Origin: Alphaproteobacteria bacterium
GTDB lineage: Bacteria; Planctomycetota; Phycisphaerae; UBA1845
DNA: 64,000 nucleotides
NCBI GenBank assembly: GCA_028285105.1
Contig: JANQQE010000014.1
Coordinates: 1 to 64,000 of the forward strand
Direction: 5' to 3'
In this document: positions 1 to 64,000 of the stretch, one piece after another
Position numbering within the stretch: position 1 is the stretch's first letter
Layout of the letters: every line of letters starts with the position of its first letter
Notes under the pieces: generated by a model
The model's database searches: none
What the model saw: the letters and a program-made list of their open reading frames with translations, nothing else
What the model was told of the DNA's origin: nothing
Position numbers and translations under genes: made by a program

Positions 1-30
1 TTGTTCCGTCGAATGACGCCGTCTGCTCAT
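1..30 (-). CDS. IS3-type transposase OrfA, N-terminal codons only
   Basis: Only the first ten codons fall in the window; the gene continues off the left edge. Reading leftward from the ATG at 30-28 gives MSRRRHSTEQ, the usual opening of the HTH OrfA subunit of IS3/IS911-type transposases (commonly M-R/K-rich-H-S/T-x-E-Q). A strong ribosome site (GGAGG, complement of 38-42) sits 7 bases upstream of the start. The call rests on ten residues plus the ribosome site, so the family is probable and not proven. It fits the accessory character of the following 7 kb. Confidence 0.5.
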   Translation of the reverse strand, partial: MSRRRHSTEQ

Positions 31-232
31 GGCAATTCCTCCTCAATCGAAACCAAAATCCTAACCCAACTGCTGGATCAGCTTGAGGGGGAAAGGCCAG
101 CGCGATCATGAACGTCAACAAGAAACAGAAATCAGATTGGCCCGGAGCTTTCCTGACTTTTGCCCCTCACTGTTCAACGGTATTTCGTACTCAAGCAAAC
201 GTAAACCACTCAACCCAGTAGGAGATCACACC

Positions 233-502
233 ATGGCAAAAAAGAATGAAATCAAAGTGTCGCGTCGGACTGAGGTGTCCGAATTTGTTCCGATTGAGAA
301 CAACTCGCTCGGGCCGCTGAAGGAGTACAGCGACCTTCGGACGGTCGAGGACATGATGGCGTTGCAGGCTGCACTTCTTGCCGCATTGATGGAGGCACGC
401 GGCGATGATCGTGAATTCCTGCTTGAGCACAAGTTCAAAAAGCAAGGCATCATCTTCAGCAAGAAATTTACCTCGACCGTTGTACTCAAACGTCGTTCGT
501 AA
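233..502 (+). CDS. small hypothetical protein of the mobile cassette (89 aa)
   Basis: An 89-residue soluble, charged protein with no recognised family. The frame is open further upstream, but the ATG at 233 has a good ribosome site (AGGAG at 219-223), so this start is chosen. It begins MAKKNEIKVSRR, has a leucine/alanine-rich helical centre (DMMALQAALLAALMEA) and a basic end (VVLKRRS). There is no signal peptide or membrane segment. It is the first gene of a rightward cassette followed by a membrane protein and a ThiF-like protein, so it may be a partner or substrate of that system; this is inference from position only. Confidence 0.6.
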   Translation: MAKKNEIKVSRRTEVSEFVPIENNSLGPLKEYSDLRTVEDMMALQAALLAALMEARGDDREFLLEHKFKKQGIIFSKKFTSTVVLKRRS

Positions 503-549
503 GTTCATTGCTGCACTGGTTACTCGGTGCATCTGCTGAGGGCTAGATC

Positions 550-1038
550 ATGGTAAAAGTCATCGGATTCATCTTCTCGATTGTGAGCACGTTGTTCGTC
601 TTACTCGTAGTCTCGGTGATCGTAATCATCCCGATTGCGTACGTAATGGAATTGGTAGAACGCCACCGCAATCGGCGACTGCAAACCGCTCCGGCTGAAT
701 TTACCGGGGCGGGACGTGAACTTGATCGTCACGTCAACGACTGTCGTGCCATTCTCATCGCTGAGGTTCGAAACAAGAATCCACTGCGTGGCCGCTCACC
801 TTTCGGATTGGCACGTGCCAAGACTATGCGGCTTCTTGGAGAGGCACGACCGGCAATTCGTCGCCTCTATCGCAGTGATCCCACCGAGCAGCGGTACACC
901 CAAAAAGTCCGTATCGAGCGTCTTCACGAATGCTGTTCGCGATGCGTTGCCCGCAACGGTGACGGCACCGGTCCGGTGTGCGGCGTGTTCGATGGGGACG
1001 GCGAAGTCTTTGTTGACCTGAATTTTGGGGAGGGGTGA
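550..1038 (+). CDS. membrane-anchored cysteine-rich hypothetical protein
   Basis: A 162-residue protein with one strong N-terminal membrane segment (about residues 4-32, valine/isoleucine-rich), then a basic, probably cytoplasmic region (RHRNRRLQ). Near the C terminus there is a cysteine cluster (CCSRCVARNGDGTGPVC) that could bind a metal. A ribosome-site-like AGGGCT lies before the ATG. The gene ends 4 bases before the ThiF-like gene, so the two are surely co-transcribed. The domain does not match a family I recognise. A role as membrane anchor or partner of the ThiF-like protein is inferred from gene order. Confidence 0.6.
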   Translation: MVKVIGFIFSIVSTLFVLLVVSVIVIIPIAYVMELVERHRNRRLQTAPAEFTGAGRELDRHVNDCRAILIAEVRNKNPLRGRSPFGLARAKTMRLLGEARPAIRRLYRSDPTEQRYTQKVRIERLHECCSRCVARNGDGTGPVCGVFDGDGEVFVDLNFGEG

Positions 1039-1042
1039 ACCA

Positions 1043-1804
1043 ATGAACGACTACAATGCACGACATCTTGCCCGTCTGTCAGGGTTGCTTGATGTCAGGG
1101 CCCTGAGCGGGCTCCGGATTGCAATCGTCGGGCTGGGTCGCGTCGGCATGGCGGTTCTGTTCCACCTTATTCGTCTTCCGATCAATCAAATCTTCTGTGT
1201 GGACCATGACGAAGTTAGTCCCCGCGAACTCGGTTCGCTCTTTCCCGTCAACGAGTCCGAACGATTCAAGGTGCGGGCAGCCCAGCGGCTGGTCCAATTT
1301 TGGAATCCGCACCTCAAGTTCCAGCCGGTGTTGATGAAGGTCGCCCCCGAGACGCTGCCGCGGTTCGGCAAGCTTGTTGGGCAAGTGGATGTATTGGTCT
1401 GGGCGGCGGATGACTGGCCAATGCTTCAGTTGGTGTGCGACCGGTTCCATGACCAAATCCCCATGATCGGTTGTGCCATGGCGGAGAACGCCCGCTACGC
1501 CGAAATCGGGTGGTCGGTGCCCGATCAGACGCCCCCGCTGCCAGTCACCCTGCAGGCATCGGCAAAACGAAGTGAGGCTGGAGCTTCAAGTGTGCCAGTC
1601 TTCGTCGATGCGGCAGCGAACGTCGCGGTCAGCGTTGCCCTTGGCCTGGTGCTCAAAGGGCGTAAGGGTGACCAATTATTCGGCGAACTGCTGGATCGAC
1701 ATCACCCGCTCATCATTGTGCACTCCGCACACAATCAGTTTTCCCAGTCCAGCAACCTGAGTGTTCCGCGACTGGTGCGGTTGATGCGTGTTCGATCTTC
1801 CTGA
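1043..1804 (+). CDS. ThiF/E1-like nucleotide-binding protein
   Basis: A 253-residue protein with the Rossmann fold of the ThiF/MoeB/E1 superfamily, whose members adenylate the C terminus of a ubiquitin-like or sulfur-carrier protein. What is seen: the glycine loop VGLGRVG near residue 30, the acidic strand end VDHDEV near 60, a lysine at RFKVRAA, and the second acidic strand VWAADDW near 120. The usual N-x-x-RQ arginine finger is replaced by SPRELGS, and no CxxC zinc pair or clear catalytic cysteine is visible, so the activity may be altered or lost. The ATG at 1043 follows GGGGAGGGG; an in-frame TTG at 1025 is less likely. The family is fairly sure, the role in this cassette unknown. Confidence 0.75.
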   Translation: MNDYNARHLARLSGLLDVRALSGLRIAIVGLGRVGMAVLFHLIRLPINQIFCVDHDEVSPRELGSLFPVNESERFKVRAAQRLVQFWNPHLKFQPVLMKVAPETLPRFGKLVGQVDVLVWAADDWPMLQLVCDRFHDQIPMIGCAMAENARYAEIGWSVPDQTPPLPVTLQASAKRSEAGASSVPVFVDAAANVAVSVALGLVLKGRKGDQLFGELLDRHHPLIIVHSAHNQFSQSSNLSVPRLVRLMRVRSS

Positions 1805-1858
1805 CGCTACGTTGGCGTCGGGGCGTCTTATTTTGGTCCTCGCAAATGGAGGTGATTT

Positions 1859-2074
1859 ATGAAAACCGTCACACAGCAGTGCCCACCGGCCGTGTCACGA
1901 CCAAAGACTGTGGCTCGGCAGCCGCGCAAGCGATTGGTCATTGCAGAGATTGGCAGTCGTATTCCCGCAATCGCGGCGGTGATGGAGTTCGAGGCAATCG
2001 AACTCACCACGCGCGAGCAACGGCAGTCGGTGACGGCGGAGTCAATTCGCCGTCCGACCGCCACCTGGGATTAG
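1859..2074 (+). CDS. small basic hypothetical protein (71 aa)
   Basis: A 71-residue protein supported by a textbook ribosome site (GGAGGTGATTT directly before the ATG). The N-terminal half is basic and proline-rich; the second half is mixed helix and strand. There is no signal peptide, membrane segment or cysteine cluster beyond one cysteine, and it lacks the C-terminal Gly-Gly expected of a ubiquitin-like substrate of an E1-like enzyme. It is followed within 20 bases by a terminator hairpin, so it closes the first transcription unit of the cassette. Function is unknown. Confidence 0.6.
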   Translation: MKTVTQQCPPAVSRPKTVARQPRKRLVIAEIGSRIPAIAAVMEFEAIELTTREQRQSVTAESIRRPTATWD

Positions 2075-2084
2075 GAGTCGTGGG

Positions 2085-2117
2085 CGGGGGTCAAAACCGA
2101 CCCCCGTTTCCTTTTTG
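2085..2117 (+). terminator. rho-independent terminator
   Basis: A perfect 8-bp stem CGGGGGTC (2085-2092) and GACCCCCG (2099-2106) around a 6-base loop, followed by TTTCCTTTTTG. It lies between the 71-residue gene and the next membrane protein and splits the cassette into two units. Confidence 0.85.
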
Positions 2118-2148
2118 TTTTGGATTGAGTTGTTTGAGGGAACTCGCA

Positions 2149-2415
2149 ATGAATTTGTATATGCCACCCCACCTTCCGGGGCCGCGTCGTCCGAGCCGCT
2201 TGGATGAGTTGATCGAACGGTTGCTGACTGGTTTGGGCCTTGTCCATGCGATCCTGAAATGGATAACCGGTTCGTTGGTTCTCCTTATAGCCATCATTTT
2301 TTTTGCCGTTGGGTTGTACGCAGCATGGTGCGGTGGCGGGGCTGCTGTTGACTGGATTGATGTGCTGCGAAGCAGCAGTACGCCGGGCGTGAATTTTGGA
2401 GGAGCGGGAGAATGA
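2149..2415 (+). CDS. small single-pass membrane protein (88 aa)
   Basis: An 88-residue protein starting at the ATG at 2149, with GAGGG 9 bases upstream. A proline-rich, partly basic N terminus is followed by an amphipathic stretch and one membrane segment (about residues 40-62, LVLLIAIIFFAVGLYAAW). The short tail ends GGAGE. Its stop codon overlaps the next gene's ATG (ATGA), indicating translational coupling with the cysteine-rich protein. No family is recognised. Being coupled upstream of an ATPase gene, it may belong to a membrane DNA-transfer complex; this is inference. Confidence 0.6.
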   Translation: MNLYMPPHLPGPRRPSRLDELIERLLTGLGLVHAILKWITGSLVLLIAIIFFAVGLYAAWCGGGAAVDWIDVLRSSSTPGVNFGGAGE

Positions 2416-2942
2416 CTGAACAACCGCTGAGGGCGATCGCAAAGCGGGAGGCGGTGTTTCCCGCTCTAGATATTCCCAGTCGCTGGTTCGGTGAAACCGA
2501 GCTGACTAAACGCGTTGTCGACGGGCCGATGATCACGCTCATCACCGAAATCATCGTTCATATGTTTAGACTGCTGCCCTGCGGCTGCCGCGTAACTCGC
2601 CCCGAGCAGTGTGGAGGTGTTTGTGTGTGCTGCTTTGCTGAGCTTGAACAGCAACGCCAGGAGGGATTGATTTCTGCTTCCGTCACGCGTGAACAGCAGG
2701 AATGGATGGCCACGCCCTGCAAGGAACACTATGAGATCTGCTCTTTTGAAATGTGCAATCACGGGCTCTGCCCAACGCACGCCCCTCCCGCCCCGAATGG
2801 TCTTCTCTACTGTCCAGCCCACATCGGCGTTGTCACCCAAGAATTGAAGCTGGCGGAGTTAGAACGAGACAAAGGATTCCTCTATGCCAAGGGACACGAC
2901 TTCATCCAGGGCCTTTTCTTCGACAAATACCTCCGCCGGTAA
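2412..2942 (+). CDS. cysteine/histidine-rich putative zinc-binding protein
   Basis: A 176-residue protein with about a dozen cysteines in closely spaced groups: CGCRVT, CGGVCVCC, then CKEHYEIC, CNHGLCPTH and YCPAH. The C/H spacing suggests two or three zinc ribbons or treble clefs. There is no signal peptide. The start overlaps the stop of the preceding gene by 4 bases, with GGAG upstream. The C terminus (residues 158-176) overlaps the beginning of the ATPase gene in another frame. No family is recognised. The likely role, from coupling, is as an adaptor for the downstream ATPase. Confidence 0.6.
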   Translation: MTEQPLRAIAKREAVFPALDIPSRWFGETELTKRVVDGPMITLITEIIVHMFRLLPCGCRVTRPEQCGGVCVCCFAELEQQRQEGLISASVTREQQEWMATPCKEHYEICSFEMCNHGLCPTHAPPAPNGLLYCPAHIGVVTQELKLAELERDKGFLYAKGHDFIQGLFFDKYLRR

Positions 2943-4902
2943 TGCCTATTCGCAGCTGATGTATCGCTTGACCCGTTTGCCCGTGACGGTTGAAGAGTTG
3001 GGCATCGGTATCGAGTTGGAATTGTACGGAGACAGCGTTGATCGTGGCAGGCCGGACCGCTTTCTGCAGGATGTGCTCGAATCCGTGATCACGCAGGCCG
3101 AATCCGGGCTATTGACGAAGCCGTTCATAGAACCGCATCCACGGGCCGGACTTGATCAGGGTGATCATCACGTTCTCGACACCAGCAACGGCTTGTCGGC
3201 ACGAGTGGGTTTTCGTGAAGGTGCGACTAACAAAATCACCCACCTGAGCCTGTATGGCAAAAGCGACATGGGAAAGTCCTGCCTGCACGCACGAATCGCC
3301 AGTGAAGCAGCGCTGCACTGTCGCACATTCCTGATCGACATCAACAAGGGATTTCGGCGTATGCCTGCGATGCGGCGGACGCACAGTTTCATTCGGTGGG
3401 AGCCTGATCTTCGATTGGGACTCTTCGATCGACCAGACGGTGTTCCGCTTGCCCAGTACGATCAAGCCATTGTCGCGGAGCTATGTCGCAATTATTCACT
3501 TCAGTTCGCCGAGTATGAAATCCTCGCCGCTGTTCGAACGTTACGCGAACAGGATAACGTCAACCTTCCCTTAGTCTTGCGGACCCTGCAAAACACCAAA
3601 GTGGCTGGGTGGAGCAATCGACGGCGCTATCTGGATTCCGCAATGCTCATCATTTCAAATCTGATTCACGCAACCGGAGAGTTGTTTTGCTGCAAGACTG
3701 GAATGGATCTGAACAAGTTCTTCGCCGGCAATGTCGTGCTCGAGCTTGATGGGTTGCTTGTCAAACACCAAGCATTCCTGACACGGTTCTTCTTCGAGTA
3801 TTTGCACCTTAGCTCGTTGTCGCGTCCTGCAGAAAACAGACCATTATTGCTCCTGGTTGATGAAGCACAGGAGCTGTTTCAACAGGAGGGTGTCGGGGCA
3901 AAGATACTTGCTCTTCGCCACTACGGGGTTCACCTTATTGCCAACACACAAAATCCGTCGCGCAGCCCGGTCGAAATCCGAGGCAACAGTACGCTTGTGT
4001 CGTTTCGACTGACTGATCGGGTCGATCAGGAGGTGTTTGGCAAGGCGGCTGGTTTCACGTCGCGTGAACAATTCAACATGTTGGGGCGGCTGGAAGTGGG
4101 ACAGTGTATTTGTCACCTGCCGCAGTCGGAATGGAAGTCGCCGTTTCTTGCGACGGTTCCGCGCATTGAGTTTTCCGATCCTGAATTCGACATCCAAGCG
4201 GAATCAAAACGATTTTTATCGCAGTTCGATTGGACACCGCTTGAAGAAGATGTGCCGCTTGCTGCAGGTGTAGCCAAGGACATGGATGAACCGACGGAGC
4301 GGTTTTTGAGGGATGTATTGAATCAGGCACATGAAGCCTCGCCACTCACGCAACGCTTTGAGCGGGCAGGCGTGCGATCGGCGAGTAAGCAGGGCCAGAT
4401 TATCAAGCAGTTAGTCGCTGATGGATATATCACCGTGCATGCTCTGGCGGTGGGTCGGGGCAGACCTTTGAAGCTGGTCGAACCGACAGCCAAGGCGTTC
4501 AACGAGTTTGATGTGCAGTGGAAGAAGTCACGCGGTTCGTTGCCAACACGAGTTGCAACGACTCTGCTTGCGAAGAAGTTCAGCAAACTGAACGGGTGGA
4601 GTTGTGTTCGTGAAGGGATGCTTCGATTTGACGAAGCAGAAAAAGCAGTGGATCTGCTGCTGAGAGATTCTGAAAACAGAATTGTGGCAGTCGAAGTGGC
4701 AGGAAATCCTAAACACGAAGTTCATAACTGTCTTGCGTGCTTGGGTTCGAATGAATTGAGGAGGCATGTGGTGGTTTGTGTGAACAAGAGTGTGCTCGAA
4801 GCGGTGAAGGTGAAGTTCAGTGGGTTTGATGAGTTGAGTAATAGCGAGCGAGTTTGGGTGCTAACGTTATCGCAGGCGCTACGAGAGGATTGGATGCCGT
4901 AG
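2884..4902 (+). CDS. HerA/FtsK-type DNA-translocating ATPase with nuclease-like tail
   Basis: A 672-residue P-loop ATPase. Walker A is GKSDMGKS at residues 125-132 and Walker B is LLLLVDEAQ with Asp326-Glu327. A later IANTQNP motif fits the RecA-like core of HerA/VirD4/FtsK DNA pumps. After the core there is a winged-helix-like region (about 460-560) and a C-terminal domain with a DxxxxDLLLRD...VAVEV pattern (about 580-640) resembling a restriction-endonuclease-like fold. No relaxase lies nearby. The start is uncertain: ATG 2884 overlaps the previous gene by 59 bases and has a poor ribosome site; the in-frame ATG at 2959 is the alternative. The ATPase family is confident, the nuclease-like domain tentative. 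Confidence 0.75.
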   Translation: MPRDTTSSRAFSSTNTSAGNAYSQLMYRLTRLPVTVEELGIGIELELYGDSVDRGRPDRFLQDVLESVITQAESGLLTKPFIEPHPRAGLDQGDHHVLDTSNGLSARVGFREGATNKITHLSLYGKSDMGKSCLHARIASEAALHCRTFLIDINKGFRRMPAMRRTHSFIRWEPDLRLGLFDRPDGVPLAQYDQAIVAELCRNYSLQFAEYEILAAVRTLREQDNVNLPLVLRTLQNTKVAGWSNRRRYLDSAMLIISNLIHATGELFCCKTGMDLNKFFAGNVVLELDGLLVKHQAFLTRFFFEYLHLSSLSRPAENRPLLLLVDEAQELFQQEGVGAKILALRHYGVHLIANTQNPSRSPVEIRGNSTLVSFRLTDRVDQEVFGKAAGFTSREQFNMLGRLEVGQCICHLPQSEWKSPFLATVPRIEFSDPEFDIQAESKRFLSQFDWTPLEEDVPLAAGVAKDMDEPTERFLRDVLNQAHEASPLTQRFERAGVRSASKQGQIIKQLVADGYITVHALAVGRGRPLKLVEPTAKAFNEFDVQWKKSRGSLPTRVATTLLAKKFSKLNGWSCVREGMLRFDEAEKAVDLLLRDSENRIVAVEVAGNPKHEVHNCLACLGSNELRRHVVVCVNKSVLEAVKVKFSGFDELSNSERVWVLTLSQALREDWMP

Positions 4903-4904
4903 TT

Positions 4905-5036
4905 GGCCGCATGCGCGGCCTTGTTGCGGGAGAATGAAGTAAGGCGGGGGATCGAGTGCCTTAGCGGGGCGTGCTGTTGCACGGGCTGGCCGAACAGCCC
5001 CAATCTATTTCGGCATTTCGCTCAGGAAAAGCGAAA
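4905..5036 (+). ncRNA. series of hairpins, possible structured leader or small RNA
   Basis: Directly after the ATPase stop there are three separate inverted repeats in 132 bases: GGCCGC/GCGGCC at 4905-4920 (loop 4), GGGCTG/CAGCCC at 4983-5000 (loop 6) and TTTCGCT/AGCGAAA at 5016-5036 (loop 7). None has a U-tract, so they are not ordinary terminators. With the larger hairpin at 5091-5130 they could form a structured 5' leader, a small RNA, or an origin-of-transfer-like region. The hairpins are seen; the function is unknown. Confidence 0.35.
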
Positions 5037-5090
5037 CGCGGAAATATTTGGAGCCGTCGATCGGCTGTCAACCCTATACGCGGGGGTCGC

Positions 5091-5130
5091 TTTTTTGTTA
5101 CCTCCTATGGAGCAGGGAGGTAACAAAAAA
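5091..5130 (+). promoter_or_regulatory. perfect 15-bp hairpin burying a ribosome binding site
   Basis: TTTTTTGTTACCTCC (5091-5105) is the exact reverse complement of GGAGGTAACAAAAAA (5116-5130), with a 10-base loop. The right arm contains the GGAGG ribosome site and ends directly at the ATG at 5131. Folded mRNA would hide the ribosome site completely, so translation of the 47-residue protein must depend on opening this hairpin by a ligand, a protein, temperature or coupled translation. Confidence 0.7.
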
Positions 5131-5274
5131 ATGAAATCTAGATGCGATGCATGTGAAGAATTGAGTGATGCGTGTGAATTGGTTCAGGTGCGCGATGAGC
5201 TGGGTCAGTGCGGTCTGGTTTGCGAGGATTGTGCGGATGGGTTCGTGCGTTTGATGACGCGGCGTGTTCCGTAA
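5131..5274 (+). CDS. 47-residue zinc-finger-like protein
   Basis: A short protein with two cysteine pairs, CDAC near residue 5 and CEDC near residue 31, plus further cysteines (SDACEL, GQCGLVC). The arrangement could bind one zinc ion, as in small zinc-ribbon DNA- or RNA-binding proteins. The frame is open upstream to 4903, but GGAGGTAAC before the ATG at 5131 fixes the start. Its ribosome site lies in a perfect hairpin, so expression appears conditional. No family is recognised. It sits between the ATPase and the integrase module. Confidence 0.55.
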   Translation: MKSRCDACEELSDACELVQVRDELGQCGLVCEDCADGFVRLMTRRVP

Positions 5275-5628
5275 GTTCAACCGTGGTTTGTCTTTTTTTT
5301 GTTTCGCGGTGCGGTTTGTATGGCGGTGCTGTTGGAGTTGGGGGTTGGGAGTCTGTGATTGTGACTAGATGCGGGCAGGCCGGCACGATCAATTTCTTGC
5401 GGCTTCGTGCCGGTGAGAATTTGCTGGGTGCGTTAGTGGAAATTTTGGGGTGGTGGATGTGGTCTTAGATGAGGCTTAACAAGGGTGGTTTGTTTCTGTG
5501 GATTTTGTGATTGGATGTTGGGTTGTGAGGGTGGATTTGAGGTTCTTGAGAATTGATTCCGGAGTTGGGATTAAGAATGTCATTAAGAACCAGAATTAAA
5601 TCGCAGCCTCAAAACGAGGGCGCTTCTG
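5275..5628. other. 354-bp gene-free, G/T-rich stretch with repeats
   Basis: No convincing gene is present. The plus strand is strikingly rich in G and T, a bias that already starts near 4740 in the ATPase gene. It contains a 9-bp inverted repeat CCGGCACGA/TCGTGCCGG (5380-5388 and 5405-5413, loop 16) and, just before the excisionase-like gene, two direct copies of ATTAAGAA (5570-5577, 5582-5589) 12 bases apart. These could be recombination-protein sites or a transfer origin; neither is shown. Confidence 0.4.
5570..5600 (+). repeat. ATTAAGAA direct repeats, possible operator or Xis sites
   Basis: ATTAAGAA at 5570-5577 and 5582-5589, then the related AATTAAA from 5594, are spaced by about one helical turn (12 bases). 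They end about 30 bases before the HTH gene. Such phased repeats upstream of an excisionase-like gene are typical operator or Xis-binding layouts. The repeats are seen; the role is inferred. Confidence 0.35.
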
Positions 5629-6015
5629 ATGGCTAAAAAAATTGAAATCTATTCTGATCAACTCGCGCTCAACTTCGATTCGGGTGACAAGCCCGATCAA
5701 TCTGAACCGACTGAATCAACTGTCAATGCAGTCCGCGATAGTCCGCCAACGCCTGTTTCCAATCGCGTGCCATCAAATCTGCGATTCCCGGATGAGCACT
5801 GCCTGAAAGCGCTCACCGACTGGTCGCTCTTTCCACGCCTGCTGACGATCCAAGAAGCATCCTGGTTAACGAGTACTCCAACAAGCACTTTGTACAAGTG
5901 GCACGCAGAGGGAAAACTTCAAAAAGTTGCGAAGACTATAGGTAAGCAGCTGCGTTTCGACCGTGAGGCGTTGCTGCACATGTGGACCCATGAGAAATCC
6001 AAAGGCACCAAGTAA
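5629..6015 (+). CDS. excisionase-type helix-turn-helix protein
   Basis: A 128-residue protein. The first 60 residues are polar and probably disordered. The second half matches the excisionase/MerR-like winged HTH family: LLTIQEASWLTSTPTSTLYKW then GKLQKVAKTIGKQLRFDREAL, that is helix-turn-helix followed by the wing and the typical RFD-x-x-x-L end. Such proteins bind phased repeats next to attachment sites and steer the integrase toward excision. The start is ATG 5629 with GAGGG upstream. It overlaps the integrase gene by 26 bases, so the two are co-expressed. Confidence 0.8.
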   Translation: MAKKIEIYSDQLALNFDSGDKPDQSEPTESTVNAVRDSPPTPVSNRVPSNLRFPDEHCLKALTDWSLFPRLLTIQEASWLTSTPTSTLYKWHAEGKLQKVAKTIGKQLRFDREALLHMWTHEKSKGTK

Positions 6016-7189
6016 ACCGCGCAAGTATCGCAAGAAGGGACGACAGAATTATTATGCGGCGTACTGGCAAGACAAGTTCGATGATGATGGCAACATCATC
6101 AGACGCCAGCAGATTCAGGTCACCCTCGTTGACGATGACGGCCAACCGATCACGACCCCTCGCAAGGCCGAGAGAGCGTGTGATCGCTTGTACGAGCAGC
6201 TATCCGCAGAATGGCACGGTCGCCCTACTGAAGTAACGTCGTTGGCCATCTACAAAGATCGCTACGTAAATGCCCGTTCACGGCGACAAGGAACATCGCG
6301 AGCGTACGAGATCAAACTTCGCCAATTCCTCAACTATCTCGTTGATGAGCACGATGCCACGCAATTCAAGGACGTCAAGCGCGAGATGGTCAAGGCTTAT
6401 CTTGATGATCGCCTTGACAAGGTGAAGCTCGTGACGGCTCACGGCGATCTGCGTGCGATCAGAGCGTTCTTCAATGAAGCAGTTCGGGACGGCCAGTTGG
6501 CAGAAAACGTGAGCGGTGGTATCCGATTACCCAAACTCACCAAACGGGCAAGCGAAGGGTTTTTTCTGCCTTCTGAGATGGACGCGATTGTCGAACATTG
6601 TCGTGACCACGATCCGAAATGGCTTGGCATCTTCGCGGGGTTTCGATACGCCCCGTTTCGTCGCGAAGAACTGTGCTATCTCGAATGGTCCGATCTCGAT
6701 GTGGATCGGGATATCATTCGCATTCAAGATGAGAAGCAGGAATTCGAGTGGCGTCCGAAGCGAACCGGTCGAACAATGGATTTGCATCCCTCCTTCAAGG
6801 AAGTTCTATCGAACGTCCGAGGTTCAGACGCATTTGTGTTTGCCCATCCCGATGGAGCAACGTTTGATGACGTGCGGACAGAACGCTATGAGCTAGGCAG
6901 AAAGGCCTGGCGGAAGGTCAAGACGTTGTGCGATCATCTCGACCTCGCTGAGAAAGACGAGAGTGGATCATGGGAACGGCGATTCCCCAACGGGCCACAC
7001 CTTAAGGCGTTCCGCTCAGGGATTTCATGCGAACTGCAACTAAAAGGTGCCCCACTCGCGTACGTGCAAGAACAACTCGGCCACCACGATAATCAGCTGA
7101 CGCTCGAACACTACACGCACCTTGTCCCTGAATTGATGGGTTCGTTGACGAAGCAATTCATCGGGGTGCTGGGCGACGGCTCCAAGTAG
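5990..7189 (+). CDS. tyrosine-type site-specific integrase
   Basis: A 399-residue phage-integrase-family recombinase that inserts and excises the element at an attachment site. A basic N terminus is followed by an arm/core-binding domain (about 70-170, SRAYEIKLRQFLNYL) and the catalytic domain. Catalytic residues seen: Arg225 (FRREELCYLEW), His337 and Arg342 in HLKAFR (a variant of the usual HxLRH), His365 in GHH and nucleophile Tyr375 in LEHYTHL. The frame is open from 5963, but the ATG at 5990 is the most natural start. It is the last gene of the mobile region; no tRNA or obvious attachment repeat was found beside it. Confidence 0.9.
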   Translation: MRNPKAPSKPRKYRKKGRQNYYAAYWQDKFDDDGNIIRRQQIQVTLVDDDGQPITTPRKAERACDRLYEQLSAEWHGRPTEVTSLAIYKDRYVNARSRRQGTSRAYEIKLRQFLNYLVDEHDATQFKDVKREMVKAYLDDRLDKVKLVTAHGDLRAIRAFFNEAVRDGQLAENVSGGIRLPKLTKRASEGFFLPSEMDAIVEHCRDHDPKWLGIFAGFRYAPFRREELCYLEWSDLDVDRDIIRIQDEKQEFEWRPKRTGRTMDLHPSFKEVLSNVRGSDAFVFAHPDGATFDDVRTERYELGRKAWRKVKTLCDHLDLAEKDESGSWERRFPNGPHLKAFRSGISCELQLKGAPLAYVQEQLGHHDNQLTLEHYTHLVPELMGSLTKQFIGVLGDGSK

Positions 7190-7269
7190 ATTGGATGAAA
7201 AACTTTGATTAAGAGGGAATCCAGAAACACTCGTGCTAATTCTATCGTATTCCTCTCTGAGTAAACGCA

Positions 7270-7298
7270 AAGCGGCTCGTCGAAAGAGCGAGCCGCTT
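7270..7298. terminator. bidirectional terminator-like hairpin
   Basis: A perfect 10-bp stem AAGCGGCTCG/CGAGCCGCTT (7270-7279, 7289-7298) with a 9-base loop lies between the convergent integrase and secreted-protein genes. Neither side has a strong U-tract, so efficiency is uncertain. Confidence 0.6.
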
Positions 7299-7342
7299 CT
7301 GGAATAATTGATATGCTATGCAGCTTGACCTAATTCTCTCGA

Positions 7343-9442
7343 TCAAGGGCACGTCGGTATGGCACATTCACATGGAAATGGTGTGGTTGCCCCCCAATTG
7401 AGCGGGGCAGAGATTTCCGCCAGGTCTAACGGGCTAACGGTCCCGTCGCGATTCACGTCAGCTCTGGGTTCGGCTGCTTGATCACACGTTTTCGACCAGT
7501 TTAGAGGTGCTTGAACTTTGGCGATATCCAAAGCGCTAACCACTCCATCGCAATTAACATCCTCGTCGAGACAAGTATTGCATTCATCCGGCACGCCATT
7601 TGTGTTGGAATCTTGACTCGTGGAGTTCGAAATGTCGCATTCGTCGTTGATGCCGTTTGAATTGCAATCTTCCTCGCATTCATCCGGAACACTGTTTGAA
7701 TTGCAGTCTTCGGTTGGTACGCACGCACCGCAATTCTCCTCGGCCAGAGGGACGCAAAACGCATCCCAATCAGTATCGCAACAGTATTCATCAACTGCGC
7801 AAACACACGATTCAATAACTGGATTAGTGCAACCAACCCCGTGATTCGTATCACAACAGTTGTTGAATTCGCAGGATTCTACACATTTACTGATTTCACA
7901 GGAATCTACCGTTCCATTAGAATTACAGTCGTATCCATCGACTATATCGCACTCATCAAGGATGCCGTTCGTGTTGCAATCTTCGCTTTCGGCGAGATCA
8001 CAATCATCCGGCACACCATTCTCGTTGCAATCACTGCTCGTTCCATCGAATATTTCGCAAATGTCAAGAATTCCATTTGCGTTGCAATCCGGGCCACACT
8101 CATCAGGAAAATAGTCGCCATTGCAATCCGCGCTTGTTCCTTGAGAAATATCAGCAATATCAGACATCCCATTGTCATTGCAATCGTCACATTCATCCGG
8201 CACGCCATTGCTATTCAGATCTGTTGAACTTCCACCTTCTATATCGCAGAAATCTGAAAAACTGTTGGAGTTGCAGTCGAATGCGATTTGATCTGTGAAA
8301 TCGATTTCACCGTCCAAATTGTAGTCTAATTCAATTCGATAGTTCGAGTCAGATAGTCCGAGCCCCAAGTAGCTGGAAAATCCACCGACCAAACTGCAAT
8401 CTACAATAGAATCACCGCTCAAATCTCCAAATACACCTGAGTCCAGTTCGAGATCAACGAGCAATTGTGCCATTTCGACATCAGCGGAATTGATATCCTC
8501 GGAACCATCAAAGTCCCATTTAAGATGGTTTTCATCGATCGAACCAAGTAGCGTGCTTAATATAATTGGGTCGAACTCATTGAATCGACCATCTTCATTG
8601 ATGTCTATTCCGTTGTCCTTGTATGTCATTTGCGCTACTTGTATCAATTGCTCGCCGACCGGGCCCGTAAGTTGGATGTCACCACTCCACGTACCGCTAT
8701 TTGTTGGGTCGTCCAGTCCGATAGAGTGAACTTCGTGATCTGTTGTTTTGATTACGAAACGCGCCTCCGTTTGTGCAGAGAAATCTCCAATTAGCGCAAC
8801 TTGACGCGTGACTTGCTCAACAACTTCACCGTTTAATGCGGGAATCTGAATCTGTCCATCTAGAGTCCAGGTTGGGTTCCCGCGCAAGAGGTTTGCTACT
8901 GCTCTGAATTGGTATTTGGTGGCTGCCCAACCATACGCGACACCTCTCGCTGTACTAGACGAAATGCAGTCATTGCCACTCCATTGGCAACATTTCGTCT
9001 CAAATAATGTCGATGTTTGAAGGACAATACTGGGTCTGTCTGGATCGAAACTTGGGGGGCCAGTTGCTGCTCCGGCGCCTGCCTCGATGTCTCCGTGGAA
9101 ATCCCCGAATTCGCTCCAAGAGCCGGCGTTAGAAAACCAGCTCGCTGGACAGATTGCCGTGAACTGAAAGCTACATCCGTACGTCACGGGAAGAGGAGGG
9201 CCGCAATCGTAACTATCACCCAAAATCCCGCTGGATGCAAACGACGCCGTTTCAATTGGAACATATGTAATTGCCATGTCGGGGCGAAGCCAAAGGTTGA
9301 TTCCAGTTGCACTTGGCCCCGGTCCCGGAGCGTTACATCCGCCCCACGCTCCGCACCAAGTTATTTCTTGTGCTTTGGCCGAATTCGTGGCGAATAGCCC
9401 GGAAATAGCTGAACACAGAGCCAAGACTCTAGACAATTTCAT
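7343..9442 (-). CDS. secreted calcium-repeat protein with dockerin-like end
   Basis: A 699-residue exported protein. The signal peptide is about residues 1-24 (cleavage near SAKA-QE). The first 270 residues are of unknown fold. EF-hand-like loops follow (DINEDGRFNEFD near 280, DINSADVEM near 320). From about 390 to 530 there are around ten DCNxNGxxDxC units, a calcium-loop repeat similar to thrombospondin type 3. Then comes the CCDTNHGVGC...YCCDTDWDAFC cysteine module common in planctomycetes and myxobacteria. The C-terminal 60 residues hold two dockerin-type loops (DVNCDGVVSALD and DVNRDGTVSPLD). It is probably displayed or scaffolded outside the cell; the ligand is unknown. It is transcribed toward the mobile element. 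Confidence 0.85.
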   Translation of the reverse strand: MKLSRVLALCSAISGLFATNSAKAQEITWCGAWGGCNAPGPGPSATGINLWLRPDMAITYVPIETASFASSGILGDSYDCGPPLPVTYGCSFQFTAICPASWFSNAGSWSEFGDFHGDIEAGAGAATGPPSFDPDRPSIVLQTSTLFETKCCQWSGNDCISSSTARGVAYGWAATKYQFRAVANLLRGNPTWTLDGQIQIPALNGEVVEQVTRQVALIGDFSAQTEARFVIKTTDHEVHSIGLDDPTNSGTWSGDIQLTGPVGEQLIQVAQMTYKDNGIDINEDGRFNEFDPIILSTLLGSIDENHLKWDFDGSEDINSADVEMAQLLVDLELDSGVFGDLSGDSIVDCSLVGGFSSYLGLGLSDSNYRIELDYNLDGEIDFTDQIAFDCNSNSFSDFCDIEGGSSTDLNSNGVPDECDDCNDNGMSDIADISQGTSADCNGDYFPDECGPDCNANGILDICEIFDGTSSDCNENGVPDDCDLAESEDCNTNGILDECDIVDGYDCNSNGTVDSCEISKCVESCEFNNCCDTNHGVGCTNPVIESCVCAVDEYCCDTDWDAFCVPLAEENCGACVPTEDCNSNSVPDECEEDCNSNGINDECDISNSTSQDSNTNGVPDECNTCLDEDVNCDGVVSALDIAKVQAPLNWSKTCDQAAEPRADVNRDGTVSPLDLAEISAPLNWGATTPFPCECAIPTCP

Positions 9443-9831
9443 TGGGTCACCTTTCTACTTTCCTCAACCGAAGTATTGAATATCGATATTGCCAAGATGC
9501 GATGACAAGCAACGACTAATGTGGTGGTTTCCAAATAATGCTATGGAAACATTGTTGATGGAAATCCAAGGGAAATAACGTTTGATCTCCCATTCGCGAG
9601 ATAATTTCGCGTAACACTTCGATCTCTCTCATCGATGCTTCAATATGCGCAGCAACGCTAATAACTAGGTGTTAATGGTCCTGCGTATCTTTCTTATGCA
9701 AGGCTCTTGACTCCAGCGCTACGATGCCCGGATAATCTATCTGGGCCCTTCATCAATAGAGGCGCAGTTCAGGTTCCGAGTGAGACAAGGAATTTGCATT
9801 TTTTTTGGAAGAGTCCAATTGGAGGTGAACT
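9443..9831. other. divergent promoter region
   Basis: 389 bases between the leftward secreted-protein gene and the rightward sigma factor gene. Apart from the sigma-70-like promoter at 9707-9736 nothing gene-like is seen; short open frames here have no ribosome site or recognisable product. Confidence 0.5.
9707..9736 (+). promoter_or_regulatory. sigma-70-type promoter for the sigma factor/kinase pair
   Basis: TTGACT (9707-9712), an 18-base spacer and GATAAT (9731-9736) match the vegetative consensus in 5 of 6 positions each. Transcription would start near 9743, leaving a leader of about 90 bases before the sigma factor start. Confidence 0.5.
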
Positions 9832-10380
9832 CTGCATACGCCAACACTTCGGTCCAAAAGCGAATGTTATTCGACCACAGAGCGAAACGCGGCATGGTTC
9901 ACTGCCTGCTACGGCGAATTGCACCAGATCGCGGAAACTCTTCTTTGCAGAGAGCGAACAAACCATACGCTTCAGCCCACTGCGCTGCTGAATGAAGCGT
10001 ACCTGCGCCTTCGCCAGAGCAGGAATGTAAGAATTCTTGATGCAAACCAAGGTGCCAATGTGGCTGCCCGAGTAATGCGAAATATCTTGGTGGACCACGC
10101 GAGGCGAAGAAACGCGCTAAAGCGAAACATGCATGGGTTGTCATTGGATTGCGATTTCGTCAGTTTGTCTACTAACGATGCATTCCTTGAACTGACCGAA
10201 ATCGACGACCTACTCGATACGATGGCGGAAATCGATCCCATGCTGGCACAGATTGTCGAACTTAAGTTCTTCAGCGGTTTATCGCTTGCGGAGGTTGGGG
10301 ACACATTGGGTGTCTCAAGTCGGACCGTAAGCCGTGCCTGGAAATTCGCGCAGACATGGCTAAAGACTGAATTGAATTGA
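9832..10380 (+). CDS. ECF-type RNA polymerase sigma factor (probable CTG start)
   Basis: A planctomycete-type ECF sigma factor, 182 residues from the proposed start. The family core is clear: YGELHQIAETLL and HTLQPTALLNEAYLRL (region 2), RNILVDHARRR, and the region-4 HTH LAEVGDTLGVSSRTVSRAW. With the first ATG/GTG/TTG in frame (TTG 9919) the protein would lose the conserved helix ending in YGEL. Upstream in the same frame the only candidate is CTG at 9832, placed 6 bases after a perfect GGAGG (9821-9825) and just after a stop at 9826, so a CTG start is proposed. A sequencing frameshift is the alternative. The kinase gene follows after 15 bases, the classic planctomycete pairing. Confidence 0.8.
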   Translation: MHTPTLRSKSECYSTTERNAAWFTACYGELHQIAETLLCRERTNHTLQPTALLNEAYLRLRQSRNVRILDANQGANVAARVMRNILVDHARRRNALKRNMHGLSLDCDFVSLSTNDAFLELTEIDDLLDTMAEIDPMLAQIVELKFFSGLSLAEVGDTLGVSSRTVSRAWKFAQTWLKTELN

Positions 10381-10395
10381 TCGCCTGGTAATCAA

Positions 10396-13278
10396 ATGCA
10401 CGACGACAAGATCGGAGAGATTAGACGACTGTATGCTTCGTACATGCAGGATAATGATCAAACAGACGTGCGCGCAGGGGAGTCAGGTGACTCGTCCCAT
10501 CTTGCTGGTCTAATGGACTTGCTGGCTAACGATCCGGCAGACTCTGAATGTTCAATGGAAACCTCATCGCGGAATGTAGGCAATGCCCCTCATCCTTTCT
10601 CTGAACTTATGACTCAAGAAGAGTCTGGTGTGATTGCTGATTGGTCCCTCGTCGATCTGATCGGCAAGGGAGGGACTGCACGGGTTTATCGAGCGATCAG
10701 GGTCTCAGAACCACATTCAAGTCCGGTCGCAGTCAAGATTCTTAAACCCAGTATGAAAACCGAAGAATTCGTTCGTCGTTTTTTAGTTGAATCCCATGCC
10801 CTCTACAGACTTCAACATCCCAATGTTGCCAGTGTATTTGAAAGTGGAATGACAGTTGATGGACGCCCGTTCATCGTTATGGAATACATTGATGGCGAGC
10901 CAATCGACCGTCATTGTGATGAACGCGCGTTAACGCTTGAGCAACGATTGGAATTGTTTTTTCAGGCATGCGATGCGGTCGAGGTCGCGCACCGTAATGG
11001 CATTATTCATCGTGACATCAAGCCAAACAACATCCTGGTTACGAACCAGGGACAAGTCAAATTGCTCGACTTCGGAATTGCCAAGCTTTGCGACATTCGG
11101 AGCAATAACGCCGCCACAACCACGGTAAGAGGCTTGGGGCTGTTGACTCCTCGATACGCCAGCCCAGAACAAATGGCGAATCGGCCAGTGGATTGCGCGA
11201 CAGACGTCTTTTCATTGGGCATTGTGCTTTATGAACTTCTTGCGGGCATCACGCCTGCTGATTTGGTTGAGCGTAAGCTTGGGAATACCAACTGGGCCAA
11301 TCAAACGCAGCCGATCTTATCGCCGAGTGCTGCTCTCGCTAGAATACGCGACAGTTTAATCGAGAATTCAAGACTCCAGAATAACTCTTTGGCGCAATTG
11401 GCAGCCGTGAGAGGTCTCGACGAGAGCGTGCTTTCAATACGATTACGGGGCGACCTTGACAACATCGTCCTGAAAGCCATTCGGCGGGAGCCGAATCGCC
11501 GTTATCGTTCCGTATCCACGTTTCGGGACGACATTACTCGGTATTTGAATCGAATTCCCGTAAAGGCAAGAGCTGAGTCTGCCGCCTACAAAGCGTCGCG
11601 TTTCATCGCCGGTAGAAAAACCGCCTGTGTTCTCATGTTGATTGCGTGTCTTGGATTCGTTGCGTCTGCGTACTTCGCGCGAAAATCCGAAAGTGTTTCA
11701 GCCGTTGCGAGAAAAACCGCTTCAGACAATAAGCGGCAGTTTGACGACTTGGTCGATTTCTCTGCGTCATCGCTCAAACTGTTGACACCTGGAACACTTA
11801 CAGAACGTGACTTGGATTTATTGTACTCGAGGGTCTCAAGTCAACTTGGGCACGATCCGCAAAACCAAGCGCAACTCTTCGACGCGATTGCTATCGCATA
11901 TCGTGGATTTGGTGCATACGCCAAAGCCGAAGCAACCCTGAGTGAATCGTTACGAATGAAGAAAAGCCTGTACGGCGTGGAGTCTCTTCCATACTTGGAT
12001 ACGCTCTATGAACTTGGCATCTTGAATTGTGAGTATTTCTATCGCCCATTGATTGCAGAGGCGATCATGCGGAGATGCCTTGAGCGTACACAACGCCAGT
12101 TTCCTGACGATGAGCGTCTAGGGCCCATGTGGCTGGGGCTTGGCATTGCCCTATATGATCTGGGAACAAATCCCTCGGCTCCGGACAACGTCTTCGAAAC
12201 TGCAGACGACGCTCTCAGACGCGCATGGCACCTGAACGGGGGCACCAAAGGCGAAATCGAAGGCCGGCTAGCCAAATACAAAGCGATGGTCAATCACCAA
12301 ATGGGGAACTTGGATTCGGCAAGTAACGATTTCTTCATATCGCTTGATATCGCTGAAAACCAGGGCAACCGAGTCGAGATCGCCGAGATCATGCTAGAAC
12401 ATGCCGAGTTGCTCGCACAACTCGGCCAGAAGGAGGATGCCGAGCAATTGTTTCGGCGGGCAATCGATTCGCTGAAGCACGTCCTACCGACCTCGCACCC
12501 AAAAATCGCAATTGCGTTGAATCAGTTTGCGCATTTCTTGTATGAGGAGAACCTGAATCTTGGAGAGGCCGAAAGCCTAATCTACGATGCCATTGAGATT
12601 CAGGGGTTCCGTAACAAATATGCTCGTTTGCTTGCGGAGTTGGAAGAGACTTGCGATCAACAGAGCACGGCGAGCGCTGAACTTCCTCTGCAACTACGGT
12701 TAGGCAACAGTAATCAACTCCTGGGTTCGGCCTCTGACTTGGCTTTGTGCGGAAATCGTGGAGTTGATCGATTGCTTACAGGTAATTCGCACTCTTGGAT
12801 GCCTAACCATCAACCTTTCAGTCATGATTCTATGAGCGGTGATCCGTTTGGCAGACTCGACAACAATGAGATCACCGAATTCCTATCGATGGACATTTGG
12901 GACACGCGTTTCGTTCATATGACACCCAAGCCGCATTCGCCAGAAGGCATCGATATGGAACTCCCTTCAGGCCAGAGTCGGCAACGTCAAATCGCGAATT
13001 GGAAATCAAGGATTAAAAAAAGTCCAACCGATTTGTTGGCATTCATTGCATCGCCCGTGAGCAGTAAACACAAACCTCGTCCCTGGGCGCTTAGGTGTGC
13101 AGCGGGTTTGGAAATAGAACTCACGGAAATACGGAACGCTCTCGCAGAGCATTCAGCGCAGATTTCAGATCATCAATCGCACATCAGTCTATTTCCTATT
13201 CGTAATGAAGCTGTAAAGCTGGGAATTCTTTCATCAGCCCAGGACTTACCGATCCCACTATATGGCGAGACTTGGTGA
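10396..13278 (+). CDS. membrane serine/threonine protein kinase with TPR tail
   Basis: A 960-residue Hanks-type kinase. The N-terminal 85 residues are a linker. The kinase domain runs about 85-385: glycine loop GKGGTARVY at 90, VAVKILK lysine, catalytic HRDIKPNN at 205-212 (RD-type, active-looking), DFG at 225-227, and TPRYASPEQM in the activation loop. A membrane segment follows (about 409-428). The outer or C-terminal part carries TPR-like helices (about 490-760, for example RVEIAEIMLEHAELLAQLG) and a final 190 residues without recognisable domain. It is co-transcribed with the ECF sigma factor and probably controls it by phosphorylation, as proposed for other planctomycete ECF/kinase pairs; that link is inferred. 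No clear ribosome site is visible. Confidence 0.85.
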   Translation: MHDDKIGEIRRLYASYMQDNDQTDVRAGESGDSSHLAGLMDLLANDPADSECSMETSSRNVGNAPHPFSELMTQEESGVIADWSLVDLIGKGGTARVYRAIRVSEPHSSPVAVKILKPSMKTEEFVRRFLVESHALYRLQHPNVASVFESGMTVDGRPFIVMEYIDGEPIDRHCDERALTLEQRLELFFQACDAVEVAHRNGIIHRDIKPNNILVTNQGQVKLLDFGIAKLCDIRSNNAATTTVRGLGLLTPRYASPEQMANRPVDCATDVFSLGIVLYELLAGITPADLVERKLGNTNWANQTQPILSPSAALARIRDSLIENSRLQNNSLAQLAAVRGLDESVLSIRLRGDLDNIVLKAIRREPNRRYRSVSTFRDDITRYLNRIPVKARAESAAYKASRFIAGRKTACVLMLIACLGFVASAYFARKSESVSAVARKTASDNKRQFDDLVDFSASSLKLLTPGTLTERDLDLLYSRVSSQLGHDPQNQAQLFDAIAIAYRGFGAYAKAEATLSESLRMKKSLYGVESLPYLDTLYELGILNCEYFYRPLIAEAIMRRCLERTQRQFPDDERLGPMWLGLGIALYDLGTNPSAPDNVFETADDALRRAWHLNGGTKGEIEGRLAKYKAMVNHQMGNLDSASNDFFISLDIAENQGNRVEIAEIMLEHAELLAQLGQKEDAEQLFRRAIDSLKHVLPTSHPKIAIALNQFAHFLYEENLNLGEAESLIYDAIEIQGFRNKYARLLAELEETCDQQSTASAELPLQLRLGNSNQLLGSASDLALCGNRGVDRLLTGNSHSWMPNHQPFSHDSMSGDPFGRLDNNEITEFLSMDIWDTRFVHMTPKPHSPEGIDMELPSGQSRQRQIANWKSRIKKSPTDLLAFIASPVSSKHKPRPWALRCAAGLEIELTEIRNALAEHSAQISDHQSHISLFPIRNEAVKLGILSSAQDLPIPLYGETW

Positions 13279-13979
13279 ATCGCATCGCGGTTCAGACGGC
13301 AGACAAAGATCTCGCAGAGAAAAGCAAATCAGTTCTCGTCTCTCGTTTGCGCCATCGAAATAGTAGCCACAGCTCAACGAATTTCACTGGTCCGAAGGCG
13401 ATGATTCCAATCGCATTGGCTGAGGAGCTTCGATTCTAAGCCACCGACGATGGCCACATCGGCCTCAGCGCGCACTGCATTTGCGGGTCAAAATCGGCGT
13501 CGCGAATCGACGATTCTCATTGTTGCTCAATAGTTGAAATCAAAACAACGGAATATTGGTGAACAATAAACGCTCTCGCGTATCGAATAGTCCGAGTTTT
13601 AGCCGAAGCTCCGCAAGGTAAGCAATCGAAGACACAATCCTCAACTTGATTGTGAATTGTGATTGCGTTTGTGATCTCTTCGCTACGTTTTCCTTGGCAT
13701 GACATTGATCGAAAACCCACTTAGATACGGGAATTGGCGAAGACTCCCTGCAATACAATCGCTCGAAATACCTTCAAACTTCCGTTTATTCTCTCTCACT
13801 TTGCCTTTCGCAGGACAAGCGGAATATCTGACCCCTATTAAGAGAGCGCGCAGCTTGCTAGAAGGAGGCAAATCGCATGCTGCTACCCCTAGAATCGAAC
13901 GCCTAGCCTCCACTAGAATGTGCAAAGAGAGGTTGTACTTGAGAAGGCGAATTCTATCTTTAGAAGAGACCACGGCTAT
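13279..13979. other. 700-bp intergenic region between the two sigma/kinase pairs
   Basis: It holds a copy of a dispersed repeat (13413-13552). A possible 9-codon leader peptide at 13877-13906 (ATG with GGAGG 8 bases upstream, reading MLLPLESNA) precedes the second sigma factor. No larger gene is supported. Confidence 0.4.
13413..13552 (+). repeat. dispersed 140-bp repeat, copy A
   Basis: About 80% identical, in the same orientation and almost without gaps, to 26484-26625. It begins near GGCTGAGGAGC, contains GATTCTAAGCC and ATTCTCATTGTT, and ends near TAGTTGAAAT. An inner GCTGAGG/CCTCAGC pair could form a hairpin. Both copies share a 27-codon frame (here 13450-13533, MATSASARTAFAGQ...). It starts 135 bases after the kinase stop. 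Confidence 0.7.
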
Positions 13980-14555
13980 ATGGAGTTTTCAAACGAAAAA
14001 GGGCAGGAGACGAGTGAAGGAAAGTCGAATTCTTGCAAGCTTGCGAATTTTGAGGCTGTTGCCGATAAACTCTTGCCTGATGCGTACGATGAATTGCGAT
14101 CTCTTGCCGCCCGCTTACTTCGACGAGATCGAGAGTCGGAAATTCGAACGACTTCACTGATCCACGAAGTATACTTGCGACTCTCGAAGAATGGCGCAGT
14201 CGGATGCACCGATCGAGTCCATTTTTTTGCCTTGGCATCCAATGCAATGCGGCGCATCCTTGTTGACCATGCAAGACAGCGAAGGAGTCTTCGTCATGGC
14301 GGTGGATGGAAAGAGATCCAGCTCGAAGAAATCGTGATTCGCACGAATCGACCTGACGAAGATTTGCTTGCCGTCAACTCCGCTTTGGAGAGCTTGGCAA
14401 AATTCGATTCCTTCAAGTCCAAGATCGCCGAGATACGTTTTTTCGCGGGAATGACCATTCACGAAACTGCGGAGGCCCTGGAAGTCTCCGCAGCTACTGT
14501 AAAAAGAGAGTGGACGCTGGCGAAAGCATGGTTGGTCTGCGAGTGCAGCAAGTAG
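13980..14555 (+). CDS. ECF-type RNA polymerase sigma factor
   Basis: A second planctomycete-type ECF sigma factor, 191 residues from ATG 13980; a GTG at 13920 in the same frame is also possible. Region 2 shows LLPDAYDELRSLAARLLRRD, TTSLIHEVYLRL and RRILVDHARQRR. Region 4 shows MTIHETAEALEVSAATVKREW. It binds core RNA polymerase and directs it to a dedicated promoter set. There is no anti-sigma gene nearby; instead a TPR kinase gene follows after 21 bases, as in the preceding pair. The two sigma factors are clearly different in sequence, so this is not a recent duplication. Confidence 0.9.
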   Translation: MEFSNEKGQETSEGKSNSCKLANFEAVADKLLPDAYDELRSLAARLLRRDRESEIRTTSLIHEVYLRLSKNGAVGCTDRVHFFALASNAMRRILVDHARQRRSLRHGGGWKEIQLEEIVIRTNRPDEDLLAVNSALESLAKFDSFKSKIAEIRFFAGMTIHETAEALEVSAATVKREWTLAKAWLVCECSK

Positions 14556-14576
14556 TTTTCATAAGGGGGAAAGCTT

Positions 14577-17500
14577 ATGATCGGTCGAAGTTCCACGGAT
14601 CAACCTGAGCCTCGATGGAAAAAAGTTGAAAACATCTTTCATGAAGCGTTGGGGCAATCCAAAAACGAAAGACGAAGATTCGTCGAGGATCGAACGAAAG
14701 ATGATTTGACCCTGCGTACTGAGGCGATTGCGCTTATTGACGCGCACGAGTGCGATTCTTCAATTTTTGAGAGTGCGGCTTTTGAGAAAGTACGGCCCCC
14801 TCAGCAACGCTACCCGGACGATCAAGATCAGCAAATTGGTCGATATCGACTCGACCGAGTCATCGGTAGAGGGGGAATGGGTATTGTCTATGCAGCTGAA
14901 CAAGACTATCCCAGACGTCAAGTAGCCTTAAAAGTAATGCGCGCGGCAGATTGGCAGGACATGCGTCGACTCAAACTTTTTGATCGCGAAATCCATACCC
15001 TCGGCCGGCTGCAGGATTCCCGCATTGCCGACATCTACGAAGCCGGGAAGACCAAAGACGGTCGACCATTTTTTGCGATGGAGTTGATTTCTGGTCATTC
15101 ATTGAGTGAATACGTTAGTAATTTTCGTCCGAGTTTGTCGATACGTTTGTCAATATTTTTGAAAATTTGCGAAGCTCTGATTCACGCTCACCAGCGTGGC
15201 GTAATCCACGGCGATCTCAAACCCAACAATATTATGGTTGTTGCAGATAATAAGGACGCTCCGTCCGACGCTACACCCAACATAAAAGTATTGGATTTTG
15301 GTTTGTCGCGACTTATCGATGATGATATGTCGCTGACGGCTACTGAAGTCGGTCATTTTATGGGCACATTGGCTTACATGAGTCCGGAGCAATTCCGTTG
15401 GAACTCAAAAAAAGACGTCGATGTGCGAAGCGACGTGTTTACACTTGGAGTCATCTTCTTTGAACTCTTGTCAGGACAGCGACCCTTTGGTCAATGCGAC
15501 GCTCTGCCCCATCAGCTCGTTCGAGCAATTTGCGAGACATCGGCGCGTAAACTAGGAACAATCAATAGAAGACTGCAAGGCGATCTTGAAACGATCGCCA
15601 CGAAGGCCTTAGAAAAAGATCTTACCCGGCGATACCAAAGTGTATTTGAGTTTGCGAGCGATATTCGTCGATTCACACAAAATGCACCTATCATCGCCCG
15701 TCGTGCTAGCGCTTGGTACGTTTCCGGTCGCTTTGTCAAACGCAATAAGTTACTGGTTTCATCTTTGTCGATGACGGCAGTCGCGCATGTTCTGGGTACG
15801 GTAGTTTCCGTGTGGCAAGCGCTTGATGCACGTCAAGCGAATGCATTAGCCCAGCAACGCTTGGCAGAAACTCGGCAAGCCGTGACATTCCTGGAGAACA
15901 TGATAGAAACAGCAGAACCGGACGTCGTTGGCCGGCACATCAAAATTGCGCTGTCATCCGCATTCAATGATGAACCGAATGAAGTGCTCGAAGACCTGAT
16001 CAATCAAATCAACCCGACAGAAATTGGGCGCGAAGTCCTGTTTGAAAGTGTCCTGCGTCCAGGTTACGAAACGATCGAGCAATTTGCAGACCAACCGCTC
16101 ATTCAATCGCAATTGCTTGCGCAGCTGGGCAGGACCTTCGTCCGTATCGGTGATTACCGGCGAGCTGATCCTACGCTTTCAAAAGCGTACGAGCTCATGC
16201 GCGAACAGCTTGGCGAGGAGAGTTCCGATGTCTTGATAACTCAAGGGGAACTGGCAAATCTCTATCACCAACAAGCGAGGTGGGAGGAGGCGGAGGACTT
16301 ATTCTCCAAAGTCTTTGAAATCCAGAGCCGAGTGTTGGGCGTTAATCATCGCAGCACTCTTCAGACGCGTAGTCGATTAGCCTTGCTACATCTCGATCAA
16401 AACAGATTCGATGTTGCCCAGGAGATTCTGGAAGAAACATTGGATAGTCAAGAGCAGTTCCTTGGTGCTGACGACATCGATACCCAAAACACATTGCATA
16501 GCCTGGCTTTGTTGTTTCAGTCTCGAGGACAGTATTCCGAATCGGAGAATCTGTACGTTCAAATGCTCGCACAGTTGCGCGAACAGCACGGCGAAGAAAG
16601 TATTGTTGGTCTGAAAGTGGCAACCAGTTTGGGGTCGCAATACAGAGCACAACGGCGACTGGAAGAAGCCGAGCAGACGATCGCTAAGACACTCGAAATT
16701 CAAACGAGAACCCTCGGCGAAACCCACCCTGACACGTTGATTTCTATGAAGGGATTTGCCGAGCTGAAGCACTACCAGGGCGACTATGAACTTGCCGAGA
16801 AAATGTATCTGCGCGTTATTGAAGCGCAAGAAAACGGCCTTGGGACCGATCATCCCGATACAATTGCAACGAAGACCAACTTAGCCATGGTCTACTCCGA
16901 CCAAGGACGATTCAGCGAATCCGAATTGCTATTTCAGAGTGTGATTGACGTTTCCCGGCTGGTCCTTGGCCTCGCACACACGCATACGCTGTCGGCCATC
17001 GAGAATATGGCGTTATCGTACGGACAACAGCGGGAGTATGCGAATGCGATAGAGTTGTTGCAAGCTACAATTGATCCGCTCAGAGGAACCTTAGGCGAAT
17101 CGCACCCAAGGACAGCGTTGGTCACCCATCGTTTAGCGGGACTCTACGATCATGCAGGACGATTTGCGGAAGCACAAGAATTGTTGTTGCGCCTCCGAAT
17201 GAATGAGCGAAAGACTCTCGGATGGTTAGACTTCCAAACGCTCAGCACATCGAATAGTCTAGGACGATCATACCTAGCGGAGAATGATTTCAACGCGGCG
17301 TATGACGAATTTGAATATGCATTGATTTCATTGAGCCAAGTCTATGGAGAGAATGATCCTCGTGTCGTCGAGTCTCTTTCCGGTCTGGGCGCGACCTTGT
17401 TGGGGCTTGGGCACTACTCTCAAGCAGAAAATGTGCTAGCGAAGGGCGTTTCAATCGCGCGCGAAGCATATATGCACGAAGACACTCGCGTGGGCGAAAT

Positions 17501-17750
17501 ATTGAGCGTCTACGGGGCATGCTTAACAAATCTGCGCCGATTTCGCCAAAGCGAAAGCATACTCTTGGAAGCTCACGAAATCCTGAAAAATGTTAGAGGT
17601 CCGGGACACGAACTAACGGTCGAAGTTATTCATCAACTAGTCAAATTATATAGTTTGAATTCGGAAGATGCAAAAACCGATTTGTGGAGCTCCCAGCTTG
17701 AAAAAGCACTAGAACTTGGACCACCAAATTCGACAGAACAGCTAGACTAG
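14577..17750 (+). CDS. membrane serine/threonine kinase with long TPR array
   Basis: A 1057-residue kinase with a good ribosome site (GGGGGAAAG). After a 95-residue N-terminal region the kinase domain has GRGGMGIVY at 97, VALKVM lysine, the catalytic loop HGDLKPNN at 211 (Arg of HRD replaced by Gly) and DFG at 240. The HGD form is found in so-called non-RD kinases, which do not depend on activation-loop phosphorylation. A hydrophobic segment lies near 392-415. Residues about 510-1040 are kinesin-light-chain-type TPR repeats of 42 residues (LGE-HP-TL...LA-LY...GR-xEAE), roughly a dozen. The repeats probably bind a protein partner. It lies directly upstream of the PAD gene on the same strand. 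Confidence 0.9.
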   Translation: MIGRSSTDQPEPRWKKVENIFHEALGQSKNERRRFVEDRTKDDLTLRTEAIALIDAHECDSSIFESAAFEKVRPPQQRYPDDQDQQIGRYRLDRVIGRGGMGIVYAAEQDYPRRQVALKVMRAADWQDMRRLKLFDREIHTLGRLQDSRIADIYEAGKTKDGRPFFAMELISGHSLSEYVSNFRPSLSIRLSIFLKICEALIHAHQRGVIHGDLKPNNIMVVADNKDAPSDATPNIKVLDFGLSRLIDDDMSLTATEVGHFMGTLAYMSPEQFRWNSKKDVDVRSDVFTLGVIFFELLSGQRPFGQCDALPHQLVRAICETSARKLGTINRRLQGDLETIATKALEKDLTRRYQSVFEFASDIRRFTQNAPIIARRASAWYVSGRFVKRNKLLVSSLSMTAVAHVLGTVVSVWQALDARQANALAQQRLAETRQAVTFLENMIETAEPDVVGRHIKIALSSAFNDEPNEVLEDLINQINPTEIGREVLFESVLRPGYETIEQFADQPLIQSQLLAQLGRTFVRIGDYRRADPTLSKAYELMREQLGEESSDVLITQGELANLYHQQARWEEAEDLFSKVFEIQSRVLGVNHRSTLQTRSRLALLHLDQNRFDVAQEILEETLDSQEQFLGADDIDTQNTLHSLALLFQSRGQYSESENLYVQMLAQLREQHGEESIVGLKVATSLGSQYRAQRRLEEAEQTIAKTLEIQTRTLGETHPDTLISMKGFAELKHYQGDYELAEKMYLRVIEAQENGLGTDHPDTIATKTNLAMVYSDQGRFSESELLFQSVIDVSRLVLGLAHTHTLSAIENMALSYGQQREYANAIELLQATIDPLRGTLGESHPRTALVTHRLAGLYDHAGRFAEAQELLLRLRMNERKTLGWLDFQTLSTSNSLGRSYLAENDFNAAYDEFEYALISLSQVYGENDPRVVESLSGLGATLLGLGHYSQAENVLAKGVSIAREAYMHEDTRVGEILSVYGACLTNLRRFRQSESILLEAHEILKNVRGPGHELTVEVIHQLVKLYSLNSEDAKTDLWSSQLEKALELGPPNSTEQLD

Positions 17751-18146
17751 CCTACGGATGCGACTTTCGTCTAGTGATCGTTGACAAATCATCGAGCAGT
17801 AGGCGATTACCGGCGCTTGCCAATCGGTTTTCATATCTCAATCCAGATTTGTCCTCTGCTTCGGTGACGCTAATCACACGCCATAGACGGCGTACCTCCA
17901 ACCTGCTTTCTGGCGCCAACTGCTGAATTAATCGGAAGTTACGCGTGCGCAAAGATGATGGGTGTTCAGCTTGGCCGACTACGGCAAACGAGTTCAACTG
18001 CAAAACTTCGATATTCCTGATCCCTTTCTCGCACGGTTTACGCTTTCAATAATAGAAGGCGGTGGTCGTTCGTAACCCGTCGTTTTGAATCAAGTGATTG
18101 AAACATTCGTTCGATTCATCCAATAGGCTAAGGCCGGAGGTTCCGA
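17751..18146. other. intergenic region upstream of the PAD gene
   Basis: 396 bases. On the minus strand, 18003-17752 is an open frame of about 83 residues with protein-like composition (for example SGLRYENRLASAGNRLLLDD), but without a ribosome site or known family. It may be a remnant or chance. No strong vegetative promoter for the PAD gene was recognised, which would fit an alternative sigma factor but does not prove it. Confidence 0.3.
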
Positions 18147-21100
18147 ATGCTCCGATCCACGCACGTGCTACTAGTTATAGGAATCTTTGCTTTTCCGGCG
18201 TTCGTATTTGCTCAAGACGATCCTGATTGTGATCAGTGGCTCGATATCAACAACTTATGTTGGGGCGTTTATTTCGGTAGTCCAGGGGAGTGTGGTGGAT
18301 CCTGTTCTGCAGGGCCACCGCCGGTGGTGACAGGTGCAGAGCCCATTCCATGCGAAGGGGCGATGGAGTACTGCTCAACATTTTATGTGGCGCCTGTTGC
18401 GACCGATGTGGACATCGTATGTGGCGGAGAGGCTACGGCTTGCGCGCCGGGAGTATGGGTTGACAACAATAATTGTCCCGGCGCTGAAACGGAATTATCG
18501 AGCTGTCCATTCAGTAAATTTGAACTCTTATGGCCCGATGGCTCGACATCAGGCCCACCTTTGAGTTGCCCTCAGGGGTCCAATTCGCACCGCCTCGATC
18601 AAGTTGGCCACTATACAATAGAAATATGCTCCGACGGTGGGTCTTTCGGCTTGTACCACAATTGTAGCACGGCCTTAGATCCATGCTCAATCGACGGCGA
18701 AGTGTGCATCTCTTCAGAATTCGACATTGGCTGCCCAAGCGGAACGCTTGAGTACTCCCCTGAGGAAGTTCCGATTTGTTATTTGGGCGCCGGGGCTCCG
18801 TACGTCAACTGGGAAACCGAGTGCGCGCCCAACTTCCCATGGCATTTCACGAAGGTCAGTGACGACACCGGCAGCGCCGTGGTGGATCCTAATAATGGCT
18901 CCATTTCTTTTCCGGACATTAGTGAAGCGTCGGAGGGAACTGTCACCGTAATGGTTACGACCGAGGAAGGATGCACGGCCTCCGGTTCGGTGACGTTTAA
19001 GTGTCCAATTGAAGAATTGGAGCTTTCACCCACCGAACACACGACGTGCGGAGGCATATCCGATATCTATGTCGTGTCAGAAGAGGACGAGTGTATATCC
19101 GATGTAATCTTCTCGATCGAACCGGATCCTGGCGTTGACGCCATCCTTTTCCCTTACTCGATCCACATCATTTACGGGTCGGAGCCGGGATCCGTACAAG
19201 TAAGGGGCGAACTCAATGACATGTGTTTCATTGGAAATTCCTTGAATGTCGTTTGCCCGACGGTGTCAACTTCCGTTCACCCTTCGACGATCAGCCTGTG
19301 TGACACTGCGACTTATGACCAGTCTGGTGCCGAGCAGGATTGCGGATTCTTACCCTTTCACATTGAAGACCAAAATGGAAACCGGTTTCCGGCGGGCGGG
19401 CCGTGGCTCAACGGAAACACGATTGCGCCAGGGTCGTCTACGGGATCGTTCAATTTCGTGACATACGTCGCTGACGTGCTTGGCGAGCCAACATCCTGCA
19501 AATGGGAAGACCCGATCACCATTACTTGTCCGCCTGGAAACGCACAAGCGCGAGTCAATGGCGTCGTAACTTCGAGTATGCGTACTTGTGACTTGGCAGC
19601 CCTCGAAGTCGTTTTTTCCCCTTCGACCTGCTACTTGGGCGTCGAGTGGGAGATTGTCGGACCAAACCCTGGAAACGCATCGATCAACGGCTCGACTCTA
19701 AATCCGGGTGATCAGCCGGCACAATTGCAACTCAGAGCGACGGTGAGCCAGTCCCCTGATTGCACTTACGAAACAACCGTTTCCGTAACATGCCCGGAAG
19801 GCTCGGTCGTCTTTCAGCGGGATGGCGAAACAATCACCGAATTCGCGAAATGCTATACCGCATATGCCGCAATGGAATGGGACGATCCGCTCTGTACCGA
19901 TACCGTTTATTGGTTCATCGACGGCGACAATCTCGGCGGTGCCACGATCAACCAGGCAACCGGCGAAATCTCACCCGGTACCGAGGTTGGCGTCTTGAAC
20001 ATCTATGCAACAACCGACCCTGAAGGCGAACGCGGCGACAACTGCTACTGGAGTGGATCGGTCTTAATTCGTTGTCCCGAAGGTGAAGCGGAGTTGCTTC
20101 TTAATGGAACTCCAGTCTCTACCATGCGAACATGCGATGGGCCTGCACAAGCAATCTTCAATACGGAGGAATGCAACCTGGCAAATTACTGGTTCCTCGA
20201 TGATCCCGGAGCCACCGGCGCCTCTGTCACGACTGGTGGAACATTCTCACCGGGTTCAAAAGCCGGAACCATGACTTTGTACGCAACCGAAACAATCCTG
20301 GGAACTCGGGGCGTCTGCGATCCGGAAATGTCCGTCACTGTGACCTGTCCAGAAGGCGAGATTGTCTTCAATCGTGCAGGAGCACCGGTTTCGGACTTTG
20401 CGAAATGCTACACTGCTTACGCGACCGTTGAATGGGAAGATCCGAATTGCCAGGAAACCGTCCACTGGTTCATTGAGGGCGATAATCTCGGTGGAGCTAC
20501 GGTCGACCAAGTATCCGGCCTGATTACGCCTGGATCTGGTACCGGTTTGCTTTCAGTCTACGCAACGACGGATCCAAACGGTGCCAAGGGTGACTTCTGC
20601 CACTGGAGTGGTTCCGTCGTAATTCGCTGCCCTCATGCCGATGCTAAGTTGTTACTTCATGGTATGTCTGTCACAACCATGCGAACCTGCGACGGTCCGG
20701 CTCAGGCGACCGTCCAAACCGAAGAGTGCACCCTTGCAAATTATTGGTTCCTTGAGGACCCGAATCACACTGGCGCGTCAATCACACTGGGGGGATCGTT
20801 CTCACCAGGAATCAAGCCGGGAACGATGACGATCCGATCGTCGGAGACCGCCGAAGGATCGACGGGCGTTTGCGATGAGGAATTGACCGTCACCGTTACT
20901 TGTCCAAAAGGTGACGTCGTGTTCAAGCGGGACGGCGATACAATTGAAGAACTTGCCAGGTGCTATACAGCGACCGCCGAAGTTGATTGGGATGATCCAG
21001 AATGCACTGAGACCATCTACTGGTTCATCGACGGCGATGATCTCGGGGGAGCCATCATCAATCGGACGACCGGCGTGATCAAGCCCGGTATCGAGAACGG

Positions 21101-24100
21101 CAAGCTGGTAGTCTACGCGACGACTGATCCGGAAGGGCGCCGCAGTTCATTCTGTTCGTGGACTGGAACGATTGAGATTCGTTGCCCCGAATTCACAGCC
21201 AAGTTGCTCCTGAATGGCAAGCATGTCACGACCATGCGCACCTGCGACGGTCCTGCCCAGGCGACCATCAATACCGAGGAGTGTATCCTCGCCAATTACT
21301 GGTTTCTTTCTGATCCCGAGGACACCGGGGCCACAATTACGCTGAGTGGCTCCTTCACACCGGGAACCAAGCCTGGAACTGTGTACTTGTACGCCACAGA
21401 AACGGCCACCGGTAAGCGCACCAAGTGCGACCCGGAACTGCGCGTCACGGTTACTTGTCCAGAGGGAGAAGTCGCGTTCACACGAAACGGAAAGACAATC
21501 ACGGAATTCGCTAAATGTTATACGGCGCAAGCCGAAATGAAATGGCACGATTCCGAGTGCGCCGACACGGTGTATTGGTTTATCAATGGCGACAATCTAG
21601 GCGGTGCGGCGATCGATCCCTTGTCAGGTCAAATCACGCCGGGCGTTAAGACGGGCGTATTGTCCGTTTACGCTACCTTGGACCCCGACGGCAAACGTGG
21701 TGACCATTGTAATTGGAGCGGCTCGGTGAACATACGTTGTCCAATCGCAGAAGTCGATCTCGTTTTGAACGGCAGCCCGACCGATACGGTTCGGTATTGT
21801 GAAGGCCCGGCGTACGCATACGTTTCGTGGTTCGAATGCGGGTTTACAGAATTCTATTGGAAATTATACGATTTCGACGATACCGGATCGACAATTGGCC
21901 CGATTGACGGTGTCTTTGTACCAGGCCCGATGCCGGGTACGGTCACGGTTGTGGCGATTGAAGGCACACCCAACATGCCAGGGGATTGTATCTATTCTAA
22001 GGATATAATGGTTGAGTTACTCGAAGTCGAATTAATGGTAGATAGTGACAATGACGACGACATCGATACATCGGATGACGAAATAGAAACCAACTCACCG
22101 GGCAAGTTTGTTTGTCGAAACAACAACAATGACAACGATAACGAATATTTGGACTATCATATGAATGACAGGCCCGTATTGGGTGAAAAAGATCTGGTAC
22201 CCTTTAAGGTTGATACAAACTTCGAGCCTGAGGGCCCTTCAACTGCGACCTGGACGATCACCTGGGAAGGTGAAGGTGCTATCAGGATCTGGGAATCGAG
22301 TGACAAAAGTGGCGAAGAAATTCAGAATGGTCAACCGTGCTTGTGGTACTTTGATTCACCGCTGTCAGAATACCACATTGAGGGGCTAGATGCGGGCGAG
22401 GTGGATATTACTTTTGAAGTAGCGCCTGAGATCGATTCAAACCCCGATTGCTATACCGACACAATCAGAATCACCGTGATTTCCACGGATATTGACGTCG
22501 ATAGCGACAATACGCAACCTAGTCCGTTTGAGGCGAATCTTACCGACCACGAAGAATTGATCGAAGATGATCCTATGCTTCCTGGCAGAATACTGGGCGT
22601 AAACGACAATGACGATGATGGCGACGGAATTATTGACTTCAACGACGCTGACGTACCAAATGAAAAAAATCTTGCGGCTGCATTCATCGACGTGGCCGGA
22701 ATGGATAGAAACGTTGCGCTGATTCACTTCGAGTTTCAAGAGAATCGGATCAGGCTTTGGACCTCGCAGCAATACCGTGATCCATCGCCCTTTTTTCTTG
22801 GCGGTAACGCTATCTCCGCCGGGCTTCATCGCGTCTCAGATTTCTCGGATTCCAGCGCAGAGCAGTTGATTAAGGTGTGGATCGAATTCATCGATGTTGG
22901 AGGTGTGCCGTCCGATCGGATCACGATTCGCGTCGATCCGGATGGCGGAGGCGGAAATGCCCCATTTTTGTGCGAAGACTCGGTGCGACTGACTGGCATT
23001 CGTGCGGACTTGTCGACAGACGGCAATAATGATGGCCAATTTAATACGCCACCAGCGATCGCTATCGACGAGTCGGTGGAAGACAAACCACCTGGAAGAC
23101 TGGTGATGCGAAATGACGATCAGGACGAAGGGAAATTGAACGGGGCGTCACCTCCGATGCTGTTAGCGGATCTTGACGATCCATCACCTTTGGATACCAA
23201 TGGAATTGTCGTTCTTGATGACATGTCATTGACTTTAGGGTCCGTTAACCCCAGTCTCTTAGCTGATAATGCTCAGATGTCCGTTGAGTTGCGAAAGACC
23301 GGCACGGGTGACTGTCGGGTCATCGCGGTGAATGGAAACGACTGGCAAGAAGTTCCGTTCGACACCGAACTGCGACCGCAATTCTTCGCGAGCACCGCAC
23401 CCTACCTGAATCACAACTGGTATGTCGAGGGATTTACCGTTGGCAAGGTCGAGCTGGAACTCGTAACCAAGATGAATGGTGAAGAAATTAGCGGTGACCG
23501 GATCGTCGTCACTGTTCTTCGTTGCGATCTTGATGTCGACACCGATCGTGACAATGACGTGGACCTGGTTGACGACGATGGACACGAAGCAGACTGGAGC
23601 AAGAATCGTGGCGCCTTCTTCAACGTGAATCACGACAACGACAGCGGTGTCTCTGGAAAACATGACGCCGTCAATTTCAGCGACACCAATGGGGTTCCCA
23701 TCGACGAGGACATGAAAATCAACGGGATGGGCGACGAGAATGACATCACCCCTCTTGTTGTGCAGGCGATCGCACCCGGCGTAACGCTTCCCGGTGAATA
23801 TTCATACTGGCTCAAGGTTGCGTCGAAGGAAGACGCCCAGTCGATTCACGTATTCGAGGAGCGGTTGGCTAACAAGTCAGTGATCTTAGGGTCACTCGGC
23901 GATCGGGTGGTCGGTGGCACAGCGGCGGCGAAAGAAGTTAACGTGACCAGTCGGATCAAAATGGACAATAAACACGACTTCGGCTTGGAAGGAATGTTCT
24001 ATCGCCACACTGGAGCGAGGAATGCATTCGACGGAGAGGTCGATCTGACACTTGAGCTACGGCGAGATACGCACGTCATTATGTCCGACGAAGTGCGACT

Positions 24101-25550
24101 GAAAGTTGCCCCCTGGCAAATGATTTCGCACAACGAGGCCACCACCGATGTTTATGCCTCGTTGATCCCCTCTCCTGTACCCCCCACCCTTCGGAATAAC
24201 GACGATTTCCGCACCGGCTTGGGTGGTTCGATGCAGCTCACCGAAATCGCCTACGACATAAATCCGAATAACCAATGGCTGCAAGATCACATCGAGGTTG
24301 GCTACACCCATCGTCCAGGCCAATCGAAGATGTACAGCGTATTCAGGCTGCCATACGACTATCATAGCGATCAGCCGACATGGCCTGAATCAAATCTTCT
24401 GGATGATACCACGGCGACATTTCAATTCGGTGTCAGGTTTGGCCTAGCAGTCGAAGGCAACTATGGCGGTAACATCGAATTGCTACCGCCTACAGCAACC
24501 CATCCACGCGGACGTATCTGCGTCGGAAGCACTCGTTCTGACGACCTTCGGCAGTTCTTCGTCGATCAGGAGGTGCAGGAGCCTTTCGATATACCAACTG
24601 GTTGGCTAGCCGTCAGTCATGTGGACGAGATATTTGGCTTCCTCCCCAGCGGTGCCGTTGGAATTGAAAGCCCGACACGCGCCATCGACCTACTCAATGC
24701 CATCCCACCCGCAGACCTACCGCGATCGGTGTTCTTTGCCACCGGCATAAATCGACCTCAGGCTGGCGTAGCATCCGCCAATGCCACGTCCAACACGCGA
24801 CTTGAAACTGGAATTGACTTGACGACCGCGCCCTGGGAATACGTTCGCATCTACAGCGGCGCAGGCGCAGGACAAGTGGCCCACATCGCCACCAAGGCCA
24901 ATGGATTCATCGAAGTGGATCAAGTCTGGAATACGGGCACGACCGTGTTAGAGAACGGGACAGCGTATTCCGCGTTCCAAAACTCAGCGAAACAGGGTCA
25001 CTTCGTCAGCAGAACTAGTTGGTATATCAATCCGCAGGCGGGTGACAACTATGTCCTCGTAGAAGGAACCCAATTCTGGGCTGACGACACTGGGGATAAA
25101 GGCGCGCCGGCTCTCATTACTGTCACGGAAGTGCTTGCCGACACAAACTTTATCAACTTTAATCTCAACGAAGTGCAACCAATCATCGATGACGTTAAAT
25201 CCAAACTTGATACGGCAGCTGGTGTTGTGCTGAGTTCCGTGGAATTACCGACTTTGTTTATGGGCGAGCATTCCCACAGCTCGTTCCCTATGTTGCGCAG
25301 CGCCATCGCTTTCAATCCCGGTCTTGCCAATTTCCAACCGGTGAATGGAAAAATCTATTTCCCCAAGCAATTTGGTCCACGTAACGCCATGAACGAGGAT
25401 ATCTTCGAAGCCAATGTGGCCGCATCGATCAGCAACAAAGTGTTTATAGACGACTGGAATATGTATCATAGGCTAACAGGCGAAGTTCATTGCGGTACCA
25501 ATACAAAGCGACACTTTCCTAGTGTAAACTGGTGGGAGAATCTACCATGA
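18147..25550 (+). CDS. giant secreted peptidylarginine deiminase with Ig-like and calcium modules
   Basis: A 2467-residue exported protein; signal peptide 1-22 (FVFA-QDD), ribosome site CGGAGG. Residues about 290-1290 are cysteine-bounded Ig-like units, including a 185-residue pair (FAKCYTA and MRTCDGPAQA) repeated four times from 549 with exact 555-bp spacing. Four acidic modules start near 1296, 1447, 1619 and 1790 (LDVDTDRDNDVD and variants) and resemble the calcium-binding middle domain of animal PADs. The end is a PAD catalytic domain: APWQM, WLQDHIEVGY with Asp2047, GNIELLPPT, HVDE with His2158 and Asp2160, FGPRNA, and GEVHCGTN with Cys2449, matching PAD4 Asp350, His471, Asp473 and Cys645. 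PADs turn peptidyl-arginine into citrulline with calcium. An extra ~100 residues (about 2195-2300) separate the His/Asp and Cys parts. The catalytic set is complete, so activity outside the cytoplasm is expected. Confidence 0.9.
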   Translation: MLRSTHVLLVIGIFAFPAFVFAQDDPDCDQWLDINNLCWGVYFGSPGECGGSCSAGPPPVVTGAEPIPCEGAMEYCSTFYVAPVATDVDIVCGGEATACAPGVWVDNNNCPGAETELSSCPFSKFELLWPDGSTSGPPLSCPQGSNSHRLDQVGHYTIEICSDGGSFGLYHNCSTALDPCSIDGEVCISSEFDIGCPSGTLEYSPEEVPICYLGAGAPYVNWETECAPNFPWHFTKVSDDTGSAVVDPNNGSISFPDISEASEGTVTVMVTTEEGCTASGSVTFKCPIEELELSPTEHTTCGGISDIYVVSEEDECISDVIFSIEPDPGVDAILFPYSIHIIYGSEPGSVQVRGELNDMCFIGNSLNVVCPTVSTSVHPSTISLCDTATYDQSGAEQDCGFLPFHIEDQNGNRFPAGGPWLNGNTIAPGSSTGSFNFVTYVADVLGEPTSCKWEDPITITCPPGNAQARVNGVVTSSMRTCDLAALEVVFSPSTCYLGVEWEIVGPNPGNASINGSTLNPGDQPAQLQLRATVSQSPDCTYETTVSVTCPEGSVVFQRDGETITEFAKCYTAYAAMEWDDPLCTDTVYWFIDGDNLGGATINQATGEISPGTEVGVLNIYATTDPEGERGDNCYWSGSVLIRCPEGEAELLLNGTPVSTMRTCDGPAQAIFNTEECNLANYWFLDDPGATGASVTTGGTFSPGSKAGTMTLYATETILGTRGVCDPEMSVTVTCPEGEIVFNRAGAPVSDFAKCYTAYATVEWEDPNCQETVHWFIEGDNLGGATVDQVSGLITPGSGTGLLSVYATTDPNGAKGDFCHWSGSVVIRCPHADAKLLLHGMSVTTMRTCDGPAQATVQTEECTLANYWFLEDPNHTGASITLGGSFSPGIKPGTMTIRSSETAEGSTGVCDEELTVTVTCPKGDVVFKRDGDTIEELARCYTATAEVDWDDPECTETIYWFIDGDDLGGAIINRTTGVIKPGIENGKLVVYATTDPEGRRSSFCSWTGTIEIRCPEFTAKLLLNGKHVTTMRTCDGPAQATINTEECILANYWFLSDPEDTGATITLSGSFTPGTKPGTVYLYATETATGKRTKCDPELRVTVTCPEGEVAFTRNGKTITEFAKCYTAQAEMKWHDSECADTVYWFINGDNLGGAAIDPLSGQITPGVKTGVLSVYATLDPDGKRGDHCNWSGSVNIRCPIAEVDLVLNGSPTDTVRYCEGPAYAYVSWFECGFTEFYWKLYDFDDTGSTIGPIDGVFVPGPMPGTVTVVAIEGTPNMPGDCIYSKDIMVELLEVELMVDSDNDDDIDTSDDEIETNSPGKFVCRNNNNDNDNEYLDYHMNDRPVLGEKDLVPFKVDTNFEPEGPSTATWTITWEGEGAIRIWESSDKSGEEIQNGQPCLWYFDSPLSEYHIEGLDAGEVDITFEVAPEIDSNPDCYTDTIRITVISTDIDVDSDNTQPSPFEANLTDHEELIEDDPMLPGRILGVNDNDDDGDGIIDFNDADVPNEKNLAAAFIDVAGMDRNVALIHFEFQENRIRLWTSQQYRDPSPFFLGGNAISAGLHRVSDFSDSSAEQLIKVWIEFIDVGGVPSDRITIRVDPDGGGGNAPFLCEDSVRLTGIRADLSTDGNNDGQFNTPPAIAIDESVEDKPPGRLVMRNDDQDEGKLNGASPPMLLADLDDPSPLDTNGIVVLDDMSLTLGSVNPSLLADNAQMSVELRKTGTGDCRVIAVNGNDWQEVPFDTELRPQFFASTAPYLNHNWYVEGFTVGKVELELVTKMNGEEISGDRIVVTVLRCDLDVDTDRDNDVDLVDDDGHEADWSKNRGAFFNVNHDNDSGVSGKHDAVNFSDTNGVPIDEDMKINGMGDENDITPLVVQAIAPGVTLPGEYSYWLKVASKEDAQSIHVFEERLANKSVILGSLGDRVVGGTAAAKEVNVTSRIKMDNKHDFGLEGMFYRHTGARNAFDGEVDLTLELRRDTHVIMSDEVRLKVAPWQMISHNEATTDVYASLIPSPVPPTLRNNDDFRTGLGGSMQLTEIAYDINPNNQWLQDHIEVGYTHRPGQSKMYSVFRLPYDYHSDQPTWPESNLLDDTTATFQFGVRFGLAVEGNYGGNIELLPPTATHPRGRICVGSTRSDDLRQFFVDQEVQEPFDIPTGWLAVSHVDEIFGFLPSGAVGIESPTRAIDLLNAIPPADLPRSVFFATGINRPQAGVASANATSNTRLETGIDLTTAPWEYVRIYSGAGAGQVAHIATKANGFIEVDQVWNTGTTVLENGTAYSAFQNSAKQGHFVSRTSWYINPQAGDNYVLVEGTQFWADDTGDKGAPALITVTEVLADTNFINFNLNEVQPIIDDVKSKLDTAAGVVLSSVELPTLFMGEHSHSSFPMLRSAIAFNPGLANFQPVNGKIYFPKQFGPRNAMNEDIFEANVAASISNKVFIDDWNMYHRLTGEVHCGTNTKRHFPSVNWWENLP

Positions 25551-26440
25551 TGAATTCAAGACGACTAAAAACAATCCTGATTGTGTTGTTGTGCGTTGCT
25601 TCAATTGCGGATTCCGCGCGATCACAAGATGTGCCTCAGCCTGATCGAAAACTCTCTGAGACGTCCGTGGCGACCATGTCGTTCGATGAACTCGCTCGAC
25701 AGCCCGAATTATTTCTCTCATCAGACTTACTCGATCGCAAAAATATGCAGGCGACACTCCGGGAAATGCGCGATAAATTCACAACCATGCTCCGGGAATT
25801 ACCGACCAATACTTCAGAGTCGAGCCTCTTCGACTCGGTATTACAGCAAATCGCAAACGATATGCGGGAACATCCGGAGCACTTTGAGGCTGTTGCCGCT
25901 TATCATAAGCCAATTCCCGGTGCTCGTGCTCCCATGGCCTACCAATTGAACTACGATCATGTTGATCCGGCTTACCGCCTGGCATGGGAATATGAGGTGC
26001 TCGCTCCGTACGATCCATCCTCACGGGTTAACTACAAGCACCGCGCACTCGAAGCGCTCACTATCATCGGTGATGAGGCGTCGATCCCTGTGCTTACTCA
26101 TATATTCGATAGCGCATCCCGAGTTGACGTCCAAACTCCGGAAGCGGCAATACGAGTTCAGCAGGACGTACTGAACGCGATGGCGTATTTTCCTTGCGAT
26201 GCAGGCATCACGGCGATTCAAGAGGCTGTCGCGAAAGCGGACCATTTTCGTTCAAAGGTCGGACCTGTGCGACCGTTGTTTCAGTGGAAGCCCTCTGAAT
26301 TCATAAAGGCGAAACTGGACACGAAATTGCCGAAAGAGAAGCAGCAACGATGGCAATCCGTCATTGACCACCGCCTTCAATCCCACGAAGATTCACATGA
26401 GGCGGAACGGCTGCGGAAGTGGCGACCAACGATTAGGTGA
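25547..26440 (+). CDS. secreted HEAT-like protein coupled to the PAD gene
   Basis: A 297-residue protein starting at ATG 25547, which overlaps the PAD stop (ATGA), with GGGAG 8 bases upstream; translation is therefore coupled. A signal peptide covers about residues 1-27 (LKTILIVLLCVASIADSARS-QD). The mature part is helical and charged. A HEAT/ARM-like stretch (YKHRALEALTIIGDEASIPVL, near residue 160) and a second (QDVLNAMAYFPCDAGITAI) suggest a small alpha-solenoid. No catalytic motif is seen. Coupling points to a partner, inhibitor or localisation factor of the PAD; this is inference. Confidence 0.75.
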   Translation: MMNSRRLKTILIVLLCVASIADSARSQDVPQPDRKLSETSVATMSFDELARQPELFLSSDLLDRKNMQATLREMRDKFTTMLRELPTNTSESSLFDSVLQQIANDMREHPEHFEAVAAYHKPIPGARAPMAYQLNYDHVDPAYRLAWEYEVLAPYDPSSRVNYKHRALEALTIIGDEASIPVLTHIFDSASRVDVQTPEAAIRVQQDVLNAMAYFPCDAGITAIQEAVAKADHFRSKVGPVRPLFQWKPSEFIKAKLDTKLPKEKQQRWQSVIDHRLQSHEDSHEAERLRKWRPTIR

Positions 26441-26483
26441 CCTTTTCTCGGTGTTGTATGACAGTATTCGTGTTAGTCCATGG

Positions 26484-26625
26484 GCATTGTGGCTGAGGAG
26501 CATTGATTCTAAGCCGCCGACTATGGCCAAAACGGCCTCAGTGCGAATCGCATTTGCAGGTCAAAAACGCCGGCACGAATCACTAATTCTCATTGTTACT
26601 CACTAGTTGAAATGAAAACAGTGGA
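26484..26625 (+). repeat. dispersed 140-bp repeat, copy B
   Basis: Second copy of the repeat at 13413-13552, same orientation, starting 44 bases after the HEAT-like gene. The shared 27-codon frame is at 26523-26606 (MAKTASVRIAFAGQ...), and differences between copies are concentrated at third codon positions. It lies about 80 bases from tRNA-Glu. Confidence 0.7.
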
Positions 26626-26705
26626 CAATCAGTGGACAGACTCGACGGATTGTGGGAAGTGAAAACCGAAACGGAAATCATAAGCTGTTACGATTCAAAC
26701 GCTTA

Positions 26706-26778
26706 TACCCCCAAGGGGACTCGAACCCCTGTCTTCAGGATGAGAACCTGATATCCTAGGCCGCTAGACGATGGGGGC
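26706..26778 (-). tRNA. tRNA-Glu (anticodon CTC)
   Basis: On the minus strand the acceptor stem GCCCCCA pairs with TGGGGGT (first pair G-U), the D arm contains CGTCTAGCGGCCTAGGA, and the anticodon stem TCAGG/CCTGA holds the loop TTCTCAT with anticodon CTC. The T arm is AGGGG-TTCGAGT-CCCCT and the discriminator is A. CCA is not encoded. The length of 73 bases and the sequence are typical of bacterial tRNA-Glu. Confidence 0.95.
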
Positions 26779-27021
26779 GGCTTTCATTTTGCGCTCTTGT
26801 CGAAGGCAAAATGGTTGTTTGTGACTGACAAACGTATCGATTTGCATTGGGTCCGTCAACGGTGACGATGGGGCGATGAACCTTGTTTCGACCTTATGGG
26901 ATCAAGGTTGACTTGGTGGGGTCGTCGAAGGTGTTGCGTGCGATAGGGTTATGGTTCGGGGAGTGGTTTTCGGCGCGCACCGTGATGCCGTTTTTTGATT
27001 TCGGCGTTTTGCCGATCACGG

Positions 27022-27552
27022 TTATCCGGCAATGTCCATTTGGTCGCCCGATTGCGCTTCGCCCGTTTGTCCGCTGTTGGATTGGTATTGCGAGATAGAC
27101 TGGACGGCTTGCGCGGAATCCAGTCGTGATGACATTTGTTGAATCTGCACGGTGTTGGTCGAGGTTTCGATCGCAAGATAGAACGAATTATTCTTGCCAC
27201 CAGCGAGATCTTCCAGCGCTTGCATCGTACCCTGCCCGCTTTGACTTGCCGACTCGTCCCCATTGAGCAGAGCATTGAGTATCAGCGCTGCGATGAGCAA
27301 TTTAAGATACTGATTGTTCTGCGCCATTTCGGGGCTGATCGATTCAAGCATCGCGCCGACCTGCTCCTGCACCATCGTCGTGCGCGTGGTCGTTGACGAC
27401 ATCGAGATGGATTGACTGACCGACGTCTCTTGCGTGATCGACTGTTGCGACGCGGCTTGCTGCGAACCCGCAGACGATAGCGCGGCTCCATCGAGACTTT
27501 GCGGTTTGTAACTCGGATTTAACCCCGTTGGTTCGATTGGTTGCATCACCAT
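27022..27552 (-). CDS. Gln/Ser-rich hypothetical protein
   Basis: A 176-residue protein with GGAGG 4 bases before ATG 27552; a second ATG at 27546 is equally well placed. Both ends are rich in Ser, Gln and Thr and probably disordered; residues about 70-95 form one hydrophobic helix (YLKLLIAALILNALL). There is no signal peptide. No family is recognised. The composition resembles small cytoplasmic or secreted-apparatus-associated proteins, but nothing more can be said. The 243 bases between this gene and tRNA-Glu hold nothing recognisable. Confidence 0.6.
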   Translation of the reverse strand: MVMQPIEPTGLNPSYKPQSLDGAALSSAGSQQAASQQSITQETSVSQSISMSSTTTRTTMVQEQVGAMLESISPEMAQNNQYLKLLIAALILNALLNGDESASQSGQGTMQALEDLAGGKNNSFYLAIETSTNTVQIQQMSSRLDSAQAVQSISQYQSNSGQTGEAQSGDQMDIAG

Positions 27553-27896
27553 CCGCCTCCTCGTGGCACAGATTCAGACCGGTGCCCTCCCTCATGAGGG
27601 CCTGTGTGCAACGTGTGTTGCAAGTTGGCTGGCGATGCGCACAATTGTCTCAACGCTGAGCGCAAACCCCTGCATGACAAAAACTTAACACGCGACTCGC
27701 AAATGCCGACGAAAGGCCGAATGTGCGGGCGTGTTTCCCAAACGAACGCGAAGGATGATTCTGACGTCATCTAAAGCGACTTCGTGTTGCTTATGCGAAA
27801 CACACCGACACCGAATCACTGCCGTACGCTTGACCGTGCAAGTTGCCATACGGGGTTGCTCGAACGCATCGACACGACTAAACCTATCCGGACGTT
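27553..27896. other. divergent intergenic region
   Basis: 344 bases between the Gln/Ser-rich gene and ispE. A perfect 12-base palindrome CCCTCATGAGGG (27589-27600) and the pair TGCAAC/GTTGCA just after it could be operator sites for the leftward gene. No gene is supported. Confidence 0.35.
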
Positions 27897-28784
27897 TTGG
27901 TTCCCATAACCTTTGGAAAGTTGCAACGCGGTTTGAACATTCGCTCACCTGGTAAAATCAATCTGTCGCTACAAGTACTCCGCAAACGCAACGACGGGTT
28001 CCACGACATCCGCTCGCTGATGGTATCCGTTGGACTGGAGGATGAACTCACGGTCGAGGCAACCGACGCCGGTATCGAACTGACTTGCGACGACGCAAGT
28101 GTTCCTTGCGACGCATCGAACCTCGTACACCGGGCAGCCGACACACTCATGCGCCGCGCCGGCATCAAACGTGGTTGTCGCGTTCATTTATCAAAATGCA
28201 TCCCGGTCGGTGCTGGCATGGGCGGGGGAAGCAGCAATGCCGCAGCGACCTTGATCGCGCTAAACCGTGTGTGGCGATTGGGTTGGAACCGAAGTCGGCT
28301 GGCCGAAGTCGGTGCGGAGTTGGGATCGGATGTGCCGTTCTTCTTGTGGCCTTCTGGCGCCATTGCGAGTGGCCACGGCGAAATCATCGAACCGGTCAAA
28401 ATGAATTGGCGGGGATACGCGGCGCTCGTCTCGTCAGGCGATCACGTTTCAACGCCTGAAGTTTACAAAGAGTGCAAGCCGGTGGAACGCACCGATGACC
28501 TTCGCGTAATCACTCACTGCAAATTGGCAAAGGACATCGCACCTTATTTGCACAACGAGTTGGAACAAACCGTCTTCAAAGTCGCCCCCAACATCAAAGC
28601 CATGCGCGATGCCCTGATCGAATCCAACTTCGCAACCGAACACATCCGCGTCACCGGTGCAGGTTCCGTCCTGTTCGAACTCTTCGACGATCGACAATCC
28701 GCAGAATCATTCGCCGCCCGCGCCCAAGACTGCCGGCTCGTACATGCCTTCTGGGTGGTTCCCGTTCCGGCACAACCGTCATAA
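27897..28784 (+). CDS. ispE: 4-diphosphocytidyl-2-C-methyl-D-erythritol kinase
   Basis: A GHMP kinase of the non-mevalonate isoprenoid pathway; it phosphorylates CDP-methylerythritol with ATP. Seen: the N-terminal SPGKINLSLQV, the ATP-binding GAGMGGGSSNAAATL, ELGSDVPFF, and the C-terminal VTGAGSVLFEL in place of the usual GSGGxxF loop. Length (about 290) is normal. The start is uncertain: no ATG is in frame. TTG at 27897 gives 295 residues; TTG 27933, which follows GGAAAG, would begin MNIRSPGKINL and fits the family better. The next gene, hldE, lies 103 bases downstream. Confidence 0.9.
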   Translation: MVPITFGKLQRGLNIRSPGKINLSLQVLRKRNDGFHDIRSLMVSVGLEDELTVEATDAGIELTCDDASVPCDASNLVHRAADTLMRRAGIKRGCRVHLSKCIPVGAGMGGGSSNAAATLIALNRVWRLGWNRSRLAEVGAELGSDVPFFLWPSGAIASGHGEIIEPVKMNWRGYAALVSSGDHVSTPEVYKECKPVERTDDLRVITHCKLAKDIAPYLHNELEQTVFKVAPNIKAMRDALIESNFATEHIRVTGAGSVLFELFDDRQSAESFAARAQDCRLVHAFWVVPVPAQPS

Positions 28785-28887
28785 TCTCACGCGCCATCCC
28801 GCTGCCAGCCGCTCATTTATTGACCGATTCCACCGACATTCTTAGCATGGGCGATTCGCGTGAGACGTTCCCCGGAGATTCCCCCTG

Positions 28888-30405
28888 ATGGCTCAGGAAC
28901 TTGACATTTTCGTCAAAGATGCGGCTTCCAAACGCGTGCTGCTCGTGGGTGACCTGATCCTCGACCGCTACGTGTACGGCGACGCCGAGCGCATCAGTCC
29001 CGAAGCGCCGGTTCCGGTTCTGCGCGTGGTCGAACGCAGCGATGCCGTCGGTGGAAGCGGGAACGTGGCGGCATGTCTGAATGCCCTGGGCGTCGACCCG
29101 GTGGTCTGCGGTGTCGTCGGCAATGACCCAGCCGGAAAACGTTTGAGAAAACTACTCACCGATGCGGGGGCTGTGTGCGATCATATTGTCGAAGTCGAAG
29201 ATCGACCTACCATCGCCAAGACGCGTTTCGTTGGATTGGCCCAACATCGACACCGTCAGCAACTGATGCGCGTCGATGAAGAAACGACGGCACCGCTGAG
29301 TGAAACCGATCGCAAGACCATTTCCAAAATCGCCGTGAGTGCCGTCGAGCAAGTCGATGCGGTATGCATAGAAGACTATGACAAGGGCGTCGTCACCGAT
29401 GAATTGGTTTCTGCGGTCGTGGCTGCGGCGAATCGATTGGGCAAAACGGTACTAGTCGACCCAGCCCGCCTGTCGGATTACACACGATACAAAAACGCCA
29501 CCGTCCTGACGCCCAACCGCGCGGAGTTGTCGATGGTCGTCGGCAGGACGTCGTCTGCGTTATCCGACATCGCTGCCGACGCCGAAGCGCTCCGCGAACG
29601 TTTGGGGGCAAAGTCCATCGTCGTCACGCTCGATCGCGAAGGTGCGGTCATCGTCGAAAATGGCAAGGATTGGATTCACGTTCCCACCCGGCCCCGCAGC
29701 GTTTACGACAACACCGGTGCGGGCGATGCCGTCTTGTCGATGTTGGCCGCCGCGATCGTAGGCGGTGCATCCATGCACGATGCCGTCAAACTCGCGAACA
29801 TTGCCGGTGGATTGGAAGTCGAAAAGTTCGGCTGCGTGCCCATCCCTGCCGACGAAGTGCTTGCCGAGTTGCGTTTGGAATCCCGCAACCGTCGCGGCAA
29901 ACTTCGATCGGTTGATGAACTGGTCAACGAACTGAAGTTGCGTCGCGATCGTGGCGAGACGGTGGTCTTTACGAACGGTTGCTTTGATATTCTACATGCT
30001 GGCCACGTGGACTTTCTGTCGCGATGTCGCCAGACCGGTTCGTTGCTTGTGGTAGGCTTGAATTCCGATGCGTCGGTGAAATTGCAGGACAAAGGCGACG
30101 ATCGTCCGTTCAACTCGGAGTTGGATCGGGCGGCAGTCCTGGGCGGTCTCGCCAGCGTCGATTATGTCGCACTCTTTGACGAACCCGATCCGTTGAATCT
30201 GATCAAGAAGGTTTGCCCCGATGTGTTGGCCAAGGGTGAGGACTGGGCTGACCGAGGCGTCGTCGGGCGGGAATTCGTCACCGGGCAGGGTGGCGAGGTT
30301 AGGCTCATTCCTCTGCTTTCAGGGCGAAGCACGACGAACGTGGTCGAGCGCATTCGCGGCATGGAACAGATACCACACATAGAACAGACGTCGCTCGATG
30401 CATGA
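28888..30405 (+). CDS. hldE: bifunctional heptose-7-phosphate kinase / heptose-1-phosphate adenylyltransferase
   Basis: A 505-residue two-domain enzyme making ADP-heptose for lipopolysaccharide or S-layer glycans. The N-terminal ribokinase-like domain (1-330) shows VGDLILDRYVYG, GGSGNVAACL and the catalytic NTGAGDAVLS. The C-terminal cytidylyltransferase-like domain (about 345-505) shows TNGCFDILHAGHV with the HxGH signature, and later GRSTTNVVERI. Length and domain order are those of E. coli HldE. The start ATG follows CGGAG. A sugar epimerase gene follows after 96 bases and may serve the same or a related sugar pathway. Confidence 0.95.
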   Translation: MAQELDIFVKDAASKRVLLVGDLILDRYVYGDAERISPEAPVPVLRVVERSDAVGGSGNVAACLNALGVDPVVCGVVGNDPAGKRLRKLLTDAGAVCDHIVEVEDRPTIAKTRFVGLAQHRHRQQLMRVDEETTAPLSETDRKTISKIAVSAVEQVDAVCIEDYDKGVVTDELVSAVVAAANRLGKTVLVDPARLSDYTRYKNATVLTPNRAELSMVVGRTSSALSDIAADAEALRERLGAKSIVVTLDREGAVIVENGKDWIHVPTRPRSVYDNTGAGDAVLSMLAAAIVGGASMHDAVKLANIAGGLEVEKFGCVPIPADEVLAELRLESRNRRGKLRSVDELVNELKLRRDRGETVVFTNGCFDILHAGHVDFLSRCRQTGSLLVVGLNSDASVKLQDKGDDRPFNSELDRAAVLGGLASVDYVALFDEPDPLNLIKKVCPDVLAKGEDWADRGVVGREFVTGQGGEVRLIPLLSGRSTTNVVERIRGMEQIPHIEQTSLDA

Positions 30406-30501
30406 TTCAGAGCGATTCTCATCCTTCGAGACACTTTCCAAAGCGACATCAATGAACCAACGAACGATGTCAAACGTTAAATCATCAAGGAAGCGTATGG
30501 C

Positions 30502-31428
30502 ATGAACGTATTGGTTACCGGTTCAAGCGGACAGATTGGCACGAACGTTGGGTTGGCACTGCTCGCCCGCGGCGATCGGGTGGTGGGTATCGACAACCGC
30601 GAGAATTCGTGGACCAACGATATCGAAACGGTCAAGATGAACCTGGCCACCGCCAGTGTTGCGGATATCCCAAAAGGACCGTTCGATGTCGTGTTGCACC
30701 TCGCTGCCAACGCCAAGGTGTTTGAATTGGTCGAGCAACCCGACCGCGCGATGGACAATGTGAAGACATTGTTCAACGTCTTGGAATACTGCCGCCAAAA
30801 CAAAACGCCAATCATCTTTGCCAGCTCGCGCGAGGTTTACGGGGACATTCATCATCACATCACCCGCGAAGATCTAGCCGATTTCGTCGTCGCAGAAAGC
30901 CCATACAGCGCCAGCAAAATCGCCGGCGAAGCTTTCGTCTATTCGTACTACCAATGCTACAATCTGCCGTATCTCGTGTTTCGCTTCAGCAACGTATACG
31001 GTCGTTACGACAACGACGCAGAACGGATGGAGCGCGTCACACCACTGTTCATCGATTACATCAACAGGAATGAACCCATCACGGTGTTTGGCAAGCAGAA
31101 GGTGCTCGATTTCACTTATGTAGACGATTGCGCGGCTGGCGTGTTGGCCGGTATCGACCGATTGGTGGCTGGCAAAGTCAGCAACCAAACGATCAACCTA
31201 GCATATGGACAAGGCTGGACACTTGTCGATCTGGTCAATCTGATCTCGCTCGGACTGCGAAAGGAACCGCAAGTGACGTACGAACCATCGCGATCTGGCG
31301 AAGTGATGCGTTACGTCGCCGACATCAGCAAGGCCCGCGAATTACTTGGCTACGATCCGCAAACCCCCCTCAGTGCCGGCATCCCTAAAACGCTGGCATG
31401 GTGGAAGGAATCGGGCGCGCTGAAATAG
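30502..31428 (+). CDS. NAD-dependent nucleotide-sugar epimerase (extended SDR)
   Basis: A 308-residue extended short-chain dehydrogenase of the UDP-glucose 4-epimerase type. Seen: the NAD loop TGSSGQIG at residues 6-13, the conserved LAANAKV, the catalytic serine region ASSREVYG and the active-site YSASK. RFSNVYG and DFTYVDDCA in the sugar-binding half are typical of GalE/WbpP relatives. The exact substrate cannot be read from sequence; ADP-heptose epimerase is possible given hldE upstream, but the typical HldD signatures were not recognised. It acts in the cytoplasm in surface-glycan precursor synthesis. Confidence 0.85.
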   Translation: MNVLVTGSSGQIGTNVGLALLARGDRVVGIDNRENSWTNDIETVKMNLATASVADIPKGPFDVVLHLAANAKVFELVEQPDRAMDNVKTLFNVLEYCRQNKTPIIFASSREVYGDIHHHITREDLADFVVAESPYSASKIAGEAFVYSYYQCYNLPYLVFRFSNVYGRYDNDAERMERVTPLFIDYINRNEPITVFGKQKVLDFTYVDDCAAGVLAGIDRLVAGKVSNQTINLAYGQGWTLVDLVNLISLGLRKEPQVTYEPSRSGEVMRYVADISKARELLGYDPQTPLSAGIPKTLAWWKESGALK

Positions 31429-31531
31429 ATCGACGCACAAACGGCTCAGCAACCTTCAAACACAACCTCTTAACTTTGGGCACGTGCGATATGACCGCTA
31501 GCCTACGTGTTAATCGATCCAGTCTGAACGA

Positions 31532-32707
31532 CTAAGCCAAAAAATCAGCCAACCGATCCAAACCCTTATCGATCTGTTCCATGCTGCACGCGAAGCTGAA
31601 GCGCACACACGCATCCATTCCAAATGCCGCACCGGGCACAACCGCAACGTGCGCTTTTTCCAATACCGCCTTTGAAAAATCGACGGAATTGGTCACGCCA
31701 ATCTTGTCATAAGTCCGCGAAACATTGGGGAATACGTAAAATGCGCCGGTGGGTCTATTGCACGATATGCCAGAGATCGATGTCAACCGATGATGAATGT
31801 GCAACGCCCGCTTCTCGAATTCAGATCGCATTTGCTCGACGGCTGACTGATCGCCGGTGAGCGCTTCGATCAAACCATGCTGCACAAACGTGCACGCCCC
31901 ACTGGTGGATTGACTTTGCAGCTTGGCCATTGCTTTGACGATTGACTGCGGACCGGCAACGTAACCCGCTCGCCACCCGGTCATCGAATACGTCTTCGAC
32001 GCACCGATCAAGGTCAGCGTCTGCTCGTACGCTTTGGCATTGGTGGCTGCAAAACTCTTGAACCCCTGACCTTCGTATCGCAGCCGATCGTAAATTTCAT
32101 CGGAAAGCGTCACGATGTCATGCTTTGTCACAACGTCGGCGATGGCATCGACTTCGTGCGGGTGATACGTAAACCCACCAGGATTACTCGGCGAATTGAA
32201 TATCAGCATTCGCGTCCTGGGAGTAATCGCACTTTCCAACATCGCCGGCGAAAATTTGAAGCTGTCGTTCTCGTCACCATTTAGAAAAACCGGTACCCCG
32301 CCAGCCAACTTCACCATCTCGGGATAGCTGACCCAGTACGGCACGGGGATAATCACTTCGTCACCGGGATTGACCAATGCCTGTATTGCCAGGTAGCAGG
32401 CCATTTTTCCACCGGATGTTACGATGACTTGGGATGGCTCGTACGACAGATCGTTCTCGCGGGCGAGCTTTTCGCAGACCGCCGCTTTGACCGGTGCGAT
32501 ACCGGTGGCTGGTTTGGAATACTTGGTTTGCCCTTCATTGATCGCGCGAATGGCGGCTTGCTTGATGTTGTCGGGCGTATCGAAGTCCGGTTCGCCGGCT
32601 CCATAGCTTACCACATCGACGCCTTCGGCTTTTAATTGTGCCGCTTTCGCAGTGACGGCCAAGGTGGCTGACTCGGCCAGGGCTTCCACCCGTTCTGAAA
32701 GTTTCAT
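31532..32707 (-). CDS. aspC: aspartate aminotransferase-type PLP enzyme
   Basis: A 391-residue class I aminotransferase of subgroup I-beta (bacterial AspAT as in Thermus or Bacillus). Seen: the start LSERVEALAESATLAVTAKA, the substrate-binding YGAGEPDFDTP, the TSGGKMACYLA cofactor loop, NSPSNPGG, DEIYDRL and the PLP lysine in GASKTYSMTGWRAGY. The C-terminal arginine that binds the carboxylate is in ACVRFSF. It interconverts aspartate and oxaloacetate. GCAGGAG lies 8 bases before the ATG. It is transcribed alone, convergent with the epimerase gene. Confidence 0.9.
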   Translation of the reverse strand: MKLSERVEALAESATLAVTAKAAQLKAEGVDVVSYGAGEPDFDTPDNIKQAAIRAINEGQTKYSKPATGIAPVKAAVCEKLARENDLSYEPSQVIVTSGGKMACYLAIQALVNPGDEVIIPVPYWVSYPEMVKLAGGVPVFLNGDENDSFKFSPAMLESAITPRTRMLIFNSPSNPGGFTYHPHEVDAIADVVTKHDIVTLSDEIYDRLRYEGQGFKSFAATNAKAYEQTLTLIGASKTYSMTGWRAGYVAGPQSIVKAMAKLQSQSTSGACTFVQHGLIEALTGDQSAVEQMRSEFEKRALHIHHRLTSISGISCNRPTGAFYVFPNVSRTYDKIGVTNSVDFSKAVLEKAHVAVVPGAAFGMDACVRFSFACSMEQIDKGLDRLADFLA

Positions 32708-32845
32708 CGCAAAACTCCTGCTGCATTCGCCCGATCCCGGACGTTGGGTCAGTCCGACAACTTAGCAGCCTCAAGATGCGATTCAACCCGAAACCAAAAC
32801 GCTGAGCGGTATGCGACTCGCGCATGCATAGACGCGCATGAAGAA

Positions 32846-32877
32846 CGGACCAAAGCATCGAGAAATGCTCTGATCCG
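32846..32877 (-). terminator. terminator-like hairpin
   Basis: On the minus strand CGGATCAGAGCAT and ATGCTTTGGTCCG pair over 13 positions with two or three G-U pairs and a 6-base loop, followed by TTCTTC. It lies 34 bases past the stop of the lamin-tail protein gene. Confidence 0.55.
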
Positions 32878-32910
32878 CTGAGTGATGCAGGCGAGTTTTG
32901 GCCTACCGAA

Positions 32911-35310
32911 TCAATCGAAATTGATCTGGAAATCTGCAAAGTCGATCAAATCGAGGTCGCCATCGCTGTCGGTATCGAAACAATCGCAGTTAAGCGGCAT
33001 TGTCTGATCCGGTCCGAACGAGCACAAGTCGAAGTGTTCGTAGTCGGCACCGTCTACGGTGAAGTCACGGTTACCGTCGTGACTGAACCCGAACGGGAAG
33101 CATGGCCCCTGGAACAATCCTTGCAGGAACCCCGGCGAACCAATGTCATCGCCGTTGTAGACAGTCGTCAATTCAACCAGCGCCGCACCGTTTTGACCAT
33201 TGATCGACTTGTCCCAAGCCAGCGGGTCGTCATTGGCCAGCGCATCGTATGCGACCGATGGTAAAATGTAGATACTCGGTCCATCGGGACTGAGTCGCGG
33301 CCAAAGCGGATCGACGAAACCGCTCTTAAAGAACACTGCGTCAGTGACCTGTTCGGTTGCCCCACCGGGTTTGACGATACGCAACGACTCGCCACCGTTA
33401 GAAAGGTTCGACCCGGCGATTCCGCCATTGCCCGTGTCGCCGCTTGATGTAATTTGTAAATACTGCGAACCCCAACCGTTCAGGTATTCGGTTTCATCTC
33501 CGACGAACGGAATCGCCACCACCGACGAACGCGCCCCGAGGATATACGATGGAAAGTCACCGCTGCGCGTTACGTCGTCGGCCAAGTACCAACCGGCCAG
33601 GTCGATCGGCGAATCGGTATTGTTGTAAAGTTCAACCCACTCGGCTTCTGAAGGATTATTCTCCGTCGAATCGGGATTGTACATGATCTCGGTGATGACC
33701 ACGTCTCCGCACTGCACAAAGAATTCGACCGTCACCGGGTCGGACTCGAGGATTCCATCAAACGTCGAGAACGTAAAAGAATCCATGCCACAGGTTCCGT
33801 TGTTTTCGTAACGCACGAGGTCGAACGGAATCATCGGCATCAAGTATCCGTTTCCTGAAATATCCGCGGGCGTGATCAAGTGGTCACTGGCAGCCACCGC
33901 AAACAGATCGCCGTTTTGAGGAAGCGTCTTGACCAAGTACAAAAGCAACCCGAAGAAAGGACGCGTGTTATCTGTACCGTCCATCACAACTTCTTCGACA
34001 CCGCTGGGGGCCATGACAACTTGCTCACCTACGGAGATTGGGGATTGATTGCCGGTCGACGCGCCGTATAGAAAACCGGGCGATCCAATGTCATTACCGT
34101 GATAAACGCCAGCCGCCACCGATTGTTGCTTACCACCGGCAAGGTCGCCAATGTTGTGCCCGATCCAGTTCAACGGATCATCATTGCCCGCCGCCGTAAA
34201 GCTCGAAACATCTTCAGGAGGAAGTGCCGGATAGTCGGCTGGAACGAGTTGAATGCTTGCACCCGGTGGCGGATCGGGCCAATCTGTTGGGCCCACTGCC
34301 GTGTCAAACTCATCGCCATAATTAACGACATCGATGATCTGAGTGCCGTCGTTGAGCGTCAGGATTTCGTTGTCGGTTTGCTCGAAGATACCGCACGGGG
34401 TCCATAGCGGTGGATTGGGTATCAATGGAAGATCATTGGCAAAGCCGTCATTGACCGGACTGTTCGAAAGATTCCGACCGGCGATTGCGCCGCCGGTCGT
34501 TCCGTTCGAGTTAAGCTGAATGACGTTGATTTCCGGGCCAAGGTTCCACGAGGTCTTGAAGTCCGCAACGCTTGGCGATTCACCATTCAGTTCCGCGCCG
34601 TCGGGAATAATCACTACCGTTTGAAAAGAACGCAGCACAAACGAAGGAAACGTTCCGCTTTGCAAGGCGGTGCATGGCGCGGCGTCTTCAACGTCTTCAT
34701 CCTGAAAGAACCAACCCTCAATCTGAATGTCGGTGAACGTGGTATTAAACAGTTCGATCCATTCGGGGTTGGCTGCAAATGGCGGGTTCGGAAAGTTACC
34801 CTCCGGAGAGAGCGGGTTGTACATGATTTCAGTCAAGATCACGTCGCCCGGACCCGGATTGGGGTTCACCGCGATTTGCCCACGAACCTCGCCATTGGGA
34901 AAAAGGCTCGACTCGATCTGCACATAAAGACGACCGGCTTCAAGATCAGCCACACCGTTAGAATCGATCATCCACGTACCGTTGAACGTCGAATCATTGA
35001 CCAACACCAACGAAAAAAGTGGCGTCGATCCGTTGCTGCCCACATCGGCAGCGTACACCGTGGCACCAGTCGCGTCGGTCACGCCATGAAGCACAGCAAA
35101 ATCCAACTCCGTCTCAGCCGAATTCAACGTCGCCGCACCCTGACCCGCCGCGATGCTTCCGGTCGGTGGGACTACTTGGCTGCCTTCAAAGATGAATGAA
35201 CGGGTCACATCGGCTTGTGCCAACGAAACAGCAAAAAGCGGTACGAGGACGCATACCCACAGTACGCGATGCGCGCTTTTGGTGTTGAAGATGCTTGCGA
35301 TATTCTTCAC
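32911..35310 (-). CDS. secreted CHRD and lamin-tail-domain protein with dockerin-like end
   Basis: A 799-residue exported protein. The GTG at 35310 is chosen because GAGGGGAA lies 4 bases upstream and a signal peptide follows (VLWVCVLVPLFAVSLAQA); the frame continues upstream without coding character. Domains in order: a CHRD domain (about 35-150, ending FPNGEVRGQI), a lamin-tail domain (about 155-320, VILTEIMYNP...EWIELFN), a middle region (about 440-560) with Ig/cadherin-like sequence, a second lamin-tail domain (about 565-700, VVITEIMYNP...EWVELYNNT), and a C-terminal EF-hand-like pair (DGNRDFTVDGADYEHF and DTDSDGDLDLIDFADF). It is probably a cell-surface or extracellular protein of unknown ligand. 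Confidence 0.85.
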   Translation of the reverse strand: MKNIASIFNTKSAHRVLWVCVLVPLFAVSLAQADVTRSFIFEGSQVVPPTGSIAAGQGAATLNSAETELDFAVLHGVTDATGATVYAADVGSNGSTPLFSLVLVNDSTFNGTWMIDSNGVADLEAGRLYVQIESSLFPNGEVRGQIAVNPNPGPGDVILTEIMYNPLSPEGNFPNPPFAANPEWIELFNTTFTDIQIEGWFFQDEDVEDAAPCTALQSGTFPSFVLRSFQTVVIIPDGAELNGESPSVADFKTSWNLGPEINVIQLNSNGTTGGAIAGRNLSNSPVNDGFANDLPLIPNPPLWTPCGIFEQTDNEILTLNDGTQIIDVVNYGDEFDTAVGPTDWPDPPPGASIQLVPADYPALPPEDVSSFTAAGNDDPLNWIGHNIGDLAGGKQQSVAAGVYHGNDIGSPGFLYGASTGNQSPISVGEQVVMAPSGVEEVVMDGTDNTRPFFGLLLYLVKTLPQNGDLFAVAASDHLITPADISGNGYLMPMIPFDLVRYENNGTCGMDSFTFSTFDGILESDPVTVEFFVQCGDVVITEIMYNPDSTENNPSEAEWVELYNNTDSPIDLAGWYLADDVTRSGDFPSYILGARSSVVAIPFVGDETEYLNGWGSQYLQITSSGDTGNGGIAGSNLSNGGESLRIVKPGGATEQVTDAVFFKSGFVDPLWPRLSPDGPSIYILPSVAYDALANDDPLAWDKSINGQNGAALVELTTVYNGDDIGSPGFLQGLFQGPCFPFGFSHDGNRDFTVDGADYEHFDLCSFGPDQTMPLNCDCFDTDSDGDLDLIDFADFQINFD

Positions 35311-35704
35311 GACTTCCCCTCTCCATGCCGGTTGGCTGGAAACAACTCTACCATCCTCATCATGCCACGCTATGTCGTACGCCTGAACTGGGTCGTACGC
35401 CTGAACTGGAATTGCACGGGTCAAGAACGACCCGCGACCCTTGAAACCCACCAACGCGTCAGAGCCGAAAAACAAATGCACTGCCTCGGTTCAGTACTCC
35501 TGCCCCCACCGACCAAACCGATTCACATCCTGAGACTCCGCCATAGCCATAGCATACCGAAACAGGCAGCCGAACTTCAATCGCTCAAAGCCGGTTATTC
35601 GCATTATATATGAAGGCGTCTTCGACCGAGCGCGCACATGCGGGGATGGACCATGTCTAAAATGTATCTATCAGGAAATATGAGGTGGTATCAGAAAGTT
35701 GTAC
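35311..35704. other. intergenic region with an 18-bp tandem duplication
   Basis: 394 bases upstream of the lamin-tail gene, with no supported gene. GTCGTACGCCTGAACTGG occurs twice head to tail at 35374-35391 and 35392-35409, about 65 bases upstream of the GTG start, where an activator site could lie. Confidence 0.45.
35374..35409. repeat. perfect 18-bp tandem repeat
   Basis: Two identical adjacent copies of GTCGTACGCCTGAACTGG in the upstream region of a secreted-protein gene. It is either a duplicated protein-binding site or a replication slip. Confidence 0.8.
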
Positions 35705-37084
35705 TTATGGCGCGAAAACGAACTGGAACCGATGAAAGTCGCGCAGATCCACATCGTCGTCGAATTCAAAGTCGAATACATCGAGGCAAAGTGGGTCGTA
35801 TCCACTTGAAAGGTCAACCGTTTCCGGACCCGACAGGCAGGTCACGAAGTTGGGAAAATCGTTGATATTAACGGTTGCATCATTGTCCCAGTCGCCCTTG
35901 ATCAGCCGAATACCTGCCCCCAGCCCGCAAGCCAGTGGATCGGTGCAGAACACCATCTCCAGCGCGTCTACGTTATCGGAATCGGCGATCAGACCGAGTT
36001 GGTCAGCCGGCGCGAACACTTCCAGGACCACGGTTACCGGATCGATAAAACGCGCAGAAAGAATATCTGCCGCACCATTTGAACTGATATTGGGAATCGG
36101 CACAGGACCGCCCAACGAAGTCGACCCAGGTGACAAAGACAGAAAGATCACGTCACCATCATTGAATTGCCAGTTGTCGTCATGATCGAGTACGAGCAGC
36201 GCATCGATATTGTCAGTGGCCTGAAGCCCGATGTCAGCCGCCGAAGTAAAGCGTTGCGGTGAAATACCGGGAACGAACGGATCAGGGTGAACGAAAATGT
36301 CAGCCGGCGAGTTTCCGGGAAGCGTCAACAGCGATGGCGACATTGGTGCTACTGAGAAAAAGAACGCGGGCATCGGGCCGGGCGCACCTCGAGCACTTTC
36401 CGGCATCTCGTATGCCATGCCGTTGACACCATCCTCAGGGGCGGAGGAATAATCTCTCGACCCCGTTTCGGGCTTACCTCCGAAATCATGCCCGCCTTCG
36501 TCGTATTGGTTCTTCGATTGCGAATTAGACAAAACGGGGCCCCTCAACGCTCGCGCGGCTGGACCATTCACGGTGAAACCACTCAGCGTAATAAACGCAT
36601 CTGCGGCAGCATGACCGCGCGCCGCCTGGTCGGCAACATTGTACGGTACTTCACTCGAGCGCAATACGGGGTTCGGCGGAACATCCCCGGTTGTATTACG
36701 GTCAACTGCAAACATGAAAATGAATTCCTGATTGGGTGGAATCGACCCCTTTGAAAACGACATGGCGTCCAGATCATCGCCGGGTTGACCAAGTCCGATG
36801 TTTGTTGAATTAAACGCCGGTTCGGGTTGAAGGTCAGGTTGAAAGATGCGCAAGACTTCATCTGGATGAAGGGTGGCACTTGGCAATGTGACGGAGGGCG
36901 AATTCGCGTCGAACGTAAATAACGGGGTCGAAACCGGATCGGTCGGCGGAGACCCGAATGCATTGACAGCCAACCCACACACCACCGCGAACAACGCAAT
37001 GGCATGACCGTATTGAGCAGAATGCCCAAAACGCGTCAGTACCTGAAATGCCTCGTATCTCTCGTCTGGACTTTGATTTCTCAA
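35705..37084 (-). CDS. secreted hypothetical protein with EF-hand-like C terminus
   Basis: A 459-residue protein with a long basic N-region and a signal-like segment (about residues 26-44, IALFAVVCGLAVNAFG). The mature part has beta-rich sequence without a known family; the phrases DDLDAMSF, DNIDALLVLD and DNVDALEMV recur about 110 to 150 residues apart, suggesting an internal repeat. The last 60 residues (GDWDNDATVNINDFPNF and FDDDVDLRDFHRFQ) are the dockerin-like calcium pair seen in many planctomycete secreted proteins. The start is a TTG at 37084 with GGGGAAAA upstream. It lies 26 bases downstream of the TPR kinase gene and may share its transcript. Confidence 0.75.
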   Translation of the reverse strand: MRNQSPDERYEAFQVLTRFGHSAQYGHAIALFAVVCGLAVNAFGSPPTDPVSTPLFTFDANSPSVTLPSATLHPDEVLRIFQPDLQPEPAFNSTNIGLGQPGDDLDAMSFSKGSIPPNQEFIFMFAVDRNTTGDVPPNPVLRSSEVPYNVADQAARGHAAADAFITLSGFTVNGPAARALRGPVLSNSQSKNQYDEGGHDFGGKPETGSRDYSSAPEDGVNGMAYEMPESARGAPGPMPAFFFSVAPMSPSLLTLPGNSPADIFVHPDPFVPGISPQRFTSAADIGLQATDNIDALLVLDHDDNWQFNDGDVIFLSLSPGSTSLGGPVPIPNISSNGAADILSARFIDPVTVVLEVFAPADQLGLIADSDNVDALEMVFCTDPLACGLGAGIRLIKGDWDNDATVNINDFPNFVTCLSGPETVDLSSGYDPLCLDVFDFEFDDDVDLRDFHRFQFVFAP

Positions 37085-37110
37085 GGAATTTTCCCCATAT
37101 ATTCGCCAAC

Positions 37111-39987
37111 CTATGGTTTTACGACATTTGATCCGTCCGAATCAAGACCGTTCGCTCCGATCCATGGCGGCCAATCGGCGTCGGTCTGCATCTTTCGCAG
37201 CAGGATTTCGGCGTGATACGTGTATCGAAAGGCCCGATCGAAGGACCGATAAGCACGCTCAAACCCTTCAAGTGCCGATTTTCGATCACCATCAGCCAAA
37301 GCCATCGCCGCTGCATGGAACTCGGCTTCACCGCGCAATCTCCACGGGTGGTCTGTTTGCTCAGCCAGATTTCCTAATTCGGCAAGCGATTTTTGACCTC
37401 GAACCATCGCCCAAAGTGCCTGCTTCCACTCAACGGTTTCAAACGGTTCGGGGCCTGGCTCGATAACAATGTCGTCTGCCGCCTTTTGCAAATGTTGATC
37501 GGCAGCCTTGCTATCGCCCAGCAAGCGCAGGCACGTCGCCGTCCAGATCACCGAAGTCGCTTCATTCTGTGCTGCCTCCGTGATGGCGTTGGCATGGTCG
37601 TACGCTTTCTCGACGTTGCCTCGTTCGACTTCGATCAACATCGGGTACACGTGATCGTAGAGATATGTCGGGCCTAGCTGTTTGCAATCGCGATGTGATT
37701 CAACGTCCGCCATTGCTTTGTCATGTTCGTCCAGCCAATAGTACAACCGCCACCGGTAGTGCAGCGCTTCGCACCAACGGTCTTCGCGCTCGTCGCCCTT
37801 GTTCGTCACCGTCGTTTGCGCAGCGATGGCCTCTTCGTATCGCCCCATCGCTTCCAGCGTGAAGGCCTCTGCCGAGTGTGGGCTCGGATTATCGGGGTCA
37901 ACCGCCTGTCCCTCGCGCGCGACTTCGAGCGATCTTTCGAAGTACTCATTCGCGTTTTCATCGTCGCGCGTTCCGTCGCTGCCGCGAAGAATCTCACCGT
38001 TCAACCGTTCAGCGATCGATAGAAGATAGTACGGGTATCCGCCATACACCTTGCTGTCGATGACGGCTGACAGCGCTCTTTGCGCATCGGCGTAGTCGAC
38101 GTTTTCTCTAAATCTAAACATCCGCTGATTGTACGCACGACCCAGTTGCAGGCTTGCCTGCGGGAAGAACTCGCCATCCATCGCCCGCATGTCGCGCGCT
38201 TCTTGATATGAACCGATCGCTTCGTCCTGATCATCCCAATGAAGCGCCAACCCGCGCAGGAACCAGGCCTCGGCTGAAATGTTTTCGATCGCGTCGGCTT
38301 GTTCGATCAATGCAATCGCTTCCGTTTCCTGCTCGTCACGGTCGTACATGCACGCCAGCGCGTAAAGCAGTTCGGCATTGTCGCCATGTTCCACGCGCGC
38401 GGTTTCAATCTGCTCGATCGCGTCTGCGCATTTGGTTTTGTCGCCTTGCAAACATCCGCCCGACATCGCCCGCAACAGCGCAACGTCCAACGCATCGCCA
38501 CCAATCGCTTCCGACTCGTCAAGCAGCGAAGCCACCGCATCCGTATTGTGGTAATCCTTGTAGACAAGCTGATTGAATGCGTCGTCGATCAGCCCTGCCG
38601 CCCGCTCCCGCCGCGAACCAGCCACACTCAACGCCAAGCCCGCCCCAAAGAGAATCATCACACAAGTCGTTACCAGAGCGTAAGATGCGGCTTTGTTCCG
38701 CTTGGCCCACTTGATCCCGCGACCGACCCAACCAATGCGGCGACTGAGGATCGGACGGCCCTCTGCAAAGCGTCGCAGATCCGTCGCCATCGCGCCTGCC
38801 GTCGCGTAACGATACTTCGGATCCTTCTCCATCGCCTTAAGGCAAATCGTCTCCAGATCTTTTGGAATGCGAGCGTCATGCTTGCGCGGTGGCGACGGTT
38901 GCTGCGTTCGAATACCCGTTAAAATCTGATCGCGCGTTTCACCCGTCACCGCGCGACGCAGTGTCAGCAATTCATAAAACGTGATACCGAGCGAATAGAT
39001 ATCCGTCCGATGATCCACGCCACCCACCGATGCGTCGATCATTTCCGGCGAAAGATAAAACGGTGTGCCCATCACTTCACCGCTGGCGGTCAACGTCGGT
39101 TCATCGACCAGACGCGCCAACCCGAAGTCGGTGATGTGCAAGCGTTGATCTTCGCCGACCAAGAGGTTGTGCGGTTTGATGTCGCGATGAATCACGCCTT
39201 GGCTGTGCGCATGGTCCAAACCGTCTGCAACGTCAGCGATCAAACCAGCCAAGTGGCGATAGTCCGACGATGCGCGTTGCAGCGACTTGACGTCGATACC
39301 GTCCGCTTCGTTTGCGGGCGCGATATCTGATGATGCCGCCGAACGAATGGTCGGCTGCGAACCCTTGGATGGCTGAAGATTTTTAGACGGTTGCGTTTCA
39401 GCGGATTCAATACGCTCGATATGAATCGTCTCTGCCGCCGACGAACCGCCTAAACCAGAACCGCCCAGCCCCACCGATTCGATCAACGTTCGATTCGACG
39501 GACTAAGCAAGCGCGTGCGATGGCGAATCGCCTGATCGAGACTGCCGCCTTCGATCAAATCCATCGCGTAATAGAAATGCCCGTCGTCGTCGCCGTGCGC
39601 AAACACCGGCACAATATTCGTATGGTGCAAACGGGCAGCCGCCCGCGCTTCGCTTCGGAAACGTTGGATGGCAGTGCGCCCCTGCCGCGCGCGACTCGGC
39701 AGTACCTTCAGCGCCACCTCGCGATCGAGCGAAAGCTGCGTGGCTCGATAAACCACGCCCATCCCGCCATGGCCCAACTCTTCGATAATCCGAAAGTCGC
39801 CGATCCGAGTGCCGACAGCCAACCGATCCGTATCGCACAATTTGACAGCCGCCTCGCTGGACGCAACGTGGGTGTCGAGATTAAGGTCAAACGGAACACC
39901 ATCGTCCGCAGCCCCAATCCCAAACGCTTCGCGCAATTCATCCGCAAGCTCGTCCTGGTTGAAATCAATCCCGTCGGGTTCGGTCAT
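37111..39987 (-). CDS. membrane serine/threonine kinase with TPR tail
   Basis: A 958-residue Hanks-type kinase. ATG 39987 is taken as start; the open frame upstream is low-complexity Trp/Gly sequence. The kinase domain begins near 65: LGHGGMGVVY at 71, VALKVL lysine, HRDIKPHNLLV, TDFGLARL and PFYLSPEM. Between helix D and the catalytic loop there is an unusual insert of about 80 residues, rich in Ser, Gly and Lys (SGLGGSSAAE, PSKNLQPSKG), a possible autophosphorylation segment. A membrane helix (SYALVTTCVMILFGAGLALSV) follows the kinase, then TPR repeats (about 490-950, EAIALIEQADAIENISAEAW). It has no adjacent sigma factor gene. Confidence 0.9.
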   Translation of the reverse strand: MTEPDGIDFNQDELADELREAFGIGAADDGVPFDLNLDTHVASSEAAVKLCDTDRLAVGTRIGDFRIIEELGHGGMGVVYRATQLSLDREVALKVLPSRARQGRTAIQRFRSEARAAARLHHTNIVPVFAHGDDDGHFYYAMDLIEGGSLDQAIRHRTRLLSPSNRTLIESVGLGGSGLGGSSAAETIHIERIESAETQPSKNLQPSKGSQPTIRSAASSDIAPANEADGIDVKSLQRASSDYRHLAGLIADVADGLDHAHSQGVIHRDIKPHNLLVGEDQRLHITDFGLARLVDEPTLTASGEVMGTPFYLSPEMIDASVGGVDHRTDIYSLGITFYELLTLRRAVTGETRDQILTGIRTQQPSPPRKHDARIPKDLETICLKAMEKDPKYRYATAGAMATDLRRFAEGRPILSRRIGWVGRGIKWAKRNKAASYALVTTCVMILFGAGLALSVAGSRRERAAGLIDDAFNQLVYKDYHNTDAVASLLDESEAIGGDALDVALLRAMSGGCLQGDKTKCADAIEQIETARVEHGDNAELLYALACMYDRDEQETEAIALIEQADAIENISAEAWFLRGLALHWDDQDEAIGSYQEARDMRAMDGEFFPQASLQLGRAYNQRMFRFRENVDYADAQRALSAVIDSKVYGGYPYYLLSIAERLNGEILRGSDGTRDDENANEYFERSLEVAREGQAVDPDNPSPHSAEAFTLEAMGRYEEAIAAQTTVTNKGDEREDRWCEALHYRWRLYYWLDEHDKAMADVESHRDCKQLGPTYLYDHVYPMLIEVERGNVEKAYDHANAITEAAQNEATSVIWTATCLRLLGDSKAADQHLQKAADDIVIEPGPEPFETVEWKQALWAMVRGQKSLAELGNLAEQTDHPWRLRGEAEFHAAAMALADGDRKSALEGFERAYRSFDRAFRYTYHAEILLRKMQTDADWPPWIGANGLDSDGSNVVKP

Positions 39988-40499
39988 GTCGTCTATTCTA
40001 ATGCCAGTCGATCCCCGATTGTGCATCACCCAACCCCACCAAGGCCCCATAAACGCCCAAGAGCCCCAATAACACGGCATGCCCATAATCCCCATCCAAC
40101 CCCAAGGGGACCGAGCCAAAAACCAGCGCAAACTCCGACCAGAAAAAAATGAGGGAAAAACCCTCCTTCACCCCGAACCACCGCAAAAACAAAGGCGGTC
40201 CAAGATGGTATAGCCAAGCAAGCTGGGCGTTTTGACAAGGTGCGTGTGAAATGCATGTCCTACGGTCAAGCATGGCCTTATGAAAGCCCCGACTTCTGCA
40301 TGTTTGGTCTGATATCTGGCAAATGCAAATACTCGTGGAAGATATTGCCCACAGAAATATGTCTTAAAACGAAATGGGGCTATGGCCTACCGGTATCATG
40401 AAATGAGTAGACTCTCGTCGTAATTAAACTTAAACCGTGCCGAAATGGACAGCCGAACGTGCGTGGTGCAGCGTTTACACTTTTTGAGAATACATCTCC
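39988..40499. other. intergenic region, C/A-rich on plus strand
   Basis: 512 bases between the divergent kinase and YdeI-like genes. The segment 39990-40200 has strong strand bias (G/T-rich on the minus strand), giving hydrophobic open frames in several minus-strand frames at once. One of these (40273-39998, 91 codons, ending LLGLLGVYGALVGLGDA) looks like a small membrane protein but lacks a ribosome site. Confidence 0.3.
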
Positions 40500-41147
40500 A
40501 TGAAGAACAAGAATCCAAAGGTTGATGAATATCTGAGGAAGTCAAAAAAGTGGCAGGGAGAGTTACGCGAATTGAGGAGGATCGTACTTGATTGTGGTCT
40601 CACCGAAGAATTGAAATGGCGCACGCCTTGCTACACACATCAAGATAGCAACGTCGTCATGATCGGCAGGTTTAAGGAATACTGTACGCTTAGTTTCTTC
40701 AAAGGAGCCCTGCTCAAAGACGTCAAAAATATTCTGGCCAAACCCGGGAAGAATACGCAGGCGGCGCGCCTGATTCGGTTCACTTCTGTTCGAGAAATTG
40801 TTGAGATGGAACCCATCTTGAGCGCCTTCATCCATGAATCCCGCGATGTCGAAGAGGCCGGCTTGAAAGTCACGTTCAAGGAAATTTCAGAATTCGACAT
40901 TCCTGATGAACTTGAGATCAAGCTGAACGAAAGTCCTGCTCTTAAAACCGCATTCGCTGCTTTGACTCCTGGACGGCAAAGAGGATATCTCCTTTATTTT
41001 TCTTCGGCCAAACAATCCAAGACTCGAACGTCAAGAATTGAAAAATACTCACAGCAGATTCTTGATGGAAAGGGAATAAACGACTGCACCTGCGGACATT
41101 CCCGCAAGCCGCCTCAATGCGATGGCTCGCACAAGCAATTTCAATAA
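40500..41147 (+). CDS. YdeI/OmdA-DUF1801 protein with CDGSH-type Fe-S motif
   Basis: A 215-residue cytoplasmic protein. Residues about 10-125 match the DUF1801 (YdhG-like) fold, sometimes called iron chaperone-like: EELKWRTPCYT, GRFKEYCTLSFFKGALL. The middle matches the YdeI/OmdA helical region (ALTPGRQRGYLLYFSSAKQSKTRTSRI). The last 20 residues carry CTCGHSRKPPQCDGSH, the C-x-C-x2-S-x3-P-x-C-D-G-S-H pattern of CDGSH 2Fe-2S proteins with all four ligands. So this may be a redox or iron-linked protein. No good ribosome site is seen, but family length and start agree. It is a single gene. Confidence 0.85.
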   Translation: MKNKNPKVDEYLRKSKKWQGELRELRRIVLDCGLTEELKWRTPCYTHQDSNVVMIGRFKEYCTLSFFKGALLKDVKNILAKPGKNTQAARLIRFTSVREIVEMEPILSAFIHESRDVEEAGLKVTFKEISEFDIPDELEIKLNESPALKTAFAALTPGRQRGYLLYFSSAKQSKTRTSRIEKYSQQILDGKGINDCTCGHSRKPPQCDGSHKQFQ

Positions 41148-41202
41148 AGTAGCGATCGTCTGCGATGAGTGACGCTTCGCTGAATCAGATCCTCTGGCCT
41201 AT

Positions 41203-41799
41203 TCACATATCCTCATCCGGATCGACTTCGTCGAGGCGGGATTTTACTCTTTTGAGGACTCTTGATTTGGCTTGGTAGACGCTGGCTTTGCTTAGCTCTA
41301 ACGCTTCTGCCGTTTCGTCTACTGTTTTTCCTCCGAGGACGTGGAGCTTAAACGCCTCCAGCGTTTGGGCTTCGAACTCGGGGGCGATTTCTCTTAGGGC
41401 CCAGCGGAGGCGATGCATGCGCCATTCCTGTTCCCACTTTTCGTCGTTGTCGCTGTCTTTGACAGCCGCTAAATAATCGAACGCGTTGGGGTCCATGTTT
41501 TCGCCCTGGCGTTCTTCTTTTTTGGCTTTGCGGCCCATCGCCCGGACGACCGCCGTCCTGAGGTATGCCCGGAAGCGCCCTTTGCTGGCGTCGTATTCGA
41601 ATCCGTCCAGCGCCGACAGCAGGCTCATCTCGACTTCCTGCACGATGTCTTCTGCATCGTTGACCGACGCACCGCGCCGCCGGGCGTACCGCAGCAGCAG
41701 TTCGCCGTAGCGATCATGAAACTCCTGCCAACTCAGCGTGTCCGTCCGATCACGGAGTCGCAGCAGCAGCGTTGCACGGGTTGAATCGAATCCACTCAT
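41203..41799 (-). CDS. ECF-type RNA polymerase sigma factor
   Basis: A 198-residue sigma-70 family protein starting at ATG 41799. Region 2: TLSWQEFHDRYGELLLRYARRRG, NDAEDIVQEVEMSLL and KGRFRAYLRTAVVRAMG. Region 4 HTH: KTVDETAEALELSKASVYQAKSR. This is a planctomycete ECF subtype with the DAEDIVQ motif kept, unlike the two sigma factors at 9.8 and 14.0 kb. The nearest kinase gene is 1.8 kb away on the same strand with another gene between, so a direct pairing is not evident. Its acidic tail (DEVDPDEDM) is unusual. Confidence 0.85.
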   Translation of the reverse strand: MSGFDSTRATLLLRLRDRTDTLSWQEFHDRYGELLLRYARRRGASVNDAEDIVQEVEMSLLSALDGFEYDASKGRFRAYLRTAVVRAMGRKAKKEERQGENMDPNAFDYLAAVKDSDNDEKWEQEWRMHRLRWALREIAPEFEAQTLEAFKLHVLGGKTVDETAEALELSKASVYQAKSRVLKRVKSRLDEVDPDEDM

Positions 41800-41908
41800 C
41801 TGATGCGTTCTTTCCTCGACATGCCCTCGTCGCGGTATTTGCTTGCGATCACGAATGGGCACGAGCCCCATATTGTTTCAGGCTGGGCGACACTTCTCAA
41901 GCAGATAA

Positions 41909-42313
41909 TCAGCCCAACTCGATTTCGCGCGGTTCGCAATTGTCGCCAATCGCCACCATGACCACTTCAGCTTCGGTGACGCGGGCGATCTCCGGTGGAA
42001 TTGAAGATCGTTCGGCCATCACCTTGACACTGATGGTCATCGACGTTCGACCGATGCGGGTGGCTTGTCCGTAAAGACTCAGCACGTCACCGACGCGAAC
42101 CGGTTCCTTGAAAATCACCTCTTTCATCGACACCGTCACGTAGCGATGCGGTGCCTGACGCAGCGCTTCGACGTAGGCGGCTTGGTCGATGTAGCTTAGG
42201 ATCACCCCGCCGAAGATACTGCCTTCGCCATTGGTGTCGCGCGGCATCATCACGACACGGATCGCCGGTTCGTCGCGGGGCGGTTTGGGTGTTTTTCCGG
42301 ATGCGTTGGCCAT
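41909..42313 (-). CDS. acyl-CoA thioesterase, hotdog fold (YciA-like)
   Basis: A 134-residue hotdog-domain protein of the YciA/BFIT group, which hydrolyses acyl-CoA. Seen: MMPRDTNGEGSIFGGVILSYID with the conserved Asn-x-x-G-x-x-FGG and catalytic Asp of the helix, then VTVSMKEVIFKEPVRVGDVLSLYG and TSMTISVKV. Length is typical. The gene lies 21 bases downstream of the DMT transporter gene on the same strand. The substrate cannot be read from sequence. Confidence 0.88.
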   Translation of the reverse strand: MANASGKTPKPPRDEPAIRVVMMPRDTNGEGSIFGGVILSYIDQAAYVEALRQAPHRYVTVSMKEVIFKEPVRVGDVLSLYGQATRIGRTSMTISVKVMAERSSIPPEIARVTEAEVVMVAIGDNCEPREIELG

Positions 42314-42334
42314 CTTTGTTTTCTCGAAATTCGA

Positions 42335-43267
42335 TTAAGCCTGGCGATCAGATTGATTGGGCTCAACGAGTCGATCTTTGGCGACGAACCGATCGCGCAC
42401 GACCAGGGCAATACCCAACAGTGTACACGCCCCGCCGACAAGGAACAAAGCATTGACCTCGTCGCCTTGAAACAGCCATCCGGCAAAGATTGTGATGAGA
42501 AAATTCGCGTTGACCAGCACGCTTGTCTTCGTCAATTCGTGGCGATCGATGACGACGTACCAAAGCATATAGTTTACGTAACTCGTGATCAGTGTCAGAT
42601 AACAAAACCCGATGATGCCGCTTTTGGAAATCGACATCGACGCGAGATGATGCGCGCCGTCCCAAACTGCGAACGGCGTCTGCAAGAGCGTGCCCAATAG
42701 AAACACCGATGCCAGCGTTGCCAACGGTCCGTGCTTTTCGATCAGCGGTTTGCTCAACAGACTAAACGTTGACCACGTCACGATGGCCATCAGAAGCAGC
42801 AGGTCGCCCACCAGCATCTTCGGGTCGATCGAAAAACCGCCACCGTCACCGGTCGAAAGCGTCACCAGCGCCGCACCCGCAAACGAAAGCATCGACGCCC
42901 AGAACAACTCCAACCGAAACACCGTCTGACCCAGCAGCACGCCGCCCCAAAAAACCAGCACCGGATTCATCGCGTAGAAAACGCCCGCATGACTTGCATT
43001 GGCGAATTTCAATCCGATCAAGAAACTCAACTGATTGAGCGGCACGCATAGCACTGCCACCCCCAGAAATGCCTTGAGGTTATCTCGCGTAACCGGCAGC
43101 GATCGACCGCGGATTCGCAACGTCAGTGCGAGCAGGGTTCCGGCGATCCCGAATCGAAACCATGCCAGCATTCCCCACGGAATTTCAGCCACCGCCCACT
43201 TGCCAAACACCGGCGTCAATCCGCCAATCAGCATATAGCCGGCCAGCAGCAATAATGATCGCGACAT
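42335..43267 (-). CDS. DMT-superfamily transporter (EamA family)
   Basis: A 310-residue inner-membrane protein with ten predicted hydrophobic segments in two EamA repeats (about 5-140 and 150-290). The start MSRSLLLLAGYMLIGG at ATG 43267 is preceded by GAAGG 8 bases upstream. Signature stretches include PVFGKWAVAEIPWGMLAWFRFG, the ATWSTFSLL-like IVTWSTFSLLSKP, and FLITIFAGWLFQGDEV. Such proteins export amino acids or other small metabolites; the substrate is unknown. It is upstream of and probably co-transcribed with the thioesterase gene. Confidence 0.88.
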   Translation of the reverse strand: MSRSLLLLAGYMLIGGLTPVFGKWAVAEIPWGMLAWFRFGIAGTLLALTLRIRGRSLPVTRDNLKAFLGVAVLCVPLNQLSFLIGLKFANASHAGVFYAMNPVLVFWGGVLLGQTVFRLELFWASMLSFAGAALVTLSTGDGGGFSIDPKMLVGDLLLLMAIVTWSTFSLLSKPLIEKHGPLATLASVFLLGTLLQTPFAVWDGAHHLASMSISKSGIIGFCYLTLITSYVNYMLWYVVIDRHELTKTSVLVNANFLITIFAGWLFQGDEVNALFLVGGACTLLGIALVVRDRFVAKDRLVEPNQSDRQA

Positions 43268-43559
43268 GCACGAAACCTTCTTCAAGACTGGTTTTCAAAA
43301 AAGCGGCGAACGAATCGCACGCCTCGCGGGTATATCCAACAGAGAGCAAGACTCGAAATACCGATTGCGCCAGATCGAATCGAGGCGAGTTCAAATTTTC
43401 AATCGATTTTGTAGTGGTGCAAAATTGTCCACATCAGTCAACTGAAGTCTGTCAAAGGTTATTCGGGCATCCGGTTGATTGGGCCCCAGTTGTTTGAGCA
43501 TTGATGCCAAGCTAGAATTCTGCGACATCTTCAACCTGAATGGGTAGTACCTTCCGGCT

Positions 43560-45974
43560 ATGATTACGATTGGGCACGTTCGTATGAATCCGTCGCGTAA
43601 ACTCGGTCTCTTGCTCTTATCTCTGTCGATGTTGTCGCTGTGCGCCGGTAATGCAGCGGCAGAGATCGCTGGGGACATCTTGCGCGTCGGGTATCCGATC
43701 GCCAGCGAAAGCGGGTCGGCCGTCCGCCACGGCGCTTGGACCCCGGTGTTGGTCGATCTTCGTCTTCAAGGTCAGGCATCGTTCGACGGCGAGCTGCGAC
43801 TTCGCCAGTATGATCGCGATGGCGACGTTTATGTCGATAGCGTACCGGTGCATCTTTTTGCGGACGGCGGCGAGCAGCAGCAATACTGGATGTACACGGT
43901 TTCCAGGAATCCGACGAACAAGACGCAGAATTTTCACGTTGAGTTGTTCGCCACCGACGGCGAAGGCGACCCGGGCAAACGCGTGAAGGTGGTCTCGGGA
44001 CCGAGTTTGGTTTCGGCGATGGAACCACCCGTCGAACCCGAATTCATCCGGGACGATCAATATTTGATTCTCGACGTGTCCGATCGCACGATGGGCCGGA
44101 TTCGCGAACTTCGCGATACCGATTACCTCGGCATGTTCGACCGGGAGATTCGCATCGCCCACCTTTCGCCCGCGGGGCTGCCCAACAAGTGGTTCGGATT
44201 CGATCCGATCGATCTTGTGATCTGGGACGATGCCGATACGACGACCATCACCGAACAGCAACAGCAAGCGCTCGTCGAATGGGTCCGACACGGTGGCACC
44301 TTGGTGTTGGCGGCTGCCCGAACGTCGAGTACCCTCGCGCAATCCACGCATATCGGTCCGCTCATTCCGGTCAAACTCGGCGAAAACGTTGCCCGAACGC
44401 ACTTACCCACGGTCCGGTCGCAACTGATGCGATTGGGAAGCAGCGAAGACTATCCACAGCCGATCACGGTCACGCAGTGTAAACCGCTAATCGATCCAAC
44501 CGTAACCACCATGCTTACCGAAGAATCGACAGACGGCGTGATTCTGGCAAAGCGCCGCGTCAATCGCGGTCAGATCGTGTACCTCGCGGCATCGATCCAG
44601 GACCTGCTGGGCGATTCTTCGATCCGTCCCGTCGAATTCTTCCGGCGCGTACTCGAACTGCGACGCAATCCGATCGATTCAGAAGTGCCCTCGTACTACG
44701 TTAACCTATTCAACGATGTCGAAAACGTGGTGGGGTTTCATGGCGTCAGTGGGGCGCGGCTTGCCGTTGCAATCCTGTTTTGCATGATTTATGTGTTGGT
44801 GGCTACGTTTGGCGTTTGGCGATTGCTTCACACGCGACAGATGCTCAAACACAGTTGGACGGCGATGGCGGTGGTGGGTGGTGCTGCCAGCCTGCTGAGC
44901 ATTATCGGTGTGCAGACTGTGCATGGTATTGGCCGATCGCTTCATCAACTCAGCATTGTCGATGGAACCGCGAGTACTGCCCGGGCCCACGCGACGACAT
45001 ATTTCGGCTTAACCTCCAGCACTAAAAACGTCCTCGATGTGTGGCTTCCCGAAGACCCCCTGCTATCCAATGAGCCGGGGCCATCTTCGTGCGTCCTCCA
45101 GCCCATGCACAGTTCAGCGACGTTCGATTCTGAAAACACGTCGTTTACCGATCCCGTTCACTACCAGATACGTCCTGCGACGGCTGAGGTGCGGAATGTC
45201 CTGCTTCGGGCGACGCTCAAACAACTTGAAGGCCGCTGGGAAGGCTCGCTGCCCGGAACGCTCGTCGCATCCGTCAAGACCGTCGAACGCGATATGCCCG
45301 TCGGCAATCGTGAAGGCGGCTTGGATAAAGAGACAATTATCGCCGATGGAAGCTTCATCGAGAACAATCTCGGTGCGGACATGGACAAATGTTATCTGAT
45401 TTTCGCACCGCGGGATTTATATTCGCCGCAGAAGTTTTTCAACCTCGTTCAGCAACGCGGCGAAATTGACGAGGTCCGCGCGATTCCGCTGGGCGGTCTC
45501 GCCGATGGCGAGCGCATCGATCTGTTCGCCAACATTTACAACGACAAGACCGGTCAACTGCTCACGCAAAAGGAACGTGACTCGCGGAGCCTCCGCCGAA
45601 CGCAAACGCAGTGGGGACGCGGTCATGCGATGGCAGCCGAAACCAGCACGTTTGGACGCGAGCCGGCCACCCGGCAATTCGACCTCAGCCACTATGAAAA
45701 CGCGGTACTGCTTTCGACCGTCGTATCCGACATCAGCCCGAACCACTTTCGCAAGGGCACCATTGCGGGGTTTCCGATTTTCTCGCGAAACCGATGCAGA
45801 CAACTGGACATGAGCCACTTGCTCTCGAGCAAGTCGGCGATCTTTATCGGTTTTTCCAAAGACCCGGGACCGGTTCGCCTGTCTGCCCGAACGGGGTCGG
45901 ACACCTATGAAGCCATTACGCCGGACAAGGCGTGGACGGTCTATCGAATCGTGGTTCCAGTCGAAAGCCAGTAG
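43560..45974 (+). CDS. exported membrane protein upstream of an ABC exporter
   Basis: An 804-residue protein with a signal peptide (LGLLLLSLSMLSLCAGNAAA-E). A large N-terminal domain (to about 390) is beta-rich and contains a GATase-like stretch (WVRHGGTLVLAA, near 245). Two membrane helices (about 405-425 and 440-465) follow, then a soluble C-terminal domain (about 470-800). No family name is certain; the layout resembles the large accessory proteins encoded with gliding-type (GldF/GldG-like) ABC exporters. ATG 43560 and ATG 43584 are both possible starts; neither has a good ribosome site. The ABC ATPase gene begins 57 bases downstream. Confidence 0.7.
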   Translation: MITIGHVRMNPSRKLGLLLLSLSMLSLCAGNAAAEIAGDILRVGYPIASESGSAVRHGAWTPVLVDLRLQGQASFDGELRLRQYDRDGDVYVDSVPVHLFADGGEQQQYWMYTVSRNPTNKTQNFHVELFATDGEGDPGKRVKVVSGPSLVSAMEPPVEPEFIRDDQYLILDVSDRTMGRIRELRDTDYLGMFDREIRIAHLSPAGLPNKWFGFDPIDLVIWDDADTTTITEQQQQALVEWVRHGGTLVLAAARTSSTLAQSTHIGPLIPVKLGENVARTHLPTVRSQLMRLGSSEDYPQPITVTQCKPLIDPTVTTMLTEESTDGVILAKRRVNRGQIVYLAASIQDLLGDSSIRPVEFFRRVLELRRNPIDSEVPSYYVNLFNDVENVVGFHGVSGARLAVAILFCMIYVLVATFGVWRLLHTRQMLKHSWTAMAVVGGAASLLSIIGVQTVHGIGRSLHQLSIVDGTASTARAHATTYFGLTSSTKNVLDVWLPEDPLLSNEPGPSSCVLQPMHSSATFDSENTSFTDPVHYQIRPATAEVRNVLLRATLKQLEGRWEGSLPGTLVASVKTVERDMPVGNREGGLDKETIIADGSFIENNLGADMDKCYLIFAPRDLYSPQKFFNLVQQRGEIDEVRAIPLGGLADGERIDLFANIYNDKTGQLLTQKERDSRSLRRTQTQWGRGHAMAAETSTFGREPATRQFDLSHYENAVLLSTVVSDISPNHFRKGTIAGFPIFSRNRCRQLDMSHLLSSKSAIFIGFSKDPGPVRLSARTGSDTYEAITPDKAWTVYRIVVPVESQ

Positions 45975-46031
45975 ACCCATCGAGAATCTGTAAACTTGGT
46001 TCGCTCGAATGCAACAGAAGGCGACATTGAA

Positions 46032-46961
46032 TTGATTATTGAAACCATCAACCTGACCAAGCGATACGGCAAACTCGTCGCCTTAGACAATCTGCATCTG
46101 AAAATCGACGATGGCGAGTGCTTCGGGTACATCGGACCGAACGGAGCCGGCAAAACGACGACAATCAAAATCCTTGCGACATTGTTGCAGCCGACCTGGG
46201 GCGAAGCGCGGGTCTGCGGCAACGTCGTCGGTTATCAATCGCGCAACGTCCGCCCGCTGATCGGTTATGTGCCTGACTTTTTCGGTGCGTACGAAGACAT
46301 GGTCGTGCAGGAATACCTCGAGTTCTTCGCGTCGGCATACAACATCACCGGTAAGCAGCGAACGCGGGTGGTCAACGATGTACTCGAACTGACCGATCTC
46401 GTTTACAAGCAGGATGCGATGGTCGATTCGCTGTCGCGCGGGATGCAGCAGCGCCTCAGCGTGGCCCGCGTGTTGCTGCACGATCCGAAGGTGCTGCTCC
46501 TCGACGAACCCGCCAGCGGTCTCGACCCCCGCGCCCGCATCGAAATCCGCGAACTGCTCAAAGAACTTCGCAAAATGGGAAAAACCATCATCATCAGTTC
46601 GCACATTCTCCACGAACTGGCAGAATTGTGTACGACCATCGGAGTGATCGAAAAGGGCAAGCTCCTGTTCCACGGCCCCATCGACGACATCATCGCCCGA
46701 GCGCGCGTCGGCACCAAGATTCACATTCGCGTCACCGAACAACAAGACCTTGCCGCTGCCTTGCTCGAAAAGGTCAACGGCATCAGCGAAGTTGCCCAAG
46801 ACAATGGCCGCCTCGTCGTCTCGCTCGAAAACCAGACGCATGATTTTTCGGCCATCGCGGCGCTGCTCCTCAAAAACAACTTCCGCATCCGCGAAATCAA
46901 GGAAGAAGAAGTCAACCTCGAAACCGCGTTCATGCGTTTAACCAAAGGACTTGTCTCATAG
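46032..46961 (+). CDS. ABC transporter ATP-binding protein
   Basis: A 309-residue ABC-2 type ATPase. Walker A GPNGAGKTT, signature SRGMQQRLSVARVL, Walker B LLLDEPASGLD and switch His in ISSHIL are all intact. The gene has no ATG start: TTG 46032 (MIIETINLTKRYG) fits the family start and follows AGAAGG by 10 bases; TTG 45996 is further upstream. It powers the permease encoded 8 bases downstream. The C-terminal 80 residues (RVTEQQDLAAALLEKV) form the regulatory domain common in CcmA/GldA-like ATPases. Confidence 0.9.
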   Translation: MIIETINLTKRYGKLVALDNLHLKIDDGECFGYIGPNGAGKTTTIKILATLLQPTWGEARVCGNVVGYQSRNVRPLIGYVPDFFGAYEDMVVQEYLEFFASAYNITGKQRTRVVNDVLELTDLVYKQDAMVDSLSRGMQQRLSVARVLLHDPKVLLLDEPASGLDPRARIEIRELLKELRKMGKTIIISSHILHELAELCTTIGVIEKGKLLFHGPIDDIIARARVGTKIHIRVTEQQDLAAALLEKVNGISEVAQDNGRLVVSLENQTHDFSAIAALLLKNNFRIREIKEEEVNLETAFMRLTKGLVS

Positions 46962-46969
46962 CGAACCCG

Positions 46970-48814
46970 ATGGCTGCCAACACTTCCCCATTGTTGTCGC
47001 GACTGCTTGCGTGGTTCTGGTACCTGTTGCCAGCCAACCCCATCCTCGTGCGCGTGGTGTACGCCATGTCGCGGCGGACGCGACACCTCTGGCTTCGATT
47101 CGGGTACCTGGCGATTCTGTTCGCAGTCGTGATGGTCATGCTCCTGACGCGAAGTTCGGGCGGATCGGTTTCGCTCGCGGACCTGGCAAAGGGGGCATCG
47201 GTTACGTTCATGGTGGCATCGATCACCCAACTCGGGCTGATGTGCTTTCTTGCTCCGGTCTTCACTGCCGGCGCGATCACCCAGGAACGCGACTCACAGA
47301 CGTTCAATATTCTGTTATCCACACCGCTGTCGAATGCCCAGATCGTGATCGGATCGTTGTTGAGTCGTCTGTACTTCGTCATTGTGCTGCTGCTGGCTGG
47401 CTTGCCGATTTTCTTTTCGACGATGATCTATGGCGGGGTGACGACCGATCAGATCCTGATGAGTTTTTCCATCGCGGGATCGACGGCTGTCCTGACTGGT
47501 TCGTTGGCGATCGCCATCAGCATGATTCGCGTGGGAACCCGCCGCACGATCTTCTCATTCTTTTTCGCGATCGCTTTGTACCTGGCGGCAGTCTATGCCA
47601 TTGGAACGTATGCCACCGGTTTCCGCATCGCCGAAGCGCCAGCCAACCCGGTCACTGGCGAGCAGCTTAGCTGGTTGGCAGCATTCCATCCGTTCATGGC
47701 CCTCGACGTTACGCTGAATCGCGTCGTCGCGCCGAACATCGCTGCCGTCGCCGACTACGGAATCTTCAAGCAGTACCTCGCCGCATATCCGCAGCGCATG
47801 TACATCGCCATGACATTGACGCTCAGCGTATGCCTGATCGTCTTGAGCATGTTGTTCGTCAGACGCGGTGCCAAGGAAGGCGAAGGCACTCTTTGGTCGA
47901 AGTTCGCGGGCATCTTCCGCAAAGGGCAGACCGGCGAACGCACGCGCAAACCGCACCAAGTCTGGTCGAACCCGATCGCCTGGCGGGAGGCGGTTACCCG
48001 CGCGTCTGCAATGAGTCGCGGAATCGGTCGCTATGGCGTCATCGCGGGTGGGTTTGTCGGTTTCGGCGTGCTGCTGTATCTCTATTTGAAACAGGGAGCA
48101 ACCTACACCGCCAGCGTGACCCGCGACTGGGTTGCACTTTTGGTGGCGTTGGAATTCGCGATTGTCATGCTCATCGCCGTCAACACAGCCGCCTCGTCGC
48201 TGACAAAAGACAAGGAAACCAAAACGCTCGACATCACCCTGACCACCCCCATCAGCAGCAAGTATCTGATCTGGGGAAAGCTTCGCGGCTTGGTCAGCTC
48301 GGTCCTGCCGCTGATCATGGTGCCGACCATCAGCCTGCTCGTTTTCGCCATTGTCGAATTGATCCGCAAACCAACGGAGCGCGTCGTATTTTTCGAAACC
48401 TCATTACAAGTCGGTGCGTCGCTTATCGTCTTCAGTGCATACGCATGCATGTTGGGATTGCATTTCTCTCTCAAGCAAAGAAAAACGGTCAAAGCCGTGT
48501 TGTTGTCCGTGACCGTTTTACTCGTGGCGAACGCCGCCCTCTATTCCTTCTGGAATGCTGTTGTCGGTAGTTCGGGTTCGTTGGGTTCGGCACTGTCGCC
48601 GGCGACCCCGTTTACAATGATTCTCGGTTTGGTCAATCCGCTCCCCATGATGGAAAGCCATGCAAAATACTTAGGCTCGCTTTCGACCATCCGCATCAAC
48701 GCAGCCGTCGGCACCGCAATCTTCGTCACGCTTCATGCCGTCGTCGTGTACTCGTGGTATCTGTCGATGGTCAAGAGCTTCGACCGAATCATCCGCAAAC
48801 AAAGCGGCCAATAG
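46970..48814 (+). CDS. ABC-2 type exporter permease
   Basis: A 614-residue polytopic membrane protein. About twelve hydrophobic segments form two halves of six (about 45-290 and 365-605), each with the ABC-2 permease pattern (GAITQERDSQTFNILLSTPLS and SSLTKDKETKTLDITLTTPIS). This conserved E-x-x-T/K-x-x-T/I-L-L-x-T-P loop contacts the ATPase. So the protein is a natural fusion of two permease halves. It completes a three-gene exporter unit with the ATPase and the upstream membrane protein. The substrate is unknown. Confidence 0.88.
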   Translation: MAANTSPLLSRLLAWFWYLLPANPILVRVVYAMSRRTRHLWLRFGYLAILFAVVMVMLLTRSSGGSVSLADLAKGASVTFMVASITQLGLMCFLAPVFTAGAITQERDSQTFNILLSTPLSNAQIVIGSLLSRLYFVIVLLLAGLPIFFSTMIYGGVTTDQILMSFSIAGSTAVLTGSLAIAISMIRVGTRRTIFSFFFAIALYLAAVYAIGTYATGFRIAEAPANPVTGEQLSWLAAFHPFMALDVTLNRVVAPNIAAVADYGIFKQYLAAYPQRMYIAMTLTLSVCLIVLSMLFVRRGAKEGEGTLWSKFAGIFRKGQTGERTRKPHQVWSNPIAWREAVTRASAMSRGIGRYGVIAGGFVGFGVLLYLYLKQGATYTASVTRDWVALLVALEFAIVMLIAVNTAASSLTKDKETKTLDITLTTPISSKYLIWGKLRGLVSSVLPLIMVPTISLLVFAIVELIRKPTERVVFFETSLQVGASLIVFSAYACMLGLHFSLKQRKTVKAVLLSVTVLLVANAALYSFWNAVVGSSGSLGSALSPATPFTMILGLVNPLPMMESHAKYLGSLSTIRINAAVGTAIFVTLHAVVVYSWYLSMVKSFDRIIRKQSGQ

Positions 48815-48816
48815 AT

Positions 48817-49191
48817 CTAACCGTACCCCAGCGCCTCCAGATCATCCTCCGACAAACCGAAATGATGACCGACTTCGTGAAGGACCGTCTTACGAATTTG
48901 TTCGATCAACGCTTCGCGCGTGCGACAGATTCTCTGGATGTTCGCTTGATAGATCATGATCCGATCGGGCAAGCGCGCATGGTGCTCGACGCTGCGGCGG
49001 GTCATCGGCACCCCCTGATACAACCCCAAGAGGTGCTTGGGGTTGCGAATGCCAACCGACTCGCAGGCTTTTGCATTAGGCATGTTGGCGACTTCGATCA
49101 ACACGTTTTCCAAATGCGGAGCAAACGATACCGGAATCTGCTCCAGCGCGCGATCGACGCATTCTTCAAATTCTTCGCGCGTGATTTGCAT
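48817..49191 (-). CDS. zincin-like metallopeptidase (PF06262 family)
   Basis: A 124-residue small protein of the possibly-peptidase Zincin_1 family. It carries HEVGHHFGLSEDDL near residue 103, a HExxHxxG-like zinc signature with the third ligand Asp/Glu side downstream. MTRRSVEHHARLPDRIMIYQ earlier is typical of the family. GAGGG precedes the ATG by 3 bases. The family is widespread in bacteria but its substrate is unknown. It is convergent with the ABC permease gene, 2 bases from its stop. Confidence 0.9.
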   Translation of the reverse strand: MQITREEFEECVDRALEQIPVSFAPHLENVLIEVANMPNAKACESVGIRNPKHLLGLYQGVPMTRRSVEHHARLPDRIMIYQANIQRICRTREALIEQIRKTVLHEVGHHFGLSEDDLEALGYG

Positions 49192-49300
49192 AAACCCTCG
49201 TCATTTGAATAGAGCGTTCAATTTCGTTGCAACGCATCTTCGATTACCTACCATGCCCATAGAATTCATCACGACTTTTGAGAATCGTCAGGGGAATCAT

Positions 49301-50311
49301 ATGCGCTTTGTTCAATCGAACACCAATCGGCCCAAGACAATTGCCACCGTTCTGCTGTCAGGACTTATTGTCGCGGCCACCGGCTGCCTGCCCGATAGCT
49401 TCGTGATCACACCGATCAGCGCCCAACCGCAACTAAAAGAGCGGGTCCTCTACACCGAGTCGGCATTTCCGGACGGCAAAATCGCCATCGTCGAAGTGGA
49501 CGGCGTGATGGCCAACACCCGCGCCAGCGGATTTCTCACCACCGGCGAACATCCCGTCGCAAAGCTGACCGAACAACTCGACAGCGCCCGCCGCGACGAT
49601 TCCGTCAAAGGCGTCGTCCTGCGCATCAACTCTCCCGGAGGAACCGTGACCGCAAGCGAATTGATGCACTCCGAAGTCAAACGCCTGCAAGCAAGCGGCA
49701 AGCCGGTGATCGCGATGATGATGGACGTCGCAGCCAGCGGTGGATACTACATCGCCTGCGCGGCTGACGAAATCATGGCCTGCAAGTCCACCGTCACCGG
49801 AAGCATCGGTGTGGTCATGCAAACGATGGAAGTCACCAAGACGATGGAAATGATCGGCGTCAAAGCCCACACCATTAAATCGGGCGATCAGAAAGCGGCT
49901 GGCTCACCGTTTGAAGAACTCAAACCGGAGCAACGCGTCATCTTCCAAAACATCATCAACGAGTTATACGATCAGTTCGTCGATGTCGTCGCAGAAGGTC
50001 GAAGCGAATTGACCCGCGAACAAGTGATGCCGTTGGCGGACGGTCGAGTATACACAGCCAAGCAAGCGATCGAACTGAAATTGATCGATCGAATCGGATC
50101 GATAAGAGAGGCAATCGCCCTCGCGAAAGAAAAATCCGGCATCGAAAACGCCAAGGTCATTTCCTATCGACGACCTCACGTGCGCGCTCCAAACTATTAC
50201 GCCCGGCACGACCAAGACCCAGCCACCGGAAACGTCACATTGCTCAACATCGACCTCGGGGCGACCGGCCAATCGTACCGCGCACCGTTCTTGTACGTTT
50301 GGAATCCTTAG
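49301..50311 (+). CDS. sppA: signal peptide peptidase SppA, lipoprotein form
   Basis: A 336-residue S49-family peptidase; ATG 49301 follows AGGGGAA. The N terminus is a lipoprotein signal (LLSGLIVAATGC). The catalytic domain shows IVEVDGVMA, RINSPGGTVTASE, the nucleophile Ser in MDVAASGGYYIACAAD, TGSIGVVMQ and the general-base Lys in SGDQKAAGSPF. The length fits the short, single-domain SppA of Gram-positive type (Ser-Lys dyad). It degrades cleaved signal peptides in the membrane. The last 60 residues (YRRPHVRAPNYYA) are outside the usual domain. Confidence 0.92.
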   Translation: MRFVQSNTNRPKTIATVLLSGLIVAATGCLPDSFVITPISAQPQLKERVLYTESAFPDGKIAIVEVDGVMANTRASGFLTTGEHPVAKLTEQLDSARRDDSVKGVVLRINSPGGTVTASELMHSEVKRLQASGKPVIAMMMDVAASGGYYIACAADEIMACKSTVTGSIGVVMQTMEVTKTMEMIGVKAHTIKSGDQKAAGSPFEELKPEQRVIFQNIINELYDQFVDVVAEGRSELTREQVMPLADGRVYTAKQAIELKLIDRIGSIREAIALAKEKSGIENAKVISYRRPHVRAPNYYARHDQDPATGNVTLLNIDLGATGQSYRAPFLYVWNP

Positions 50312-50325
50312 GGCGAGGAATTCAA

Positions 50326-50454
50326 TCAGTCATGTTGTGCGATGAGATGCTTTGCATCGGGAACGCGATGCGGACCCACAGAGTGAATGACGAGTGCCAG
50401 ACACGTGGCACAAGAGAGAATAAGCAGCACGGTCAAACCTGCACGATTGAGCAT
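50326..50454 (-). CDS. 42-residue membrane or secreted peptide
   Basis: A very short gene with an AAAGGTGA ribosome site and an ATG at 50454. MLNRAGLTVLLILSCATCLALVIHS is one hydrophobic segment, followed by a polar tail ending AQHD. It may be a single-pass membrane protein or a secreted peptide. The codon pattern looks coding. There is no family match that I recognise. Its stop is 14 bases from the convergent sppA stop. Confidence 0.5.
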   Translation of the reverse strand: MLNRAGLTVLLILSCATCLALVIHSVGPHRVPDAKHLIAQHD

Positions 50455-50665
50455 CGAGTTCACCTTTGAATCAACGACACGAAACGTCGCTCGCGTCGGG
50501 ATGTGTTCGTTTTTTTGAAACGCACGCCTTGTGGGGATTACGCCCCAGAATCTGGCCCTGTCCGCTTACTTTCCGCATCTGGACGAATTCTGTCAAGTGC
50601 CGCAAAACAAAACACTTAGAATCGACCGCACTTCAGATCGAGGGCTGTGAATTTAGGGAGTTCAG
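50455..50665. other. short intergenic region
   Basis: 211 bases between the small membrane peptide and the CYTH gene. An open frame on the plus strand at 50466-50669 has no ribosome site and no protein-like features. Nothing else is seen. Confidence 0.3.
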
Positions 50666-51235
50666 CTAAGGTTTGAAGCGAACTTCCATCCGCGAAAAAG
50701 TCTTGTCCGCTGCGTTGGTCGCCAACAAGCCGGCATAGGTTTCTTCGACGGCGTTGCGCGAATCGAGGTGGAGGCGGCTACAAATCGCGTCAATCTCGTC
50801 GCGGGTAGGCGCTTCAACTTCGACAAACGTGCCAAGATTTGGAACCTCGTCAAGTTCGACCGTCGCATCGCCCAACTTCCAGGTTTCGCGTCTCTTTTCA
50901 AACAGAAACGTTTCGCGGTACCCGAGGTTTTTGAGAATGCTTAGCAGCGATGCCTCGTCAGAAACGTTGACTTCGTGTTCCTCGCGCGATTTGTAATACC
51001 CGCCATGCGCGGGGCCTTTGTACGTCAGGCATGCGTACTGTTCCGGACCCTTGATCGCTTTGCGCCCTCGAATGCGAAGCGCCACACCGCGCTTGCGCAA
51101 GTCGCCTTTCATGTCGTCGAACAATCGGTTGACTTCCAGCACGCAACTTTGAAATTCGCCGCCGCACTCTTGAAGGGCTTCGCGAACCGGATCGTGCGAC
51201 ACGACCTTGATTTTGATTTCGAGTTCTTGACTCAT
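50666..51235 (-). CDS. CYTH-domain protein (class IV adenylate cyclase / CyaB-like)
   Basis: A 189-residue CYTH-fold protein. The family signature ExExK is present at the N terminus (LEIKIKV), followed by LRIRGRK, LTYKGPA, KSREEHEV, EKRRETW and VELDEVPNLGTFVEVE. These basic and acidic residues line the triphosphate tunnel. Members hydrolyse thiamine triphosphate or inorganic triphosphate, or make cAMP; the CyaB-type sequence DEVPNLGTFVEVE favours the class IV cyclase-like branch. It lies 23 bases downstream of leuS on the same strand. Confidence 0.88.
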   Translation of the reverse strand: MSQELEIKIKVVSHDPVREALQECGGEFQSCVLEVNRLFDDMKGDLRKRGVALRIRGRKAIKGPEQYACLTYKGPAHGGYYKSREEHEVNVSDEASLLSILKNLGYRETFLFEKRRETWKLGDATVELDEVPNLGTFVEVEAPTRDEIDAICSRLHLDSRNAVEETYAGLLATNAADKTFSRMEVRFKP

Positions 51236-51258
51236 GGCAGCATGTCCGAGTTGTTCGA

Positions 51259-54129
51259 TTAGTTGGCGACGATGTTGACAAGCCGGCCCTTAATGGCGAT
51301 GACTTTACGCACCGTCTTGCCTTCGATGAGCGCCTGCACGCTCGGTTCAGCCAGTGCCAATTCTTCTAACGCCTTTCCATCGGCGTCGGCTGGCACCTGA
51401 ATGCGCGTCTTCACCTTACCCAATAATTGCACCGCGATCTCGACGGTATCGTCCTTCGCCAGCGACTCGTCATATATCGGCCAATCTTGTTTCGAAACGC
51501 TGCCTTGATGCCCCAACCGCGACCAAAGTTCCTCTGCAATGTGCGGTGTGAACGGCGCGACCACCAGCACGAATTTCTCGAGCACGTCGCGCGATCGTTT
51601 TTCCAGCGGTGTCATGAAGTTAACGAACTCGAACAGTTGCCCGATGGCTGTGTTGAACTTGAATGCGTCGATATCTTCGCCGACCTTCTTGATCGTTTTG
51701 TGCAGCAAACGCAGCGTTTCTTCGTCGGCTTGCTCGCTGGTCATCTGCGGTGACAACTCGCCCGTATCCTGATCGACGTACAATCGCCAGATGCGATTGA
51801 GCAGTTTATACACGCCAGGAACGTCGCGCGTGTTCCACGGTTTCGACGCCTCAAGCGGGCCCATGAACATCTCGTAACATCGAAACGCATCAGCCCCAAA
51901 CTGTTCGATGATCTCGTCGGGATTCACCACGTTACGGCGGCCTTTGCTCATCTTGGTGACAATCTGTGTCAGTGGTTCGCCGTCATCTTTGCGAAAAAAC
52001 GCACCGTCGCGTTCCTCAACATCGTCGAGAATCACGTTCACCCCGCGCGAATCTTCATACGCAAACGCCTGGATCATGCCCTGGTTAATCAAGTTCTGAA
52101 ACGGTTCAGCCGTCTTGACCTCGCCATAGTCGAACAGAAGCTTGTGCCAGAAGCGGGCATAAAGCAGATGCAACACCGCATGCTCTGCACCGCCGACGTA
52201 CGTATCGACCGGCATCCAATAGTCTTCCGACTCGCGGCTACAGAAGCGATCGGCATTTTGTGGATCGAGGAAACGCAGGTAATACCAACACGATCCTGCC
52301 CATTGCGGCATGGTGTTCAGGTCGCGCAAGTACTGCACGCCCTCGCGATCAACCGTCTTCCATTCGGTGGCTCGACTCAGCGGCGGTTCGGGCAGATGGT
52401 CTTCATCGTGCGAAATCGTCGGTTTGTATTCTTCGACTTCCGGTAGTTCGACGGGCAACTCATCTTCAGGGACCGGGACCATCTCTCCGTCGGGGCTGTG
52501 CAAAATTGGAAACGGTTCGCCCCAATAGCGTTGCCGCGTGAAGATCCAATCGCGGAGTTTGTAATTGACCGCACCGCGCCCTTGTCCGGTCGATTCAAGG
52601 TACTCGATGATCTTGGTTTTAGCAGATGCGATTTCGAGACCGTCGAGCATGCCGCTGTTGATCGCCAGCCCCTCACCGACGTACGCTTCGCCCTTGAAAT
52701 CGTCGGCCGGCTGAACAGTTCGGATGATCGGCAGTTTGAACTTGGTCGCAAAATCCCAATCGCGTTGGTCCTGACCGGGGACGGCCATGATCGCTCCGGT
52801 GCCATATCCCATCAGCACATAGTCAGCCACCCAGATCGGAATCTTCTCGCCATTGACCGGGTTGAACGCATACGCCCCGGTGAATACGCCGCTCTTGGTT
52901 TTGGTGTCTGCCGTCCGATCGAGATCGCTTTTGTTGATTGATGCTGTCACGTACGTCTCAACGGCATCGCGCTGGTCGGATGTTGTGATGCGTTTGACGA
53001 GGACATGTTCCGGCGCAAGCACCATGTACGTCGCGCCAAAAAGCGTGTCGGGTCGCGTCGTATAGACCCGAATGACCGAATCGTCTGCCACCCTTCCAAA
53101 ACCAGATGTCGCCCGAGCGGTTTGCCAGTTTGGAAAGTCATTGATCGCCGGCGCATCCGCATCGCCGGACGCAATTGGAAAATCGACTTCCGCACCGGTG
53201 CTACGTCCGATCCAGTTGTGCTGCATGAGCTTGATCGCTTCCGGCCAATCGACGAGTTCCAAATCGTCGATGAGGCGTTCGGCATACGCAGTAATTCGCA
53301 GCATCCATTGTCGCAACGGACGTCGAAACACGGGATGGTTGCCGCGATCGCTGCGACCTTCGTTGGTTACCTCTTCGTTGGCCAGCACTGTACCGAGTGC
53401 CGGACACCAGTTGACCGGAACCTCATCGACGAATGCCAGGCGACATTGATCGATGGCGCGTTTGCGGGAACCGTCATCGAGCGACGACCAGCGCGAATTC
53501 GATGCGTCAGGTTCGTAAACGATTTCGCCACACTCGTCGATGTCGAGCTTTCCGCGATCAAGCGCTTCGATCAATTCTGATATCGAGCGGGCTTTACCGG
53601 AAGTTATTCGCCCGCTCGGGTCGGTCCATTCGCAGCTTGCATCAAACCAACTGTCGAACATTCGCAGGAAGATCCACTGCGTCCACTTGTAATAGTCGGG
53701 CGTACACGTCGCTAGTTCACGGTCCCAGTCGTAGCTAAACCCGAACATCTTCAATTGCCGCCGCATGTTGGCGATGTTCTTTTCGGTGGTGATTGCCGGA
53801 TGCACGCCGGTTTCGATCGCGTATTGTTCTGCCGGCAGACCGAATGCGTCGTAGCCCATCGGGTGCAGAACGTTGTAGCCCTGCATGCGGCTGAAGCGCG
53901 CGTAAATGTCCGTCGCACAATACCCCAGCGGATGACCCACATGCAGACCCGCCCCACTCGGATACGGGAACATATCGAGGATGTAGCGCTTCGGCTTGGA
54001 AGCATCGAACTCTTTATCGCCGGGGTTCGGCTGACGGTAGGTCTTGTGCTCTTCCCAGTAGGCCTGCCACTTGGGTTCGATGGTCGCGGGGTCGTATGCC
54101 GCCACCGTTTGGTCCGTCGTCTTTTGCAT
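51259..54129 (-). CDS. leuS: leucyl-tRNA synthetase
   Basis: A 956-residue class Ia synthetase charging tRNA-Leu. Seen: the N-terminal PKWQAYWEEHKTY, MFPYPSGAGLHVGHPLGY (HIGH motif HVGHP), the FGLPAEQYA stretch, the editing domain (YTTRPDTLFGATYMV), and a KMSKS variant KMSKGRRN near residue 680. The C-terminal anticodon-binding domain and VTDAD-like end are also present. ATG 54129 (MQKTTDQTV) is chosen; the frame stays open upstream. It seems single-copy and normal for bacteria, though KMSKG in place of KMSKS deserves note. Confidence 0.97.
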   Translation of the reverse strand: MQKTTDQTVAAYDPATIEPKWQAYWEEHKTYRQPNPGDKEFDASKPKRYILDMFPYPSGAGLHVGHPLGYCATDIYARFSRMQGYNVLHPMGYDAFGLPAEQYAIETGVHPAITTEKNIANMRRQLKMFGFSYDWDRELATCTPDYYKWTQWIFLRMFDSWFDASCEWTDPSGRITSGKARSISELIEALDRGKLDIDECGEIVYEPDASNSRWSSLDDGSRKRAIDQCRLAFVDEVPVNWCPALGTVLANEEVTNEGRSDRGNHPVFRRPLRQWMLRITAYAERLIDDLELVDWPEAIKLMQHNWIGRSTGAEVDFPIASGDADAPAINDFPNWQTARATSGFGRVADDSVIRVYTTRPDTLFGATYMVLAPEHVLVKRITTSDQRDAVETYVTASINKSDLDRTADTKTKSGVFTGAYAFNPVNGEKIPIWVADYVLMGYGTGAIMAVPGQDQRDWDFATKFKLPIIRTVQPADDFKGEAYVGEGLAINSGMLDGLEIASAKTKIIEYLESTGQGRGAVNYKLRDWIFTRQRYWGEPFPILHSPDGEMVPVPEDELPVELPEVEEYKPTISHDEDHLPEPPLSRATEWKTVDREGVQYLRDLNTMPQWAGSCWYYLRFLDPQNADRFCSRESEDYWMPVDTYVGGAEHAVLHLLYARFWHKLLFDYGEVKTAEPFQNLINQGMIQAFAYEDSRGVNVILDDVEERDGAFFRKDDGEPLTQIVTKMSKGRRNVVNPDEIIEQFGADAFRCYEMFMGPLEASKPWNTRDVPGVYKLLNRIWRLYVDQDTGELSPQMTSEQADEETLRLLHKTIKKVGEDIDAFKFNTAIGQLFEFVNFMTPLEKRSRDVLEKFVLVVAPFTPHIAEELWSRLGHQGSVSKQDWPIYDESLAKDDTVEIAVQLLGKVKTRIQVPADADGKALEELALAEPSVQALIEGKTVRKVIAIKGRLVNIVAN

Positions 54130-54364
54130 GTTGCACCGCAGAAACAAGGGTCTCGCGACACCGGGCATCGCCAATTCGGTCGCGATTGAAAATGGAGTGG
54201 AGAAGTCTATCTGACGCAGAATTGATTCACAACAATGCCAGCCAGACTTGGCCAACAAATCGGTGCCCCATCCTTAAGCGCGGCGGAGGGGTGGAGGACT
54301 GACCATTGCCCGATTTTTTTGAGAATAGAGTCAACGTAAACGGAGAACCGCAACTGTACTTCAG

Positions 54365-54388
54365 TCCCCCATCCTGAAAGGACGGGGC
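54365..54388 (-). terminator. terminator-like hairpin
   Basis: CCCC-TCCT pairs with AGGA-GGGG (54366-54387) around GAA with a small internal loop. It lies just past the HEAT-repeat gene (minus strand), about 240 bases before leuS. No U-tract is obvious. Similar hairpins occur at ends of IS200/IS605 elements, but no transposase is near. Confidence 0.35.
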
Positions 54389-54418
54389 ACTCGTTTGCAG
54401 ATCATCAAGTCAATCAGC

Positions 54419-56656
54419 CTACCCGTTGTGCTGATTGCGGATGATTTCGCTGGCTTCGTTGACTTCGAGATTCAGTGCGCCGAGCGCCTGGCTTGCTGCC
54501 GTGCGAAGCGTCAAGTCCGAGTTGTCTGCCGCCTGCTTCACGAGCCTTTGAATCTGATCGGATTCGAGATCGTTGCTCTGATGCTTGGCCGATTCTGCCA
54601 GGGCGTTGAACATCTCGACGCGAACTGCGGGTGAGTTCTCGGCATCGAGCGCAGTTTCGCAGATGGCCTTCTGACCATTCGCCGACGACGTCAGCGCCAG
54701 CACCTGCGCCGCGCGAATGCGAAGTGCTTCCTCCTCTTCAGCCAATGCACCGATCAATGCCGGGATGGCCGGGCGAATGTCGATGACCGTCCGGCCGTCG
54801 ATCGCCACCAACCGAAGTGCATCTGCAGCCCGAAGCGCCAGCGAAGCATCCTGCGGGCCGCCCATCGCCGAACCGTTGTCTGCCAGCATGTCGTCAATCT
54901 TCTTGAGAATTTCCGGCGAACTGGCATTGGCTTCAATCGTTTCCACCATCTCGCGACCGACGGCTGCTTCCTGCGCGCGATACTCTTCATTGGGATGCGA
55001 CAGAATCACGATCGGCGTGCGGGCAAATCGGTACTCGCGGCGAATCATGTCGACGGCTTCAGTCAATTTCGGCGAGGTCATGTTCGTTGACAAGACGATC
55101 CCCGCGATGAATTGAAACTCGCGACGCGCACGATTGAGCGAAGCGGCAAGGTTCGACTCGGCTGCAACATCTGCGCCACCGCTGCGAAATTCGCCCGCCA
55201 ACCGATTCAGGTTTCCAGAATCCGAATCGACCAGCGCGATCTGCGTGGTACCGCCCAATCGAAGCGCTTCGGCCAATGTGGGACCAATCAAATCAGAACC
55301 GGTGAACGGCGCCTTCGGAAGCGCCCGCGCAAGTGCGATCGCCGCCTTGATGCGAACTTCGGCATCGGGGAATCGCAGCGACTGAACCAGCGGTTGTTTG
55401 TAATCTTCCGTACCGATCAGCGAAGTAGAGCCAGCCACCTCATCGAGCGCGGCGATCGCGCCCAGAGCGACGCTTTTGTCGTTGTCCGCAACGGCTCGGC
55501 CCAACACCAAGTGACAGTACATCGGGCCAGCCGCTTGCGAGAAGTACAGGCTTCGCGGGAAATCTTCACCGCGGGTTGGGTCGGCATCGCTGCCGGCGTC
55601 GGCTTCGGCGCTTTCCACGTCCATGCCCAAACGGGCTTCGCGACGAATGTTGGCCGCCAACCAAAGCGAGATCGCCAGACGGTTGTCCGGATCGACGATC
55701 AACGCCTCTTCGCACGCCCGCATCGCCATCACCGAACCGAAGATTTCCGTTGGGACTTTCTTTGAAACCAGCGTTCCGTCGTCGAGGTACCAGACGTTCG
55801 CCAACGGTACGCGCGGGTCGGCTTTGACCGATCCTTCTTCGTTGTAGTAGTCGTTGGCCAGTCGAACAAACGCATCGGCGATGCTGGCCATCTGCGAGCG
55901 GTCGGAAGTACGCTCGATTTTTTGCAGCGCATCAAGCGTGTTTTGTCGGGTTTCGGGAAGGGTATCCGATGCGTCGAGGGTCTTAAGCAGATACGGTGTG
56001 GCCTGCGGATAACCAAGCTCGCCTAACGCCCACGCCACGTTGCGACGGATGTTCGGATCGCTGTCGCTCAGCGCCATCACCAACGGTCCGACACCATCGC
56101 GACCAAGCTTGGGCAGAGCGCGAACGATACGCGGCCAGGACGATTCTTTCGAGACGTCTTTCAGCGCTGCCATCATCTCGGGAACAGCGTACTCACCGGA
56201 CTCGCGCAAACGCGAGATGGCATTGTATTCCATCTGCGGCGTACCCGAGAGGTTGTCGATGTTGTTGATGATTCGCGATTCATCCTGACGTTCGCGGAAC
56301 TCGCCTTCGCGGATGAGGTCGAGGATTTTCTGCGCGGTGTCGCGCATCGAGGTGTGACGAATCAATGTTAATAGCGTCGGGATGCTTTCGGTGTCGGCAT
56401 CGGACAGTTTCATCAACTGCACCGGATCGACGTTTTCGTCCGATAGAAGTTTGCTGGCGTTGGCTTCGGCTTCGGCGAACTTTCCGATGCGGGCGTAATG
56501 GAGAAAGTCGCTGTAGAGTCGCGCCATTTCTTCCGACGCATCAGCCCCGTCTTCACCAAGTGCCATCGTCGTGGGAAGTACCAGCATCGCCACGCAAACG
56601 AATGTCCGAAGCATTCGAACGGCGAAAGGTGAGCGAACGTTGAACAATGAGGCCAT
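54419..56656 (-). CDS. secreted HEAT-repeat protein
   Basis: A 745-residue exported alpha-solenoid. ATG 56656 has GGAGAA 7 bases upstream; a signal peptide follows (MLRTFVCVAMLVLPTTMALG-ED). HEAT repeats are clear at about 130-240 (GDSDPNIRRNVAWALGELGYPQATPYLL-like) and 600-745 (EEEALRIRAAQVLAL, SDLTLRTAASQALGAL). The centre (about 440-580) has alternating hydrophobic strands of a response-regulator-like type (ALVDSDSGNLN..., TPIVILSHPNEEYRAQEAA), suggesting a degenerate receiver domain without the usual acid triad. So it may sense or scaffold other envelope proteins. No catalytic motif is seen. Confidence 0.78.
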   Translation of the reverse strand: MASLFNVRSPFAVRMLRTFVCVAMLVLPTTMALGEDGADASEEMARLYSDFLHYARIGKFAEAEANASKLLSDENVDPVQLMKLSDADTESIPTLLTLIRHTSMRDTAQKILDLIREGEFRERQDESRIINNIDNLSGTPQMEYNAISRLRESGEYAVPEMMAALKDVSKESSWPRIVRALPKLGRDGVGPLVMALSDSDPNIRRNVAWALGELGYPQATPYLLKTLDASDTLPETRQNTLDALQKIERTSDRSQMASIADAFVRLANDYYNEEGSVKADPRVPLANVWYLDDGTLVSKKVPTEIFGSVMAMRACEEALIVDPDNRLAISLWLAANIRREARLGMDVESAEADAGSDADPTRGEDFPRSLYFSQAAGPMYCHLVLGRAVADNDKSVALGAIAALDEVAGSTSLIGTEDYKQPLVQSLRFPDAEVRIKAAIALARALPKAPFTGSDLIGPTLAEALRLGGTTQIALVDSDSGNLNRLAGEFRSGGADVAAESNLAASLNRARREFQFIAGIVLSTNMTSPKLTEAVDMIRREYRFARTPIVILSHPNEEYRAQEAAVGREMVETIEANASSPEILKKIDDMLADNGSAMGGPQDASLALRAADALRLVAIDGRTVIDIRPAIPALIGALAEEEEALRIRAAQVLALTSSANGQKAICETALDAENSPAVRVEMFNALAESAKHQSNDLESDQIQRLVKQAADNSDLTLRTAASQALGALNLEVNEASEIIRNQHNG

Positions 56657-56989
56657 GACATTCTCCGTCGAATCTTCGGCTCCGTATTTTGTGCGGATAC
56701 CGGGAAGTTTTTTTGCGCGAAGCGGGTCTAACAGCTGGGATACGACGCCAGTCGCCAAGGCGATCGTGCGATTGTGAAAATCACTGCCACAACTCGCCTG
56801 CATTAGAATTCGCGTGCATTGAGCGCTCAGCAGGTTGTGAGTATAAATGCACCGCCGAACGCGTCAATCGACACCTTCGGCGGCACAAGGGTTTATGAGC
56901 GATGCCCGCACCCCGAAAAGCCGTGCTGCACAGGATGAATTGCTGGTGCAATAAAGACCATTCCTGGAGCTCAGATTTGCTGGCATACG
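56657..56989. other. intergenic region, nothing recognised
   Basis: 333 bases between the HEAT-repeat gene and the small lipoprotein gene. Both are on the minus strand, so it should hold the HEAT gene promoter. No clear motif or gene is visible. Confidence 0.3.
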
Positions 56990-57166
56990 TTAGACGTTGT
57001 TAAGCAGCACAACTCCGCCAGCCGCCGTAACTCCCAGCAGAACCGTGTTGATTAGATCAAGGAACGAAACCGGCGCGCAATCCGCACCACATCCCGTCAG
57101 GACTGATACGGCCATCACAGAAAGCACGATCAAAGGTAACCGGCGCTGCGTCATCAGGCGTCTCAT
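56990..57166 (-). CDS. 58-residue lipoprotein
   Basis: A short gene with a perfect GGAGG 6 bases before ATG 57166. The N terminus is basic (MRRLMTQRRL), followed by a hydrophobic core and a lipobox (VSVLTGC) with Cys near residue 26. The mature part is about 33 residues, with a second hydrophobic segment (LGVTAAGGVVLL). So it is probably a small outer- or inner-membrane lipoprotein. Family unknown. It is transcribed away from the polysaccharide export operon. Confidence 0.65.
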   Translation of the reverse strand: MRRLMTQRRLPLIVLSVMAVSVLTGCGADCAPVSFLDLINTVLLGVTAAGGVVLLNNV

Positions 57167-57757
57167 CAAAGACCTCCGTTGAAAATGATTGAATCAGGAT
57201 CGGCCGCAAATTGCTTTGCAAGAGAAGCGTGCGGCGATCAACCAAGAATCGGAGTGTATCTCCCGACCAGTACCGGTCAATCGTCGATTTGGAATCCTCA
57301 AGGTTGAATCGAGTCGGATGAACCCAATGCCCAACGCATCTCCGGATCGTGCGCCATATCCTCGAATCGCTCCAACTGACGCACCGAGAACCCAACAATG
57401 TGGACGATTCGGTGAACGACTGTGAAATCGAATCGAACCAACACCCATCCCAGAACGAACTACTGATAGGCAGAATTTCCCACAACATGTGGGCTTCTAA
57501 GGTGACTCAATTGTCCTAAGCGCCCTAAACTGGACAGGTTACGAATGCCGATAAAAACCGGGCCTGCATATACACGGGGGATGGTCCAGGTGCAGACCGA
57601 TCTCATTTGACAAGGTTGACAAATGGCTCTAACTCTTTATGAATGAAAAAGTTAGATTCGGCTAGAGCCGTTGAAACAAAACGCCTCTTGATCAGCGCAA
57701 ATGTGAGCGAAAGCAAAAAGCCTCGATGGTCCCTTGCGGTGTACGGAAGCCTAGAAA
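57167..57757. other. upstream region of the exopolysaccharide operon
   Basis: 591 bases with no supported gene. Near its right end two overlapping TTGACA boxes (57607-57612 and 57616-57621) precede a TATGAA (57638-57643), 16 bases after the second box, a plausible vegetative promoter about 110 bases before the export gene. Confidence 0.4.
57616..57643 (+). promoter_or_regulatory. putative sigma-70 promoter of the exopolysaccharide operon
   Basis: TTGACA, 16-base spacer, TATGAA (4 of 6 matches). The second TTGACA, 9 bases upstream, overlaps it. Confidence 0.35.
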
Positions 57758-59344
57758 ATGCGAATATGCGACAAATACACAATTTGGGCAATTCTGATGG
57801 CGGTTGTCTCCACTCAGGTAGGCTGCAACAGCTTTTTCAACAGCTGGTTGGATCCAACCCAGATGGGCAATTTTCGGCGCGAAGCCACTTTGGACATCCG
57901 AACATCGCTGAGCATTCAGGACTCACCTTCCGGTATTCCGGGCGCGACTGACCCCACGCCGGAAGACCTCGTCCCTCTTTACGAAGAATACAAATACGCG
58001 CCAGGCGACTCCCTCAGCATCCGCATCTTCGAATTACTGGCAAGCAATACCGAGACGGGGTTCCAAGCCCTGATCGACGACATAGGAACAATCAACGTTC
58101 CGGTGCTTGGACAAATTCGCATTGCCGGATTGACGCGAAACGAAATTATCGAAGAGCTCAAGACGCAACTGATTCAACGTGAGGTCATCCAAGACAGCCC
58201 AGTCATCATTGTCGATCCAGTTGTGCGTCGGGGGATGACATTCGTCTTGTTCGGTGCAACCCCGGGCCCCAATGTCTATCCCGTTCCCAGACCCAATACG
58301 AATTTGCTTGAGGCGATGAATATTGCCGGCGGTTTTCCCGAAACAGCCACCGAGGTCTACATCATACGCAATCCGGGTAGCAGCGCCGCGCAAGAAGCGT
58401 CAGAACGGTTGGAGGCGCGCAAACGCAAAAAGCGTTCACGAAAGTATGCATCGTCGCGCTCGACTCGAAGTCAGCCAACTTTCACTTTCTCTGACGGGAT
58501 CACCGGTGGTCCCGGCGGTTCCCCAACAGCGCAGGATCAGCGCGACGAGTTGATCGAAGCAGCCGCTGGAAAACAAGTGACTGGCAACAACATGTCGCTG
58601 GAGCAACGGGCACCGGGCGATGCTTCGACGCAATCGCGCTGGGTCTTTACGGCTGATCGAAAATGGGTAGAAGTTGACGCGCCTTCAGAAGATACAGGTT
58701 CAGCCACCAATACCTACAACAAGATCAACGACGCAGATCTTGATACGCCGGCCTCTGTTGAAGACAGCGCCGAACCGGCGATCGATTGGGAAAAGCTGGC
58801 GGGCGACGATGCGATCGGGCGCGTGATTCGCGTTGATGCCGAAGCACTTCGAAACGGCGATCCGCGGCAGAATGTGATCGTCCGGGGTGGAGACCAGATT
58901 CGTATTCTCGCCGGTGAAGTCGGTGAATACTACATGATGGGTCAGGTCTCACGGCCCGGTGCCTATTCACTGACGGGGCGTCGCATCACCTTAAAGACTG
59001 CCATTGCGTCGGCTGGCAATCTCGCCCCACTGGCTTGGCCGAACCGCTGCACAGTGTATCGTCGATATGGCGATCGCGAAGAAATGCATCAGGTTAATCT
59101 CGATGCAATATTCGCAGGCAAGGAACAAGACCTGCTGCTGAAGAACAACGATTTGATTCTTGTCGGAACGCATCCAGCCGCTTCGTTTCTGGCTGTGATC
59201 CGCAATGCGTTTCGCCTGACATACGGTTTCGGTTTTGTGTATGACCGCAATTTTGCTGACATCGACAGTTTCGGTGGTCAGCCGAATCCGGCTATTACGC
59301 AAGCGAACGGCTTCGGCAGCCGATTCCCAAATCTCTTCCGATAG
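57758..59344 (+). CDS. polysaccharide export outer-membrane lipoprotein (Wza-like)
   Basis: A 528-residue protein with a lipobox (AVVSTQVGC, Cys near residue 23). The Poly_export domain runs about 75-170 (YKYAPGDSLSIRIFEL, GTINVPVLGQIRIAGLT, VIQDSPVIIVDP), followed by a SLBB-type segment (TFVLFGATPGPNVYPV, LLEAMNIAGGF). A spacer rich in Lys, Arg and Ser (about 215-245) and a long polar insert precede a second SLBB domain (about 375-470, GDQIRILAGEVGEYYMMGQV, RPGAYSLTGRRITL). It forms the outer-membrane pore for exopolysaccharide. GGAAG lies 10 bases before ATG 57758. An exosortase gene follows after 28 bases. Confidence 0.9.
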   Translation: MRICDKYTIWAILMAVVSTQVGCNSFFNSWLDPTQMGNFRREATLDIRTSLSIQDSPSGIPGATDPTPEDLVPLYEEYKYAPGDSLSIRIFELLASNTETGFQALIDDIGTINVPVLGQIRIAGLTRNEIIEELKTQLIQREVIQDSPVIIVDPVVRRGMTFVLFGATPGPNVYPVPRPNTNLLEAMNIAGGFPETATEVYIIRNPGSSAAQEASERLEARKRKKRSRKYASSRSTRSQPTFTFSDGITGGPGGSPTAQDQRDELIEAAAGKQVTGNNMSLEQRAPGDASTQSRWVFTADRKWVEVDAPSEDTGSATNTYNKINDADLDTPASVEDSAEPAIDWEKLAGDDAIGRVIRVDAEALRNGDPRQNVIVRGGDQIRILAGEVGEYYMMGQVSRPGAYSLTGRRITLKTAIASAGNLAPLAWPNRCTVYRRYGDREEMHQVNLDAIFAGKEQDLLLKNNDLILVGTHPAASFLAVIRNAFRLTYGFGFVYDRNFADIDSFGGQPNPAITQANGFGSRFPNLFR

Positions 59345-59372
59345 CGCCAGATGAGAGACCGTCATTTGACCA

Positions 59373-60311
59373 ATGGCAGTAGAGACGATGAGCGACGCAT
59401 CCGCAGGCATTTCAATCGACCCGAAAGCAGTATCAGCAGACATGCGTCCGGGGGTTGTCGCTCTGCAATGCGCGATCCTTGCCAGCCTCATTTATCTGAT
59501 CTTCAACGATCGCATTGCCATCATGATTTTCAAATGGAAGACCGACGGGAATTGGTCGCACGGATGGCTTGTTCCCGTTTTCAGTTTGTACTTCCTGGGC
59601 ATCCATCGGCAACAACTAAGGACAGCCGTTTGCAAGCCGAATTATCTCGGCGCTCTGGTCATTGCTGCAAGCCTGGGCATGTACTATGGGGCCATCGCAT
59701 GGGGCGGATTCGGCTATCCGCAATCGTTAGCGATTATCCCATGCATGTTGGGCATGGTTCTGCTTATCTGGGGCAATCAGGTCTTTCGTGTCGCGTGGTT
59801 TCCAATCTGCTATCTCGTTTTCGCGATCCCGCTTCCGCGCTCGATGTTCTTTCGTCTGACGCTTCCCTTGCGTGAGTTTGCATCGCAGGTATCCGGCTGG
59901 GTGCTTGGACTGCTACCCAAGGTCTACACGAGTATCCAAGGCGTGGTCATCGACTACGAACACGGAACGCAGCGCGGTTCACTCAACGTCGAAGAAGCCT
60001 GCAGCGGTATGCGTTTGATGATGGCTTTTTGCAGCCTCGGTGTCGCGATGGCGTACCTTGGCGATCGTCCGTTATGGCAGCGAATCGTCATGATCCTTTG
60101 CTGTGTACCGATCGCCGTTTTCTGCAACATGATTCGCGTGTTGGTCACTGGAATCGTCCACGTCTACGGACGGGAAGACCTTGCTCAGGGCACCGCCCAC
60201 GGCCTCTTGGGATTGGCGATGTTGCCGATCGCACTCGGGTTGTTTGCCCTGGTTGGATACATCCTCTCAAATCTCGTTGTCGACATCGACGAGGAACCAC
60301 AGACGCAGTAG
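59373..60311 (+). CDS. exosortase (EpsH-type transpeptidase)
   Basis: A 312-residue membrane protein with about eight helices, one member of the exosortase/archaeosortase family. The catalytic triad is present: Cys210 in EEACSGMRLMMAF, Arg255 in FCNMIRVLVTG and His276 in TAHGLLG. Exosortases cleave PEP-CTERM-type tails of secreted proteins and attach them to the surface, usually next to exopolysaccharide genes, as here. The N-terminal sequence NWSHGWLVP is also typical. ATG 59373 is chosen, with ATG 59388 possible. No protein in the window shows a clear PEP-CTERM tail, so its substrates lie elsewhere. Confidence 0.9.
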   Translation: MAVETMSDASAGISIDPKAVSADMRPGVVALQCAILASLIYLIFNDRIAIMIFKWKTDGNWSHGWLVPVFSLYFLGIHRQQLRTAVCKPNYLGALVIAASLGMYYGAIAWGGFGYPQSLAIIPCMLGMVLLIWGNQVFRVAWFPICYLVFAIPLPRSMFFRLTLPLREFASQVSGWVLGLLPKVYTSIQGVVIDYEHGTQRGSLNVEEACSGMRLMMAFCSLGVAMAYLGDRPLWQRIVMILCCVPIAVFCNMIRVLVTGIVHVYGREDLAQGTAHGLLGLAMLPIALGLFALVGYILSNLVVDIDEEPQTQ

Positions 60312-60351
60312 ATCAGTACATGCGCAAACCACTCGTACAAGAGCAATCATC

Positions 60352-62601
60352 ATGACAACGTTACCCACAACAATTCAAGAACAGATTCCCCTTCCCGGGC
60401 CTGTCATCAACAATGGTCCCCAGGCAACATCAAAAACCATCACACCCGCAGACATCATTGGAATGCTGCGGCAGAGATTGGTGACCATCATGATTCTCTC
60501 GATTCTGTTCAGCGGAATGGGAGTCGGGCTGTTCTTTCTGATGTATTTCAAATTCCCGCGGTACAGTGCGGAATCACTCGTCGAATGCATCAGCGATGCA
60601 CCCAAAGCGCAACTCGAAGTGTCCAACCAGGCGATGGCGGATGACCCGTTTACAAGGTTCGTGCAGAGTCAGGCATTGTATATCAAATCTTACCCAGTCC
60701 TGAAGAAAGCATTACAAGATTCGGAAGTTCGAAGCACCAACTGGTTTAAGAGCCTCGATCAAGACGAACATCTGCTTGAACTGGAATCAGATTTAGGCGC
60801 TGTTCCGATCCGCGACTCCAATTACATTCGCGTGGCCATTGCCACATCCACGCCAACGGACCCGGCAATTATCGTTAACACTGTAGTAAAGACCTATCTC
60901 GAGGAAGTTAAGGAACGCGCATCCAGTGTTTATCGTCAGGAACTGACGGATTACAAGCGCGAGCAAGCCGGTTATCGAAGCCAATTGGTCGAGAAAAACC
61001 AACAGATCAGCGATTTTGTTGAAACACTGCCCGCCGGTGAAGCCTTTCAGCAGAAAGAAAAGCTTGGTCAAGGTCCATTGAGAGAGAAACTCCTTGAGGC
61101 TCAGAAAAACGTACAGTTTTATGAGTTGCAGGTAAAAGAAATGAAAAGCCTGCGGGATATTTATAGCGACCCCGCAGGCATGCCTGTGACACCGGAAGAC
61201 CGTCTGATCGTCGAGAACGATCAAAAAGTGCTTCAGTATGACAATCAGGTATTTGTTCTTGAGCAGGAAATGAGACTCAAGAAGCAACAATTCGGCGTCA
61301 ATCATCGCGAATACAAGGCAATGAAACACCGGCTTGAAGAATCGCGAAGCCAACTCGAAAAAATCAGAGCAAACAAATTGCGCGAAGTGCTGGAACTCAA
61401 ATCGGAACAAGCAGAAACTGCATATCTTAATGTGACAAACAATCTGTTGGCCGCTCAGGAAAAGCTTCAGGAAGTCGAAGCCGAACAATCCGACCTCGAC
61501 CGGAAGATTTCAGAATACGTTGCCTTGCTTAGCGAGCGCGATTTGCTGATTGAAATTCAAAATCGCATTGACGAATACATTCGTGAGATCGAGCGCATCG
61601 TGCGCGAACGAGCTGCGATCCGCGTGTTTCAAGCCGTTCAGGCTTCCCAACCGCTCGAACGCAGTTTCCCCTCCTTGTTCTTGCTTCCGGGTATCGTCAT
61701 CCTCGCTTTGGCGGCAGCTATTGGCCTGGCGCTTGGCTTGGAACTGATCGATACATCTGTACGCACACCACAAGACATCGCGCGACACTTGAGTATCGCC
61801 ATGCTGGGATCTATCCCCGATGTTGACGACGAAGAGGTCGAAATCGAAAACGTAGAGACGGCTGTCCGCGACGCACCACATTCGATGGTAACCGAAGCGT
61901 TTCGTGCCGTGCGTGGAAACTTGCAATTCAGCGCCCCAGCGGATCGTATCCGTTCAATCCTGATTACCAGTCCGCGTCCGGAAGACGGCCGAACGACTAT
62001 CGCGTCGAACCTCGCAGCCTCACTCGCTGTCGGTGGAAAACGCGTGCTGCTTGTCGATACCAACTTCCGTCGTCCGCGACTGCACCGCGTTTTTAAGAAC
62101 GTCAACGCCCGCGGAATGACCAACATTCTCATCGGCGAGGCGAAGCTTAGCGACTGCGTCCATCATACCGATATGGCCAACCTCGATGTGATTGGCAGTG
62201 GTCCTCTTCCGCCCAACCCAGCCGAACTGTTGGGAAGCGATTTGTGCCGCGAGTTTATCGAGGAAGCATCGAAACTGTACGACCACGTGATCTTCGATTC
62301 GCCGCCGATCTTGCTGGCCAGCGACGCCATCGCATTGGCATCGCAGGTTGATGGTACGATCGTTGTATTCCGTGCCAAGGAAAACTCACGCGGTGTCGCC
62401 CAACGTGCATGTTCGATGCTTTGGCACGCCAATGCGCACGTGTTCGGCGCAGTCCTCAACGGTGCCCAGGCGCAGCGCGGTGGATACTTCCGCGAACAAC
62501 TGCGAACGTTCTACGAATACCAGTACGAAGAAGAGGACGGTACGCAGCGCGCACTACCCGCGCACGATGAGGACCGATCGGAAGACGAGGATCAGGCGTA
62601 A
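60352..62601 (+). CDS. Wzc-like chain-length regulator with BY-kinase domain, altered Walker A
   Basis: A 749-residue inner-membrane protein for exopolysaccharide chain-length control. Wzz domain: N-terminal TM (about 46-68), a long coiled-coil periplasmic part (about 200-410) and the second TM (about 445-465, LFLLPGIVILALAAAIGLALG). The cytoplasmic BY-kinase domain begins near 520. Its Walker A reads PEDGRTT with Arg547 where GKS/T Lys is expected; Walker A' (VLLVDTNFRRP) and B-like (VIFDSPPILLASDA) are kept. A C-terminal tyrosine cluster (Tyr712, 721, 723, 725) suggests phosphorylation sites. The kinase may be weak or inactive; this is inferred from the lysine change. Confidence 0.88.
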   Translation: MTTLPTTIQEQIPLPGPVINNGPQATSKTITPADIIGMLRQRLVTIMILSILFSGMGVGLFFLMYFKFPRYSAESLVECISDAPKAQLEVSNQAMADDPFTRFVQSQALYIKSYPVLKKALQDSEVRSTNWFKSLDQDEHLLELESDLGAVPIRDSNYIRVAIATSTPTDPAIIVNTVVKTYLEEVKERASSVYRQELTDYKREQAGYRSQLVEKNQQISDFVETLPAGEAFQQKEKLGQGPLREKLLEAQKNVQFYELQVKEMKSLRDIYSDPAGMPVTPEDRLIVENDQKVLQYDNQVFVLEQEMRLKKQQFGVNHREYKAMKHRLEESRSQLEKIRANKLREVLELKSEQAETAYLNVTNNLLAAQEKLQEVEAEQSDLDRKISEYVALLSERDLLIEIQNRIDEYIREIERIVRERAAIRVFQAVQASQPLERSFPSLFLLPGIVILALAAAIGLALGLELIDTSVRTPQDIARHLSIAMLGSIPDVDDEEVEIENVETAVRDAPHSMVTEAFRAVRGNLQFSAPADRIRSILITSPRPEDGRTTIASNLAASLAVGGKRVLLVDTNFRRPRLHRVFKNVNARGMTNILIGEAKLSDCVHHTDMANLDVIGSGPLPPNPAELLGSDLCREFIEEASKLYDHVIFDSPPILLASDAIALASQVDGTIVVFRAKENSRGVAQRACSMLWHANAHVFGAVLNGAQAQRGGYFREQLRTFYEYQYEEEDGTQRALPAHDEDRSEDEDQA

Positions 62602-62841
62602 ATCGACAAGGTGACTTCGACTTGGCGAATCGCGTGGCTGAGTTGCGTGATTGGGCAGTTATATGCAGACATGTGCGTAAAACACCGACGCGCCGGTGAA
62701 GTTGCCGAGGCGTCGGTGCATTTCTATAATGCCGCCCGCGTCGGCCAAAATCGTCAAGTACTTCCGAGTAACAAAATCGGCTTGGAAGACTCGCGAATTC
62801 TGGTACGTCATGAAGCATGATCCGTTGTCGGAGATACTCAT

Positions 62842-63999
62842 TTGAAACCCGTATCGATGCTCGATCTAAAAGCCGAGTTCCCGCTTTTCGAGAAAGCGGT
62901 TCGAGTTGCCATGGACGAAGTACTCGAATCGCAGCACTTCATCGGCGGTTCGCATGTCGCTGCGCTCGAGGAAAAGTTCGCCAACCTGACGGGCGCAAAA
63001 CATGCGGTGGCCATCGGAAGCGGAACCGACGCCATTCTCGTCGCACTGATGGCCACTGATATTTCACCGGGCGATGAAGTCATTACCACGCCGTTTACAT
63101 TCTTTGCGACGGCTGGCTGTATTCATCGAGCGGGTGGCAAACCAGTTTTCGTTGACATCGAATCCGACACGTTCAACATCGATCCCGCAAAAATCGAAGC
63201 CGCCATCACCTCAAAAACCAAGGCGATCATGCCAGTGCATTTGTTTGGACAATGCGCCGACATGGATGCGATCAAAAACCTTGCGGTCAAAGCCAATCTC
63301 GTCGTGATCGAGGATGCGGCGCAGGCTGTCGGGGCGATGTACAATTCGCAAGCCGCAGGCGCTTTGGGCCATGCCGGGTGTTTCTCATTCTACCCAACAA
63401 AAAACCTGGGTGGTTTCGGCGAAGGCGGAATGGTCACGACCAACGACGACGACTTCGCCACGAAAGTGCGTCAGCTGCGAAACCACGGTCAGACCGACCA
63501 ATACCACCACACGATGATCGGCGGAAACTTCCGACTCAACACCATGCAAGCCGCGATTCTATCCGCTAAGCTGCCGCACCTCGCCGCGTTCAACATGCGC
63601 CGCAACGAGATCGCCCAGCAGTACAACGAAATTCTAGCAGCCACGCCATCGATTCGAACGCCGCGCATTGCCGATCACTGTCAATCGTGCTTCCATCAGT
63701 ACTCGATCCTAACCGATCAGCGCGACGCCTTGCGCGAACATTTGAACAGCCAGTCGATCGGTTCGGGAATCTACTATCCGGTCCCACTGCACTTACAACC
63801 GTGTTTTGAGTTTTTGGGCTACGAGGCGGGCGATTTTCCCGTCAGCGAGGAGACGGCCAAGCGGATTCTTTCGCTTCCGGTACACCCGATGCTCACCGAT
63901 GCCGATGTTAAGCGCGTTGCCAGCTGCATTGTGCAGCACCAATCCGAGACGATCCCGGCAGGGGCGACATATCCAGCAGGAGCGACAGGGAGGTCTTAG
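62842..63999 (+). CDS. DegT/DnrJ/EryC1/StrS-type sugar aminotransferase
   Basis: A 385-residue PLP enzyme that aminates a nucleotide-bound keto-sugar for surface polysaccharide. Seen: FPLFEKAVRVAMDEVLESQHFIGG, the cofactor stretch GSGTDAILVAL, EDAAQAVGAMY and the PLP lysine in CFSFYPTKNLGGFGEGG; the C-terminal arm HQYSIL and SIGSGIYYPVPLHLQ is typical. No ATG is in frame at the start; TTG 62842 (MKPVSMLDLKAEF) fits the family. The last residues PAGATYPAGATGRS are a short duplication outside the domain. It probably acts with the upstream export genes, 240 bases away. The stop at 63997-63999 is the last codon in the window. Confidence 0.9.
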   Translation: MKPVSMLDLKAEFPLFEKAVRVAMDEVLESQHFIGGSHVAALEEKFANLTGAKHAVAIGSGTDAILVALMATDISPGDEVITTPFTFFATAGCIHRAGGKPVFVDIESDTFNIDPAKIEAAITSKTKAIMPVHLFGQCADMDAIKNLAVKANLVVIEDAAQAVGAMYNSQAAGALGHAGCFSFYPTKNLGGFGEGGMVTTNDDDFATKVRQLRNHGQTDQYHHTMIGGNFRLNTMQAAILSAKLPHLAAFNMRRNEIAQQYNEILAATPSIRTPRIADHCQSCFHQYSILTDQRDALREHLNSQSIGSGIYYPVPLHLQPCFEFLGYEAGDFPVSEETAKRILSLPVHPMLTDADVKRVASCIVQHQSETIPAGATYPAGATGRS

Positions 64000-64000
64000 A

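Follow-up and report, generated by a model that had tools for sequence, protein, structure and literature searches.

A giant, predicted exported peptidylarginine deiminase of a Phycisphaerae bacterium and its coupled partner gene

The analyzed window, a stretch of 64,000 nucleotides from a bacterium of the Phycisphaerae (contig JANQQE010000014.1, positions 1 to 64,000), contained an ORF at 18147-25550 (+) that starts with ATG and encodes a giant peptidylarginine deiminase (PAD) of 2,467 aa, predicted to be exported. A Shine-Dalgarno sequence (GGAGG, 18136-18140, +) lies 6 nt 5' of the ATG. Sequence inspection and a hydropathy test both supported the signal peptide described in an earlier note on this DNA, which occupies residues 1-22 (MLRSTHVLLVIGIFAFPAFVFA/QDD; 18147-18212, +), with a predicted cleavage site at FVFA/QDD. 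It is followed by a Cys-rich region (residues 23-554; 18213-19808, +) with 32 Cys and a Lys+Arg content of 2%; this depletion of Arg across the N-terminal ~530 residues left after cleavage is a candidate guard against self-citrullination. Alternating Ig-like repeats, with a period of ~185 aa and 61-66% identity, occupy residues 555-1290 (19809-22016, +). The earlier note had counted more than 1,000 residues of Ig-like repeats and acidic modules; the repeats are real, but the regular ones span ~735 residues (about 555-1290).

The acidic modules mentioned in the same note are present as well, and they match PAD_M, the domain that precedes the catalytic domain. With a profile combining PADs of other genomes with the C-terminal copy in the window, matches were obtained to module 1 (residues 1291-1446; 22017-22484, +; match 1287-1424, i-E 2.5e-5), module 2 (residues 1447-1616; 22485-22994, +; match 1412-1540, i-E 1.3e-3), and module 3 (residues 1617-1788; 22995-23510, +; match 1615-1788, i-E 5e-4). 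Module 1 aligned to the other modules with a shuffle z of 5-6, and acidic D-x-D-x-D and N-x-D-x-D loops carried the alignment of the whole stretch 1291-1788 with the PAD_M domain proper. From these profile matches and loop alignments, the acidic modules are read as three extra PAD_M-like repeats of calcium-binding type. Comparable upstream copies were found in three other PADs (loci L053, L054, and L059), and a weak copy in a fourth (L056). The PAD_M domain proper (about residues 1789-1985; 23511-24101, +) was delimited by the structural model, which aligns to PAD4 from residue 110, and by its calcium ligands. The PAD_C catalytic domain follows (residues 1978-2467; 24078-25547, +; PF03068 matches at 24078-24695 and 25104-25538) and is interrupted by a beta-rich insert of ~110 residues (about 2198-2310; 24738-25076, +) that is seen in alignments and as strands in the model.

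The stop codon of the PAD gene overlaps the start codon of a second gene by 4 nt (ATGA, 25547-25550, +; junction sequence CCATGA). This partner gene (25547-26440, +), which the earlier note had not mentioned, encodes a protein of ~296-297 aa that has a signal peptide and is predicted to be all-alpha. A tRNA-Glu (CTC) gene on the opposite strand (26706-26778, -) bounds the two-gene unit. Upstream of the PAD gene lie two genes for Ser/Thr kinase-TPR proteins (10396-13278 and 14577-17750), the nearer of which is on the same strand at a distance of ~400 nt and shows no sign of an operon with PAD.

The C-terminal part of the protein is a PAD by sequence and by fold. The catalytic set and local motifs proposed earlier were all found in the ORF translation at the positions given for them: APWQM at 1988, WLQDHIEVGY at 2044, GNIELLPPT at 2108, HVDE at 2158, GEVHCGTN at 2445, and WWENLP at 2462. 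Of the two Pfam families that the earlier note had expected, PF03068 was matched with 153 bits and E 1.3e-44 (Pfam scan, cut-off 25) in two stretches covering profile positions 2-223 and 249-395; PF08527 (PAD_M) gave no match at the Pfam cut-off, so the domain is termed PAD_M-like only, although its structure and calcium ligands agree with PAD_M. A phmmer search against the PDB matched PAD1-4 and PAD6 with E 1e-22 and weaker, and the alignment extended to the last residues of human PAD2, in line with the proposed equivalence to the end of animal PADs. An AlphaFold2 model of residues 1785-2467, built from a 49-row alignment, had a pLDDT of 86.2 and a pTM of 0.89. The predicted likeness to PAD4 was borne out, with 501 residues superposed on 5n0m at 2.4 A (Z 44.3), and Foldseek matched the model to PAD with E 1e-40. 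The catalytic residues Asp2047 (24285-24287, +), His2158 and Asp2160 (24618-24626, +), and Cys2449 (25491-25493, +) align with D351, H471, D473, and C647 of PAD2, respectively; the aspartate is kept in all rows having a residue there, and the other three are invariant across 97 rows. Together, the matches and the model indicate a real PAD with a full catalytic tetrad, for which activity is predicted.

The calcium sites were more unevenly conserved. Their reading and the PAD numbering draw in part on general knowledge of PAD2 and PAD4. Beyond this, both follow PMC8826395. In the PAD_M-like domain the ligands are D1798, D1800, D1802, N1828, D1830, D1832, D1863, and D1866; the PAD2 ligands D123, D125, D127, N154, D156, D169, D177, and D180 are kept, and positions E131 and E158 show conservative changes. 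At calcium site 1, Q350, E354, and E412 are kept. At site 2, E352 is replaced by H, D370 by R, and S371 by L, with D374 kept, and the switch residue D389 is replaced by T. On the substrate side, R347 and R373 of PAD2 (Arg346 and Arg372 of PAD4) are Gln and Tyr here; substrate handling may differ for this reason. PAD_N is absent, as the Pfam scan of the window protein found no PAD_N family and the model matches PAD4 only from residue 110; where PAD_N would stand, another PAD_M-like module precedes the PAD_M domain proper. The description of a complete eukaryote-type PAD therefore holds for the enzyme identity and the tetrad, but not for PAD_N, most site-2 ligands, D389, or R347/R373.

Loss of most site-2 ligands, of the D389 switch, and of Arg346/Arg372, downstream of long adhesive-looking repeats, could mark the domain as a pseudoenzyme (the annotation given to PAD6) that serves in structure or binding instead. 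This reading is improbable. All four catalytic residues are kept, as are the acidic and amide ligands of site 1 and the PAD_M sites. Furthermore, most PADs outside the animal/cyanobacterial clade lack site 2 (within that clade E352 and D370 are conserved, whereas outside it they are mostly lost), and the model resembles PADs with bound inhibitor and calcium (Z 44) more than it does apo PAD2 (Z 36-38).

The comparison set comprised about 100 other bacterial PADs. In a tree of 97 rows, made by a quick method with SH-aLRT values as the only support, the window PAD fell in an 11-row clade (98) with the PAD of Zobellia as its nearest relative. Animal PAD2 fell into a 26-row clade (99) together with cyanobacterial sequences and those of two other bacteria, nested in a 34-row clade that also holds Vibrio, Paenibacillus, and others (99). 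From this position the label "eukaryote-type" is misleading: the protein is a PAD from outside the animal line. The ~110-aa insert is common to the window PAD and those of Phycisphaerae, Zobellia, Roseibacillus, a Dehalococcoidia MAG, and a Nitrososphaera MAG; identity to the window PAD is 44-46% for Zobellia and 33-36% for the other relatives in this insert-bearing clade. The Nitrososphaera sequence (L083:6708-9509, JAJUFP010000007.1) lies on a 152-kb contig, ~6 kb from an archaeal initiation factor 2 alpha gene (PF07541), and is apparently a true archaeal PAD; the sole archaeal match in PMC8826395 was judged a misattribution.

Bacterial PADs have been described as occurring in <1% of bacterial species, being most prevalent in cyanobacteria (PMC8826395), and have so far been treated mainly as rare and as a source of the animal gene. 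Of the genomes sampled, 6 of 100 relatives, 25 of 392 Planctomycetota, and 42 of 146 Myxococcota carried a PAD, and a scan of 84,980 species genomes with a pattern built from six rows returned at least 524 PAD stretches. A search with the single window protein as query retrieved no relative in genome contigs, the viral contigs and phages searched held no PAD relative, and the plasmid search gave one weak Streptomyces match. These counts do not agree with the view that the relatives are mainly cyanobacterial, and the table in PMC8826395 itself lists more actinobacterial than cyanobacterial species with PAD. Nor is the giant form unique: the relatives had been supposed to be far smaller, but PAD ORFs of ~1,600-3,150 aa also occur in other Planctomycetota, Verrucomicrobia, Zobellia, and Actinoplanes. 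PADs appear to be far commoner in bacteria than reported, and most are predicted to be exported; their presence in 29% of sampled Myxococcota points to a common class of such enzymes. One Phycisphaerales genome (G049, CP070827.1; L060, L061, L075, L076, and L077) was matched 14 times by the PAD profile, both in several whole genes and in some fragments; this is a lineage-specific expansion.

Across all PAD loci examined, 40 downstream ORFs formed a single homology cluster, with members in Planctomycetota, Myxococcota, Verrucomicrobiota, Fibrobacterota, Actinomycetota, and Proteobacteria. A separate whole-genome search yielded 30 myxobacterial PAD loci, 27 of them new and three repeats of loci seen before; a partner lies directly downstream in 28 (69-266 bits), overlapping the PAD gene by 4 nt in 27. 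When the partner profile was run against the 146 whole Myxococcota genomes, 37 matches were obtained; they fell in 34 genomes, each of them with a PAD, and none in PAD-less genomes. Only one match was an orphan, the other 36 adjoining a PAD on the same strand (Fisher p 6e-26), and chance neighborhood of PAD and partner is rejected by this test. At two loci (L184 and L185; G616:C222 and G586:C84) the partner stands upstream of the PAD, so that the two genes stay linked even where their order is reversed. With the planctomycete partner profile, many unrelated HEAT proteins are matched at 35-50 bits as well, and only matches of 257-516 bits were counted; all 14 of these adjoin a PAD. The myxobacterial and planctomycete partners belong to one family (hhalign 99.4%, E 5e-22), which is of HEAT type: one member matched HEAT_2 with 33 bits, and alphaRep and HEAT proteins were matched in the PDB. 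The open literature searched gave no earlier description of the linked gene, and PMC8826395 mentions no signal peptides, operons, neighbors, or Planctomycetes; the novelty of the partner is provisional because the search covered open papers only.

Export and partner were distributed alike. By a crude hydropathy-based test, 64 of the 80 PADs that lie outside the animal/cyanobacterial clade carried a signal peptide or lipobox, versus 2 of 31 inside, and both of the latter come from unlikely TTG starts. Many of the exported-looking PADs outside carry a lipobox, and most myxobacterial PADs are lipoprotein-like proteins of 600-800 aa. Beside the PADs inside the clade no partner-family gene was found; nearly all lack a downstream partner, and the few downstream ORFs are unrelated. 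This contrast indicates that partner, export, and partial loss of the calcium switch go together. Outside the animal/cyanobacterial clade, PADs appear from their sequences to be mostly exported proteins or lipoproteins, whose genes are coupled with one for another exported product, in many cases through a stop/start overlap of 4 nt, and to form a large class that was previously unseparated. PADs outside this clade that have a signal peptide but no partner-family gene directly downstream also occur in G206 (L065), G208 (L068), and Nocardia (L145, L152, and L158), and the exported-looking PAD of L083 has no adjoining partner.

The partner in the window is more diverged. Its all-helical AlphaFold model had a pLDDT of 68 and gave no significant match in the PDB, where the top rows were mostly helical repeats. 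The Zobellia PAD has a homologue directly downstream (E 1e-16). Together with a weaker relative at L084, the two form one group, and L055, L058, and L061 form another; no downstream partner was seen at L082 and L083 of the same insert-bearing clade. The HEAT partner profile matched the window partner at E 4e-5 (194 window ORFs), and another window ORF scored better; this ORF (54419-56803, -), matched at E 8e-6, is probably a generic helical-repeat match. In hhalign, the window/Zobellia partners scored low against the other partners, with 4% and 21% against the HEAT family, and for this reason a single family is not claimed for all partners: the window partner is clearly homologous by sequence to that of Zobellia only, and a place in the HEAT family is tentative for it and for the other partners of its clade. 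Weak similarity to that family would suit a chance neighbor unrelated to PAD, yet this is very improbable for a gene that shares an ATGA overlap with PAD, encodes a signal peptide, and has a homologue at the equivalent position next to the closest PAD, which comes from another phylum.

Taken together, the probable explanation is that the window encodes an exported, Ig-rich PAD that deiminates extracytoplasmic proteins, and that it represents a class made with an exported partner that controls or assembles it. The protein would be exported by the Sec route through its signal peptide, would take up calcium at site 1 and at the sites of PAD_M as it folds, and would deiminate arginines of extracellular or surface proteins; the exported partner would bind the PAD after export, as an inhibitor (the first choice) or as an assembly factor. 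Coupling, shared export, and all-or-none co-occurrence suggest that the partner is most likely dedicated to the exported PAD, as its controller or chaperone. Cytosolic animal and cyanobacterial PADs are calcium-gated. Outside the cell calcium is always high and calcium gating would be unworkable, so that control by a partner may be expected there for an enzyme lacking part of the calcium switch.

That the partner is instead an obligate folding factor or a second subunit, such as an activator or substrate receptor, is somewhat unlikely. Such a role would fit translational coupling with a 4-nt overlap in 27 of 30 loci, shared export, and linkage that is kept where the order is swapped (G616 and G586), but inhibition would explain the linkage equally, and close homologues of this domain in cyanobacteria and animals need no partner to fold and function (PMC8826395). 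Less likely still is an effector with its immunity protein, the PAD being a toxin tip against competitors or prey and the partner guarding the producer's envelope. The enzyme does stand C-terminal to long repeats, effector gene precedes partner gene, the partner is exported, and partners diverge fast (27% identity versus 44% for the PADs); Imm-HEAT is listed among polymorphic toxin immunity proteins (PMC3482391), and predatory Myxococcota are PAD-rich. On the other hand, unlike variable immunity genes, the main partner family has been kept in several phyla, with one orphan in 37, and most myxobacterial PADs look like short lipoproteins without delivery domains. The text of the polymorphic-toxin survey PMC3482391 that was searched does not mention PAD, and the Pfam scan of the 2,467 aa found no trafficking or pre-toxin domain.

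The preferred reading of an exported PAD with a dedicated partner can be carried further, though tentatively. PADs outside the animal/cyanobacterial clade may be two-component exported systems in which the PAD lacks the full calcium switch and a dedicated, secreted HEAT-type partner replaces calcium as the gate. In that case bacteria would have modified extracellular proteins by citrullination widely and since ancient times, and the cytosolic calcium-gated animal type would be derived, with the partner dropped. An inhibitory partner would, to our knowledge, be the first natural protein regulator of PADs and could guide work on PAD4 and PAD2 in disease; a partner acting as chaperone or subunit would reveal how an exported PAD is built. 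Either way, the targets of extracellular bacterial citrullination become testable.

Compared with animal PADI1-4 and PADI6, the window PAD shares the PAD_C fold, the catalytic Asp/His/Asp/Cys, a PAD_M module with its ligands, Q350/E354/E412, and the C-terminal end. It differs in lacking PAD_N, in its ~110-aa insert, predicted export, and coupled partner gene, and in the changes to most site-2 ligands, D389, and R347/R373, and it lies outside the animal clade. Porphyromonas gingivalis PPAD is likewise an exported bacterial protein-citrullinating enzyme, an activity that is predicted for the window PAD; PPAD is calcium-independent and biased to C-terminal arginines. It belongs to a family phylogenetically distinct from PADs (PMC8826395). 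The cyanobacterial PADIs of clade Ai (PMC8826395) are bacterial PAD_M-PAD_C enzymes of the same family, and a cyanobacterial PADI is active on eukaryotic proteins (PMC8826395); unlike the window PAD, they lack a signal peptide by the crude test and lack the family partner. Polymorphic toxin/Imm-HEAT pairs (PMC3482391) are arranged alike, in that a long exported protein ends in an enzyme and the next gene encodes an alpha-helical partner, whereas the PAD partner family is conserved across phyla with few orphans, and no delivery domain was identified. The closest counterpart is the PAD of Zobellia amurskyensis (L081, 1,714 aa), which has the same insert and the same kind of partner directly downstream, although the N-terminal parts of relatives in the insert-bearing clade are different and mostly shorter.
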